In this document: positions 1 to 64,000 of the stretch, piece after piece
Position numbering within the stretch: the stretch's first letter is position 1
How the letters are laid out: each line of letters begins with the position of its first letter
DNA from: Tubulanus polymorphus
Lineage: Eukaryota > Nemertea > Palaeonemertea > Tubulaniformes > Tubulanidae
NCBI RefSeq assembly: GCF_964204645.1
Contig: NC_134033.1
Location: forward strand, 9,706,231-9,770,230
Length of the DNA: 64,000 nucleotides
Direction of reading: 5' to 3'
Translations under genes and position numbers: made by a program
The notes under the pieces: generated by a model
Told to the model about the DNA's origin: nothing
The model's database searches: none
Seen by the model: only the letters and a program-made list of their open reading frames with translations

Positions 1-376
1 ACTTGATCGATTGCGGATTGCGTGGATTGTTAGATTTGTTTTTTGTTTTATGCGCATATACCGGTACGATCTAACAATGAAATTATCACTTCATTTGAAT
101 AAATTCTTAATTACAGTAATATTAATTCTCAACATTTTTTCTTTTGGTGTTTGGTGATTTCTTCCAACTTATCATTGCCAAGTCTCATACAAAAGTAGTA
201 GCTGAATGAAAGTACAGCTAGTAAGGCTGAACCTGATAACCCAAATTAAGTGCTAGCATGAAACTTATGACTACTTTGTTTCAACCGTCCTAGTATACTG
301 TACTTAGCATTACTACGATTGGGTGCCATATTTCTACAATCTCTACAAGGAAGGAGTCTTGGAGTGTCTTTCGTTC
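1..376. other. Gene-free flank
   Basis: I see no exon, RNA gene or complete repeat here. Short open frames carry no recognisable motif. Confidence 0.6.
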
Positions 377-711
377 CCGGGTAGGCATCCTCGCTTGCCA
401 GGGGACCAGTATCGCTCCCAAACTCGCTTCCACCAGCCCCCTGGCCTCACGACGCGCGATTTCATTACCGGCGCTTTAGCGAATGACGTCATATATCAAC
501 ACGCGACTATACTTCCGTTTTCGCTACGTGTTCGCTGATTGGTCCATTTACCGGGAAATTCCATAGATGCCCAATGTCATTTGTAATAAGCGCTGTGATT
601 GGCCCGACCTGATTCTGGTCGGCTAGTAACGACTTGTGAGGTCAAGCGGTTCGGAGAACAGCATTAGTGTAGTGGGTTTGAATCCCTTGACAGGTGAAGA
701 TGCCGGGTAGG
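377..711 (+). mobile_element. T2 element copy 1: short TIR element with tRNA-like B box
   Basis: The element body is 386-702 (317 bp), flanked by the 9-bp direct repeat CCGGGTAGG at 377-385 and 703-711. Its ends are imperfect inverted repeats (CATCCTCGCTTGCCAGGGG against CATCTTCACCTGTCAAGGG). Near the right end GGTTTGAATCCC matches a pol III B box, with a weaker A-box-like stretch upstream. A second copy of the family, in the opposite orientation, lies inside the gypsy-2 integrase at 62459-62784. A 9-bp duplication with TIRs suggests a Mutator-type MITE; the B box suggests a SINE. The sequence supports both, so the class is open. Confidence 0.75.
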
Positions 712-1580
712 GTACGGGGTAAAACCTGGTGCACTGCACATTGTGGATTGACTGGAACTCTAAACTCACAAAATTAAACGAGTCAACAAGAAAGATAATA
801 ATTTGACGTTTGTCAAATTATATTATTTAACAGCTTAAAATAATACTTAACACATTCTACAAGAGTACACAAAAGAAATCAGTTCTTACATTATATCAGA
901 ATCAATAGTTCGCTTAACTCGGGCTTAAATTCTGGTTCCATTGCTTCATATTCTAATGAAATTCACTAGCATACCTTAGAATATCGCTTAGCTTAAGATA
1001 AACAATTTGGTACCAGGAAAACGAGGAAGTAAAGTGGGTGTACTGTACATCCGATATTGACTTATTTCTCCCTGGTTGAATCGAGTTATTACTGAAATAG
1101 CATTCGAATAGCCATTTTGTTTTTAAAAATTGTGTCGTTCAGCTATCCTGCTGCAAATTTCGCAGTTGAAGTTAACTAGTGCCATCTGATTTCTCAGTAT
1201 CTCAAATTTGCACATTCTTAGCCCGAGTCTAAAAATAGAAAAAAGTGCATTTAAAGTAGGAAATAAAAGAATAGTGGCTACACCCTGGAGATATAGCCTA
1301 TGGGGTGGGCCTAGTTTGAAAGCACTGAGGTCCGAGGGAACAGCACTTTGTAAATAAATACTGAAATTAAACTTACAAAACAATACTTGAGATGATGTAC
1401 TTGACATGAAGTGTGTCCAGCTAACCAAATCAACTTTGTCTATGACTCCTCCTTTTATAGATACCGTAGTAGTCTAAAAATAAGAATCGGTACATTTTTC
1501 TAACAGTTGGTATGTCATTTTTGAAAAAAAAAACTTCACAACACAGCAAATAAATTACAGTTGTTGAATGGTTTGCACGA
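712..1580. other. Gene-free stretch
   Basis: AT-rich. One minus-strand open frame near 1123-1428 has no recognisable motif and no gene context. I see nothing else. Confidence 0.5.
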
Positions 1581-1977
1581 TTTAGATTACGAAGTGGCTA
1601 CTCGTACGGACCCGGGCGAATAATTCCGTAGGCTATTCGTACGCACCCGTCGGATAACTCTGGAATTATGTGTACGGGAAGGGATAGGGTTAGGGTAAGG
1701 TGAGGCTATATGTAGTTAAAACATTCAAACGATTGTCGGCGAGCTCGATGGTCTAGTGGTATGATGCTGCGCTAGTAACTTACTGGCCCGGGTTCGAGTT
1801 TCGCTCGATCCGCTATTTTTCTCTAACTCTATTCTCCACACTTTCCTTGAATTTTCTAAGTCGTGCACCTCTGTACGCATGCGCGGCGTTAATCGGCCAA
1901 TCAGCGACAGTTATTAGCGTACAGATCCTAGTTCCGTACGAATAGCCTCCAGAGTAATCCGCACAGCGTTTAGATTA
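1581..1977 (+). mobile_element. T1 element copy 1: TIR element with internal tRNA-like promoter
   Basis: The body is 1590-1968, flanked by the 9-bp repeat TTTAGATTA at 1581-1589 and 1969-1977. About 1739-1815 resembles a tRNA gene: A box TGGTCTAGTGGTATGATGC and B box GGTTCGAGTTT. The D-arm reminds me of tRNA-Pro, but I could not fold a complete cloverleaf. The ends carry an inverted repeat (GGCTACTCGTACGGACC on the left, GGCTATTCGTACGGAAC as reverse complement on the right). Copy 2 lies at 37979-38348. It could be a tRNA-derived SINE that happens to have inverted ends, or a MITE that took in a tRNA promoter. Confidence 0.75.
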
Positions 1978-2009
1978 ATTGGTTGACGGTAATTAGTATG
2001 ACCTATAAG

Positions 2010-2120
2010 TGTAACGGTGTAACTCCCGCCTGTAATTGTATTGTAATATAGTGTATTTGTATTGGTATTAATAAATGTTAACGATAGGTGGCATACCTAT
2101 CGCTCTCTTGAAAAGAATCC
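2010..2120 (+). repeat. Gypsy-1 5' LTR, left part
   Basis: These 111 bp match 15240-15350 of the 3' LTR almost perfectly. The segment begins with the TGTAAC terminus and breaks off after GAATCC, where foreign sequence begins. It contains an AATAAATG motif that may act as polyadenylation signal. Confidence 0.93.
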
Positions 2121-2689
2121 TTTGTCCTGGTGAGTCGTGTGTTATCTTTTGTCCCGCATTATGAGTTTTCCGGTTTGCTCGGCTACCCGTACTGGCGGGG
2201 TAGTCTAGAGAGGCCAATGAAAACTCCGGTTTGCTGAACCACCCCTCTTTGCGGGGATGCGGTATGATGTTTGATCTGACAGTTTCAAGTGGTTAATGGC
2301 TGTTTCAAGTGCTTACAACGATGCTTATTACTTCGTGGTACATGGTGGTTTAAAAAAAGATTTCATAATAATACGCTCACCGCGTGGGCTTCGTAGAAAG
2401 ACCACTACCTGTGACCTTCCCAGATTTTAATTGTCCTGTCCGATTTGGTTTCATCCAATTGAGAGACTGCCTTTTCCAGGGCATTTTTGGATCACGTCAC
2501 TCCAGGAAATGACTTAACGCTTTTGGGCCCCTTCGTCGGTTCCACATGTTTCATTTGAGCTATAGACCACAATGGTGACACCATGATGGTTAGTAACTGA
2601 CCAATTGAGATATCCCCGAGTCTGAACACTTGACTTCGAATTTCGGAAATTCATCATGTAATGTTTGTTTTCAAACTACTAAGGAATCA

Positions 2690-3075
2690 TCATTGCAAAT
2701 TCATCACTGACCATCACTGACCACCAATGACCAATTCAAACTTCTCGAATATGAAAACGATATGCCGCGTTATGGTGTCAAACTAGAAAGGATTCGCCAT
2801 TGAAAATTAATAAATTGACCATCACTGACCACCACTGACCAATTGAAACTTCTTGAAAGAACGATATACCGGTACCGCATTTGATGTGAAACTAGAAAGG
2901 AGTCGCCATTGAAAATTCATAAATTGACCATCACTGACCACCACTGACCAATTGAAACTTCTTGAAAGAACGATATACCGGTACCGCATTTGGTGTGAAA
3001 CTAGAAAAGATTCGCCATTAAAATTCATAAATTGACCATCACTGACCACCACTGCCCAAGTGAAACTTCTCAAAT
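2690..3075. repeat. Tandem repeat, about 120-bp unit
   Basis: Just over three copies of a unit containing GACCATCACTGACCACCACT, GATATACCGGTACCGCATTT and GAAACTAGAAAGGA. Open frames across it are a consequence of the repetition. Confidence 0.85.
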
Positions 3076-6000
3076 ATCGTGGTCGAATTCGAAAGTGCTT
3101 GTCGTCGTATTGCTATTTCTAGAAACCAGCAGAAAGTTTTGCTACTGTTTTTGAATGGCGTTGACATGATGGAAATTTATTACCCATAAATGGGTTACAC
3201 ATCTGGATCACAGCACCTCACTTACCGCAGTGCGTTATTTTCACTGCATAGTAATGCTAATACATAAACTTTTTTACTACTTGACTCGAATCATCTGAAC
3301 AGTACTGCGATTGAAAACTCAACGAATAGAAAATGTTTGCGGGAAGCGCCTACAAATAAGTTATAATAAGATTAATTAATCGATGCATGAAAAACAATTA
3401 AATCACAATGTGACTAACACTCGTCTTTCAAGCAATCTGCGCGATACCAATTAATTAAATCATTAAACGCATTGGGTTCCTAATATTTGAAATCATGTGA
3501 TACAATAGTTGTTCTTTAGACTTGGCCACTTTCATTTCAGAAAACCGCGTACTAGACCAGTGATCACCGAGGCATTAACCATTCCTTCAAGTTATGAAAA
3601 TTCGATGGTGACGCGGATTCTTCGCCTCTAAAAACTGTTTCGTTAATAGTTTTCTTTATATGAAAAGTGTTCATAGGAATTAAAATTTGGAGTGATAACA
3701 GTCACAGCTGTAACCCTTTTTCATTGTCAGTTCTTTTTTGGAATTCAAGTAGATTAGTGAAAATATCAATGATGAAGTTCACTTATTATATCAAGTACCG
3801 TTTTTACTGTCGCATGCGAGTCGAAACAAAAAGATCTATCCAAACTGCATATCTTCGGGTATAAACTGTGATATCCTTCAGTATGTTATGAATATCTTTA
3901 AAAATTTGTGTTCTAATATAATACCCGAAGGTTTAACTATCGGACACATAAAAGATTCGCCATAATCAAAGTCTTTAAGAAAATCTTTCTTCGAGAAAGA
4001 AAGATCTTTAAAAGAACGATTGGCGTCAAACTAAACCATAATGGACTGAGAAAATCCACCTGAGACATTTAAAGATTTTGAAGCGAAATTTATTCATATA
4101 AATCAAAAATGCATGAATAACTTGACGTTATTTGCGGGTCTCATGAAACACTTTCGTGCGCTCTTTTTAAATCTAAAATAGCATAAATACATGCGTGTTT
4201 CGTTATAAACAAGGTTAAATTCCAAACGCACATGAAATATGGAGCCTGTATCACACGATATACACATCTTGAATTTTCTTTAACTACGTAGGCCCTTTCC
4301 AAATGGGAATTGTTCAGTTTTTTAACGACCGACATTCAGAGGCACCTAAAAAACCGGTTGTATAGCGCTTGAGATTTTCAGTGTAGGGCACATCTCACAT
4401 CGACTCGGCTCGCGGTCGGTGGTTTAATGGGAACACATCTGGTTGTTACTAGTTTAACAGTTGACGAATTCAGAAAACTTTTTTCCAATGTCTTTGATAA
4501 CTTTTTAAACATAGTATTCTTCTTAATTACATTTCGCTGATTCCATAGATATTTTTTCATGAAAATTGCTCCAGTTATAACGGATTTAAACATACATGTA
4601 AAATGATTATTTTCAAAATATTCAATTTTCTCCGATTTTGAAGAAATTCTGACACAATATCATCTCCACTCGACACATGATTTTACTTCGGTGCCTTTGA
4701 AGGGAGTGTCACTTGTTGTTGAGTTCATATTTAGTCAAACAAGAAGATATGCCTGATTCCTTTTTAGAATTTAGATTTCGACGGATATCATCAAATTACT
4801 AGAAAGGGACAGCAGCTTTCGGTCATCCGCAAAAAATACCTAAAATTCTCTCCTATGGTTATGGAAAAACATGTCACGAAACATACGGAAAATCCTTTGT
4901 TTGGTAGACTGAAATTATTGAACTCTTAAATAGCAACATTCAGAGAAACAAAAACATAAGAATATATTCTCGCCCACCCTTGAAAAAAACAACGTGATTT
5001 CAATTGAAGATGACACGTAGCCTCATATCAAATGATTATGAACGATACAGAGCCTATTCATTCTCTTTACGAGGATGGGTCTCCACATTCATAGGATACG
5101 ATACGAGATTCGTGGGTACGAATGATGACTACAACTGATAAAGCCCCAATTTCACTGATTCTTGCACATAAAGGTGTTTTAGAGTAATCTAGTTAACATG
5201 TGTGTTTTAGGAGTATTTTGAATTTAAATTCAAATCGGGGTTCATGACGAATATTGAGCATTCTAGGGCTGGAGCAAGAAACGTGTGGGATCGTCCGCCA
5301 ATGGTATCGCCAAAGAAATAATAAGGAGCCAGTCCGTGGTGGCTATTGAAAGCGACGACCGCATGTGAATGCATTGATTGAATGACATCTCAAAAGTCAG
5401 ATTATATAAAATTGAACATGATATATGGATAGGTTATTCCATATATACTGGTAAAAATGATGCCCAATATGTGATATAAATATTTAATTAAAAAGTAGAA
5501 ACCTAATCCATAACTCAGTCTGGTATTGTTATAACATCAAACACTCAAATTTAATCCTTTGTTAGATTGGTAGCCAGTGTAGATGAGCAAGAATAGTGGT
5601 CCCTAATTTTAGTGTGGACTGTTCAACAAGTTGGAGTTTGTATAGAGATGAATGAGTTTAAAATGGAGTGGAATTTAGATAATACTGTTTGAATGTCTAT
5701 TACTCAATATTTTTATTGATCATAAAAAATTGTGGTAAAATATTTGACTCTAGGGTTGGTTTTAGATTGTATCTCTCCACGCCAGAGGTAATCACGGATA
5801 TTGGACTACACAAAATTCCTTGTGTACAGCTCAACTTTTAAAATCCCTGGAAAAGCTCGCCACGGATATATCTCAGTAATGATTAATTTTCCCACAAATT
5901 CTCCCCTTCGAAAAACCTAAACAACCAATGCACGCTTGCTCTAAGTTTGCCAATGCACTATTGTTACCTTTTCCAGCTATTTGCGCTAGCTGTTTGTCGC

Positions 6001-7479
6001 AAATAGATTGCATCCTCTATTACAGGAGTAAAGGATACAGCTCTGGGACCCGTTTCTTAAAAGATAGTTTAAATTAGCCATCATCCAATATGATACATGA
6101 CTAAATACACTGAAAAAGATCAACTATGTACACATTTCAAATTTCAAACCATGTTTTATCATTAGAAAATTACGACACAACGTTCGATCTCTCACTAGAG
6201 ATAATCTTTTTGAATTTGTACACTGAGTTTTCGTATCGTATTATCGTATTTTCAATTCTCTGCTTTTGAGTCAACAAGTACAAAGTTATTTTAGCAATGA
6301 AAATTTAATCGTCATTATAAATGTTAACTATCCACTGGTAAACTTACTAACTTTTGGCAACTGACCTTAGATCGTGGAATGGTCTCAGGTGGCCTGCTGA
6401 TCCCCTCTTTATTTATACTACTGAAGAAATATACAGTATAAGACGTAAAAAGTATATGAACATATTATTTATCTTTGTATCGCGATAATTCGTGTACGTA
6501 TGATTGAAAAACGATATTCTATCGAATCTCATGGTACTTATGATTATTGTGTATAGAATCAATAATTAGCAACCATCCACGGATACGAAGCAGCCTAAAC
6601 TTACATCCTACCAAAATTATCCTCGAAACTCTCAGCATTATTTCAAGGGTCGGTCTTAGAAAATATATGAAGGACGTGCTCACAGGTTAACGAGGCCAAA
6701 AATCTTCCCCAAAATTTCAAATTTTTACAAGCAAAGATAATATACTTCATGCTTTTGGTGCAGAAAAAAATACATGTCCACAAAATGCAAATTGTGTTTT
6801 CAAAGTAAACGATTGAGTGTGGAATTGTTTCGAATTCAAGGTTTTCCCATTAACACTCCGGTATTTTTCAATAAGTCAAACTATTGTTGATGTGATCAGA
6901 TGGCCAGTTGAATACTTCATCATTATATTGAAAGATATGTTACACTTAATGCATCTTTTCTTAGGCCTTACAGCTTTCTCTATTGGTTAGCGTTGTGATC
7001 ACTCAAAATTAACCATAAGTTTGAATTCTCACTGATCTACTACATCTCTACAACAAAAATATATTTCATATTAGGCGATTAACTTTGATCTGTGGTCAGT
7101 GGACAGCAGCTACGAAACATTTCAAACTACTACGTTATCATTCCATCTATTCATGTATATATAATATGATATGATATCTTCTTTGTTCAGTTTAAAAGTC
7201 TTGATCGTAAAAGTTTGACAAGTCTCGCATGTTGGTACCGATACGCACGTTCACGCGAGTGAAATGTGCACGTTACAGGCTCAAATGCGCACGTTACAAT
7301 TACAAATGGAAACGTTGTTCGTTCAAAACCCTACGTAAAAATCTTATGCATTTTAGCGGAATTTCAAAGTCAGCTCGCTACCTACAACAAAAATCGGACA
7401 AGACTTTTTCAAGCGACACATTTAAATGTAAGAGCTAGTAGTACTAACGAAGGATTCACTAAACATATAAATTACTTAT
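3076..7479. other. Long gene-free interior of the 6-kb insertion
   Basis: AT-rich, with only short open frames without motifs. Small palindromic stretches occur near 3885-4060, where AAAGATCTTT-like words recur. I see no genes, RNA genes or complete elements. Confidence 0.5.
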
Positions 7480-8154
7480 GGGGGTTCTGGTTAGCACTGG
7501 TAACTGGTCTGTACTGGTCAAGCATTGGTCAGTTAAACATTTTTTAGATTAATGCCCACATCATATCTATTTATTTGACACCAAACAACTTAATTGTTTG
7601 CAAACAAATAATTTGCTATACGGTCAGTACTGGTCATGCATTGGTCAGTTAAAAGACCATGGTCCACGCCACATTTGATACCAAACATGATTGGATTGTG
7701 TCGTTTCGAAAATTTATCGGTTGGGCAATTTGTGGTCTGCCCTGGTTCGTTAGGTTCTTATTTTGCGGGCATTTTATCTCGAACCACCGAAAGACCGAAT
7801 CACTAATTAATTCACCAGATCGTTAATTGCTGATAATGAAGATTAGTGTTTAACTAATAGTCCTTGTCTGAACAAAATGTCTCTGGTATGGGTGCTATGG
7901 AATCATGTCCTTAACTGTACACCGTACTGTATCTTTGTACTGTATCTTTTTATTTTCACTACTACCGTAATTGACTATGATGTTTTCAAGTGGTCTTAAG
8001 TACCGCTAATAGCCGAAAGTCGTTGATTTATGTGAAATTTACATACAGCGCCACCCGTTGATAGTAAAACTAACCCGAGCAATACGGGTGTTAAATAGAT
8101 ACGCTAGCAAACCGGCATTCTCATAATGGGTTCAAGACCCGGAACGTCCCCTAC

Positions 8155-8213
8155 TACAGCGGCGATTACCCCTTATATTACCATTAGAATACTCCAAGAC
8201 GACAATTGTTACA
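8155..8213 (+). repeat. Gypsy-1 5' LTR, right part
   Basis: These 59 bp match 15351-15409 and end in TTGTTACA, immediately followed by the primer-binding region. Confidence 0.93.
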
Positions 8214-8214
8214 C

Positions 8215-8232
8215 TGGTGGCAGCGAAGTGGG
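8215..8232 (+). promoter_or_regulatory. Gypsy-1 tRNA primer-binding site
   Basis: TGGTGGCAGCGAAGTGGG starts two bases after the LTR end, and TGG is the usual start of a site complementary to a tRNA CCA end. I cannot say which tRNA primes. Confidence 0.7.
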
Positions 8233-8564
8233 ATTTTATTTCGATTGTCGTGTATTTTATGGTCTTTTAATGCGGCTCCACGTTGGGAACCTAGTCTGAG
8301 CGAACCACGCTTACCATTATTAGTAGAAAATACTTGAAAGACTTATAACGGACACTCATAGCAGTTAAAACCGTTAACTTGCCATATTCTTTATTTAATC
8401 AGAATTAGTACTGAGAGAAAATTTGGGGAAAATTATTATTATTTGCATATTATTTTATTATCGCTGGGGAGACTGAAACTGAGACACAGACCGGTATACG
8501 AAAAACTTTTGTTCACCTTTTCTTTTATATTATACTGTATTGAATTAACTGATTTGTATTTATA

Positions 8565-9600
8565 ATGTCGATGCCTGAGGAACATTCCGAACAAGATGCT
8601 AGTCATCTCGATGTTAACCAGTTCCTCATGTCTGTGACACAGTTTGTGGAACATAAGATTAAAAACACAGTCAGAATCGTCCTCTGAGCCAGCCAAATCC
8701 AGAGACCACACTAAGGTTAAGGTACCTGCACCTAAAACCTACAGTGCTGGTCACAATTTTAAAGTATGGCTCGAGAGATTTGATAGTTACTGTGACCTCA
8801 TGGGGATAACTGATCCTTCAGTACAGAAGGATCATCTCTTAATGTATATGGACCATGAGTCATATCTGGCCATCAAAAATCTTCACTTGTCGGACGAACT
8901 GACCTATGATGAGTTCTCGACATCCATTAAAGACCGTATGTCCCTAACTAAATCGCCCGGCGATTACAAACTCATGCTAAAGGCACGCGAGCAAAAACAG
9001 CCCGAAAACCTCGGACGTTTCGCCGACGCACTTATGGAGCTAGCCCAAAACGCCTATCCAGATGCTGGACATACGCTACAAGACGAGCTGGCTCGTGACC
9101 AGTTTTTGACTGGAGTTAATTTGCCATTAACAGCTAGGGAACAGTTGTACGTTTCTCAGCCGAAAACCCTGTCAGAGGCTGTGTCCCTGGCTAGAGGTTT
9201 TGAATCGGCGCAGAGTATAGCTGAAAAGCAGGATTCGAGGGGGAAACGTGCGATGGTAAATGAAGCCCAGGCAAAGCTCATCGAGACCGAGCTGCTTTCG
9301 GAACTGGTTAAACAGGTCCAGAGTTTAAATCTCCGCATCGAAAATCTCGAGCGTCGAGGTCAGACAAGGCCTTCCAGGAATCCGGAACCTCCCAGATATC
9401 CGGCGGCTGACATCTGTTGGCGCTGTCGGGTGCCAGACCACCCGGCTAATGCATGTCCTACGGTGATATGCCACTCGTGCACTGAGCCCGGACATTATGC
9501 TAGGAACTGTCCTAAAAGTCAGGGAAACGGGCAGATGCGTTCCTCGAGGGGCAGAGGCCCCAAGTCCCGAAATATATCCCTCCACACCGTAGACAATTAG
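8565..9600 (+). pseudogene. gag: Gypsy-1 Gag (capsid/nucleocapsid), frameshifted
   Basis: Structural polyprotein that packages the retrotransposon RNA in cytoplasmic particles. The ATG at 8565 opens a frame that is lost in an A5 run near 8668; the main frame then continues to the stop at 9600. The central part (about 8740-9340) is helical and Gag-like. The C-terminus has two CCHC zinc knuckles of the spacing C-x2-C-x4-H-x4-C: CWRCRVPDHPANAC and CHSCTEPGHYARNC. Basic residues follow, as in nucleocapsids. One extra base in the A run explains the break. Identity as Gag rests on the knuckles, length and position before protease. Confidence 0.88.
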
Positions 9601-9789
9601 ATACCTGTATAAATGTTGTAAATACCCCTGTATATAGTACGAATGAAAATGATTATGAATACGACAACCCACAGGGTAGCTGCCCGGACTCAAGTGGTTT
9701 ACAACTCGGGAAGAGCACACCTCCTAACGGCCAAAGCTCCCCTTCAGAGTACACCCCGAACTCCGAAGCAGACCTACCCACAAACAGTG

Positions 9790-9970
9790 ACCGAGAGCCC
9801 ACCCCATTAGTTCGAAGTGTGCAGAATGTAGATATCCGTGACACTGGCCCCTATTGTTCTGCTATAGTCAATGGTGTAGGAAGAATCTCTGCGCTTCTCG
9901 ACACCGGCGCTGGTGTGACTATGCTCAAGACTTCTGTCTGGGTGGCGAGTAACGGGGGTGAAATGGGGTG
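9790..9970 (+). pseudogene. Gypsy-1 aspartic protease, frame differs from Pol
   Basis: Retroviral-type aspartic protease that processes Gag-Pol. The active-site motif LDTGAGVT lies at about 9897-9920, preceded by the usual hydrophobic strand. This frame does not run into the RT frame: G-rich runs around 9940-9965 sit where the shift must occur. The C-terminal half continues at the start of the large Pol frame (LLGGDFF near 10106). The shift may be decay or, less likely, a programmed event. Confidence 0.8.
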
Positions 9971-11968
9971 CCTGATTTTGAGTTAGTTATGGCTACTGGT
10001 CAGGACATTAAGGTAAGGGGTTCGGTCGACGTTCGCCTTAGTTTGGGGGATTGTTGTTTTATGGTCCCAATGGTGATTGCAGATGATTTGTCACAGGATT
10101 GTCTCCTTGGTGGTGATTTCTTCCGCGACAACAACTGCGTGATTGATTACCCAAATAGAGTCATGAGTTGTGGCCTGTCTGACATACCATTGGAACACAG
10201 GGATTCCCGACCAACTGCGTGCCGCCTATTCCTGACCGAGACTCGCATGATCCCAGCCGGACACGAAATTGTAGCTACCGCTTATTTTAGGCAGAGATAC
10301 ACCCACAAAAACAATTCCGTCGGGATGGTTTGTGGTAGAGTCCCGGGTCCATTCGGTATTGGTAGAACCCTGGTTAGCCCGAACGATAACAAGGTGACTG
10401 TCCGTTTGGCAAACTTTTCGAACGTGACGTGCCGTGCCAACCGCGGTGAAATTGTAGGGATTTTCTCTCCGTTAAACAGTATCGAAATCCTCACTACTCA
10501 GGATAAGAGACCAGATGTCTCTGAAATCCCTACCAATAGTGAGGATCTACAGCTCGATGCCATTGACATTTCGGACAGTGATCGCGAGGCCTTAAAGAAG
10601 GTTGTCGCTGATTACCAGGATGTGTTTTCCCGCGACGACTTTGACATATGGAGGACCGCGTTAGTCGAATTGGAAATAGATACGAGTGACCATCGCCCCA
10701 TCAAACAACAACCTCGGCGTTTACCACCGGGTCATAGACAGATTGTGGAGGGTCATACTGCCGAATTACACAGTCACGGCCTCATCCGACCATCACAATC
10801 TCCCTGGGCCAGCCCCATTGTCTTGGCCAAGAAGTCCGATGGTAGCCTTAGGCTGTGTTGTGATTATCGGAAGTTAAATGACGCTACGCTAAAGGATAGC
10901 CATCCGCTTGGGCGAACTGACTCCACACTTGAAGCTCTGTCCGGGTCATCATGGTTCTCCTCTCTTGACCTCACAAGTGGGTATCATCAGGTGCCCATAC
11001 GGGAGGGAGATAAACCAAAGACAGCGTTCTGCACGGAGAATCGATTGTGGGAGTGGAACGCCATGGCGTTTGGCCTGACTAATGCCCCTGCCTGTTTTTC
11101 ACGGCTTATGACTATGGCCCTGGATAAGGTCTCGTGGAAAACGGCATTAATATATCTCGATGATGTCATTGTTCACTCAGCTGACGTTGGGTCACACATT
11201 GGTAAACTCGCTGAGGTGTTCTCATGTTTCCGGTCTGCAAACCTTAAACTGAAACCCAGAAAATGTCACCTACTGCGGAGACGGTTGAAGTTTTTGGGCC
11301 ATATTGTTAGTGGGAATGGTATGGAGGCTGACCCGTCAAAAGTTGAGAAAATTATGAACTGGCCTGTTCCAACAACAGTTTCAGAGGTCCGCAGTTTCAC
11401 AGGGTTAGTGACCTATTATTCAAATTTTATTGAGGGGTATTCCCAAATGTGTCGTCCCCTACACCAGCTTACTAAAAAGGGCCATGTCTTTGTATGGGGG
11501 ATAGAGCAACAGCGCGCATTTGACGCCATAAAAAGGGCACTTACTAGCCCTCCTGTTTTGGCCTTCCCTGATTTCGAGACAGGTGCAGGCAAATCTATTA
11601 TCGACTGTGACGCTAGTGACTGGGTAATTGGTGCTGTACTTTCACAGGTGCAGGCAGACTCGTCTGAACGGGTAATCGCATATGCGGGTCGCGCACTACG
11701 GGGTGGTGAAGAGAATTACTGTGCCACCAGGCGAGAGATGCTTGCCCTAGTCGATATGATCGAGCACTTCCTGCATTACCTGTTGGGCCTGAAATTCTTG
11801 GTGCGCACTGACCATGCAGCACTTAAATGGCTCCGGTCTTCAAACATTCAGTCTGGACAAGTTGCCCGCTGGAACGAACGATTGGCCGACTATGACTTTG
11901 ATATTGAGCACCGGCCCGGGCGTATCCACCTAAATGCGGACGCGTTGTCCGCATCCCTAAACGACTGA
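9968..11968 (+). pseudogene. pol: Gypsy-1 reverse transcriptase and RNase H
   Basis: Copies element RNA to DNA and degrades the RNA strand. The 666-residue frame starts inside protease and runs through RT: DYRKLN near 10862, SLDLTSGYHQ near 10965, FGLTNAP near 11070 and the catalytic YLDD at 11153-11164. RNase H follows with DCDASDW near 11605, YCATRREMLAL near 11720 and TDHAALKWL near 11810. The frame ends at 11968 in a TGA; reading one frame over restores a stretch that gypsy-2 also has (KRHGDCPSC), so the stop reflects a 1-nt shift. Confidence 0.95.
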
Positions 11969-13334
11969 AGCGTCATGGAGACTGCCCAAGCTGTGGTCAG
12001 ACCGGCGCCCCAAAATGTCAGGTTTCGGCGGTAGGTATGGGAAGTGATCATGCAGGCTTGTCGCCAGTGGACATAGCGCGGTTACAGGACGAGGACGCCG
12101 ACATATCTGTAGTCAAGGACCTGGTCCATCGACAACAGATTAAACCTAGTGCCGATGTGATGCGCCAATTTAGTACCAAAACCAGAATGTTTCTTGGTGA
12201 ATATGAGCGCCTAGTGATTGACAAGGACGTTTTATTTTTGAGACCCTCCCCTGGATCCAGACTTTCGAAATCGCGTGTTGTTCTGCCTTACGTGTTACTG
12301 CCTAAGGTTTTGTCACACCTTCACGACGGTATCTCCGGCAGGCACTTAGGGCGCACTAAGACAGAGCGGAAGATGCGCGAACGATTCTGGTGTCCAGGTC
12401 TGACAAGAGCTGTCCATGAGTATATTCAACAGTGCCAGAAATGTCAAATATGCAAAAATCCGCCCAAGCGACCGAAGGCACCTTTGGTGTCAACACCAGT
12501 GGGCCGTAGAGGCCAGAGGTTGCACATTGACATAGTGGGCCCCTACAGCGTACTAAACGCGGCAACACTTACATTATTGTTGTCCAGGACGCTTTCACTA
12601 AGTGGGTTGAGGCATGGCCAGTACGGAATGAGAAGGCCCCCACTATGGCTCGGAAAGTCGTCGATGAATGGGTCATGAGATATGGCTGCCCAGAAAGCAT
12701 TCACTCAGACCGGGGTGCCAACTTCGAGTCCAAGGTTTTTACAGAAATGTGTCGACTGTTGGGTATCGATAAGACGCGTACCACCTCGTATCACCCGATG
12801 GGGAATGGTCAGGTGGAAAACTTTAATAAATCCATCAAGGCCATGCTGACCATATCCGTGAATGAAACTGGCACTGACCGGGACACGAAACTGTCATCAT
12901 GCCTAATGGCATTTCGTTCTAGTGTTCAGGAATCCACCGGCGAAACCCCATTCTACCTGACTTTCGGTTCAGAGATGGTCTTGCCTCTAGATATCATGGT
13001 TGGACCACCAGAAGAGCAAGTGTACATCACTAAGTTTAGCCGTGATGTACACTCAAACTTACAGGAGGCGCACCACAGAGTCAGGGAGAGACTGGGTAAG
13101 GCTCAGCGGCGTCAGACTGTCAATTACGACAGATTTGCTAGGCGGGGTGGGTATAACGTTGGGGATCGGGTATGGCTCTATAGTCATGCCATAAAGCCAG
13201 GGGAGGCGGCAAAATTCCATAAGAAGTGGAATTATTATCCCTTCATTATTATTGAGAAACTGTCGGAGGTGACGTATCGGGTCAGACAGGAGGGGGTGCC
13301 CCAAAGCAAAAGACTGTCCACTTCAATGATATGA
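11969..13334 (+). pseudogene. Gypsy-1 integrase
   Basis: Inserts the cDNA into the genome. The N-terminal zinc-binding HHCC module is at about 12320-12450 (HLGRTKTERK then CQKCQIC). The catalytic core has first Asp in HIDIVGP (near 12525), second Asp in SDRGANFES (near 12700) and Glu in GQVENFNKS (near 12810). A frameshift near 12560-12640 separates the first Asp from the others. The C-terminus has a GPY/F-like module (KKWNYYPF), with the GP changed. No chromodomain is visible. Confidence 0.92.
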
Positions 13335-13852
13335 AGCCAGCGTTTGGCCAGCCGCATATAAACGTCAAGAAGGCTGTCCCTGCCAGAACTAGATAGAGGA
13401 CAGTTGAACCCCAATCTGCCCCTGAGATTGAACCTGCCCCTGAGATTGAAAATTCGAGCTCTTCAGGGAGCGATGACGAGGAAATTGTCTGGAGGCGCCA
13501 AAACGAGTGGATTGTGGCAGTACCACCCAATGACGCCACACCAATCGAGGCGGAGGCAGAAGCCGGCCCGGAAGTCGATCCCCCAGCGGGTCAGCCAGTG
13601 GAAAATGCCCAGCTGCATCCACCGGCCGACAACGGAGATCAATCCGGTCGTCTGCGCCCGAGGAGAGCATTGAAAGAGCCAGCCCGATTCAGGGACTTTG
13701 TTCGTCATTGCCCCATACCGGCAACCAGTACAGCAGTTAATGGCGACTGTACCACCTGCTGTCAGCGATGGTACAGAATCCGGGAGAAGAAAGATCTGTG
13801 GCTGAAGAAAGCGCGAAAATTGCTGCGAGACAGAGAACACCTCACCGGTTAA
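13335..13852 (+). pseudogene. Gypsy-1 Pol C-terminal tail, acidic then basic
   Basis: After the GPY/F module an acidic, proline-rich stretch is followed by a segment with RLRPRRALKEPARFRDFV and later RWYRIREKKDLWLKK, ending at a stop at 13850-13852. Gypsy-2 has the equivalent on the minus strand (about 61141-61540: RIRPRAALKAP, then WDRIRKQNPFWLKK). Its conservation in two diverged elements argues for function, perhaps in integration targeting or particle assembly; that role is inference. Confidence 0.6.
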
Positions 13853-13879
13853 ACTCTCTGCCCTCCGGCCAACTTAACG

Positions 13880-13906
13880 TTTTTCTCTCTTTCCTTCTGT
13901 TTTTAG
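13880..13906 (+). promoter_or_regulatory. Candidate splice acceptor for ORF3 mRNA
   Basis: A pyrimidine-rich tract (TTTTTCTCTCTTTCCTTCTG) ends in TTTTTAG at 13906, eight bases before the ORF3 ATG. Gypsy-2 has a similar tract ending in TTATAG twenty bases before its ORF3. This suggests a spliced subgenomic message, as retroviral env genes use. No donor was assigned. Confidence 0.6.
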
Positions 13907-13914
13907 CTGCCAAA

Positions 13915-14735
13915 ATGTCTGATGTGCTTCAGTTGGATACGTTGAACGAAGAAACACGAGACCTGAAGAAGGCCGCTGTGCAGGATGTGCGAAAATATGT
14001 GCAAAGCTACACGAAAAGGGCTGAGCCCGAATGGACTCCGGAGCGCCATCTGTACCAACCGGGTGACATGGTCGCTGGTTCAGTAGTTGCTGGCGTCAAG
14101 GCTTTCCTGGCGTCAGCCAAGCGGTCACGGCCATCCATGTCGATGGAGAGGTTTAATCGGCTGGGGACAGAACTCAGCTGTTTGATATCCCGGCATGGGG
14201 GTACGAGTAAACTTCTCGTGGATAGCTGGAGAAGCTTAATCGACAGCTCCGAGTCGGAGATCTACGGCGTCCCATTCTCCTGCTGAGCGACTCCATGTTT
14301 AAAGGAGTCAAGTGCAGCGATGACATGTATGTCATCGCTCACTCAGGAGAACGGATCGAGGAGGTCAGTCGGACCATACGACTGATAAGCGTCTGCTGTT
14401 CAGCTGTTGTCGTTAACCACGGGGTGAATAACGTGCGGGAATTCGGTGATACGGTCAAGGAGATATATAGCCTGGCCAACCTTATACAGCGAAAATATCC
14501 CCTTGTCCCTATTTTCCACCTTCGTGTCCCAAAAGCCCCGTGTATGAGAGGCAAGCGTGAGACGGTCATCCCGATTGACCGCATCAATGTACATTTCGAG
14601 AAGGCCGGGTTCCGTACCATCGAACATCCGGACCTTCCAGACCACGACTACAGAGGGATCCATTATCGACCGAAGGCAGTCAATGAAGTAGCCCGTCATA
14701 TTATTGCCTCCGTCAAGAGTCATTTAGAGTCCTAA
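13915..14735 (+). pseudogene. Gypsy-1 ORF3, SGNH/GDSL-hydrolase-like accessory protein
   Basis: I read a helical N-terminal part of about 110 residues (13915-14250) and then an SGNH-like domain. The nucleophile block is LLLSDSMFK (GDS-like, near 14279), block III is VVVNHGVNN (GxND-like, near 14407) and the last block is RGIHYRPK (near 14654), keeping the catalytic His but not the usual Asp three residues before it. One frameshift near 14250-14275 separates the two parts. Gypsy-2 has a homologue of nearly equal length (60007-60836, minus). Esterase domains are known in ORF1 of CR1/L2 non-LTR elements; I do not know them as a standard gypsy component. Enzymatic activity is uncertain because catalytic positions are degenerate. 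Confidence 0.7.
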
Positions 14736-15239
14736 ATTTGTAGGTGGGACACCTTACTATGGTCAATACCCACCCTACAAAACATGGCCTTTTGACTCGA
14801 GCATCCCTGCCTCAGTCCTGGTTCTGTGTGTTAGAACTTTTTCTTCTGGCCTCTTGTCTTTTACTTTTTCAGCGCTACTTCGGAGAATCGTTGTATATAA
14901 ACCATCACTTGTATATAGACTGTCATGTGTATATAGACCGCAAGTTCCGTCACGTGAGTAGGTATGGGGATGGCGGGGCCAACACCAGATATCGGTAAAT
15001 GGCCAGCCATCTACCCCCAGCGGTGAACCCTAGTCTACCTCGTACTTCAGGAATGGATTTAGCGGAAATGTAAATATGTAAATAATCTGACTCTTGTGTA
15101 CCATGCGAACCATGGGTGTTATCGATCGTCATCGTTTCGCGATGGGAACTCGGCATACCGGTATTGGACTGTTATTGCGTCGTGAAAGTTAATTTTGGTA
15201 CTGAACCGTAGTTCAGTACTCATTGTTAGGGGGGAGTGG
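14736..15239 (+). promoter_or_regulatory. Gypsy-1 3' untranslated region with polypurine tract
   Basis: No conserved frame is seen. A short open frame near 14744-14998 holds a hydrophobic stretch but has no counterpart I can see in gypsy-2. The purine tract AGGGGGGAGTGG at 15228-15239 abuts the 3' LTR and is the plus-strand primer site. Confidence 0.8.
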
Positions 15240-15409
15240 TGTAACGGTGTAACTCCCGCCTGTAATTGTATTGTAAAATAGTGTATTTGTATTGGTATTA
15301 ATAAATGTTAACGATAGGTGGCATACCTATCGCTCTCTTGAAAAGAATCCTACAGCGGCGATTACATCTTATATTACCATTAGAATACTCCAAGACGACA
15401 ATTGTTACA
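15240..15409 (+). repeat. Gypsy-1 3' LTR
   Basis: 170 bp, from TGTAACGG to TTGTTACA, matching both parts of the split 5' LTR. It contains an AATAAA word near 15299. The few differences from the 5' copy suggest a fairly recent insertion. Confidence 0.95.
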
Positions 15410-16915
15410 TAAGTAGGGGCCTACTGCATGTGATTGGCGTCAATCCATCCCATTCCACGGTGAATTAAAAAGAAATTTAGTTCCCTTTGTCCAAAAGCTG
15501 CATCATTAATATAACTAGCTGTCAAATTTAATTTACCTCCTTCAGAGAATACCATAGTCCGTCGCCCATCAACGTGTTGACAAAAGAAAAATTGCTTATA
15601 ATCCTGTTTTATACATGAACGATACGTCTTGCAGAAGTAAACCATATTCTTGGAATATGAGCATAGTGTTTAAGTTGGCTTGCACGGTTTGTGAATGGGT
15701 TTTCCTCATTATGCTGCCTGTATGCATTAAAAATCCGGATTTCAAGCGAATTAATTTGTCCAACAAGTGGCCCTCTAGAAGTATACTCCACACATACTGC
15801 CCATGCATGTCTCTGTAACCGAAGGTGGAGACTAAAACACGGTTCAGGACTCGGCAGCGGACACCGGCCCGGAAAATATTTCAAAACGTGTATTGTCGGT
15901 ACCTAGCACGATTTCAGCGTTTTTCGGGAATTCCCTGAAATTTTGGCGTTTTTCGGAAATTCCCTGAAATTTCAGCGTTTTTATTTCAGCGTTTCAGTGT
16001 TTCAGCTTTTTCAGCGAAGTTCAGGAACCGAAAAAAAATAGTTTCTAATCCACCAGACCGAAGTCCAAAGCATTAAACATTCTTGCCTCGGAATTACAAA
16101 TACATTATACGGTTTTATTTTACATTTGGAATCTTAGACACACTGCTCTCGAAGAAGAACTGGGGAGGACTCTGCAGCTGGAAAAATAAAAAGAACAAAA
16201 CGAAGTGAAACGAATTTCCGCTACAATACTGTCAAAATTAAACTTGATATTTAACTTCACACATGTCAACTAGACGTCAAGTTATGAGACAAGCAAGCTA
16301 TCGATAATTGCTGTTGAAGATATCTAGATCTGAGTTCTTTATTGTGTGAATAATTTTGTCACATTTTCTATGAGCTTTAAACCTCCATGATCTGAAATAC
16401 TTTTCCTGTTTAAGCCGCCTTGGGACTTAAGTCCCGAATCCAGTTGGAATTTTCTTGATTGTTGAGAATTTCAAACCCTTCCCCGCGGTTTGAACCCATG
16501 ACCTTGCATTTCACGATCCCGAACGCTATAACTACTGCGATGCTACTCATTAATTTATCATTTCATTTTTTGCAGCTTAAAAACGATTCGATTTCAAATT
16601 GTATTTGACTCACTCTTGAAACTGCTGTATTATCAAAAAAACATTCACAATATCACTTTTCTCAGCTGGTGTGAATGGCGAGAATCAATACATCATCACA
16701 GTTGACAAACTCATACTGTTCAATGTCAATTCACAGATGGATGCACTGAAATTACTGCTTTGTTCTTACTTAAGCTTCAACATGAAATAACCAAGTGCAG
16801 TAGGCAATACAATGGAATTTTTCCAGTGCTGTGTTACAACCCTGCCGGGAGAATTCTACCTAAAGTGGCGAAACTAGCAGATGGTTTGGCCAAGTATCAC
16901 TTAAGTCAGCTATAA
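15410..16915. other. Stretch without recognised gene; small repeats
   Basis: Overlapping minus-strand open frames at about 15421-15884 are unassigned and break into three frames. Near 15910-16025 a short repeat built from TTTCAGCGTTTTTCGG and GAATTCCCTGAAATTT occurs about three times. At about 16485-16555 the minus strand has a tRNA-like segment with B box GGGTTCAAACC, probably a decayed SINE. Confidence 0.45.
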
Positions 16916-18115
16916 ATAATAATAATAATCGTCTCTTTTATAGAGCGCTATTCCAGGGACGAGGTTCACTGCGCTGTCTCTCCGTATGCCCTCACAAATA
17001 AAAAGGACTTCAGGGAAGGTTTGAACAGATCGATATTGTCTATAAGTTTGATTTTGTGTGGTAACAGATTCCACAATTTAGCACCATACACTGTGCAGCT
17101 CCTATCACCAAGACATGATTTTGTCCTCCTTAAATCAACGACTAAACCAGATGACGATGTGGTGGTTCTCGCGGACTGTTTCAAAACAATGAGGTAGGTC
17201 TTTAAGGTATTTAGGAGCCGCACCATGGATACACTTAAATACTTGAAGTGCAATCTTATAGTCAATCCTTTCTCTGACTGGCAACCAGTGAAGCTCACGT
17301 TATGTTGGTGTGATGTGTTGAAACTTCTTAACCTTGCACACAACTCGTGCAGCTGAGTTTTGCACACGTTGGAGTGGAGCAAACGTGTTGCTGGGAAGAT
17401 CAGCTAAGATTCCATAATTACAGTCGATTCGCGAAGTTACAAATGCATGTATCAACCGCTCGGTACTCGACCAGTCCAGGTATTTTATAAGGCGGCCGAT
17501 ACGGTACAGATTTGCCAACGCCGATTTGCAAACAGACTTTACATGCATGTCCATTTTCACATATTTATCAATAATGACACCGAGATCTTTTACACAGTCT
17601 GACGTTGGTATCCAAACACCATCAACACAGATACCAGTCACGGAACCGATTCTACGCGACGATACTAGATTAACGACATCAGTCTTCGGAGCATTTAGGG
17701 ATAGTTTATTTTCGAACAACCAACTCTTAATCTCACCGACGCAGTGTTCTACAGTCGAAACCATTTCCATGGTGTCTTTCCTATCTCCGCACTTTGCAGC
17801 AGACTCAAGTTGATCTGCATACAATTGGTACTGGACATCATTTTTACGCATCACATCACCTAATGGGATGGTATAAATGGTAAAAAGTATAGGTCCGAGC
17901 ACGGACCCCTGTGGAACTCCACACTCTTCAGGTGTAGGACGTGAACATTCACTAGCAACCATAACAGACTGCTTCCTCTCAGACAGGTAAGAGGCAAACC
18001 ACCGTAGTACAGAGTCCTTCATGCCGCAGGATCTCCCGAGCCGATTTAACAATATTCTGGGATCGACCGTATCAAAAGCAGCAGACAAGTCCAAGAACAC
18101 CAATAGGAACTCTAA
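16916..18115 (-). mobile_element. 5'-truncated non-LTR retrotransposon (LINE) with RT remnant
   Basis: The minus strand encodes the second half of a LINE reverse transcriptase. Seen in order: FLDLSAAFDTVDP, GVPQGSVLGPILF, then YADQ where the catalytic YADD is expected, and the thumb and C-terminal part typical of jockey/CR1-like elements (WNLLPHKIK near the end). A frameshift near 17300 splits it, and the short ATT-repeat tail at 16916-16935 marks the 3' end. Loss of the second catalytic Asp and the truncation make it dead. I do not assign the clade. Confidence 0.9.
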
Positions 18116-19923
18116 ATGCTAACATCCAAGTATTATTTGAATTCATAAAGAGAATCTTGTGTATTAGCAATCAAGGTCATTTGTTTTTGTATAATGTTTC
18201 AGAAAATATTGCTTTTTTTAATATGTTTGAATTCGGTGAAAATTTTTTTCTGTGTTGTTGACATAGAAATGCTAAACAAGTGGGCAATTCCTCTCATGTA
18301 CCATACAAATATGTGCACCTGCTTCCTGACCTGGGATCCAGACTGTTGCATGTTCTTTGTCCAGACATACTTTCAATTTTTTTTGTGTCTAACATTGAAA
18401 ATAGCACATTAAATGACTCATAGGCAATACACTACAGTTCACTTTTAGCAATAAAGCTTTCACTGCGTAAACATTTGTACAGAAAATCAGATTAAAAACA
18501 GATATAAAATAATCGTTATCCTTCTTTAAGTTTAATACTAGTTTATCATCTTTACGGGGTTTCGCTGTTCATCGAAAATTGAAAAAATTAATATTACGAA
18601 AATGGGACTCGAACCTAAATAACTTTTTTACTATTTATTACCATTTACCCTTAACTACACCAACATGCATAAAAGTTTTTATAAGTGTATATTGTAAAGT
18701 GGCACTTTTTCTATGTATTATGTATTTTATAAATGTATTTTGAAGTGCTAATTTATAATTTTCTGACCACGTATATTGTATTTTACAAATGTATATTGTA
18801 AGATCGTCAAATATTGACAAATGTTATATAGAAAACATTGCCCTGAATATCACGCCATATGGTCACAATATTGGGATACTTTGGGATACATTCTTTTCGA
18901 ATGGTTCCAACGACATTCATCTCTGATTTTACATGTGTAATTGGTGTTGTTAAAGGTCAAATGCCCTCTTGTCCTTTTTGAGATTTACTTTCCAAATGAT
19001 ACTTAAGTATATAAATGACGACCTGTGATCAGCCTTATAGAAAAAAAATCACTTATTTGTTTTAAATCATTAAAATTAAGTGACTGGATCATTGACCTAT
19101 ATAGGGTATGCATATAGCGTATATAGCATTGACCTATATAGCGTATGCATCTCGGCTGCAGCCGCGTGTCAGCGCCACAATCATGCGTCATCTTTGCCAA
19201 ACAAACATACACGTGTGTAAACTCAGTACTCATAGCCTATATATAAAATCTATGAAACAACATAATTCCTTCACTATATTCACAGCTCTACTGCTGGCTA
19301 TCCATTGTATGTTGTGTTACGTATAACAGTATCAATGCTACACATCAGAAAGAATTTAGGAATCTTAAAAAAAATCTAAAAGGATTAAAAACACTACCAA
19401 TGGTAATCAAATGAAAATTGCCGACTTTAAAGCCTTATTTCTCAGTAATGGCTTTGCTAAAATCAAAATTAGTAACACACTTATCATTTATACACATATC
19501 ACATTTAGAAAATACGTTTTACACAATATTCTATTTAGAGGGCACTTGACCTTCAAACTTGTGTCTTGCAAAGGTAGTTCATGTAACTGTCTATACCGGG
19601 AATTGAAACAAATCTTGTCTGATATAGACTTGTAGAAAAGTTTCAGTATTGCATAAATAAGTCATTTAGCGAGATGTTGTATACATATTTACCTGATAAT
19701 TAGCTCGTTAACAGTGATGACAGACCTGCGGACACCAAATGCCAAGATTATACCCTAACCATACCCTGATTAGCCTTACTAGAATAAATTGCTGGAGCAA
19801 CAGGATCATAACACATATATACTACTAACTATCCACGCAAAACAATTGCATTACAGCTAATTATACAAAATATCAATTTTATTGTTAAGTTACAACAAAA
19901 GCAGTTGGAATTAAATGAGTAAA
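18116..19923. other. AT-rich stretch without gene
   Basis: No recognised coding segment. Near 18670-18810 the words TGTATATTGTAA and TTTATAAATGTAT recur, and near 19090-19150 GACCTATATAG with GTATGCAT is repeated. I see nothing else. Confidence 0.5.
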
Positions 19924-20074
19924 TCAGTGAGATGTCAGATCATCCAATTTCGTTCTTATATCTGAGATATCACTGGGATTGATGCGGCAACAGCCTCCAA
20001 TCCATCGAGCTCCAAGATTGTACCATTTTTCCAGGTACGATGTCAGCGGCACCATTTTTTCTTTACCGTACCAC
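19924..20074 (-). CDS. Homocysteine S-methyltransferase exon 8, terminal
   Basis: Begins WYGKEKMVPLTSYLEKWY and contains ARWIGGCCRINPSDI with zinc ligands Cys314 and Cys315. Stop TGA at 19926-19924. Confidence 0.95.
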
Positions 20075-23000
20075 CTGTAGTGAAAGATTTAGTCAAGTTA
20101 TTCCGGCTAGATCTAGATAATTCATATCACCAATCTGACAGTCTTGAATCTAGTTGATTTCGGTATATGTTCGCGAGTGGGTGTTGAAGAGTGGAACTAC
20201 GTAGTATTTCAGTGCAGCATTCTCTGAAAAGTGGACTAGTGTTGCTATGAATATTTCTGGAATGTTTTGGTGCTAATTTCTGGAGATATATCATATTAGT
20301 TTTGTAAATCAGAGTTTGGATATATTTTACAATCATTTTACTCGGGACTGTATTCACTGGAAGTCAACCAAGGACATCTAATGGAAGTGGAGTAAAAGTA
20401 ACCTCGTGAACTTAATAATTGGAATAATTTTCCATACAGTGCTGCCATCCTTTTGGCGTTCTGGTTTTGTGCGGCAACTATTCATTGTTTAGTCGTCCTT
20501 ACCGACAACACCTGTGTGTCATATGATAAACTGATTTATTGTTTACTGTTGCTACAGGTAAGATATTGTTGTAAAGGGGTAATTCCATAACATAATAAGT
20601 ATCTTCCATAATGCAACTTGAAAAGTCTGGGCGTAATCAGATTAAGGTATTTCATGTGGTGTCAGTTGTAGGTAAGTGAGGTGAAGGTCCTGCAAAAGTT
20701 TCATTTCAAGCAATATGAAATATGTACCGGTATAGCCCCAATATTATACTGAGTTGCGTTTTTCAATGCAACATTAAATTTTTGGGATTTTGGCGACTAG
20801 TTTGATACAATTGAATTCATACTGCAGAGTACGTACCATCTAGAACCACGCACACACACATCGTCAGATTAAGTCCGTTCCAAAATTTGGGACCGATTCT
20901 TTGTGTGTGTGAACGCTTGATCTGGTGAGAGTGGGACCAGACCAAATTAAGACTGGTCGTGTGAACACACCTTATCATTCTCATTCTACATCTGTATGTA
21001 GATTATACGTATGATAAAAAATGACGCTGTCAAAATGTTTAACATGTAGATAAATATATGTACTGGACACTATATCAGCAATTGTTAGGTTCTTTCATCG
21101 TCAAATTTGGACTATAGTTTTTTGTTTATGAACTTACAAACTATCTGTGATAATCTTCGGAATAACTATTCTGAATTCTTCTTACCTCGCCGTTTTAGGA
21201 TTGCCCTCGCTGAACTAAAAAAAATTGGACTCTGTTCGTATTTCTAAAGCCGATAAAGGTGGTAAAATTGTTCTGTTAGATATCTGCGACTACAATCAAA
21301 AAATGTTCTCCCTTCTTGGTGATTCCAATGTATACAAACCATTAAAATCCAATCCTCTTTCTCGGATGCAAGCTTCATTCAACAAGAATCTTTCTGATAT
21401 TATTAAACATTTCCCGGATTCTAAAGACATTCTTTTGAAATTCCAATCTCGCCTTCCGTCTCTCCCACATATATACGGGCTGCCTAATATCCACAAACAA
21501 GATGTTCCCCTGCGCCCTATCGTATCGAACTGCAACTCTCCCTCTTATCGCTTATCCAAATTTCTGGCTTAACAATTTACCCCGGTTCTTGGTTCTTTTC
21601 CCCCTCGCACTTACGGCACAACCAAGATTTACTTGAACGTTTAAGAAACATTATTCCTGGTAACAATAAATTCATCTCGTTCGACGCTAGCTCTCTGTTT
21701 ACCAATGTCCCTCTCGCGCCTACCTTGGATTTTCTCAAACGTGAACTACCCTCGTTAGACTTCAATTTTGTTATTCCTACTGATTGTATCATTGGATTAA
21801 TTGAAATTTGCGCTCAGAACTCCTTTTTCAGTTTTAATAATTCATATTTTGAACAGTTCCATGGGGAATCCCCTTAGCCCAATTTTAGCAAATTTATTTC
21901 TCGAACATGTTGAAACTGAACTATTACATCTCTACACTAGCACTCCCCCTAACCTTTGGTTACGATATGATGATGACGTTCTTGCGCTTATTCCTTGCGA
22001 TTTTGATATTGATTTATTTCTCTCATTCATTGACTCTTTTTACCCCTCGTTGAACTTCACATTTGAATTGGAAGTTGATGGAAAAATCCCATTTTTAGAT
22101 GTGTGCATTCATAATTATTTGTCGTGTTTGAAATTCTCAGTTTATAGGAAACCCACTCATTCTGGATCCTACTTGCATTATTTTCCTTTACCACTCATAG
22201 CATAAAACTCGGTGTTGCTCAGGGATTATTTCTTCGTGCTTTTAGGATTTGCGACCCCCTTTGTCTCGATAATGAACTCACCCAGATCAGGAATTCCCTT
22301 AATAAGTTAGCTTATCCTAACGACCTTTTGAATAAAGCTCTTTTTCGAGCCCATCGTACCCATTTTTGTAATCCTCGAGTTTTGCGCCCTCAGAAACAGC
22401 CCATCGTCGTACCTTTTGTTCCTCTTTTGGAAAAATCCAAAACCCCCTCCATCTGCTTAACCAACAGCTCATTTTCACTTACTATAATAAACTTAGTCAT
22501 AACTTAACTCACATTTCCTGCAAAACGGAACCTTTGAACATTGGTGTATACAACTTACCTTAGTCATAACTTAACTCACAATTCCTGCAAAACGGAACCT
22601 TTGAACATTGGTGTATACAACTTACCTTGTAAAGTATGTTATCAAATATATATTGGTGAAACTGGGCGTGATTTGAACAAGCACCTCAGAGAACATAAAA
22701 ATGACGTCAAAAATTTAAAACCTGGAGTAGCTAATCACGTTTATGAAACTAGTCACAATTTTGATTTTGATAATGCCGCTATAATCTTTCCCTGTCCCGA
22801 TAAAACCAAACGTCACATTATGGAATCTGCCCTTATTAATGAAAATATGGATAAATGTGTTAATTTGAATAACGGTTTCCTCCTCGCAATATTTTGATCT
22901 CTAAATTTCTCGCTTCACTTGTACCCCCATTATTCTAATCCCGTTAGCTTGTTTTCCTCCGTTTGACACTTCCACTCACTCACTCCCTCACTCATTCCTT

Positions 23001-26000
23001 GATTATCCCTTTGATCTCGCTCCTCAAATACAATCATTCTGATAGAGAATTTTTCAATCTTGACTTTGTTATTGTGGGATTTCTCTCGTCATCATCATAC
23101 ACGGATATTGTGTATCTTCTCGTCTAAGCAATATGGATTGTAGATCATATTTGCTTATAAAATAGTACGTGAAATAATGCTGTAAATGATCTGAGAATAC
23201 AGATTTTGTTACTCTATTTAATTTTCATATATGTTAAAAATCTTCCATATCCCGGGAAAAGCGGACAATGGAATTTGCAATCCGCAGTGATGGATTTTAT
23301 TTCTACTTACTTTAATTTGTCATCCCATGGTTCCCCAGAATTTGCATAAACCAGCAGCTTCTTTTTCTTGTTGGCCTCTTGCAGTTCAAGCAGGCAATCA
23401 GTGACTGCATCCGGATGGGTACAGTTAACACCAACAGCCAAAATTTGATCAGAGCTTATTGCTGGATGAACAGCTTCAGATAATAATTCACCTCGACACG
23501 TAATACCCGAAGACTGTAACATAGAAGTTATATGTTGATTAAATGTAAAATTAAACCTACAAAGCAGTGATAATGGGCTTTCTGCATTCTCAAGCGATGT
23601 CAGAAATGCTGGTTGACGTATTCATGTGAAATATTTATATCATATATGGCATAGTTTCAGACCTGACCTGGTCTCACAATGGGATGTTCCAATAAGTACG
23701 TACGCATGGTCAAGGAAGGATCTCATTGTACAATGCGTACAAAATGCGTAACAAAGGTAGGGTCAATTTAGATTTAGTGTACATACATTATGGATAAAAG
23801 TCTAATTTAACACAGTGTCATGCCATAACTCAGTAAGACTCTAACTTTCACTTGGTTTGTATTGATTAAGTAATCGGAAAACAGTGAAATAAATATAGCA
23901 TTTATTTAAGCGTTCCATTGACTTCGTAATCTGGGTAACTTTGGTTTTACTCTATGCACGTGTGTTGTCTTGTGTTGTCTTGTGCGAAAGAAAATACCAT
24001 GTCGGAATTTAAAAAGTGCAGTTATAGAATACATGCAATTTGAGCTGTTTGCGCGAACGGTTACTCCTGCGAGCATTCTACTTATTCATCGCTTTGCCCG
24101 AGCTGTACATTCAGTGCGAGTGCGCGAGCTGTAGCGGATTTTGGGAAAAACCCACAATCACATATATTCATGATGAACTGTCATGCAGTAGGCCTATGGC
24201 ATTACATGTAATAATGAGATCGCCGGCAGATTGTCATAAAAAACAAGTTTTATTTTGATACTAGTTAAATGAAAAAAACGGCCCTAGACGTCTGCAACTA
24301 AAGCGCGGTTTTCATCATTTTTAACTTACACAGCTCCTTAATTGGAATCGTTTCTATGATAGCAAAAACAAACACAAGCTTATATGTTTTAATATCATGA
24401 TGCAAATTGTCGTGAATGGACATATATCAATTTGTCGGAATCAAGACTTCTTATTCATTCTTAAATGCGATTATTCAGCAAGTATCTTAGTTGTATAATC
24501 CTTGAAAGTAAACATCTTCGAATCATATTCAGATTTTATGTAAGGATTGCTGCCTGCGCACGGTAATACACTCCTCTTCGCGCACCGCACTCGAGCTGTT
24601 TGAGTATACAGGTTCTGCGAGCGTTATGAGAGCAATTAATATTCATATTTTAAATTTTTGATGAATACAATAATTCTGCAAGTAGCGTAGTTGTTAAATC
24701 ATTGAAAGTAAACATCTTCGAATGGTTTCAATTTTAGACTCTTTTTGTAACATTGCTGACTGCGCGATGCGCGTAGGCTTTCCACTTCACGCACTCGAGC
24801 TTCGAGAGAAGGTCATTGCGCTCGTGCTTGAGCGATTGAGGCTTTCACACTCGCAGTACCAGTTTGATCGCGCGAACCTGCGTCACGCAATCGAAAGACT
24901 TGCGCAAAACCGAATGCTCGCACGAATAACTCTTCGAGCAAAGCATCAAAACGATGACCATTTTATTGCTCAAAAGTGTGTATATATCCTACGGTACTTA
25001 CATATAGGACCAGTTAAACAAATGCGTACGTCATGCATACGGAAGGTAGGACCTCATATTTTTAGCTATTTCCATGCGTACAAACTTTGTGGACCATCCC
25101 AAAAACAATTCCTCATTGGATTCTTAAGGTGTAACCTTCACTTCTGTCCACATAGCAGTAAAACTATGGCCTACTTATCCAGGTCTGAAATAAAGTGACT
25201 CTGTTTGGGGCCCCATTTGCACCACGGACATCACCAAACTAGAGAGGGGTACAGAAGCACGCAGTATGATCAATAGCTTGTATCCATTCAAGCTGTACCC
25301 TAGTATGTGTGGACCAACTACTGTCTATGTAGTCCATACTATCTCTACAACCCCTTCAACGTGATATCCCGCTTTGCCAATTCTACAAAATTACCAACGA
25401 TTTGACCATGTCCGTCAAGAAACCAGACTTTCTACCACTAATTCAAGACAGATCACGCATCAAAGCCAAAACTAACCCAGATTTTTATAAAGTTATAAAA
25501 ATAATGTAATAATACAGCTAAAAAGCCTTTTATTTTGAAATAAGGAATATGACGAATGAGAGTATCAGAGCGCTTCACCAACAAGACTTTTTTTAGTACA
25601 ATGACGTAATCACATTGCAACATATAGCTTTGCGTATCACTTATCAAACACTATGACGTGATTTTTGGAACCTTCACATGAATTACTTATTAAGTGTTGT
25701 CGCATATTCATGTCGGGATGCGATAACGGCGTCATTCTAAACTATGCCATTGAGAATTCCAATGTCAGTGCAGCACCCATAACTTTTTTTTTCAATTTTT
25801 TGCTTTACTTAGCATGAAGGCTCTATTTATTACTTTTGAATTCTTATCGTACAAACCTTGGTAAGACTATCCCTGCTGCTGTCATCACTTTGATGTTTGC
25901 ATGAAAGCCCTTTATCCTGAAAAATTAGAACAATGCCGTGTACCTAGTAAGTAGAAAATTGTTGCAAACTATAAACAGCCAGGTTGTATTACCCTGCATG

Positions 26001-29000
26001 AAAAGGACAGCCAGGCTTTCATAGATGGGAATTCTTTCAGAAGTTTAACCAACGCAGCAGCCTCATTTGCGCATGGTATTGTTTCCAGGGCTAGAACATC
26101 AACCCCTGATTCTACAAGTACTTTCATGCGAGGTCTGTGCCAATCCATCAATTCCTGTAGAAAGGTTTATGAAGTAAATATATGGATACAACATGAATCC
26201 GCACTGGGATACTGAGGGAAGCGAGGATTCAGCAATTATCAACAAGGATCTCCAGTGGCACTAGGTTACCACACTTCAATTTCTTCTACGTTTTAATTAA
26301 ATTCGAGTCTACATTTCTGTTTGGTAAATCAATTTTCAAAATCTATACCTGATCTGAATGAGAACGGGAATCATATATCTATTTGATGACTTGTTTGATA
26401 AGTCCTGGATTTAACCCTTTCAACACCACATAGTGTCTCCACTGCTGTACCGGAGGGAATTTAGGGGTTTATAGGGGTATATTTGAAACTTCATAGAATA
26501 GTTACCAAGGTATCTGACACAGAAAATTTATATAGCATGTTGTTGATAACTTTTTGACCAACAATGTAGACATAAATAATTTGGATATAAGTGAACTTGA
26601 GGTCAAGGTCACATACTCCAAGATGGCCGCCATGAAAAAAATTCATGAAAAAGTTTCAGATAAACTGCTCTGTCTCCCAGCAAAATGCACTGATCTATTC
26701 AATTCCACCTGAAATTGTATGCCATATTTCCTTACTTTATGTAGTAAAAATTTCAAAGCAATAGAACTAAAAAATGTATTTTTTCCACTCATTTACCAAC
26801 TTCTCCACCGATATGTCGGAAGGCCGGATGTAAGGGGTTTCATTGGGGTATAATTTCAGGCCTCAGAAAACTGTTACCTATGTATTTGACACTGATACAT
26901 TGTACACCATGGAGTTGATAACCATTGGGCTTACATATAAGACAAATTATTTGGATATATGTGACCTTGAGGATGGACAAATTCTGGTTCTTCATTATTG
27001 TAATTGGTGTCCATTGCCATGACAACCGTATCAACAGGGTCTAAAAAAATGTCACTGATTTCATTTTCATCATCAAAATCATAGCCGGCACTATAAACCT
27101 ATTTTCTGACTAAGTCTCACCATCTGAACTGCTGCTGTCATATTCCTAGTCACTCTCAATTTGTTCACTACCAAATTCCAAGTCACCAGCATCACTGTCA
27201 AATACGAGCTGCTGAACCGTTTCATCCAGCCAAATTGTTTTTTCCTGGCTGTTGCCATCTTGGATTTTATGCAGATGGCAGCACCAGCTGATACTGATAG
27301 TTATGCCCTTCTAGAAGAAGGGTTAAGTGATACCGTTTCACATACGGTACGGGTATGCTAGCTTGCCAATTTGTACCGTATGCCATACGGTAGTGGTATT
27401 GCAAGGGTTAAAGGCCTTAAAGGCATAAGGTGTTGCCAATACCCCATTGTGTCAATCATCATCTGTTTCTATCATCATCTGTTTCTAACTAGCCTATTGC
27501 TTGGATGTCCAAAGAGAATCTTCATCTAAAATGTTCGACTTGTTGACCAATTGAAATGTGTGAGCGAATAGCATTTCACTTGAGGTCCATGGAACTTTAT
27601 AACCTTTGTGTGTTGTAATATCCAACTAGTGCTAATGATGGAATCCATCATCGACTGATGTTAACAAGCCCGAGATGAAGGAACTATGACAACTATGAAG
27701 GAACAGAATATATAAATGATCTTCGGCTGCAGTGTTAGTGGTAAGGCAAAACAACAGCATTGTTAAAGAATTAACCCTACCGATTGAACTTATAGTGTAC
27801 TGGACCCATAAACAGTGTGTCCTTCAGTATATCACCTACTGCCATGAATCCTGGTGATGACGCATCTTGAGGTATATCTACATTCATACATGTTGACATT
27901 CTGAAAGCTAGGTTTTCCGGTCTGGACCTTCTGTATTCTTAAGAGGTTTATTGGCACGAAGTTTTCACTCAAAAAGAATTATTTGTAGATGACCACAAAA
28001 TGAAATCAACTAGGGGCGGATCCAGACCGTATTAGCCGTATTGCCCAATACGGTCTAGAATTGTTAAGTGCCCTTCGAAATTTCACCGGCAATATTTTTG
28101 ACGGCATTATTTCAGCAACCGCTAATTCCGTGTCCGTAATCCGGGCATAATTATAAAATTAATCGGTAAATACTGCTGCCAAGAAAGTGAGGAGAGATAA
28201 TCATATTTGTAAAGCCTTTAATCATGATAAATTAAATAGGGCACTTTCCTTTTGCAAGGGGCACTCATGCTTTAGATGAGGGCACCTTGTCCTTGCCTTT
28301 TCAGGGAGGGCTAAAGGGGCACTCGTACTTTAGAAGAGGGCACTATACGCGGAAAATGTTTGAAGAAAAGGGCACTTTTTTGCCTAATTTTTAAAATTTT
28401 AGGGGCACTTTTGGTTTGGAAGATGGCACACGACATGAGGATAAATGTGAAGACGAGGCAATTTTTGCCGATTGTTAACAATGAAGGGGCACTTAGCCGT
28501 ATTCTGTATAATTGTTAAGGGGCACTTTTAAAGATTATAGGGGCACTAGGCGAAGTTGGCGACAACCATTCTTTCATGGGTTCGCCAGCTTCATTTTTCA
28601 TCCGCATCTGTTGAAATCTTGTCTCGAATTCGTTTATTCTGGATTGCTCTGCTAGCCTCTAGAAGCCCTCCAAAAGCCTTTAAATGGTACCATATTTTCA
28701 AAATTTTCTGGGGGTGGGCCCCCGGACCCCCCTTTAAGGACTTCGCGCCTTCGACGCTCGCATTGACCTAGATACTGTGTGTGCCCTAAGATCAGAAAGG
28801 TGCCCTTCAATTTCCTTCCAATACTGTCTACCCATCCCCCTGGATCCGCCCCTGTCTACAGTCATGGCTGTTGTGGACAGTGAAAGCAACATCTCTGATC
28901 CGATTGTAAGGTTCAGCATTACAGGTCATGGTCAACTAAGTTGAAACATGCAATGGCTCTCATCCGCATTGGTTTGGAGAATTTCAAATCTCCAGTCTAG

Positions 29001-32000
29001 GGCTTGTTAACATCAGTCGATGATGGACTCCATCTGTCTTGCCAGAGTACTAACAACACTCAATGCTCTTTGCACAAACGTATCTGGCAAAAAAATTTGC
29101 ATGAACTATCCAAAACCTTTTTCGCAGTTCGGATATCATGGTCTTGTGACTAACGACAATATGCATGTGTCTAGGGAGTAGATTACAGCTTAGGATTTTT
29201 GGCACAATTACTTGATGTCTTACCGTGTCCTGTAAGCATGCTTACCGGACAATCAAGCCGTCCACCAACTCTCAGTACATGATAGGGTCCAATCGATACA
29301 ACATACTGGATTCCTCAAGACGCTTTCCTCATTTTTAACACCGTAACCTCATCTTTGAAACATTGCCTCTGTTGACACACTATGAGTACGAGCTTTTTCA
29401 TTCCAGTGATTGAATTCTTACTGGCGAGACAGAAACACTGAAGATGGCTAGCGTACCAGCGGAATGCTGGAAGTGCTGGATACTAAAACCAGAAAGAAAC
29501 TTTCCATGATGGGTTTCAGTATTGACTTTATAACTTGAAAAGTAAATGAAAGTAACTGTGTTGATGCGATGCATGTTTTAATAATTGATATCCATACTAT
29601 CAAGGCCACTGGATACAGTCTGCTCTCGGCACAATCACCAATAACCCATGACATGCAGTGCATGGGGTACAAGCTTCATATCCATGACTCAACATGAGTG
29701 TTTTGAAGCTGTTCACGAACTGAACCTTAAGGCCTACTGCTAGCTGTACACTGAGGGCCTATGGCTAGTCTAACGATTGACCAAGTGGAACAGGGAAACA
29801 ATATTCACCAGTGGAAGATCGACAGTTACGCAAGATTAATTATGGGCATTTTGGATTTGAAAAATTTTGATCCTGTGAGACAATGACATTAAACAACTGA
29901 AACTTTAGTAAAAACTAGCTAAGATTAGGGGCAGTAACAAAATCAGAAGCTGAGGGAGTTTATCAAATTTCAGGGCAGTACATAATAATCCTGAACTCTG
30001 TTTATTGGGTCTGCGGTAAAATGCTCTTGTTCATATTCTTTTGTAATTAAGTATTAATGAACTTTTAAATCGTAGTATTTCCTAGTAAAGGATTTTCCAG
30101 GTTCTAGGTGCCATTTTCTGACGGTCCCTAGAAAATAGCTTGACCCGCAAAAATAGAATTTGTCACCTTTTTAATGATATAAAATCTAATATAAAATTAA
30201 TTTAATTTTTGTCGCAAAAGAGGGATAGACGACAATAAATTGCGCTATAAATATGAATAAATTTACCTTAAGATTGTATCTACATACACACCAAGTAAAA
30301 AAGTGCGGGATTTTTTACCCAACTTTATAAAAGGAATTTTTTTTTCTTGGGCCTTTTGTAACCTACTTTTATCTCTATGCCACTGTGAACCTATGTTCAT
30401 TGTTGTCCAGCCTCAGACGGACCCAAATTAAAGGTTCTAGATTGAATGTGCTTATGCAATTTAAGATTTAGCTTGACATTCCTCTTTTATTTTTCAGCGA
30501 AAAACACTGAGCATTCATCTGCCAATTTGATGAAGGAGATTGAACTGAATAAACAGTGTTGCAAAAGAGCCGCCGATGAGCAAATACCACTCCATCAAAT
30601 ATTTGACGAGGAAGCCAGGCGATCAGAAGTTGGGGCAAATGTTAGTTTCGTCGCTATCGAAAGCTCTATGTACAAGCGTAGACGGATGAACAGTATCCGG
30701 GAGCAATAGAAGCCAGTGGATACAGCGCAGCCGCTGATGGTTCTCCATTTTATTGTGGAGTTGTCAGAACCCCAGATGGAATGGAAATTGTTTTTGCAAC
30801 TGATACGCAAATTCAATTACTAGTGGGGCGAGAAACAGCGCACATGGACGCGACGTTAAACACAATACCGGCACAGTTTTACCAGTTATTCACCGTCTTC
30901 GTGACAATTTCCGGCTATGTTTTTCCTGCAGTCTGCTACATTCAACCCATTGTGCGTGATGGCTGATTTCGAAGAGGCACCAGCAACAGCCATTCGTATT
31001 GTTTATCCAGACGTAAATGTATCTGGATGCTGGTTTCATTTTGCACAAGCAATATTCCACCGTGTACAGAAACTGGGACTGCAGGACTTATACCGTGATA
31101 TAAACAGTCCAGTACGTGTTCTCGTGATGAAGACCACTACTTCCAGCTGAGAATATTGAGGAGGGACATAGTCTAATACGCGCCGAAAATACAGTTAGAC
31201 GATTAAGATCATTCTTTCGCTATGTGGCCCAATTTTGGATGGTGAGAATTGGGCCAGAAGGAATATCTGTGCATGGTTATCCGGACAGAACCAATAATGG
31301 TGTTGAAAGTTTTCACGCACAACTGAAGTCCCGCTTTGGGGTTCATCCAAATATTTGGATGTTTCTCAAACATCTCGGAAAACTAGCTGAAGATGTTATC
31401 AACGAAACAAACCGACTTCAACGTGGGCTCGAAATACGGCGAAGAAAAAAAGTAGTTGCTAACGACACTGCGTTGAAATCATGTACCAGGCGACTACGAG
31501 AAAATAACTATAGCGTTGCAGAATTTCTGAATGCAGCACGCCATCATATCGGGAAATATGCGAATGAAAAATTGCGAAACTACGACGATGATGATGACGA
31601 TGATGTTGATGATGACATTGATGCAGATGATGAAGATGAGCAACTAGTTCACGATGAAAATGATGAGCTGCCCGATTTGCCGGGACAGCAACCAGACGTA
31701 GAAGTCGCTGGTGTATTACCCCGTGCCAATGAAGCTGCTGCTAACAACTGCATAATTTGTCTGGAAGGGGCTGGAGCACAGATTGCATTGGTAACATGCG
31801 GGCACACCGCATTTTGTCGAGAATGTGCTGATGAACTGGTACGCAGTCGGGAGCGATGTTCTGTTTGCCGAGCTGATATCATGGTGGTCATTCAACTGTA
31901 CTGATTTTTGGAAAAAAAACTAAGTGTAATGTCACTTGTTAGATCTTGTCTAATCTGTATATATCTTATTTTTTACGTTGTTCAAATCGTATTTTAAAAC

Positions 32001-35000
32001 TTTCAACTAGTGCTGCGTTTGACATTGTAAAATAAAATTAAAATATGATTATTGGAAATGAATTGCATGAACTACATAAATTAGGTCCAAAACAGGGCAA
32101 ATTTCATGGGAAAATAGCACAGTTACAATTATAGTACTGTCGACACAGAGCTATAGGATATAATTCAGTTATTTCTTTGTTCTGTTTGAATATTGTCAAA
32201 TTTCAATATGATATTAAACCAAAAAACCTTTGAAAATGATTGTGATAAAAACACGACAGAGGACTAAATAACTCTTAAGTTGCCAAAAAAAACAAGAAAT
32301 TGATTTTCACATAAGAAGAATCATTGTCAAATAGGTCACAGTGAATAAAGATTCTATTATTTTCCTGTTGTGCTATTTCCACATTCCAGGAAGTGATGCT
32401 GAAACCGTACAACATGAAACAGCACATCATAGAAAATAACCAACATGAATTTGATAGAATAATCACATTTGGAAATAGACAAACATGGAAATTGACCAAC
32501 ATGGAAAATAATAGATTACTATCAATTTCCATGATGGTCAATTTCTGAATGTGACTATTCTAACAAATTCCAGTACTGGATTTTTCTATCTTATTCCAAG
32601 GTTTTCATTGATGCTAATTTCCATGTTGTACATTTTCCAGACGTGAAAATTCTATTTAAGTCCAACACTGGATTTTTAGGACAATTTCATGTCGGACAAT
32701 TTCCGTGTTGTGTATTTTCATGTTGTACTTTGTCTACGATTGGTTTCTTCCATGTTGTACTAATTCCAGCTGATGGATATAGCTTCTCACAAAATTTGAA
32801 AGCAAGTGGTCATGAGACACCTCATAACGCAGAAAAACTTAAAATTTACAGTCTTACTTAACTTCACACTACCTTTTCTGTCATATTATCGGCGAAAGTA
32901 CCAGTATATTCTGAGCCATCTAAAAGCATAGCACCAAACGATCCAACAGACCCAGCTACCAGTGGTTTCATTCCTATAACAAAGACAATTCTTTACTAAA
33001 TTCAACAGCATTTTCAAATAATTTGCCTGATTTTCCTTCAGCTGTCCAGTTCACATCTAACCCAGATATGATTTCGTTCAGCAACTTACTGTCAGCAGAA
33101 TGGTCTAAACTTTTCCAATATTCTTCAACGGCATCTCGAGCGATTGACACACCAGTTTGTATCACACGTATTGCCTCCAATTCAGTCACACCCATAACCT
33201 TCTTTAAAAATTCAACGTTTATCTGGTATGTATTTGTTTCTATAATGTCTGCACCAGCATGTAAAAAGCTATAAAAAAGCAAACCTCATTAGCGAACTAT
33301 ATTTGATAAATTTCGATTACCCTAATGCTGCAAAATCAGAACTGTGTACTTAATATGAGCTTGTTTCACAATATCTGGTTTGGAAATCAACAAACGTGCA
33401 CCCCACAATTCATCATCCTAAAGGTAGAAATAAATTGAATATTTTGAATTCATTGCCACTAGAAAAAAGTAATGTTGTAGGACATAGTTGAACAAGAGGC
33501 CCATGGGCTTTGAATCATTGGTAGATTACACTGTGGTAAGGTAATAAGTGGTAAATGTTTTACATCTGTCGGCAAATGTTCTACGACAATGTTGATTCGG
33601 AGTACCACAGACTTAAGGTCTTAATGTACGATTTTCATCTATGCTGAATATGAATTTCATTTTTCAGCCAAACAATTTAGCCACGTTATTTCTATTGTAA
33701 AATCAATTCGATTCTGTTAAAGATGAAACTAGTTTATTCTGATGTTTTCCATCATGTCCCAGCCAAGATATTTATATCAATCAAGATTTGGATACAAAAA
33801 CCATTTTAACAGAACATTTTCGGCACCTTCGCCTACAAGATTCGTATCAACGACGTAGGCCTACAACTGCAAGGGCAATCTCTACTGACTGCAGCTTTTC
33901 TTGCATCAAGTGTTAGGCCCTATCCCTGAATAATGAAAACAAAAACATAACAATTTTTCTGAATGCAAAATCGGCCTCATGCATAATAGGTAGAACAACC
34001 GGACAAACGTACGCATCAAAATGTTGCACAGAGAGCTGGTGTCACTGAGGCTGGCTGATTGTTTGTCTTTTTGTTTGGCTTTATGTTGTTTGAATCTTGG
34101 TTTCCCTATTGGATTGTTCATTTTACCTCACGATGGGTGTCGCGAGTGAGAGTGACTTGATGGTGCTGCCATCTGTTATAATTCTAACTCAATCTATGGG
34201 AAGTAACTAGATGGTGCTGCCATCTGGTGTTATTCTAAAAATGTATTGAAATTCTAAAATCTTATATCTTAGGTTGCTGAATAAAAACATTGTGATTGAC
34301 ATCAACAATTTAGTTATGTCTTTTTGGTATGAAATCTAGACAACAGGACGGCCTTTGAAATGTTGCTTGCACTCTCTGTAAGCAGCCAGTGCCAGTAGGA
34401 CTCGAACCCACTTGGACTTTTTTTGCACGGATACTGCAACTGCATCATGCCTTATCTCACTGAGCTATCGAGGCCGCTCGATTCAAATCCAAAAAGCTAC
34501 AGCGGCTGAAAATAACCATAGCCATATTGAAATTTACAACAAACAACAGTAATTTTAATCACTGTTGAAGTTAGCGTTCAATGCATGGAAAAGATAAAAG
34601 ATAATAAAAGTTATTTTTCCCAGCGTGCATTACAAAGTGAATCTATCTGTAGAGTGCGTAAGGGGCTGCTACCGCGTCATCTTTCTACCCTCCTTACGCA
34701 TCATCTTTCTACCCTCCTTACCCATCATCTCTCTACCCTCCTCACGCATGACCTCTCTACCCTCCTTACGCATCATCTCTACCCTCCTTATGCATGACCT
34801 CTCTACCCTCCTTATGCATGACCTCTCCACCCTCCTAACGCATCATCTCTTTACCCTCCTTACGCATGACCTCTCTACCCTCCTTACGCATGACCTCTCT
34901 ACCCTCCTTACGCATCATCTCTCTACCCTCCTTACGCATGACCTCTCTACCCTCCTTACGCATCATCTCTCTACCCTCCTCACCCATGACCTCTCTAACC

Positions 35001-38000
35001 TCCTTATGCATGACCTCTCTACCCTCCTAACGCATCACTCTCTACCCTCCTAACGCATGACCTCTCTACCCTCCTTACGCATGACCTCTCTATCCTCCTT
35101 ATGCATCATCTCTCTACCCTCCTTACGCATCACCTCTCTATCCTCCTAACGCATCACTCTCTACCCTCCTTACGCATGACCTCTCTACCCTCCTTACGCA
35201 TGACCTCTCTATCCTCCTAACGCATCACTCTCTACCCTCCTTAACGCATGACCTCTCTACCCTCCTTACGCATGACCTCTCTATCCTCCTTACCCATCAT
35301 CTCTCTACCCTCCATACGCATCATCTCTCTACCCTCTTAACGCATCACTCTCTACCCTCCTAACGCATGACCTCTCTACCCTCCTTACGCATGACCTCTC
35401 TATCCTCCTTACGCATCATCTCTCTACCCTCCTAACGCATCACTCTCTACCCTACAAACGCATGACCTCTCTACCCTCCTTACGCATGACCTCTCTATCC
35501 TCCTTACGCATCATCTCTCTACCCTCCTTATGCATCATCTCTCTACCCTCCTTACCCATCATCTCTCTACCCTCCTTACGCATCACCTTTCTACCCTCCT
35601 TACGCATGACCTCTCTACCGTCCTTAAGCATGACCTCTCTACCCTCCTTACGCATCATCTCTCTACCCTCGTTACGCATGACCTCTCTATCCTCCCTACG
35701 CATGACCTCTCTACCCTCCATATGCATCATCTCTAATCCGCCCCGCATGATCTCTGCCCCTCTTATGCATGAATGATCTCTACCCCCTTAAGCATGATAT
35801 CTCTACCCCTCTTACACATCGTCTCTACCGGCTTACACATGGCCTCTTCACCCCCTTGCACATTGAAATTGGAGTACATTTGAAGTTTCATTGATTTTCA
35901 GGGCGTTTTACCCGCACAAAATGTCGTTGAAGCCAGGCCAGATATCGAAGAACCTGCTCTTATCAACCAGGTGGAGCCTGCAGCAGAATTACAGCCCGCT
36001 ATGGCAATGGAGCCTGCTCGTGTGTTTGCGCCTGCCCAGAAATTTCCTGCTCATAATTTACCAGTAACCATTTTTAGCTTAATTCAGCTTGATAATTAAA
36101 AAACTTGTTTAGGGTATTTTTTAATTTTTGTCTCTATTACGGTACACATTTTCTTTTAGGATGCTAACAGATTGCTGAACGCCACTACCGCAAGCACCGT
36201 TCGTCGGCTTGCTGGAAAGGTCAAATCAGCTGGCTGTATGGCGTGCCAGCTGATGGATGCCCTCTTCCAGCAAGAAGAAATGCAAGGCAAGACTTTAACA
36301 GGGAGCAGAGTTGCCACTTATGTGAAGCTAAAAATCCGGAAAATAAGTCGGGGTCTGAGGGCCCTCCCCCAAAAAAATTTTTGAAATTAGAACGCCAGGA
36401 GATGCGTTCTGGCGCAATACGCGTTATAGGCCTCACTTTCATTACCGCCTATAGATCTTTTTTTCAAATAGCGATTGGTTCCGTCAAATACACCGCATAT
36501 ATAAACCAGAGAGCCAAAAAACAAACGAAGCGTCAGTCAATTTCGATCGTCGCGTCATCTTGGTTTAATCATAGAACTATGTTCTATGGTTTAATCGTGT
36601 ACTGCAGGGTTGTTGCCACTACGTGGCAGCACAATACGGCTTTTTCGAACCCACTACGGAGCCGTCACGTTTTGATGTTTAGGGTCGAATCCCGAATTGA
36701 TTTTATTTTTTTCGCGAAGTTTTCTTTTGTGGTTATATGACTTCTCCCGAAAATCCGGAAATGAAATTGGATTTTTTTAAAATCCGGAATTCCGGAGAAA
36801 TCCGGAGAAGTGGCAACACTGAGGGAGGGATGGTATTACAATGGAGGTCGACCCAGCGAGACAGATAGATTTCAAGCGAATCAATCTTATGATGAGTAAG
36901 TAATTCCTGGATGTTTTTAAACAGTAATTGTGCCTGGAAAGTGATGCTAAAATCTAGTTTTATCTCTTTTTAGGGTACGTTAAAAAAGAGATTCCGGAAG
37001 CTAGTATTTCCGACATAAAAGTTGCAATGCGTCAGAAATTGAAGAAGCTTCGGGCTTGAGATTATAGCATGGATTAGCTATGTGTTAACTATCTATATCT
37101 TACATATTAAAATCATAAAGATAACTTTTAAGTGTGTCTTGGTCTTCTGAGGTAAATTGGAGTTGGATATTTTTTTCAAGGTGAGCCAGGATTGGAATTC
37201 AGTATATTTTCAGACAGGAATTAGATGCGGCTGGACCTCTAATAGCTGAAATTGCTAATAACAGAATATAGACAGACAGTGTATCTAGGATGAAGTACAC
37301 GTTTAAGACACGTGTATTTAGGATGAAGGACCAGTGTATTTAGGATGAAGTACACGTGTAAGACACGTGTATCTGGGATGGACACATGTATTTTGATAAA
37401 GTAGCCTACACGTGTATTTAGAATGAAGTACACGGGTAAAATTGGGCAAATTTTACACGTGTACTTAAAATACATGTGTATTTTCATTTATTATTACGCG
37501 TGTACAATTTTTGCTAGGGTATTAACGAAATTACGGACCAAAACGTCGCAAGGAGAGCAGGTGTGACAGACAGTAGTGTGACAGATAGGCCTAGTAGACT
37601 ATAGCCTAAAAGGAGGACCGGTAAAAGTGCAGATCTGCACCTCTCCGCGTAAACGGTTCAATCAATTAGGCCTACATTAAATATCATTGTTTCAGATTCA
37701 AAATGTCATCAGCAATCGGTCATCCTTATTACCGAGATGATGTATTTTACCGAGATGAACCGAGATCAACCATGATGAAATTAAATATAACATATTTATT
37801 TATTCCATATCGATTTTAACCATTGAAATCATATTATATCAGTAATAAATGCCTGCTGGGTTCATATTTTACATATTTTGTCGGATATTTTTGGAAAAAT
37901 AACTTTTAACTTTACCGAGATGAGATCGTCGATCAATCAAATTCAATGAAATTTTATTGCTAACCGAGTTTACGTTTTCGAAGTGGCTACTCGTACGGAC

Positions 38001-38788
38001 CCGTACGAATAATTCCGTAGGCTATTCGTACACACCCGTCGGATAACTTTGGAATTATGTGTACGGGAAGGGATAGGGTTAGGGTAAGGTGAGGCTATAT
38101 GTAGTTAAAACATTCGACCGACTGTCAGCGAGCTCGGTGGTCTAGTGGTACGATGCTGTGCTAGTAATTTACTGGCCCGGGTTCGAGTCTCGCTCTATCC
38201 GCTATTTTTCTCTAACCCTATTCTCCACACTTTCCTTGAATTTTCTAAGTCGTGCACCTCTGTATGCATGCGCAGCGTTAATCGGCCAATCAGCGACAGT
38301 TATTAGCGTACAGATCCTAGTCCCATACGAATAGTCTCCAGAGTAATCAAAATTTTTTTTAATAAAAAAATATGTAAAATATGACTCTAGGAGGTATTTA
38401 TTACTGATATAACATGATTTCAAGTGTTAAAATCGATAAGGAATAAATAAATATGTTATATTTAATTTCATCTCGGTTGATCTCGGTAAAATACATCATC
38501 TCGGTAATAAGGATGACCCTCAGCAATTCATACATTGCCATTGGTTAATCTTAATATATCTTCACTAGAAAGATTTAGCCTGGATACTGTCATTCAGTAG
38601 ATTGCGTCAATCACGAGAGGTGTGGATCTGCACTTTTACCGGAGGACCCATCGATCGTCGATAGGGCCTACTAAGATTTCAGAATCAAATTCACAACTTA
38701 CGTAAAGTGTGTCATATCCTAGTCTTGCTAGTTCTGTACCCATTCCACCATCTAGTATTATGTAGTTCTGTTCTAGGAGTGACTGCAT
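19924..38788 (-). CDS. Homocysteine S-methyltransferase gene, 8 exons, 336 aa
   Basis: Transfers a methyl group from S-methylmethionine or S-adenosylmethionine to homocysteine, giving methionine in the cytosol (MmuM/HMT family, known biochemistry). All eight exons join in frame with GT-AG introns: 87, 68, 179, 101, 162, 60, 203 and 151 nt, total 337 codons including stop. The TIM-barrel signatures are visible: ILDGGMGTELARLGYD at residues 11-26, GADIIETNTYQ, LVAGSVGSFGA, and the zinc ligands Cys250 (GVNC) and Cys314-Cys315 (GGCCR). The length is normal for the family. The start is the first ATG before the glycine-rich strand. The gene looks intact although introns 1, 4, 6 and 7 are full of transposons. 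Substrate preference cannot be read from sequence. Confidence 0.95.
20075..21120. other. Intron 7, part without recognised element
   Basis: Non-coding intron sequence of the methyltransferase gene. Only short open frames without motifs occur. Confidence 0.6.
21125..23260 (+). mobile_element. Penelope-like retroelement (RT plus GIY-YIG), decayed
   Basis: Lies in methyltransferase intron 7, antisense to the gene. Segments in order: ISKADKGGKIV near 21237, YGLPNIHKQDVPLRPIVSN near 21475, MGNPLSPILANLFLEHVET near 21860, the catalytic region RYDDDVLAL near 21964 (YVDD expected), DGKIPFLDV near 22078, and a GIY-YIG endonuclease with VCYQIYIGETGRDLNKHLRE near 22640. This order is that of Penelope-like elements with the C-terminal nuclease. 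Several frameshifts break it. The 3' flank near 23055-23115 resembles 49060-49130, suggesting the 3' end of the same family in both places. Confidence 0.92.
22493..22628 (+). repeat. 68-bp tandem duplication in the Penelope-like element
   Basis: Two nearly identical copies beginning TAGTCATAACTTAACTCAC, directly before the GIY-YIG segment. It looks like a local duplication in this copy. Confidence 0.9.
23311..23513 (-). CDS. Homocysteine S-methyltransferase exon 7, first zinc Cys
   Basis: Encodes ILAVGVNCTHPDAV with zinc ligand Cys250, then LLVYANSGEPWDDKL. The donor GTAAGT follows two bases of a Lys codon. Confidence 0.95.
23680..25101. mobile_element. 1.4-kb TIR element in intron 6
   Basis: The ends are inverted: TGGGATGTTCCAATAAGTAC on the left and, as reverse complement of the right, TGGGATGGTCCACAAAGT, both followed by GTACGCATGG. 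Inside, a direct repeat around TTGAAAGTAAACATCTTCGA occurs at about 24503 and 24703. An open frame at 24722-25198 spans repeats and shows no domain. No clear target duplication was found. Confidence 0.6.
25857..25916 (-). CDS. Homocysteine S-methyltransferase exon 6 (residues 200-219)
   Basis: 60 nt in phase 0 on both sides. The segment corresponds to the variable loop after the SFSC strand. Acceptor TTTTTCAG, donor GTTTGT. Confidence 0.85.
25993..26154 (-). CDS. Homocysteine S-methyltransferase exon 5 (residues 146-199)
   Basis: 162 nt encoding ELMDWHRPRMKVLVESGVDV, then LALETIP and AWLSFSC, all typical of the family. Acceptor TACAG, donor GTAATA. Confidence 0.93.
26411..27411 (-). mobile_element. 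piggyBac element, internally deleted
   Basis: Flanked by TTAA at 26411-26414 and 27408-27411, the target site of piggyBac. The ends match as TIRs: CCCTTTCAACACCACATAG on the left, CCCTTGCAATACCACTACC as reverse complement on the right. On the minus strand at about 27115-27265 an acidic N-terminal segment typical of piggyBac transposases begins MATARKKQFG and, after a frameshift, continues LVFDSDAGDLEFGSEQIESD. The catalytic part is absent. Two diverged copies of a region containing TTGGATATA and GACCTTGAGG lie at about 26455-26620 and 26830-26975. Confidence 0.8.
27632..29030. mobile_element. TIR element, 1.4 kb, containing a hAT-like insertion
   Basis: Ends share a 35-bp inverted repeat with one or two differences: CCATCATCGACTGATGTTAA then CAAGCCC at about 27645-27671, and its complement at about 28997-29023. 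No transposase is visible. It encloses the element at 28010-28856. Confidence 0.6.
28010..28856. mobile_element. hAT-like MITE with internal GGGGCACT repeats
   Basis: Ends CTAGGGGCGGATCCAG and, as reverse complement, CAGGGGCGGATCCAG, a terminus type I associate with hAT elements. About ten GGGCACT words occur inside, as subterminal repeats do. I could not confirm an 8-bp duplication. Confidence 0.6.
29031..30490. other. Intron sequence without recognised gene
   Basis: No domain-bearing frame. About 30 bp around AGAAAGAAACTTTCCATGAT (near 29490) recur in inverted orientation near 59300, behind the gypsy-2 polypurine tract, hinting at an LTR fragment. Confidence 0.4.
30498..31904 (+). pseudogene. 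Mutator-like transposase fused to a RING finger, decayed
   Basis: Antisense in methyltransferase intron 4. After an acceptor (TTTTTCAG at 30497) the N-terminal region is followed by a MULE transposase core: first Asp in HMDATLNTIPAQFYQLF (near 30842), second Asp in MADFEEAPATAIRIVYPDV with GCWFHFAQAIF (near 30959), Glu in NNGVESFHAQLKSRF (near 31292). A poly-Asp linker (31580-31660) leads to a C3HC4 RING finger (CIICL, CGHTAFCREC, CSVC; 31749-31870) and a stop at 31904. The three catalytic residues lie in three different frames, so at least three shifts have occurred. The RING would be a ubiquitin E3 ligase module. The transposase-RING fusion is in one frame. Confidence 0.88.
32385..32775. 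mobile_element. Fold-back MITE-like repeat in intron 4
   Basis: Words such as AACATGGAAATTGACCAACA and their complements (TTTCCATGATGGTCAATTTC) are arranged around a centre near 32515, and ACAACATGAAA-type words recur in inverted form to about 32770. It is probably a small non-autonomous element or several. Ends are not defined. Confidence 0.5.
32873..32973 (-). CDS. Homocysteine S-methyltransferase exon 4
   Basis: Encodes MKPLVAGSVGSFGAMLLDGS then EYTGTFADNMTEK. Acceptor TTATAG, donor GTAGTG, ends in phase 0. Confidence 0.92.
33090..33268 (-). CDS. Homocysteine S-methyltransferase exon 3
   Basis: Encodes FLHAGADIIETNTYQ and the following helix through EEYWKSLDHSAD. The donor is the perfect GTAAGT at 33089-33084. 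Reading past it gives an apparent stop near 32982, but using this donor joins exon 4 in frame. Confidence 0.92.
33350..33417 (-). CDS. Homocysteine S-methyltransferase exon 2
   Basis: 68 nt encoding DDELWGARLLISKPDIVKQA and onward, matching the family's D-x-LWSA region. Acceptor CTTTAG, donor GTACAC. It ends with two bases of a codon completed by exon 3. Confidence 0.9.
33418..34386. other. Intron 1 sequence without recognised gene
   Basis: Non-coding. Near 34160-34230 the phrase GATGGTGCTGCCATCTG occurs twice. I see nothing else. Confidence 0.5.
34387..34486 (-). mobile_element. tRNA-derived SINE fragment
   Basis: On the minus strand, A box TAGCTCAGTGAG and B box GGTTCGAGTCC are correctly ordered, but the middle is expanded with an A-run and the stems do not close. 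It is therefore read as a tRNA-derived repeat and not a tRNA gene. Confidence 0.6.
34677..35850. repeat. 24-bp minisatellite
   Basis: More than 40 copies of a 24-bp unit containing CTACCCTCCTTACGCATGAC, varying at TGAC/TCATC and losing a base here and there, decaying after about 35740. Because 24 is a multiple of 3, long open frames appear on both strands (repeating Ser-Thr-Leu-Leu-Thr-His). These are not taken as genes. Confidence 0.97.
35902..36063 (+). CDS. BEN-domain gene, exon n-2 (Glu/Pro/Ala-rich)
   Basis: A 54-codon open exon in phase 0 on both sides. The acceptor TTGATTTTCAG ends at 35901 and the donor GTAACC starts at 36064. It encodes a low-complexity linker (VEPAAELQPAMAMEPARVFA). 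It is antisense to the methyltransferase gene, in its intron 1. Upstream exons were not found; the minisatellite lies directly before it. Confidence 0.65.
36160..36895 (+). pseudogene. BEN-domain gene, exon n-1, split by a transposon
   Basis: BEN domains are DNA- and protein-binding modules of chromatin factors, DNA viruses and transposons. Acceptor TTCTTTTAG (36159), phase 0 start, and a left coding part through MDALFQQEEMQGKTLTG. The exon is interrupted at 36306-36827 by a 516-bp element plus a 6-bp target duplication. Without the insert the frame is open to VDPARQIDFKRINLMM and the donor GTAAGT-like site at 36896, and joins exon n in frame. With the insert the frame runs into a stop near 36384. 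Family assignment rests on the LF..EEM.GKTLTG and DP..I..I..YVKK patterns. Confidence 0.7.
36306..36821. mobile_element. 516-bp non-autonomous TIR transposon in the BEN exon
   Basis: Ends CAGAGTTGCCACTT and, as reverse complement, CAGTGTTGCCACTT (13 of 14 match). The 6-bp direct repeat AGGGAG flanks it at 36300-36305 and 36822-36827. Near both ends CCGGA words recur (ATCCGGAAA). No transposase. The superfamily is not assigned. Confidence 0.82.
36974..37059 (+). CDS. BEN-domain gene, last exon
   Basis: Acceptor TCTTTTTAG at 36973. It completes an Arg codon and encodes YVKKEIPEASISDIKVAMRQ then KLKKLRA and stop TGA at 37057-37059: the C-terminal helices of a BEN domain. No frame damage in this exon. 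Confidence 0.75.
37270..37450. repeat. Short tandem repeat with GTGTATTTAGGATGAAGTAC
   Basis: Four to five diverged copies of a 30-50-bp unit containing ACACGTGTA palindromes. Non-coding. Confidence 0.8.
37709..38527. mobile_element. Nested element A with about 170-bp TIRs
   Basis: Body 37717-38519, flanked by the 8-bp repeat TCAGCAAT at 37709-37716 and 38520-38527. Long inverted arms begin GGTCATCCTTATTACCGAGA and run about 170 bp at high identity (37718-37890 against 38360-38519). T1 copy 2 sits between the arms. Confidence 0.87.
37979..38348 (+). mobile_element. T1 element copy 2 (tRNA-like promoter)
   Basis: About 90 percent like 1590-1960, including the tRNA-like segment at about 38128-38203 (A box TGGTCTAGTGGTACGATGC, B box GGTTCGAGTCT). 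It is the innermost of three nested insertions. It lacks the last bases found at the right end of copy 1. Confidence 0.85.
38702..38788 (-). CDS. Homocysteine S-methyltransferase exon 1 (residues 1-29)
   Basis: Starts with ATG at 38788 and contains LDGGMGTELARLGYD, the first barrel strand. It ends in phase 0 before a GTAAGT donor. A palindromic MITE lies just upstream. Confidence 0.92.
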
Positions 38789-38808
38789 TCTCTAATTCAA
38801 TCAGCAGG

Positions 38809-39067
38809 ACTAGTTAGTTACCTAATCGTTGGTGGTAAGCTTTTTATAATCGGATGGGCTTGTGGTTTGTGGAAATATCCGATCGTGAAACTAAAAACCA
38901 CAGTCAGGACTCAGGTTACTGACTAGAGCAGGACCAGACCGGTCAATTAGTCAGTAACTTGTCTGTGGTTTAGTTTCACGATCAGATATTTTCACAAACC
39001 ACAAGCTGGTATAAGCCCATCCGATTATAAAAAGCTTACCACCAACGATTTAGGTAACTAAGTCTAG
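38809..39067. mobile_element. Palindromic MITE just upstream of the methyltransferase start
   Basis: Arms of about 105 bp (38812-38925 against 38955-39062) share CGTTGGTGGTAAGCTTTTTA then TAATCGGATGGGCTT, in inverted order around a short spacer. AGGAC flanks both sides. A cruciform could form about 25-280 bp upstream of the ATG, so an effect on promoter activity is conceivable. Confidence 0.8.
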
Positions 39068-39265
39068 GACCGGGCCCGACTAAACCCAGATGGGATATAA
39101 CTAGAAAAAGGGACGGCTCGATCGATAGCCTAGTGGTGTTGGTCAGGTTGTTCGAATCCCACAATACATCTTTATCCAATAAGGATTAGGATTTCATTAA
39201 ACACTCAATATCATTTCTATGGAAAGTACAAATTCACTATCAACAGAAAATGATAAGCAATAGAT
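39068..39265. other. Short spacer with tRNA-like fragment
   Basis: At about 39115-39165 ATAGCCTAGTGGT and GTTCGAATCCC resemble A and B boxes but are closely spaced; probably a SINE remnant. Confidence 0.35.
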
Positions 39266-40793
39266 GTTTAACATATTTATAGATTTTGGCGGTATTAGCG
39301 AGTTATATCGTATGAAAGATCATACAGATTTCTATAATATATAAAAAATGCAGAAACCTCTAGCTCAGTTCCCGTTTTTTAATAAATTAACTTTGAACAT
39401 CTTAATTGCGGTCGCGTGTCTGTGACACGTCTCTGACAATAGAATTAGATAAGTCGAATCTGGAATATGGGCTTTTTAATCATATTTATAGTTTTTGGCG
39501 GTATTAGCGAGTTATATCGTATGAAAGATCATAAAGATTTCTATAATATATAAAAAATGCAGAAACCTCTCAGTTCCCGTTTTTTAATAAATTGACTTTG
39601 AACATCTTAATTGCGGTCGCGTGTCTGTGACACGTCTCTGACAATAGAATAAGATTAGTCGAATCTGGAATATGGGCTTTTTAAACATATTTATAGTTTT
39701 TGGCGGTATTAGCGAGTTATATCGTATGAAAGATCATAAAGATTTCTATAATATATAAAAAATGCAGAAAACTCTCAGTTCCCGTTTTTTAATAAATTAA
39801 CTTTGAACATCTTAATTGCGGTCGCTTGTCTCTGACACGTCTCTGACAATAGAATTAGATAAGTCGAATCTGGAATATGGGCTCTTTAATCATATTTATA
39901 GTTTTTGGCGGTATTAGCGAGTTATATCGTATGAAAGATCATACAGATTTCTATAATATATAAAAAATGCAGAAACCTCTCAGTTCCCGTTTTTTAATAA
40001 ATTGACTTTTAACATCTTAATTGCGGTCGCGTGTCTGTGACACGTCTCTGACAATAGAATAAGATAAGTCGAATCTGGAAGATGGGCTTTTTAAACATAT
40101 TTATAGTTTTTGGCGGTATTAGCGAGTTATATCGTATGAAAGATCATAAAGATTTCTATAATATATAAAAAATGCAGAAACCCCTCAGTTCCCGTTTTTT
40201 AATGAATTAACTTTGAACATCTTAATTGCGGTCGCGTGTCTTTGGTAATAGATTCAGCAAAGTCGAATCTGGAAGATGGGCTTTTTAAACGTATTTATAG
40301 TTGTTGGCGGTATTAGAGAGTTATATCGTATGAAAGATCATAAAGATTTCTATAATATATAAAAAATGCAGAAACCTCTCAGTTCCCGTTTTTTAATAAA
40401 TTGACTTTGAACATCTTAATTGCGGTCGCGTGTCTGTGACACGTCTCTGACAATAGAATTAGATAAGTCGAATCTGGAATATGGGCTTTTTAAGCATATT
40501 TATAGTTTTTGGCGGTATTAGAAAGTTATATCGTATGAAAGATCATAAAGATTTCTATAATATATAAAAAATGCAGAAACCTCTCAGTTCCCGTTTTTTA
40601 ATAAATTGACTTTGAACATCTTAATTGCGGTCGCGTGTCTGTGACACGTCTCTGACAATAGAATTAGATAAGTCGAATCTGGAATATGGGCTTTTTAAAC
40701 ATATTTATAGTTTTTGGCGGTATTAGAGAGTTATATCGTATGAAAGATCATAAAGATATCTAAAGATAACATATCAAAAATGCATCATTTGAA
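39266..40793. repeat. 206-bp satellite array, left arm
   Basis: About seven and a half units. Each contains TTTTTGGCGGTATTAGCGAG, TCTATAATATATAAAAAATG, CTCAGTTCCCGTTTTTTAAT, TTAATTGCGGTCGCGTGTCT and GAATCTGGAATATGGGC. The innermost unit resembles the right arm most closely (AACATATCAAAAATGCA). Confidence 0.96.
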
Positions 40794-40876
40794 AGCAAAG
40801 TCGAAAAGTAAGATAATCAATAAAAATGACATCTCTTTTCACAAAATTTAAAGAATCGTTACTTTATACTTTTTAG

Positions 40877-41190
40877 GTTGAACCACCGAGTCGAGCTGCA
40901 GAATTGGTTGAACAAGGACCACCATTAAGGAAAGCCGACAATATTCGTCTGCCTCGTCAAAAAAGGCGACGTTTTACTGACTTCCAAACTCAAATCATGC
41001 CGCGTTTGAACAGTGGGAGTGTGAAGTACTGTTACTGTAAACAACCGGATGATGGAAATATTATGGTTCAATGCGCATACTGCAACGATTAGTTCCATCA
41101 TAAATGTATCGAAAATCCACCGGATACAGATACGATAAACAATGAGAGCTTCATATTTTGTTGCAATTACTGTGTTACTGGTTTAAGCAA
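40877..41190 (+). pseudogene. PHD-finger module, with a stop in place of the core Trp
   Basis: PHD fingers read histone tails. After an acceptor (ACTTTTTAG at 40876) a basic stretch leads to a Cys4-His-Cys3 finger: KYCYCKQPDDGNIMVQCAYC, then FHHKCIENPPD and FCCNYC. The residue before FHH is normally Trp; here the codon is TAG (41090-41092), a one-base change from TGG. The finger is in one frame with the USP Cys box that follows. No upstream exon was located, although the acceptor suggests one. Confidence 0.82.
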
Positions 41191-42340
41191 GCGTGGAATG
41201 GTTAACAGGCGCAATACATGCTGGTTAATTGCATCGATTCAAGCATTTCTGTCAACACCATTGGCAGGTGACCTCCGCACTTTACAAAGCCAAAAAAATC
41301 ATTTCAAGATCAAATGCTGTAGAGGAGCTTGCAAACAACCTGTCGAGAATTTGTCATAAACTGTGCGATGATTCACCCGAACCATACATTCCAGAACAGT
41401 TTATGTACTCGCTTCTTAATAGTATGACCATACCGCAAGTAGCCAATGGACGAATGTTGGATTGCGATGATTTCATTCGTCACGTCTTGATTCCTATTTG
41501 TTCTGCATATGAAATCGATGACAAACTCATAACTAAAACTGAGACTTATTGTCCGGAACTGGGCCACGCGCACAGTTACTTAAACCAGAACCAGAACTTC
41601 AACGAGATCATAATCGGGCGAAAAGCAATCCCGGGAGATGACATCATGGCTAGTCTGATTCGCTATTTTGAGCCTGAAAATCGCGAATGTAAATGCCCAT
41701 GCAACCAATGTGATAGCGGTGAACACGATTGTAGGCCGCATTTACTTACGAAGTACAGCCAAAAGGTGCAAAAACTTCCAAAAACACTTATATTGAACAT
41801 GGCCCGATGCCAGATTGATATCGCAAGTGGAGCTGTTTATAAAAATATGGACCCCATACAACTGTCTCCGGTCATTGATATGAGACGTTTCATCGCCGAA
41901 TCAGCTGAACAGCCCTCATCGTGTAGCTATTGGCTCTCAGCTGTAGTGGTACATCGTGGTGCGAGTGCAAATGATGGTCATTACGTTACGTACCGATTTA
42001 ACAGGGACAGTACCATAACCCTCTTCGATGACCATCTAAAGCAATCGGTCGATTTTGATGAAGCGGGGAGAGAAATTACCGAAAATGGACAGTTATTTCT
42101 GTATACGATTGACCATATTCAGCATGATGTTGCGGTGAATCAACATCCTGTGACCAGAAACGAGACACCTGTCATTACGTCGCCAATTGAAATCCATTAC
42201 AGCACGTGTTCCGACGATTATGTCAGCAATGACACGCCGCCGGCTCCATTGTCTTCCGAGGTGGAGACTAATGACAACGAATGTGATACGGATATCGCGA
42301 CTATTGTGTTACCCACCAGTCCTAAAAAACTAGAGAGCAA
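41191..42340 (+). pseudogene. Ubiquitin-specific protease (USP) domain of a transposon
   Basis: Cysteine protease fold that removes ubiquitin from proteins. The Cys box RNTCWLIASIQAFLST (41210-41257) holds the nucleophile; the His box GASANDGHYVTYRF (about 41961-42002) and the following LFDD supply the rest of the triad. A Cys-rich insertion (CKCPCNQCDSGEHDC, near 41691) could bind zinc, as in many USPs. The Cys box and the remainder are in different frames: either a 1-nt indel near 41275-41300 or a 55-nt intron (41268-41322, GT-AG, phases agree). The domain is about 300 residues, normal for a USP. It is contiguous with the downstream zinc module. Confidence 0.88.
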
Positions 42341-42839
42341 AACAAAAGAACGTCTAGCTGGGATAATACTACCTGACGGAGATTTCCATGCAGATTTACC
42401 GTCATGTGGAGAATTCACCTTAGAAAAGATGGAATGGGACGTGCTAATCGAAAATAGCAAATTGTGCAAAACTAAATACAGCTGGCTGACCTTGCCTTCG
42501 AACTGGGTAAATGTCATCCACAAACATGTACAAAAATTGAACCCATATTGTCCTATCCAGTATTCTAGACACAGGGTGAAATTTCCGGATTCCAGAAAGA
42601 AGAACAGTCCTTATTTTACGGCATATGGTTACTGCAACATGCCCGATTGTACGTGTAAGATTGTTGTCAAAACGGAAAGTCTTGATGAGTTGAAGTGCGT
42701 GGTAGAATTCTCCGGGAATATCAGTCATAAAAAAGGTGATTTTCGGAGACGATATTTCCGAGCTGATGAACGGGAAGAAATGAAAAAAAAAACTAATCAA
42801 AGAGAAAAACCCACGACGACTTCAAGACGAACATCTTAA
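42341..42839 (+). pseudogene. Zinc-binding module between USP and transposase
   Basis: Follows a Ser/Asp-rich linker. A segment with Trp residues (YSWLTLPSNW), YRC-like cysteines (GYCNMPDCTCKIVV, near 42629) and a His (NISHKKGD) resembles the FLYWCH/GCM-WRKY-type fingers that precede many MULE transposases; the exact family is not certain. The frame ends at 42839 after a shift at the A10 run 42783-42792; one base fewer would join it to the transposase. Confidence 0.6.
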
Positions 42840-44455
42840 TAATCTAGATCCAAAGCAGATTGCATCCGGAAATTTAACGGGGATGTCAGCTAACGGCGAT
42901 GTTTACCGAACCATGCAACATGAAGCCAGATTAGAATTGCAAAGGCACGACGATGTGCACATAAGCCTTGTGAAACTTAAAGACGAATTTATTGCTGACC
43001 CTTTCTTTGCCGAAAATGTGAAAACAGGCTATATTCAATCGATATCAGTTTTACCTTCATGCGTCATAATGTTTTCGGAAGCCGGTGTACGTGCATTTCA
43101 TGATGTGGCTGCGAAAAATACAATATTTTACGATGCAACCGGTTCAGTAGTTCGGAAAGAACCAGGAAAGCCAGATCATTTTTATCACTCTATTGTTTTG
43201 GCAAATCCGGTTCCAGGTAGAAATACTCCCCTGGCAGTAGCAGAAATGATAACTGACAATCAGACACAAGTAATGATGGAACAATGGTTGTCACAGTTTC
43301 GTTATGCAGAGAAATCGTTATATGGATATAAAAATACTGTAACGCCGAAAATGATTTCCTGATAGAAGTGTAGCTTTCATACAAGCATTTCTGAAAGTAT
43401 TCAATTTCGAAACAATGGAGGATCACCTGAAACGTTGCCATCGTATCCTTGAGGGCAAGGCAACGACAGACGACTTGCAAAAATCATTGATGCACGTCGG
43501 CGCCTGTCATTTGATGAAAGATGCGAAGGTACACTGCAAGAAAATACATAAATCAAATTATCAATATGGAATGTATTTGTTCAGTCTGCTGTTGAACTGT
43601 GCAAATCTCGATCAGTTCGTTAAATTGTATTATAGCATATGCTTTGTCCTATTATCACCACATGAGTCGCAGCAAACGAAGAATAATCACAAAATCATAC
43701 AAGAGTCAGTTGATAATATAGAAACATTAAGTGACCTGAATGTTGAGACATCTACAGATGCTAATCCAACAGAATCTGACGAAGCAATTAAAGAAACTGG
43801 GCGCTTAACCGAGGAAGAATGTTTTCATGCATCTGTCCGATCACCGTTTTCTATGATTGGAAATTCTATTGTTGAGAAGGTTAAACGGGACATAGAAAGC
43901 GACAAAGTGAATTGTGCAACAAGCGAACCAAATCACAGACAGTCAACCGAATTGCTAATGAAAATAAACAAGTACTTCATACCAACGATCCCGATTTGGT
44001 CAAACATGCTAACCGGTAATTTACAACGTCACTTCAAATCAGATGATCTCGCAATAAAATCGCTCCACAATGTTCCGAAAACTCAAGGTATCATGGAACA
44101 ATATTGGAAAGACATGAAAGGTGCAATGACTACGTATGTCCGTTGGCGAATCGATGCTCTGGTTTTGCATGCCAAGGACTTTCACGTCAGCCGCTGCAAG
44201 AAATTTTTCATCCAAAATGCACAAAAATTGAGAAAGCGAAGGTGTCCGGGGAAAAAAGCAATCACTTTAGCGACCGAAAAATGGCAACACACACCTAAGG
44301 TGTTGGGGAGAGCGAGAACTGGCAATGGAAATGCAAAGAAAGGTCACTTTCAAAAAGCTCCTGTAAAATCGCTGAATCTCACACCTGCAAGATGTAAAAA
44401 GAATACGATCGACGAAGCCAAAAGTGTTAAAAGAAAGAGATCAGTTATCCCATAA
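42793..44455 (+). pseudogene. DDE-type transposase with DATGS motif
   Basis: Cuts and joins element DNA. Core motifs: FYDATGSVVRK (near 43128, first Asp), the PLAVAEMITDN region (near 43232), then after a 1-nt shift at 43358-43364 DRSVAFIQAFLKVFNFETME (second Asp, near 43364), and a Cys/His-containing helix region GACHLMKDAKVHCKKIH near 43500 followed by YGMYLFSLLLN. The long C-terminal part (to 44455) is basic at its end. The motif set recurs in transposon-like proteins I recall from many invertebrates; I do not assign a superfamily. Two frames are used, so this copy is broken. Confidence 0.72.
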
Positions 44456-45159
44456 CTGAAAACCACAAAAAGGTCAAAACCATCGAAATAGAATCCGATT
44501 GCGACGAAAATGTTATTGAAAACACTGGTCGAATTGATAAGAAAAACCGACACGCAAGCCATCTTACAGATGAGATCATCGACCGAGTCGCTGAAACTAC
44601 TACTTGGTTACAAGATGACCACATACATGCTTTCGCAGAAGCCATGTTCGTAACAAAGACATCGGACTTTCTTCCAAGTTTTTTCATCACGTCGCTCCTT
44701 TTGAACAGGAAAGAGCAGGTTGCAAGATACTTACAAGGCGAACTAGACCCGAATAGGTTCATGCTCGACCGTAAAAAGATTTTCATACCACACAATAAAG
44801 GTAACAACCACTGGGTCTGCATAATTTTTGACGCTGGCAATAAAAAGATATATTACCTCGACCCACTAGAATCTACTACTTCGGAGTACGGTGTGTATCT
44901 AACCGAAAAAGTGGTTGCACTATTTTGCGAGAAAATGAAGATTAAAAATTTACACGGTGCATGGAGTTACTTATATAATCCAATACATAAACGGAATCAA
45001 CATGACCTGAACAGCTGCGGAATTTATATTTGCGCGTACTTCGAAAGTTATCTTCAGCAAATTGATGGAGATTTCAGCCTCATCACATGGAGGCCGGACG
45101 CTTACCGAAGACGAATGAGGGAAGTGTTGAGGAAAGCAAAGATGAATGCCATGAAATAG
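44456..45159 (+). pseudogene. Ulp1/SENP-type SUMO protease (C48) of a transposon
   Basis: C48 proteases process SUMO and remove it from targets. The catalytic set is complete: His in GNNHWVCIIFD (near 44798), Asp in KIYYLDPLES (near 44846), Gln in KRNQHDLNSCG and Cys in LNSCGIYICAYF (near 45007). The frame is open from about 44456 to the stop at 45157-45159 but shifted against the transposase end at 44453. Ulp1 domains are established passengers of some Mutator-like elements in plants. Here it lies with a USP in the same element. Confidence 0.9.
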
Positions 45160-45199
45160 AGGATATAGAAGACAGAAGATTAGTAAAGATTCGTTACAG

Positions 45200-45845
45200 A
45201 GATTCGCAGCGGGCAAGGGGATATTTAAGGCGATCATTGAGGATATCGCATTTCACGGGTCCTTTTAGGGCTGACTGTGGTGTCGGTGTTAAATAGAGAG
45301 ATTCGCAGGTCTCCTGGGCAGGAGGAGATTTAACGCGATCGTTGTGTGGATATCGCATTTCACGGGTCCTTTTAGGGCTGACTGTGGTGTCGGTGTTAAA
45401 TAGAGAGATTCGCAGGTCTCCTGGGCAGGAGGAGATTTAACGCGATCGTTGTGTGGATATCGCATTTCACGGGTCCTTTTAGGGCTGACTGTGGTGTCGG
45501 TGTTAAATAGAGAGATTCGCAGGTCTCCTGGGCAGGAGGAGATTTAACGCGATCGTTGTGTGGATATCGCATTTCACGGGTCCTTTAAGGGCTGACTGTG
45601 GTGCCGGTATTGAATAGAGAGATTCGCTGGTCTCCTGGGCAGGAGGAGATTTAACGCGATCGTTGTGGATATCGCATTTCACGGGTCCTTTTTGGGCTGA
45701 CTGTGGTGCCGGTATTGAATAGAGAGATTCGCTGGTCTCCTGGGCAGGAGGAGATTTAACGCGATCGTTGTGTGGATATCGCATTTCACGGGTCCTTTTA
45801 GGGCTGACTGTGGTGTCGGTGTTAAAAAAGAGAGAGATTCGCAGT
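45200..45845. repeat. 106-bp tandem repeat after the Ulp1 gene
   Basis: Six copies of a unit containing GAGAGATTCGCAGGTCTCCT, GATTTAACGCGATCGTTGTG and CATTTCACGGGTCCTTTTAG. It begins within 50 bp of the Ulp1 stop. It is unrelated to the 206-bp arrays. Confidence 0.96.
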
Positions 45846-47140
45846 CGAGACTGGTAAGTATAAGTAATAAGTGTTTTTTTCTTTTCATCATTTCAGGATT
45901 TCATATTTCAGTATTACTGGACGATTCGAATTAGCGATGACTACATCTGAAAGAAAATTGCTATGACAATCGTGGAAAATAAAATTGAATACGTCTTTTC
46001 CGTAAAAACACCTAAATCAGCCTTCAGTCGATTTTACAGCAGTTCCTTGATGCATTTTGGATTGATTTTTTGCACAGACAAACGATATGAAATCTAATGA
46101 ATACTATGATTACATTATATTGATTGATTACGGTGTTGTGGTTGTTGGAAAAAATCCCTTTGTAAATGTCCCCTAGCTAATAATCCCAAAATCTTCAAAG
46201 TACCGGCAGGTAAAAATATATCCACTCTACGATTGTGCAAGAGCATTTCAAAGCAAGATATTTCTCCAATATTTTTCATTCGCGATACTGCAACATATTT
46301 GAACTGTACAATTAACCCTTTTCTTCGTGATAAATCTTTAAATAAATTCTTAGAATTGATAGAATTAATTAACTTTTCATTTGGAATATTTCAGAATGAA
46401 TTCATGCTGGTGTAAATTTTAACTGTATGATAACTCTTTTTAACTTGCGATAGGTTTGAGCTGTGCGATAAATTTTGATAATGAACTGTTTATTTGTAGT
46501 ATTTTTCAATTGTACAATAATTAGTATGCTTATGATATTCTTTTACTATACAATAGAGTTGAATATATATAAATTGGATACCTTCATATGCATACATCAC
46601 TTTCATAGATCTACTTGCACCCTAAGTCAAGAGATGGGGGATTTTTACTGAAAAATTTACTGAACAAATTTAATTATAATGAAACATTTTCGTAAGTGAA
46701 TCGTTTGTATGTGTAACTGGGGTAGCTCTTGTGTGCTGTGTCTGAAAAAATAGAGAACATAGCCATTAGAGTTTATATCCTGGGGAACGCCGAATCATCA
46801 GTGGATAAGGATGATATATGATTATTAAAAATGTAGGGACAATAATAATATTCAAAGTATTGATAAATCTATTGCATTTCGGAAACTGACCACCTAGAGA
46901 TACGCGATGTAAGATTAAAGCAAATTACCAATGGTATGTAACCTATCCAAAATGGCACAAAAGGCAAAAGTGTCCTTTGAAATTCAATCGAAATTTGTCT
47001 CATTATCTCGATCAAAAGGCGTAACACAATACGCGTTAATTAATGTAGTTTCTATGTCGGTTTGATTATAGGCCAAATATGATTAGTCAGTAACATATCC
47101 ATATAATGAAATTGAATAGGCGCGCGCCTGTTGTCAATTA
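45846..47140. other. 3' region of the 8.3-kb element, non-coding
   Basis: A small intron-like unit (GTAAGT at about 45852, TTTCAG near 45896) is followed by AATAAA near 45981, so transcripts may end here. The rest is AT-rich without domains. Confidence 0.45.
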
Positions 47141-47553
47141 AGATATTCAAAGATGTTCGATTAATTAAAAAACGGGAACTGAGAGTTTTCTGCATTTTTG
47201 ATATGTTAGAGAAATCTGTATGATCTTTCAAATGATCTAATTCGCTAATACCGCCAAAAACTAGAAACATGTTAAAAAAAAGCCCATATTCCAGATTCTA
47301 CTTTGCTGAATCTATTATCAAGGACGGGTCAGAGACACGCGACCGCAATTAAAATGTTCAAAGTCTATGTATAAAAAAACGGGAACTGAGAGTTTTCTGA
47401 GTTTTTTATATTTTTTGATATCTTCATGAACCTTCAAATGCCGCCAAAAACTAGAAACATGTTAAAAAAGCCCATCTTCCAGATTCGATTTTGCTAAATC
47501 TATTATCAAAGATGGGTCAGAGACACGCGACCGCAATTAAGATGTTCAAAGTA
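47141..47553. repeat. 206-bp satellite, right arm (inverted)
   Basis: About two units of the reverse complement of the left array, for example AAAAAACGGGAACTGAGAG, TACCGCCAAAAACTAG and GAGACACGCGACCGCAATTA. It is more diverged than the left units are from each other. Confidence 0.93.
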
Positions 47554-48739
47554 AAAAAATTACAAATATTTGTTCTTATTTCCATATATATGCTGAATAA
47601 AAAAGGAGCGACGGGGAACAGATAAAAATAAAATTCTTTTGTTTTACCTAGATCCGTAGTCAAGTTAATGATAAAAAACGGCCCTCCGGATCATTCATAA
47701 TTCATAAGTTCTTTTTGTGTTAAGCTATTTTGATAAAATGTCGTTTTACGCAGTCAATCGGGTTGATTCTGATAGCGATCGATAATCAAGATCAACAACA
47801 GGAAACAATCATAGTATTCGCCATTTCAGCAGGGTAATGACACGAGTTTGCATTTTAAGTATTGCCGGCAGTGAGACACGTACGGGAGAACCGGAAATGA
47901 GTAACCTGAATCTGGTAGATCCGAATAAAGTGATAGCTTCATGTAGGTCAATAGATGAGATCTAACTGACGGACGCCTCGTCACAGCTGAGAAGGGTCAT
48001 TCTTAAGAATCCGCAGACCTGCCCTGAGAGGTGACATGGCTTCTCAGGGCAGGAACCTGCCCTGAGAGGCCATTGGCGCAATTAAGCAGTATAAATAGAA
48101 AACTCGGCTATAATTCTGATGAAACGGCGAACTATCTCGCCGATGTTTGCATGCACATTGTCGAGTATCATGAAATTAAATGGAATAAAATGAAATAAAT
48201 TAAATGTATTGATATATCGATACTTAACAAATAAAACGAAAGTAATATTTCAATTAAAATTCATTCATAATAAGACATGTATTTTTAAAAAGTCATGTAG
48301 TTAACCGACGACGGAAAGTTATGGAGATTATATAAATTTCAAAGCATTAATTTAATTATTCAAATATCCTATAGGCCTACATAAACAATTTGTGTCGTCC
48401 ACTGATATTAGTGCGTTTCAATATGCTGTATATTCTTATTCAACTGTGAATTTATTGGGGGTTTCTACTGCTTTCGCAGCAACTCTATTGTAATTCTGCT
48501 GATCATATTTTTCTTCGGGGTAAGGGTTGGTTGATCCAGGGAAGTGTGATGAGATGGAATACGGACGCTATTGTGCAGCTCTTGTCGAATGTGCGTTGTA
48601 ATTGCCCTAAAGCCGATAACGGTTCGTCGGCGAGCGCTTTGTTACGTAACGCGCCGATAAGCGATAACCAGCGAGATCGGGAATCTCCGTAATAATTCAG
48701 TTGTTTCCGAATATCGGTTTTTCATCCCATAATAAACTT

Positions 48740-49140
48740 ATATAAAAATTCCTCTGTAAACTGGTTAAACTCAACACCTGATTTCCCCTCATCAATTTTA
48801 GTCGATCAACTTGTATTCACAATTGTCTTAAATTTAAGTGCCCCCTAGTTTGTCTCTTAACTGCTTCTCTTTAATCTGTTTTAGCGTGTAACTGTTTCTA
48901 CGTTAATTTTCCTTTAGTTAGTATCATCTCTGATTACTTGAATTAGTCTCTTTGTCTCTGGATTGTATATATCTCTCATAATTTCTGTAGTATTCATTAT
49001 TTCTGAAGATGACTATTAGGACATAGACGAAACGTTGAATAAACTACTAACATTTTTGGACTTTTTCGTTATCATTGTGGGATTCTCTCTACATCGCTTC
49101 AGACGGATATAGTGTTTTATCAATCGTGATATCGGTTCTT
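48740..49140 (+). mobile_element. 3' fragment of a Penelope-like element
   Basis: The segment with CTGAAGATGACTATTAGGAC, then GACGAAACGTTGAATAAA (49002-49042), and TTATCATTGTGGGATTCTCT (49069-49088) resembles terminal regions of Penelope-like elements and matches the 3' flank of the copy at 23055-23115. CTGAAGA and CGAAAC could be the core of a hammerhead ribozyme, which this class carries; folding was not tested. Confidence 0.5.
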
Positions 49141-49154
49141 TCCGCTGTATTAAA

Positions 49155-49850
49155 ATGGCAACGGTTGTCAACGAAATTATAAATGATGACGATTTTGACG
49201 ATCTATTCTTTGATAGTGACGAATTGGTTCAGATCCATACGGAAATATTACGGGAATCCTCTGGATCAGGATCAACTAATTCGGCCGATTCTAGTGAGTG
49301 TTATTCCTTTTGAATCAATGAAATATCGGAATAGTTTCCACCTAATTGCAGGCACTTTATTCTTTCCTTTTCTTTTTCATATAGGTACTTCTCAGGCTCA
49401 GCTGACCAGAGACTGCGATCTGAACACGAGAAAACACACATACAGGTATTTTTTACATTTATTTTTATAATCAATACAATCCTTTTAGGTTATAAAATAA
49501 TAAACGAATACAGAAAATAATATATAAACATAATATAAAAAATCCAGATAAGTACATGTTAAAATAATAATCATTATTATTATTTTCGCAGGAACACTAT
49601 ATATTTGGAAAAGGCTATGACTGAAATGATTAACCATCGAGTATTTAAATTCAGTTCAAATGGAATGGCAGCAGTACATAATGGAAAATCGATCGATAAA
49701 ATTTTGACTACAAATACGTCGCCGTCCAGACTTGGAATTAACCAGTGGTTTACAAAAATTCAAGATACATTATGTTCCGCCATTCACATAAGCACTGCGA
49801 AAGATTTGGATAAAATGTGGGCAAAGTTTCATGTTGTGATAGTCACAGGG
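49155..49850 (+). CDS. Three-exon ORF in the 2.2-kb transposon, function unknown
   Basis: ATG at 49155 (MATVVNEIINDDDFDDLFFD, acidic). Exon 1 ends at 49293 before GTGAGTG; exon 2 is 49385-49445 (TSQAQLTRDCDLNTRKHTYR); exon 3 starts at 49592 after TTTTCGCAG and continues NTIYLEKAMTEMINHRVF and GINQWFTKIQDTLCSAIH. Phases agree at both junctions. The frame stays open to 50084, but beyond about 49830 it overlaps the opposite-strand zinc-finger ORF, so the true end is uncertain. I recognise no domain. Confidence 0.5.
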
Positions 49851-50065
49851 ACAGTTTTTTTAACGTTTTTGTTCTTACGCCATTTTTGTAATTTGACACG
49901 ACACATATTACAGATATATATCGGGTACTGTTCAGTATCATCATCAAAATCAATGTTGAACAACTCCTTCACATGGCTTTTGAAATTATTTTTATCGATA
50001 GGACGACGATCCGGAGGTTTCGCATTTTTTCCACACAATCGACAAAGATCCATGACTAAAAACAA
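49829..50065 (-). CDS. Small zinc-finger ORF in the 2.2-kb transposon
   Basis: Begins MDLCRLCGKNAKP (ATG at about 50053; an in-frame ATG lies at 50065) and has a second pair YICNMCRVKLQKWR, giving a C-x2-C ... C-x2-C module of about 60 residues. Similar N-terminal modules occur in transposase-derived proteins, and it reminds me of RAG1-like N-termini; that is resemblance only. The ORF stops at 49829. It may be the first part of a transposase whose remainder was deleted. Confidence 0.5.
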   Translation of the reverse strand: MFLVMDLCRLCGKNAKPPDRRPIDKNNFKSHVKELFNIDFDDDTEQYPIYICNMCRVKLQKWRKNKNVKKTVPVTITT

Positions 50066-50944
50066 GAAAAGGTTAATTAAATGAGATTGCTGATGCTATT
50101 TAGGCAACTTGGTTTATATGGGGGACAATAATTTGTAGGCCTAATGTAAGCGTTATTAAGTAACATTATTATGTAGTAAATACACATTTTAAAGATCATA
50201 CTTCGTGTATATGTTTGTGTCGTAACATAGCAACATGACGTCAGAAACGAAAGCTGCGCGAGTCTGGGCCGAAATATTTGACATCTTCAAGGCCCAAATA
50301 ACGCTAAACCCGGAATCGGAACGAACTGGCAAAAACATATGTTTAACACATAAAAACAGACTTTAATCACAATATAAATACTTAATGTTCCGATTCCGGG
50401 TTTCGGAGATATAGAAGAATAAAAATACATACCTTTTTGGACAAATTTTACGAGAAATTGTTGAATTTCAACCGATTTTCTAAAGAAAAATATGTGTATA
50501 CACAGCCACTTCCACGTGGTTCAATAAACTGCAGTGCGCATGCGTAGTATCGATCGCAGAACATTTATCGGGCTAAAACTATTGCGGGTTGTTCTGCGAC
50601 CGAATCAAAGTTGATGTTGACTGGTGTTCAGCTGGTAACACACACTCGATAAGCGTAGCTTACTGCTGTTGCGGTAACCTTTGATGTACGGGCTGAATTG
50701 AATAGCCTACATCCGGCAATTAAAAGCGTCCGTATTCCATCTCATCACACTTCCCTGGTTGATCATATGTCATATTATTTTTTCGTTAGGTTAATTACCT
50801 AAGCGCAGGCCAACTTTAATCAGTTTTATACTTTATCTAATGACAATGGCATAATTATAGTTGCCACAAGCAATAAGGCATACACAATCAAATCTAATCT
50901 GATCAGCCCTGCGGGTGCAATTATATACGTAGTCTACTGTCGTC

Positions 50945-51915
50945 AACCTGCCCTGAGAGGCCAGTTTAACTACTGCAGTTTGAGTTCTGCAGATCACCTG
51001 CCCTGAGAGGCCAGTTCAACTGCTGCAGTTTGACTTCAGATATCGACCTGCCCTGAGAGGCCAGTTCAACTGCTGCAGTTTGACTTCAGATATCGACCTG
51101 CCCTGAGAGGCCAGTTCAACTGCTGCAGATTGACTTCCGATGTCAAGCTGCCCTGAGAGGCCACTTTCAGTCTGCAGAAATCAATCTGCCCTGAGAGGCC
51201 ACTTTCATTCTGCAGAAATCAACCTGCCCTGAGAGGCCAGTTTCATTCTGCAGATATCACCTGTCCTGAGAGGCCAGTTTCATTCTGCAGATATCACCTG
51301 TCCTGAGAGGCCAGTTTAAACTGATGCAGTTTGACTTCTGTAGATCACCTGCCCTGAGAGGCCAGTTTCATTGCTGCAGAAATCAACCTGCCCTGAGAGG
51401 CCACTTTCATTCTGCAGAAATCAACCTGCCCTGAGAGGCAAGTTTAACTGCTGCAGTTTGACTTCCGATATCAACCTGCCCTGAGAGGCTAGTTCAACTG
51501 CTGCAGATTGACTTCCGATGTCAACCTGCCCTGAGGCCAGTTTTGATTCTGCAGAAATCAACCTGCCCTGAGAGGCCAGTTTCATTCTGCAGATATCACC
51601 TGCCCTGAGAGGCCAGTTCAACTGCTGCAGATTGATTTCCGATATCAACCTGCCCTGAGAGGCCAGTTTAACTGCTGCAGTTTTAGTTCTGATATCAACC
51701 TGCCCTGAGAGGCCAATTCCATTCTGCAGATATCAACCTGCCCTGAGAGGCCAGTTTCGTTCTGCAGAAATCAACCTGCCCTGAGGCCAGTTTTGATTCT
51801 GCAGAAATCAACCTGCCCTGAGAGGCCAGTTTCACTCTGGAGATATCACCTGCCCTGAGAGGCTAGTTTAACTGCTGCAGTTTGACTTCCGATATCAACC
51901 TGCCCTGAGGGGCCA
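50945..51915. repeat. Minisatellite with CCTGCCCTGAGAGGCC core
   Basis: More than 20 units of 36-52 bp, each CCTGCCCTGAGAGGCCAG followed by a variable part and CTGCAGATATCA or CTGCAGTTTGACTTC. Two unit types alternate irregularly. Confidence 0.97.
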
Positions 51916-52575
51916 TTTGTTGCAAGTGCATTCATATTTATTGATGCAAACAATGTATAGAAATACGTATGCAATTGTAACACAAGAAAGTGAAGTGCAA
52001 AGAAATTGGTCGAAGAAACATAGCACGTTAATTGTAAATTATAGATTACAAATAAAAACAGCGCCGCTTGGAATCATATAATTTAATTGTTACAAAAACT
52101 TGTATCATCGTTATCATTAATTACCTAACATAGCAGCAAAATACTATTCCTGAGAATAATTGTGATTTTTCTTCTTCATTAAGTTATAGATGAAATTTTT
52201 GATGATGTTTTGATAAGAAATGTTCCCACAGAAAAAAGTTTTTTTCATTTCTTTATTTCTATGAAAAATATTAGTATTTTTTAATTTGTTTCTGAAAAAT
52301 ACCAATTCTAATTCTATTTTCTTATATATTTCAACAAAAATTTTAAATATTTTGATTTTAGTTGTAACTTTTGTTTCCCTATCGTCTTGACTTTTTAACT
52401 GTTTTAGCTTAATATGATTAAAAGCATTTGTATTTCTTAATTTATTTCTATAGAATACAGCGTAGTCTTCTATTGTATGATCGAAAACTTTAGTTTGAAT
52501 CTCGAATATCCCGATCACCTTGCCACCATTTCAGCTCTCTGTTGAATGGGTTTTCATTTTCTATTGATTCAAACG
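51916..52575. other. AT-rich right part of the satellite element
   Basis: A minus-strand frame at 52144-52518 is Lys/Asn-rich and internally repetitive (VFYRNKLRNTNAF and VFFRNKLKNTNIF) without a domain; I do not call it a gene. Confidence 0.4.
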
Positions 52576-52656
52576 ACTGGCCTCTCAGGGCAGTTCCTGC
52601 CCTGAGGAGCCATGTGGCCTCTTAGGGCAGGTTCTGGAAATTCTGCAGAATGACTC

Positions 52657-53190
52657 ATATGTCACAGCTTGATTCATTTTTCATATTAAGAAGAAATCAT
52701 AGCGATTCGAAAACAAACTCATTCATGTGGAGTAGAAAACACTCAAAATACATTAAATGTTTTGAATCAAACAGGAAAGAAAGTCAACTACAATATTGAA
52801 ATTGTACTGTAGAGTGCCTAAGCATTAAATTAATGAAGAAATTACCAATTCGTAGTTCAAATTTGGAAAATTGAAGACTTATGCCAGGGGGCGGGTGGAA
52901 AGAAGATGAAACTGAAACTCCAAGATTTGATTCATTTCTGAAATTTTGGAAAGATAGAAAATTATGAGGTAGCACAAGATCAAATGGAATTTAATTTTCT
53001 GCGAGAAAAGAACTTGAGATATTTCTTAATTAGTCTCGTTACCACTGTCTGGTAAAAAGATAGTATTTCAACTTAGATAAACGGTGTATTATCAAGAATT
53101 TTTTTATGGTTCAAACCTTGTGGAACCATAATGTAACCAATGACATTTCTATATGGTGAAACTGAGAGGGTTTTTGCAAGATAGAGGAAT
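52657..53190. other. Gene-free stretch
   Basis: No domain, exon signature or complete repeat seen. Confidence 0.5.
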
Positions 53191-53234
53191 TTTGACCCGG
53201 TGATTAATCTAGAAATAGCTCCATTTGAAAATAA

Positions 53235-53880
53235 ATGGAAGTCGATAAAATTACATCGCATACGGTACCTCCTAAAAGAAAAAAATGGAATACGGTACGC
53301 GTTGAAACGCATCAATCGGAAAATAATTTTCTGCCAGAAAAAAATCGAATTAGCAGGAAATACAAACGTCAGTTCAAAAAATTGATTTGTCTTGCGAAAA
53401 ATATTCAGTTGTTTCGTCCACCGGGAATATCGAGTACCGGGGAAATTACAGTTCAAAATAAGCAGTGCACGTGGCCAGCGGTAAGCTTACCGAATTCCTT
53501 TGGCGAAAGATGGGACGGAGAATATAATGTTTTTTGCCGCTTCTTAAGTCGTCATTATTTGAATAAATAACCGAATCGGGAACAAGTGGCGAACAACGAT
53601 TTTTAGTAAGAAGGGTCAACTAACTATAATCTGTAGAGGTCGATGTATGGTCAATGGGAATGAGCAGGTTCGGGAATATTGTCACGACTACCGTACGGTA
53701 TGTCATAGTCGGTCCAGGTTTTGTATTTCTTATGTTTTCGGGTCATTCTCCAAAAAAGTTGTTTTTTGTGTTTCACAAAATGGAAACGAGATTTGGACAC
53801 AAGACGAACTCCAAGAAGTAACATTTTACCTTGACAACATCAGTATATTCAACAGATTGTCCGAAGCAAATAAAATGTGA
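53235..53880 (+). CDS. Two adjacent small ORFs of unknown function
   Basis: 53235-53570 is basic at first (PPKRKKWNTVRVE, KYKRQFKKL) and ends in WDGEYNVFCRFLSRHYLNK. 53647-53880 is 77 codons, with Cys residues in its first half. AATAAA follows at about 53894. Codon-like composition and the polyadenylation word suggest a transcribed remnant, possibly one transposon gene in two frames. I recognise neither. Confidence 0.3.
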
Positions 53881-53899
53881 AAATTTCAACGAATAAATA

Positions 53900-54394
53900 C
53901 AATCATTTATTTTTATCTATCAAGGCATAACACAAATTTCAATGTCCCAGATAAGGCTTCATGTAGTTCATCCACAGATTTTACGGCAATTAATGGATTA
54001 ATTACACTTTTTTGTGTGTTATATAGAAAAATGATGTGGCATATTTACATAAGTTGTGATATTTTAATAATAGTTACTGTTATAATGATAAACAAGAAAA
54101 TTAACTTTAATAAATTATTTGACGCCTGCGAAAAAATGTAGAATTTCTGGGATAAGCTAATGTGGAATTGCAAATTTGAAATCGAAGTTTTAAGAAATTT
54201 GGGGAATTATGAGATTTGGCGATTGGGTAGATGATACAGTCTTCGACTGGTCTAATTTTAAAAAAAATTGTCAACTTGTGACCGATTTCGATTCACTTTT
54301 GCCTCTAAGCTGGTCTGCAACTTCATTGCCTCCATGGTTGGAGAAAGAGCTCTTCTGATGTCTGCTTCATCATGACTTCGAGCATATCGTGTAG
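53900..54394. other. Gene-free stretch
   Basis: AT-rich. I see nothing supported. Confidence 0.45.
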
Positions 54395-54632
54395 CCAGCC
54401 GGCCCGGTCGACCGGGATCCCGGTTTGGCTGTAACTCGATATCCTAGACTTGAGTCTGGGTTGAAGTAGACATTGTCATTTAAATAACTTATTCATGTTA
54501 TTCTGTATGAATTACCCGTGTGTCTTGTATTTTGTATGTTCTTAGTTTAAAATTTGTAACTTTATTGAATTTGGGAATTTTATCCCGGAATTTCAATGAA
54601 ATAAGGATCAATAAAGTATTGAATTGAATTGT
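54395..54632 (+). mobile_element. Possible 3' end of a non-LTR element
   Basis: A C/G-richer segment (GGCCCGGTCGACCGGGATCC) is followed by TGTATGAATTACCCGTGTGT and a tail AATAAAGTATTGAATTGAAT. The repeated TGAAT tail resembles LINE 3' ends. No coding part. Confidence 0.35.
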
Positions 54633-55810
54633 CACCTTATACACATGCCATCAGTGACAGTTATGCTATTATAAATTGCTAATCTCATGAAACCTGCATA
54701 CCTCTAATATCGAACATATTTTCTAAAACATTTGAATATTGAAATTATATGTTTACACGTTTTTATATAGACCGCTTGTAGCCGCCGATGAAATTCACGC
54801 CGGCCCTACTCAGATCGTAGATAGCTTCGTCATTCCACTAGCATCCCCAAGTCAGGGTCTGACTTTTATATCAGACTTCCAAATCGTGTATACATCCGCC
54901 ATTTAACCGAATAATCCGATTTACTTATCATTTCTATCTATGCCTGACGCTCCTGATATAATCATACATCCTTTACTATTACAATACGTCTTCTCATGAT
55001 ATTCAACGCAATATAACATTTCGACGTTCAAATATAGGTCATTATCTAATCACAGGGAGCCATTCTACATCTTTATCAATAATATTTTGCCAAATGGCTT
55101 GTATGTGTACGTTTTGCACATCGATTTACGGTTGTCGTTTGTAAAATGACGCTGAATGGTTAGCATTGATTAGGTTTCATAATGGTAACGTTTTATAAGG
55201 CGTCAAAAAATCAAATCTCAACCGATGTCCCTAAATAATTTGTCAACTCCGTGACATTGAACGGAAAGTGAGTATAACACTAGAAATATTGATTTAATTT
55301 TGGTTATTTCGCACACCATGGTTACGTCATCGCACATTTTATGGATTATTAGCCACTATTGCGATGATCTGAAGTAGGCCGCGATAAAAAAGTAAGTTTG
55401 CCCGAACGTTTAACCTCGTATTCTTTCTACCTGTCAATTCCGAGACGACTGTTACGTAGACATATGTAGAATTGTAGCATTGACTTGTAACATTTCAGGA
55501 GAAATCTCCGCTTAGTACCTTATAACAAAACAGTCTTCATGGGAATTGCGTGTGCTTATTAAGTGGCATATATTCTACTTTTCATGAAAATGTCAATTCC
55601 GTGACGGTCTATTCCGTGACAATTCCACTTATAACTTTTGTCACGAAATACATAATTTTTCGACGAAAACCTCCAGTTTTATCGGAGTGAATAGTTCTGC
55701 TTACATCGCTGCTGTATAATCTCTAATAATCTTGCATTATTTGATAGATAAAATCCTAAATTTACACTACCGGTATCTACGTATTCTAGCTGAAGCGGAT
55801 CTAACTCAGT
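54633..55810. other. Gene-free stretch
   Basis: Non-coding. CCGTGAC words recur (GTCAATTCCGTGAC near 55591, and near 55250 and 55612) but do not form a clear array. Confidence 0.45.
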
Positions 55811-55814
55811 CGTG

Positions 55815-57990
55815 TCTAAAGAACGGACACGGAAATGGCGGGATAATTTGAAATCAGATGCAATTCGTTATGCAGAGTATCTGGCAAAAGACAGAGCCCA
55901 AAAAAAGTTGATAAAGAAAAAGGGAAAATTAAACCAATTATACAGCTATATGAACGAGGAAAAAGAAAACAACTAAGCTAATGAAGCACTGAAATTTGCT
56001 GAGGCGCAATAGCCTCCAAATACCCCACCATATTTGCCTGCGGAACTGGGTGGTGTAGACGGTAGACAACGAGCTGCCCCCAAAAAAGAAAAATGCAAAT
56101 TTCCAGACTAAATAGAGAGAATGTTCGGTTGGAAAAAGAGTCAGAAAACAAAGACAGATTTAACAAAGACAGAAAAGTACAGAAAGAGGGGATATTGAGG
56201 CCAGAAAAAGACTGAAATAAGCAAGCATACAACTCCAAGAACTAAGACGAAAGAACTATCAAAGAAAGCATTATGTTCACAGAAGGTGAGAAAAGCATAA
56301 CGTATTGTTAGAAAGTCTGCGTCGGGAATACAAGAAAAATAAAAGTAACAGGAACAAGCAGAACTATAGACGGATTTGTGCTAACAAAATCATCAAGCAT
56401 TATAAACTTTCGGTACGTCATGAATTAGGGGTACACAAAAGACATACAAGAAACCCGGGAAGTCACCCTTAAACACTGAAGTTAAAGATGATGTTTCAAA
56501 CTTTTCCTCAGAGAAGATAACAGCCATGCTACTGCTGGAAAAAAAGCAATCAGTTAAATTCGAGAAAGAAAAGAAACAGAAATATTTTCTGAAAGACACA
56601 GTACAAAATATTCATGCGAAATACATATCAGAAAACCCCCGCTGTGTCAATTTCCTATGAATCTTTCTGCCGGCTTCGACCATTTTATATGAAATATCCA
56701 ACACTCAAGGATCGCGACGTATGCCTCTGCAAGATTCATGATAATATGGAGTTCATGTATGAAAAGCTACGAAAGCTACTCTGGTGCAGTAGAATATCAT
56801 ACGAATGTCGAGTATCTGATTGACTCCCTCGTATGTGATACAGGAAATTTCGATTGTGCATACGGATAATGCAAACAATGTATAGATAAAGTAGTAAGAA
56901 TTAACAAGGAGAAAATTGATAGATCTACACAAGTCCAATGGTTTGTTTGGAAAAACCAGGTAGAGGAAAGATTTTTAAAAAAGACTCATGAACAAGTTGA
57001 ATATAGCACAGTTGTGAAATCGCATGAAGAAACAAGTCTTGATGTTTTGATAAACAAATTTGAGATTTCCATTAGGAAATCGGTAAAACAGGTATTCAAC
57101 GTAAGAACACAGTATTCAGAGGAATACGCAAGCGGCGTCAGAACCTGAGTAACGAATAGGCTTGGTGCATATGGATTTTTCGGAAAATAGGAATTGCAGA
57201 TACAGTCGAGAAATAACCAGCGTCCACTTAGGAGCTTCTAGTAAATTTGCCAGTCTTCACGATCGAATCGTATATTTCAATGGCAGTTCGGAGTCATTTT
57301 GCTCTATTTTAGACTCAGACATGATGCTGTCGGAATTTCTGGGCTCATTTGATACCCTAACTGAATGAAATTCGAGAAAATCATGAGACATCCGTCCTGC
57401 ATTGTATATCCGGTTCTCCATCGTCGCAGTATCGTGGATGCAAGAATTTGTTTCTGATGAGCTATACCATTCAAACTGGGATTCAAGAAGGTCAGTGTTA
57501 CTTAATGTAAAGTGATCAAATCATTTCTATTCTTCCGTATTTTTGTAACAACAACAATAACGAACAAATTCTAGTGTAAACAGAATAGTGTATATTTCAG
57601 GCCTTATGGCACTTCTTGGAAGCAGGTCATGGAAAAGGTCCGGCTGATGGGGTAGGCGCTGCAATCAAAAGAAATTGAGATCGGCTTGTTTCGAATGGTA
57701 CATACATACCGGATGCACAAACTCTTTACAAATGTCTTCAAGAGAACACAAGCGTCAAATTATTCTACGTTCCGGAATCAATTGTGGAGGACATTGACAA
57801 ATACCTGCAACTAGAACTCCCTACATACAAAGGGACAATGAATGTTCATCAGGTATATACATGTATTGTATTTTCACAATTCTAAGGGATCTCCAAGATG
57901 AATCGACCAGAACTTTGAACCTAAAAATTGTGGATGGATTTTCCTTTCAGGCATTCTCAAGATACCTGTTCAATCTAAGCTGCAAAGAGG
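55815..57990 (+). pseudogene. Relic of a widespread transposon-like family (DFSEN / HGKGPADG motifs)
   Basis: Pieces appear in family order but in changing frames: RTRKWRDNLKSDAIRYAEYL (near 55825), KKQKYFLKDTVQNIHAKYIS (near 56575), SISYESFCRLRPFYMKYP and DRDVCLCKIHDNMEF (56646-56755), VHMDFSENRNCRYSREI (57165), HLGASSKFASLHDRIVYF, SSQYRGCKNLFLMS (57427), WHFLEAGHGKGPADGVGAAI (57607) and NVHQ (57841), then AFSRYLFNLSCKE (57949-57989). I know this combination from unannotated proteins of many invertebrates; a DDE-like nuclease is plausible. Several stops and shifts, plus GT-AG-like introns near 57491-57600 and 57853-57948. Not functional here. Confidence 0.75.
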
Positions 57991-59520
57991 TATGTGTATG
58001 TGTACGTGTATGTGTAAAGGAAGTACTGAATTCTGTAACTGTTTATCCCCTGGGGATATCCCCCAAAACTGAAAGATGAAAATGGAAATATTCATATTGA
58101 AGTAAACTTTATTATTTAAAATCAGTGCAGATTATATACAGTAAACTCCGCGTAAGTCGGATCAATTAATACCCAATAATTTCGTCCGACATAGCCGGAA
58201 TCCGACTTGGAAGACCAATTCTTTTTGATGGGTTTCGTCGTCATGTCTGTCTGTCTGTCTCTGTCCGTCTGTGGATGTTTCTTTATGACACGATTTAAGC
58301 TGTTTGTGTGGACCGACAATTCTGTAATTTCACACAGGTATTCTCTACTTGATGTAGATGGTGCAGCTTGGTTTATATTTGATTCCGATGGTTATAAGTG
58401 CTCTAATTTGGTTAAAAGATAATTAACGTTACTCGCTAGTTCAAGCCGCTGTATAGCGCGTTGCTACGACGACGCTCGATCAACATACTGGTACTCGCTG
58501 TGTAATACTGAACACGTATATACCTGTAGATATTGATCGTACTAGCACCGGTTTTAGATAGCGCGCGCGCTGATCGGTCTTAACACTTCTCGGAACTGCT
58601 GTGCTAAATGCTGAGAGGCCGAATCTATGCGCAATCATTTATTGGGCTCGTCACATTTGATAGTGAATGGATAAATAACCGGTGTCGCCGTTTTATAAGC
58701 TTACCGATGATTCTTCTAGTATTTTCAGGGTCACAAGACATGACGAAGTCGCAAAGTTTTGTACAAATTTCACGAAACAAACAATTATTTAGGCGGCACC
58801 TGATCTATTGATTAATTATGATAAATAATGTTTATTTCATTAAAAATTTGTTTTATTCAAACACTACTTTCATCGCACATAGCGTGATCGGTAGGCCCTA
58901 CTATTCTACGGTAGGCCATGGACTCTTTCATGTGGTAGGCCTATTACAAATGATACAATCCGCGTGTCCGTGAATAAGTGACACGTGGTGGGGCGGGTTG
59001 TGAGGAGCATCGAAACTAATCCGTCACAAATAATAGATAGAAAACAATACCTTAAGAGGTTAACTTTTATTAACATCATTACCAAATCAAAACCTGCACA
59101 TCCTATCATAAATAGAAATTCTAAGAATTTATTTCAAAGAATAATAAATTACGTCTTAATATTGGGATTCGAACTCGTAGCATCGATTCAGGTGCCTTTC
59201 CCAAAGCGGGTATCCCGCGGGGAAAACCCATTACTATTTATATCGAGAATCGCCTTTTTGACAGCGAGTTCGGTGAATGAAACAGAAACAATTACACAGA
59301 AACCCATCATGGAAAGTTTCTTTCTGGTTGATATTTTGGAACCATGGACTATGGTTGCTGATATAAGGTTTATTCACTGTAAAAACTGTTATATGCAGAA
59401 AACAAAACGTAACCAATAATCAAATGTTTACTATTTGAATAAGTAACCTCAGTTTTTGTTTGTTTGCGGCTTGTATCATCTGTCTGTGCAGTCGGATACT
59501 GGACTTTACCGGTCCATCAC
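57991..59520. other. Non-coding; possible pogo-like end and microsatellite
   Basis: At 58138-58215 ACAGTAAACTCCGCGTAAGT then CGGATCAATT and CCGGAATCCGACTTGG resemble a pogo/Tigger terminus. A TGTC microsatellite lies at 58244-58270. At about 59160-59215 the minus strand shows GAGTTCGAATCCC, a B-box-like word. Gypsy-2 LTR sequence probably occupies part of the right side. Confidence 0.4.
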
Positions 59521-59521
59521 A
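59300..59521 (-). repeat. Gypsy-2 3' LTR (start seen, end not defined)
   Basis: On the minus strand the LTR begins TGTGATGGACCGG at 59521, directly after the polypurine tract. AATAAA occurs near 59375. The other LTR lies outside the window, so the end at lower coordinates cannot be fixed; it may extend below 59300. Confidence 0.55.
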
Positions 59522-59533
59522 CCACCCCCCACT
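59522..59533 (-). promoter_or_regulatory. Gypsy-2 polypurine tract
   Basis: AGTGGGGGGTGG on the minus strand, immediately before TGTGATGG. It closely parallels the gypsy-1 tract AGGGGGGAGTGG. Confidence 0.75.
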
Positions 59534-60006
59534 AATTTTTGTATCCGACAACAAACAATAATAGTCTATTCACATGAATACATAGTCCATTGAGATAAAA
59601 TGAGAATGGAACGCTACAGACAAGAACAACCATTTGTAGGTTTCCTGTCTCGTAACGCCTAAGGAACATCAGGCCACCATATCGACGAATCACAGTTGTT
59701 GAACCGTGATTGTATCAGCAAAAATATCTGCACCAGTAGGATGGACCGCAAAACCATTCACACGCGAGTTTGACAGCCAGTGGGACGTCTAGGTGGTAGT
59801 CGACAGCCAGTGTGGTATCCAGGTCAAGTCCGGTTGCTAGTGTGGCATCTAGGTTGCATACATATGACCTGAAAAACAAGAAAAGACAGAAACGGAGAGT
59901 ACTCTGTTGATTTGAGTAAACAACAACTTTTAGTTGTTATGACATTTGCAGTGGGTGGGGGGTAGTGAACCATTGATAGGTACTACTCCCGAACCATGAT
60001 TCAGGA
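59534..60006 (-). other. Gypsy-2 3' untranslated region
   Basis: About 470 bp between ORF3 and the polypurine tract, without conserved frame; similar in length to the gypsy-1 equivalent. GTGTGGCATC/TCCAGGT phrases recur near 59790-59850. Confidence 0.6.
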
Positions 60007-60836
60007 TTAACCGCGGGTTATATAGCACAGGATGTGCCTCATGATCCACTTCGGAACCTGACCCTTATAATGGATACCATTAAAATTGGTAGGTTTCAGC
60101 TCCGGGTGTGGTATCTCAATGAAGCCAACCTCTTCGCTTTGCGGTTAATTCAGTTGATGCGCCGCACAGCACCTGCGTTCCCTTCGAGACAGGGAGGGAC
60201 AGGGCCTTCCAGGTGATACAGCGGAGTTTTTGGGTACCTCTTCCGCAACAAACTACGAAGCTCCTGGAGACCCATAGTGGTGTGTCTCTCAAACTCACGC
60301 GTGTGGTTCATACCGTGGTTGAATACGACGGCTGAACAGTTCACCTGGACTCCCTTGAGATAGTCCAGTAGACCGCTGACTCGCTCCCCTGGATGGCTGA
60401 TCGGAGTCACCAGGGAGTCGGCTCTCAGATTCTTAAACATGGAGTCCGACAACAGTAGCACGGGCGGGCGTGTTCGGATTGCTCGAGACTCAATCTTTTG
60501 TAGTTTGCCGTCTAAGTCCTCCAGATCACCACCGACTTAGTGTACCAAGGACTTCAACATTGTGGCCACCATGTCGAATCTGGGCCGCGTATTATTTGCT
60601 TAAAGCCTTGGCAAGGACCTCGATAGGGCAGTCTTAATGCCCATCACCACGGCTCCTGTTACCAATGAAGCAGGATTCAAAAGTTCATCTTCTGCGGCTT
60701 CCACTAACTCATGACTGTCTGGTGGTGATGCGGTGTCAGGGCGTAGCAGAAAATCACATACGGCTCGACTGAATGCTCGATTCTTCCCGATTACAGCAGA
60801 ACCACATTTTACTCGGTCTAATTCGACAGCTTCCAT
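60007..60836 (-). pseudogene. Gypsy-2 ORF3, SGNH/GDSL-hydrolase-like
   Basis: Homologue of the gypsy-1 ORF3 and nearly the same length (830 against 821 nt). ATG at 60836. The N-terminal part has SLVTGAVVMGIKTAL, matching MVAGSVVAGVKAFL in gypsy-1. The domain blocks are VLLLSDSMFKN (GDS-like, near 60463), VVFNHGMNHTREF (near 60335) and FNGIHYKGQ (near 60055). Again the final His is kept while the Asp before it is not (NGIH; RGIH in gypsy-1). A stop near 60600 and a frame change near 60150 break it. Conservation in spite of divergence argues that the protein mattered to the elements. Confidence 0.7.
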
Positions 60837-60856
60837 TTTGCTTTCTCAAGGGTTCA

Positions 60857-60882
60857 CTATAATGAAGAAACAACAAATAATT
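60857..60882 (-). promoter_or_regulatory. Candidate splice acceptor before gypsy-2 ORF3
   Basis: Minus strand TTTGTTGTTTCTTCATTATAG, with AG at 60858-60857, 20 nt before the ATG. It matches the placement in gypsy-1. Confidence 0.55.
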
Positions 60883-61140
60883 CGTTTAATAAAATGTGTG
60901 GGTTATCGACTAAAAACGTCTTGAGTGTATACATATGGCTATACACAGATTTGATCCACCAGTCATCAAGTATGTGATCAGTTTCCCTTGTGGGCAAGTG
61001 CCAACTATCACAGTTGAACTATGCGGCACCTCGACAACCATTTGAGGGTACTCGAGAAACCAGTTGAGCTACTTTCTGCACAGGGGAAATCCCAAACCCA
61101 AGCCAACATTACTAAACCACTTAGGGTGAGCATTGTTTGC

Positions 61141-61570
61141 CTACTTGACTGGCGACCGATTCATTTTCAGGGCCCTCGAGATCTCTCTACCCTTTTTCAG
61201 CCAGAATGGATTTTGTTTCCGGATCCGGTCCCAAGTTTCCATCCAGACATCATGGTTACTGGGAGCCACTGAGCACACAAAGTCCCTCTGCCATGTAGGA
61301 GCCTTTAGTGCAGCTCGCGGTCGGATTCGTCCCCTGGCCGGTTGTCCCTCATCTACCGATTCTCCGTTCTGAGCTGGTTTCCTCAGCGAGAGTCGGTGGG
61401 TCAGCTCGAGCAGGTGTTTCGGCTCGAATCCTTACATTCTGAGGGTGCGGTTCCACCGGAATCAGCTGATCCTCTTCCTCCGCCTCCTCCGAGCTGGAAG
61501 GACTATGTCCTTGTGCGACCGGGTCGTGCTTCATGGTGCCGTGCCTAGTGGAGGGAGGTTTGTTCTGGGG
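61141..61570 (-). pseudogene. Gypsy-2 Pol C-terminal tail
   Basis: Acidic stretch (SSSEEAEEEDQL) then RIRPRAALKAP and, to the stop at 61143-61141, WDRIRKQNPFWLKKGR. It parallels the gypsy-1 tail. Frame changes occur near 61370. Confidence 0.6.
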
Positions 61571-61714
61571 AACCTGGGGCCGGTTGCATAGTCATGGCTT
61601 AGACTTAAGACAAGTCTAAGACCAACTGAGTTCTATAGCCAATCTAACAACTTAAGACTGGTCTTAAGATTTAAGACCACTTTTTGACTTAAGTCACGAC
61701 TGTGCAACTGGCCC
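61571..61714. mobile_element. Small MITE in gypsy-2
   Basis: About 144 bp with TIRs GGGGCCGGTTGCATAGTCAT and, as reverse complement, GGGGCCAGTTGCACAGTCGT, and internal ACTTAAG palindromes. It lies between integrase and the Pol tail. Confidence 0.8.
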
Positions 61715-62458
61715 CTGGAGGTTTTCACCACCATCAAACCTAACTATGGCCAGTTTCATGTCGTTGAAGTGGACAACTTTTGTCTTGGTCTTTCCTGACA
61801 GAGTCTCCACCCGATAATTTACCTCAGTCAGGCGCTGTGTGGCCACAAACGGGCCATACCACTTCTTATGGAATTTCGGGGCCTCCCCAGGCTTGACATA
61901 GTGACTGTATAGCCAGACTCTGTCACCCACTTGATAGCCACCACGTGATGTGAATCTGTCATAATACTGTCGCTGGCGCCGTTGGGCAACAGTCAATTTC
62001 TCCCTGACTGCATCATAGGCAGATTCAAGTCGGCCCCCGACACACCGGGCGTATTCTGTTGTGGACTGATCCGGCTCCGGGCTACCCACCAGATCAATCG
62101 GGTCATTTCACGTCCAAGTGTCAAAAAGGATGGAGTCTCCTGTGTTGATGACTGAACACTCGATCGGAATGACATTAAGCATCCCGGAAGGTGGTCATCC
62201 CAGGCTTTCTCATTCTCGTCAACCGTCACCGTCAGCATCGATTTGATCGATTTGTTGAAATTTGTCCGTTCCCTTGAGGGTGGAAAGCAGTGGTTAAAGT
62301 TCGATGGATGCCGAATAGCTGATTCATATCCTTGAATACCCTCAACGTGAAATTGGAGCCCTTATCTGAATGGAAGCTCTCTGGGCAACCATATCTGCAG
62401 ATCCACTCATTGATGAGTAACCGTGCCACTGTTTTCACGTTCTGGTTCCGCATCGGCC
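61694..62458 (-). pseudogene. Gypsy-2 integrase, C-terminal part
   Basis: Resumes after T2 copy 2: NVKTVARLLINEW, then CRYGCPESFHSDKGSNF with the second catalytic Asp and HPQGNGQ, after which a frameshift follows. Later segments in other frames include KAWDDHLPGCLMSFRSSVQ and the GPY/F module KKWYGPFVATQRLTEVNYRV, here intact, unlike in gypsy-1. At least two frameshifts. Confidence 0.9.
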
Positions 62459-62793
62459 CATTTTCACCCGTCAAGGGATTCGAACCCATTACGCTAAAGC
62501 TGTTCCCCGAACCCCTTGACCTCACGAGTCGTTGGAGTCGTTACTAGCCGACCAGAATCCGGTCGTACCAATCACAGCGCTTGTAACAAACCGTCAGTAG
62601 ACTTCTGTTGGTTTTCCCGTTAAATTGACCAATCAGCGAACGTTTTATCGAACAAGGAAGTATTTCGCAAATCGATATATGACGTCACACGCAACAGCGC
62701 CAGTAATGAAATCACGCTTTGCGAGGCCAAGGGGCTGGTGGAAGCGAGTTCGGGAGTGATACCGGACCCCTGGCAAGCGAGGATGCATCGACC
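62450..62793 (-). mobile_element. T2 element copy 2, inserted in gypsy-2 integrase
   Basis: Body 62459-62784, with the 9-bp repeat GCATCGGCC / GCATCGACC (8 of 9) at 62450-62458 and 62785-62793. It carries the same termini and the B-box region (GGTTCGAATCCC on the minus strand, near 62475) as copy 1. The integrase reading stops at PEARSM and resumes after it, so T2 is younger than this gypsy insertion. Confidence 0.83.
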
Positions 62794-64000
62794 GGGCTTC
62801 CGGCCACTTGGTGAAAGCGTCCTGCACAACTAGTATATACTGGTTGCCTCTTCGTGTCCTAGGGTTTATCGGCCCTATCACGTCGATAAGCAGACGCTGG
62901 TTTGCACGGCCAATAGGTGTCGAGATGAGTGGGGCCCTGGCCTTTCTAGGAGGGTTTTGCTGGTTTGGCAGGCCTTACAGCTCTGGACATATCTCCGCAC
63001 CATACCTTTCAGGCCGGGGCACCAAAAACGTTCTTTGACTTTCTGGTCAGTTTTCTTTTCACCTAGGTGTTTCCCTGCAAAACCATCGTGTAACTCCCTC
63101 AGGGCGGTCTCATTAAACTTACTCGGAAGTACAATCCGGTTCCTGGTGTACCGAGTCCCTGTTATGGGTGTTACACACAGCACATTGTCCACAACTAACA
63201 ACCGCTCATAAATAGCTAACAGACTCCTACTTATACGACCGAACTGTCGCATCTCATTTGTGTTAGGTTTTGGCTGATTACCCAGCACCATTATACGGAC
63301 GAGGTCTGTTTGTGGGTCTGCTGTCTGTGCACTCTCAATTTCTCGCATGTTCAAAACAGGCTTAACAGTTCCAGTCAGTTCCTGTATTCGTCGTATCGGT
63401 TTCGGTTCACAACTGGGGCAATCGCCATGACGTCTGACCTTTTTTGGGAAACGAGACATGGCATCTGCATTCCCATGCCTTCCGGGCCGATGCTGAATAT
63501 CGAACTGGTACTCTTCAAGGCGCTCGTTCCAGCGCGCAATCTGACCCTCCTGCTCCTTAAAATTTCTTAACCACTTGAGGGCCGCGTGGTCAGTCCTTAC
63601 CAGGAATCTTTGGCCGAGCAGATAATGTCTGAAATGATGGATCATGTCTAATAAAGCAAGCATCTCTCGACGTGTCGTACAGTAATTTTCTTCACCTCCT
63701 TTCAGTGTACGTCCACTATAGGCAATAACTCTCTCAACCCCCTGGTTATCTTCTTGTGAAAGGACACCGCTGATAGCCCAGTTGCTGGCATCAGTGTCGA
63801 GAATGAAGGTGTTTGCCGACGTAGTGAAATCAGGGAATCCGAGAATTGGTGGTTTAGCAAGGGCCATTTTCAATCGCTGAAATGCAGACTCCTGTGCCTC
63901 TCCCCAATGAAACGGTGTTCCTTTCTTGGTAAGAATGTAGAGCGGGTGAGCAATCGATGCAAAACCTTCAATGAAGCGAGAGTAATATGCAACGAGGCCA
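62785..64000 (-). pseudogene. pol: Gypsy-2 RT end, RNase H and integrase N-terminus, partial at window edge
   Basis: Open from the edge (VAYYSRFIEGF, end of RT) through RNase H (LDTDASNWAISGVLSQ, YCTTRREMLALLDMI, TDHAALKWL, HGNADAMSRFP), the linker RRHGDCPSC and the integrase HHCC (KHLGEKKTD, CKACQ). A frameshift near 62900-62930 leads into IGPINPRTRRGNQYILVVQD, where the core domain and its first Asp begin, then T2 copy 2 interrupts. The start lies beyond the window. Confidence 0.94.

Follow-up and report, generated by a model that had tools for sequence, protein, structure and literature searches.

Why some transposons carry ubiquitin- or SUMO-related proteases is an unsettled question, and a locus in the genome of Tubulanus polymorphus bears on it. 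The window, i.e. the whole stretch of 64,000 nt that was analyzed, covers positions 9,706,231-9,770,230 of the forward strand of NC_134033.1 (assembly GCF_964204645.1). A sequence-only reading had recognized a PHD finger, a ubiquitin protease (USP), a zinc module, a DATGS-type transposase and an Ulp1-type SUMO protease, which follow one another on one strand between inverted satellite arrays. This series was confirmed by Pfam matches, catalytic codons and pairs of array copies. Positions 39267-47948 are a decayed, dead copy of a large DNA transposon, with the following features:

39258..39266, strand not applicable: left 9-bp direct repeat CAATAGATG, putative target-site duplication (exact-copy search of the window)
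39267..40762, + strand: satellite array of the left side, in which a 205-bp unit recurs about 7.3 times
40877..41092, + strand: beginning of what survives of the coding sequence; holds the first part of the PHD finger and runs to an in-frame TAG (41090-41092)
41093..41172, + strand: remainder of the PHD finger beyond the stop (PF00628 in the C3 copy, see below)
41204..42104, + strand: USP, with the Cys box in one frame and the rest in the next (PF00443)
42540..42760, + strand: Cys/His module (C..C.C..H) before the transposase, located by eye, limits approximate
42811..44446, + strand: core of the transposase, split between two frames that change near 43355; motifs DATGS, DRS, CHLMK and TQGIMEQ
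44605..45159, + strand: Ulp1-type SUMO protease with His-Asp-Gln-Cys, including the stop codon (PF02902)
45211..45844, + strand: 107-bp minisatellite, 51 bp past the stop codon
47135..47566, - strand: right satellite array, the 205-bp unit inverted
47567..47948, strand not applicable: right terminal region ending in ...GATAGCTTCATGTAGGT (at 47948 the match ends in 5 of 13 other loci)
47949..47957, strand not applicable: right 9-bp direct repeat CAATAGATG (exact-copy search of the window)

The coding region consists of five reading-frame segments, with four frame changes and one in-frame stop, the TAG that interrupts the PHD finger. The sequence ...tttttag precedes its start and resembles a 3' splice site; the C3 copy starts likewise. 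Both proteases score above the Pfam cut-offs in the window (USP, PF00443, E 4.6e-16; Ulp1, PF02902, E 3.4e-12), and the PHD profile PF00628 was recovered in the C3 copy, which bears out the proposed assignments. Catalytic codons were located by motif for the USP (Cys 41219, His 41979, Asp 42027) and for Ulp1 (His 44809, Asp 44860, Gln 44998, Cys 45016), as were the putative ones of the transposase (D 43132, D 43361, E 44096). For the Cys/His module the Pfam scans gave no match.

The boundaries of the element were also revised. The right end had been placed at 47553, but it lies at 47948, where five of 13 other loci stop matching. The sequence CAATAGATG occurs twice in the 64-kb window, at the two edges of the element, and not on the other strand. 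Left and right arrays are 84-92% complementary among the pairs listed (25 of 27). The left edge of the window copy falls inside the array, and this copy is devoid of the left terminal sequence that is present in the C3 copy.

Related copies were located elsewhere in the same genome, on contigs here named C2, C3, C4 and C8. C4 and C2 each harbor an intact element; the two are closely alike, with sizes of 27.3 and 26.1 kb. Each contains a single open frame of 1758 amino acids with all modules, to which an upstream exon may be added; the two frames differ in 12 of 5274 nt and in four amino acids. The intact protein matches PF00628 (7.8e-6) and also has the features of PF00443 and PF02902. Both elements have 102-bp inverted ends, with the terminal sequences ACCTACGTGAAG.../...CTTCACGATAGT, and are flanked by exact 9-bp target-site duplications (TSDs), AGATTACTG in C4 and GGCGCAAGC in C2. 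The inverted end of C4 comprises 102 identical bp, inside the last five bases, and its minisatellite array starts 14 bp past the stop. Five short open reading frames scanned as additional genes of C4 yielded only weak GIY-YIG and GDSL-like pieces. The order of parts is common to the window, C4 and C2. Over longer pieces the window lineage and the C4/C2 lineage share 38-47% identity, and the satellite arrays of the window and C4 do not match each other at E 0.01. C3 carries a close copy of the window element, in which the PHD finger and the Cys box of the USP lie in a single frame (PF00628, 8.9e-7; PF00443, 3.8e-5, with 23.8 bits just below the cut-off of 23.9). The PHD-USP junction is intact at five loci and in pieces at three places on C8; three additional matches span the PHD part alone. 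Further decayed copies in the genome retain portions of the module set.

These copies decide whether the modules belong to one transposon. The claim had been open to refutation by modules that never occur together elsewhere, yet the whole set was found together at C4 and C2, both times in the intact frame. Another origin of the window arrangement would be a cluster of host genes, or modules that lie side by side by chance between satellites unrelated to each other. Nothing was found in favour of this reading, which is excluded for practical purposes by the C4 and C2 elements with their exact TSDs and by the copies on several contigs, and the 9-bp repeats lie at edges that were fixed by separate evidence. 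Judged by analogy of its layout with published descriptions, the element very probably belongs to the Rehavkus type of cut-and-paste DNA transposons, and the window holds a dead copy.

The terminal 100 bp of the C4/C2 type gave 40 scored matches from 73 candidates, 36 of them outside C4 and C2. The outer flanks of 34 of these 36 were examined, and 31 start with nearly the same 30 bases; three differ from this common flank (L049, L050 and L051). The near-identity of the 31 flanks indicates that most terminal matches represent one end copied inside another repeat, and the reading of a large recent burst of C4/C2-type insertions was dropped. With 34 of the 36 matches examined, the independent insertion sites shown are C4, C2 and three more. 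Insertion near start codons was found at four of 11 sites against a background of 0.177, which is not significant (12 flanks were taken, and L042 was left out as it was not located by motif). Among the further unique flanks the count was 0 of 3, or 0 of 34 if the repeated flank is counted each time, against the same background. With few sites and no significant excess over 0.177, PHD-guided insertion at gene starts is not supported.

Comparison of the window with C4 allowed the constraint on the modules to be estimated. Silent differences are saturated (pS 0.82-0.93), and pN is 0.32 for the PHD finger, 0.33 for the USP, 0.35 for the transposase and 0.44 for Ulp1. As pN stays well below the saturated pS, the proteases look like selected parts and not like passengers; their catalytic sites are kept in both lineages. 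It is very unlikely that USP and Ulp1 are captured fragments of host genes carried along passively. Capture of gene fragments is common in plant Mutator-like elements, according to the available text of PMC6431247, and the constraint on Ulp1 does not exceed that on the short linker preceding it (pN 0.45 over 33 aligned codons). However, the proteases share a single frame with the transposase, the same module order recurs in two lineages with only 38-47% identity over longer pieces, and low pN in every module is accompanied by retained catalytic residues.

The sequence relationships of the domains give some indication of their functions. In a single search by sequence the PHD finger was nearest to Spp1 and PHF23, and Spp1 was again the top match with a profile. 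Both proteins are readers of H3K4me3. The USP has the Cys and His boxes of peptidase family C19 together with PF00443. The Ulp1 domain has the His-Asp-Gln-Cys residues of family C48 together with PF02902; among solved chains, SENP2, SENP5 and Ulp1 come closest to it in sequence, and specificity for SUMO is predicted. A putative DDE triad of D1033, D1110 and E1361, plus C1158 for a CxxH motif, was assigned by eye in the transposase of the intact protein, where the model of the transposase has a mean pLDDT of 36.9. This value and that of the PHD-USP model (33.8) are too low for a reading of the fold. No relatives were found in protein databases at E 0.001 among 4752 candidates and, separately, among the best 7997 candidates.

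The explanation that we consider best overall, and hold with moderate confidence, combines the Rehavkus-type identity with an anti-silencing mechanism based on the removal of protein tags. The fusion of the modules may help the element to escape host control. The transposase would bind and cut the element ends, while the PHD finger would tether the complex to chromatin bearing marked histone H3. Ulp1 and USP could take SUMO and ubiquitin off the transposase or element-bound proteins, by which SUMO-dependent silencing would be blocked, and SUMO-then-ubiquitin removal of the complex would be blocked as well. We propose only tentatively that the proteases strip the transposase complex, or chromatin close to it, of both tags and so blunt SUMO-dependent silencing. 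More speculative is the specific model of a chromatin-anchored transposase with an N-side deubiquitinase and a C-side deSUMOylase, which would disarm both steps of the SUMO-then-ubiquitin pathway and shield the complex, as well as the copies of the element, from both SUMO-dependent heterochromatin and SUMO-targeted ubiquitin ligases.

Two other functions of the proteases have to be considered. The single frame holding every module, and the protease sites conserved in both lineages, would equally suit a polyprotein in which USP and Ulp1 mature or stabilize the fused transposase in cis by removing ubiquitin or SUMO, with no role in anti-silencing. We regard this as rather doubtful, since Pfam shows no ubiquitin- or SUMO-like domain in the protein that could serve as a processing site; moreover, protection in cis is compatible with anti-silencing. 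Repair of excision and insertion gaps, put forward for transposons with Ulp1 or OTU proteases by Bao and colleagues in the available text of PMC2836005, is an unlikely function here and leaves the PHD finger without a reason. The two elements with intact frames make the roles of a transposon deubiquitinase and deSUMOylase testable in one protein with separable domains.

Among known systems, Rehavkus is closest. In the available texts it is treated as a relative or as an outgroup or sister of MULEs, with Rehavkus-1_TC and Rehavkus-1_HR as members. Kinship with it rests on layout because Rehavkus was compared by published description and not by sequence. The accessible parts of PMC6446971 give a PHD finger, a minisatellite before the 3' end, a 9-bp TSD and one open reading frame, and those of PMC10218199 describe Rehavkus-1_TC as 9.5 kb long with satellite arrays within inverted termini. 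Correspondingly, a PHD finger is part of the transposase protein (intact frame, C3 copy), a minisatellite adjoins the end of the open reading frame in the window and C4, satellite arrays lie in inverted termini, the TSD has 9 bp (exact at C4 and C2, CAATAGATG in the window) and a single frame of 1758 amino acids occurs at C4 and C2. Inverted ends of 26-400 bp, a further Rehavkus trait, are found in C4 (102 bp) but not in the window copy. The C4 and C2 elements differ from the 9.5-kb Rehavkus-1_TC in their size of 26-27 kb, and the consulted portions of PMC6446971 and PMC10218199 mention neither USP nor Ulp1 for Rehavkus; as terms, Ulp1, ubiquitin, peptidase and protease are all absent from the main text of PMC6446971. 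The designation of the element as Mutator-like therefore holds in the wide sense only, in which the layout fits Rehavkus, whereas the Pfam MULE profile PF10551 did not match the intact protein up to E 10.

Ulp1 in transposons is already known, as stated in the available text of PMC2836005. Mutator elements with Ulp1 (KIU/VANDAL of Arabidopsis and those of melon, rice, grapevine, hydra and lancelet) likewise carry a SUMO-type protease, but USP and PHD are not mentioned for them in the accessible portions of PMC13317346 and PMC2836005. KIU, as far as the text at hand describes it, has three coding genes; Ulp1 resides in an accessory one of these and is not fused to the transposase. For VANDAL, Ulp1 is linked to anti-silencing genes, and the plant anti-silencing gene VANC has Ulp1-bearing forms (PMC13317346, in part). 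Ginger1 resembles the present element in an OTU or Ulp1 protease at the transposase end, in one case with a PHD finger. It differs in its Gypsy-integrase-like transposase and in having OTU or Ulp1 but not both, and USP is not mentioned (both after the available part of PMC2836005); no integrase profile was found here among the six families of the Pfam scan. The same text describes a Trichomonas vaginalis protein with transposase_11 and peptidase C19, in which a USP-class protease is likewise joined to a transposase; it differs in transposase type, and Ulp1 and PHD are not mentioned. USP and Ulp1 within one transposase were not encountered in the literature searched. The present element unites both kinds of protease and a histone-reader-type finger with one transposase, and these parts show signs of constraint. 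Known Rehavkus elements are described in Repbase only, according to the 2019 Mutator survey (PMC6446971, available text), and the protein side of Rehavkus would be filled in by the frames at C4 and C2.

In the window element, the stop-to-stop frames of the + strand contain a PHD finger, a ubiquitin protease (USP), a Cys/His module, a transposase with a DATGS motif and a SUMO protease (Ulp1), in this order. A sequence-only reading had proposed this arrangement on one strand between inverted satellite arrays, and both its protease modules were recovered by Pfam profiles (USP, E 4.6e-16; Ulp1, E 3.4e-12). Four frame changes divide the coding run into five segments, and there is one in-frame stop, a TAG at 41090 that interrupts the PHD finger. 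A 205-bp array flanks the run on the left and inverted copies of it on the right.

Features of the window element and of its intact relatives on contigs C4 and C2 of the same genome
Window 39267-40762: left satellite array, 205-bp unit (inverted-repeat and tandem-repeat searches)
Window 47135-47566: right satellite array, inverted copies of the 205-bp unit (inverted-repeat search)
Window, beginning 51 bp past the stop codon: minisatellite, 107-bp unit
C4 26310846-26338109: intact element (computed span)
C2 24189176-24215324: intact element (computed span)

The genome covered (268 Mb, 77 contigs) holds two elements, on C4 and C2, and each has a single open frame 1758 aa long. Between the two frames, 12 of the 5274 coding bases and 4 residues are different. 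Pfam places PHD at residues 323-370 of the C4 frame (7.8e-6), USP at 381-690 with the full profile covered (1.7e-20) and Ulp1 at 1577-1740 (5.1e-13). Both elements begin with ACCTACGTGAAGTGAGCC and end with GGCTCACTTCACGATAGT, and are flanked by 9-bp duplications (AGATTACTG and GGCGCAAGC). In both, 183-bp satellite arrays form the inverted ends, and a 101-bp minisatellite lies directly 3' of the stop. The window element follows the plan of both; its arrays, when compared with those of C4, gave no match. Between the left array and the large ORF of the 26-27 kb elements lies a stretch of about 12 kb in which short ORFs occur on the minus strand; most of it is 99.5-99.7% identical in the C2 copy. 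Two of these ORFs in C4 (locus L025, 4163-8585) bear a weak resemblance to GIY-YIG and GDSL/SGNH pieces. A further ORF, of 107 aa and on the plus strand, precedes the 1758-aa frame (locus L016, 1152-1475); it had no family match below E 0.1 and is perhaps a first exon, perhaps a small gene of its own. In 31 of 34 fetched outer flanks of C4/C2-type ends (L052-L060, L062-L083), one terminal sequence of this family sits inside another repeat, which is itself copied across many contigs.

That the modules also occur together beyond the window is borne out by these single frames. In tBLASTn of the intact protein against the genome, the window is collinear over residues 267-1756. As lower bounds, Ulp1 gave at least 6 matches at no fewer than 5 places, the transposase at least 9 at 7 or more places, and a 96-aa PHD-USP junction at least 17. 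The junction was whole in five of the latter (C2, C4, C7, C3 and the window) and partial in nine across three C8 places; three were limited to the PHD part, at 32-40% identity. By tBLASTn, C7 retains PHD through transposase with no Ulp1 found, C6 (16.58 Mb) pieces of USP, transposase and Ulp1, and C1 a transposase piece alone; on C3, PHD and a portion of USP remain and are followed by an interruption. Thus, among the loci examined, all five modules were seen only in the window, C4 and C2. A more distant DATGT-type transposase relative (28% identity) occurs on C8, together with a minisatellite that shares 82-86% identity with the 107-bp unit of the window; the two features are some 2 kb apart (L024, 4768-5064 and 7117-7337).

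The extent first proposed for the window element was 39266..47553. On the left, the array starts at 39267 by inverted-repeat search (39270 by tandem-repeat search); on the right, the end had to be moved. When window 47780-47935 was used as query, 13 other genomic places matched. Five matches end exactly at 47948 (L032, L033, L034, L036, L042), four at 47941 (L038, L039, L040, L043) and one each at 47925 (L037), 47904 (L041) and 47952 (L044); among the rows listed, those of L035 end at 47570, and this locus shares the same end motif. Since five matches stop exactly at 47948 and the outer flanks of L032 to L036 all differ, the right end is 47948. At L034 and L036 a plausible first exon begins in the right flank (MASKGFS... 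and MAAPISV...), its ATG no more than 30 bp downstream of the insertion.

Outside both edges of the window element lie nine identical bases, CAATAGATG, with no further copy on either strand of the window. This direct repeat adjoins the satellite array itself (junction 39258-39275), not the terminal sequence kept in the sister copy on C3, where GCTATCGTGAAGCTATCACTTTATTC, approximately the inverse of the window right end, is found some 1.9 kb beyond the outer side of the array (L047, reverse strand, 1-1950). Either the insertion possibly used an inner array position as its end, as might be expected of foldback-like termini, or the repeat is a chance match, for which the probability is 4 in a million when a single pair of edges is fixed and a few-fold higher with slack. 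At L045 and L046, which have the same right end, no second copy of the nine flanking bases was present within the 9 kb fetched. Other repeats of the window include minisatellites at 34673-35734 (24-bp unit) and 50943-51869 (CCTGCCCTGAGAGGCC-type units, with stray units near 48030, just right of the element). A foldback-like inverted repeat at 37718-38518, with arms of 121 and 52 bp that are 91 and 96% complementary and about 490-700 bp apart, is perhaps a small non-autonomous element.

Window and C4 were compared for amino-acid-changing (pN) and silent (pS) differences per site, a comparison of two lineages only, the window copy being dead today. Saturation has been reached at silent sites (pS 0.82-0.93). 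The pN was 0.32 for PHD (59 codons), 0.33 for USP (295), 0.41 for the zinc/linker region (235), 0.35 for the transposase (493), 0.45 for the linker before Ulp1 (33) and 0.44 for Ulp1 (193), the last not different from that short linker. The USP Cys, His and Asp and the Ulp1 His, Asp, Gln and Cys are identical in both lineages. Based on these values against saturated silent sites and on the retained catalytic residues, the constraint on PHD and USP seems to resemble that on the transposase, and Ulp1 seems somewhat less constrained.

By sequence the PHD finger is nearest to Spp1 and PHF23, and to Spp1 again with a profile; both are H3K4me3 readers. A preference for insertion at gene starts was not significant in a small test of insertion flanks. 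Open-chromatin marks accompany maize Mu insertions (PMC2774946). SUMO-targeted ubiquitin ligases link SUMO to ubiquitin within a single pathway (PMC8161396), and a transposase carrying both proteases could act on both steps, a mechanism that we propose tentatively. Self-processing or self-stabilization of the transposase protein by the proteases is rated somewhat less probable, and a role of the proteases in repair slightly less probable again. Among plant VANC anti-silencing genes there is an Ulp1-bearing branch (PMC13317346).

By the Pfam MULE profile, which gave no match up to E 10 in the intact protein, the element does not qualify as a canonical MULE. Rehavkus elements are described as single-ORF elements with a PHD, 9-bp duplications and a minisatellite ahead of the 3' end (PMC6446971), and the 9.5-kb Rehavkus-1_TC with satellite arrays within inverted termini (PMC10218199). 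These traits recur here, and by layout the element fits Rehavkus. Rehavkus proteins may already include USP or Ulp1 domains that went unremarked. No description of USP and Ulp1 in one transposase was found, by title, abstract or text passage, in the literature searched, mostly open-access papers. The nearest published case, that of Bao and colleagues 2010 (PMC2836005), comprises Ginger1 with Ulp1 or OTU, not both, several Mutators with Ulp1, and a Trichomonas transposase with peptidase C19.
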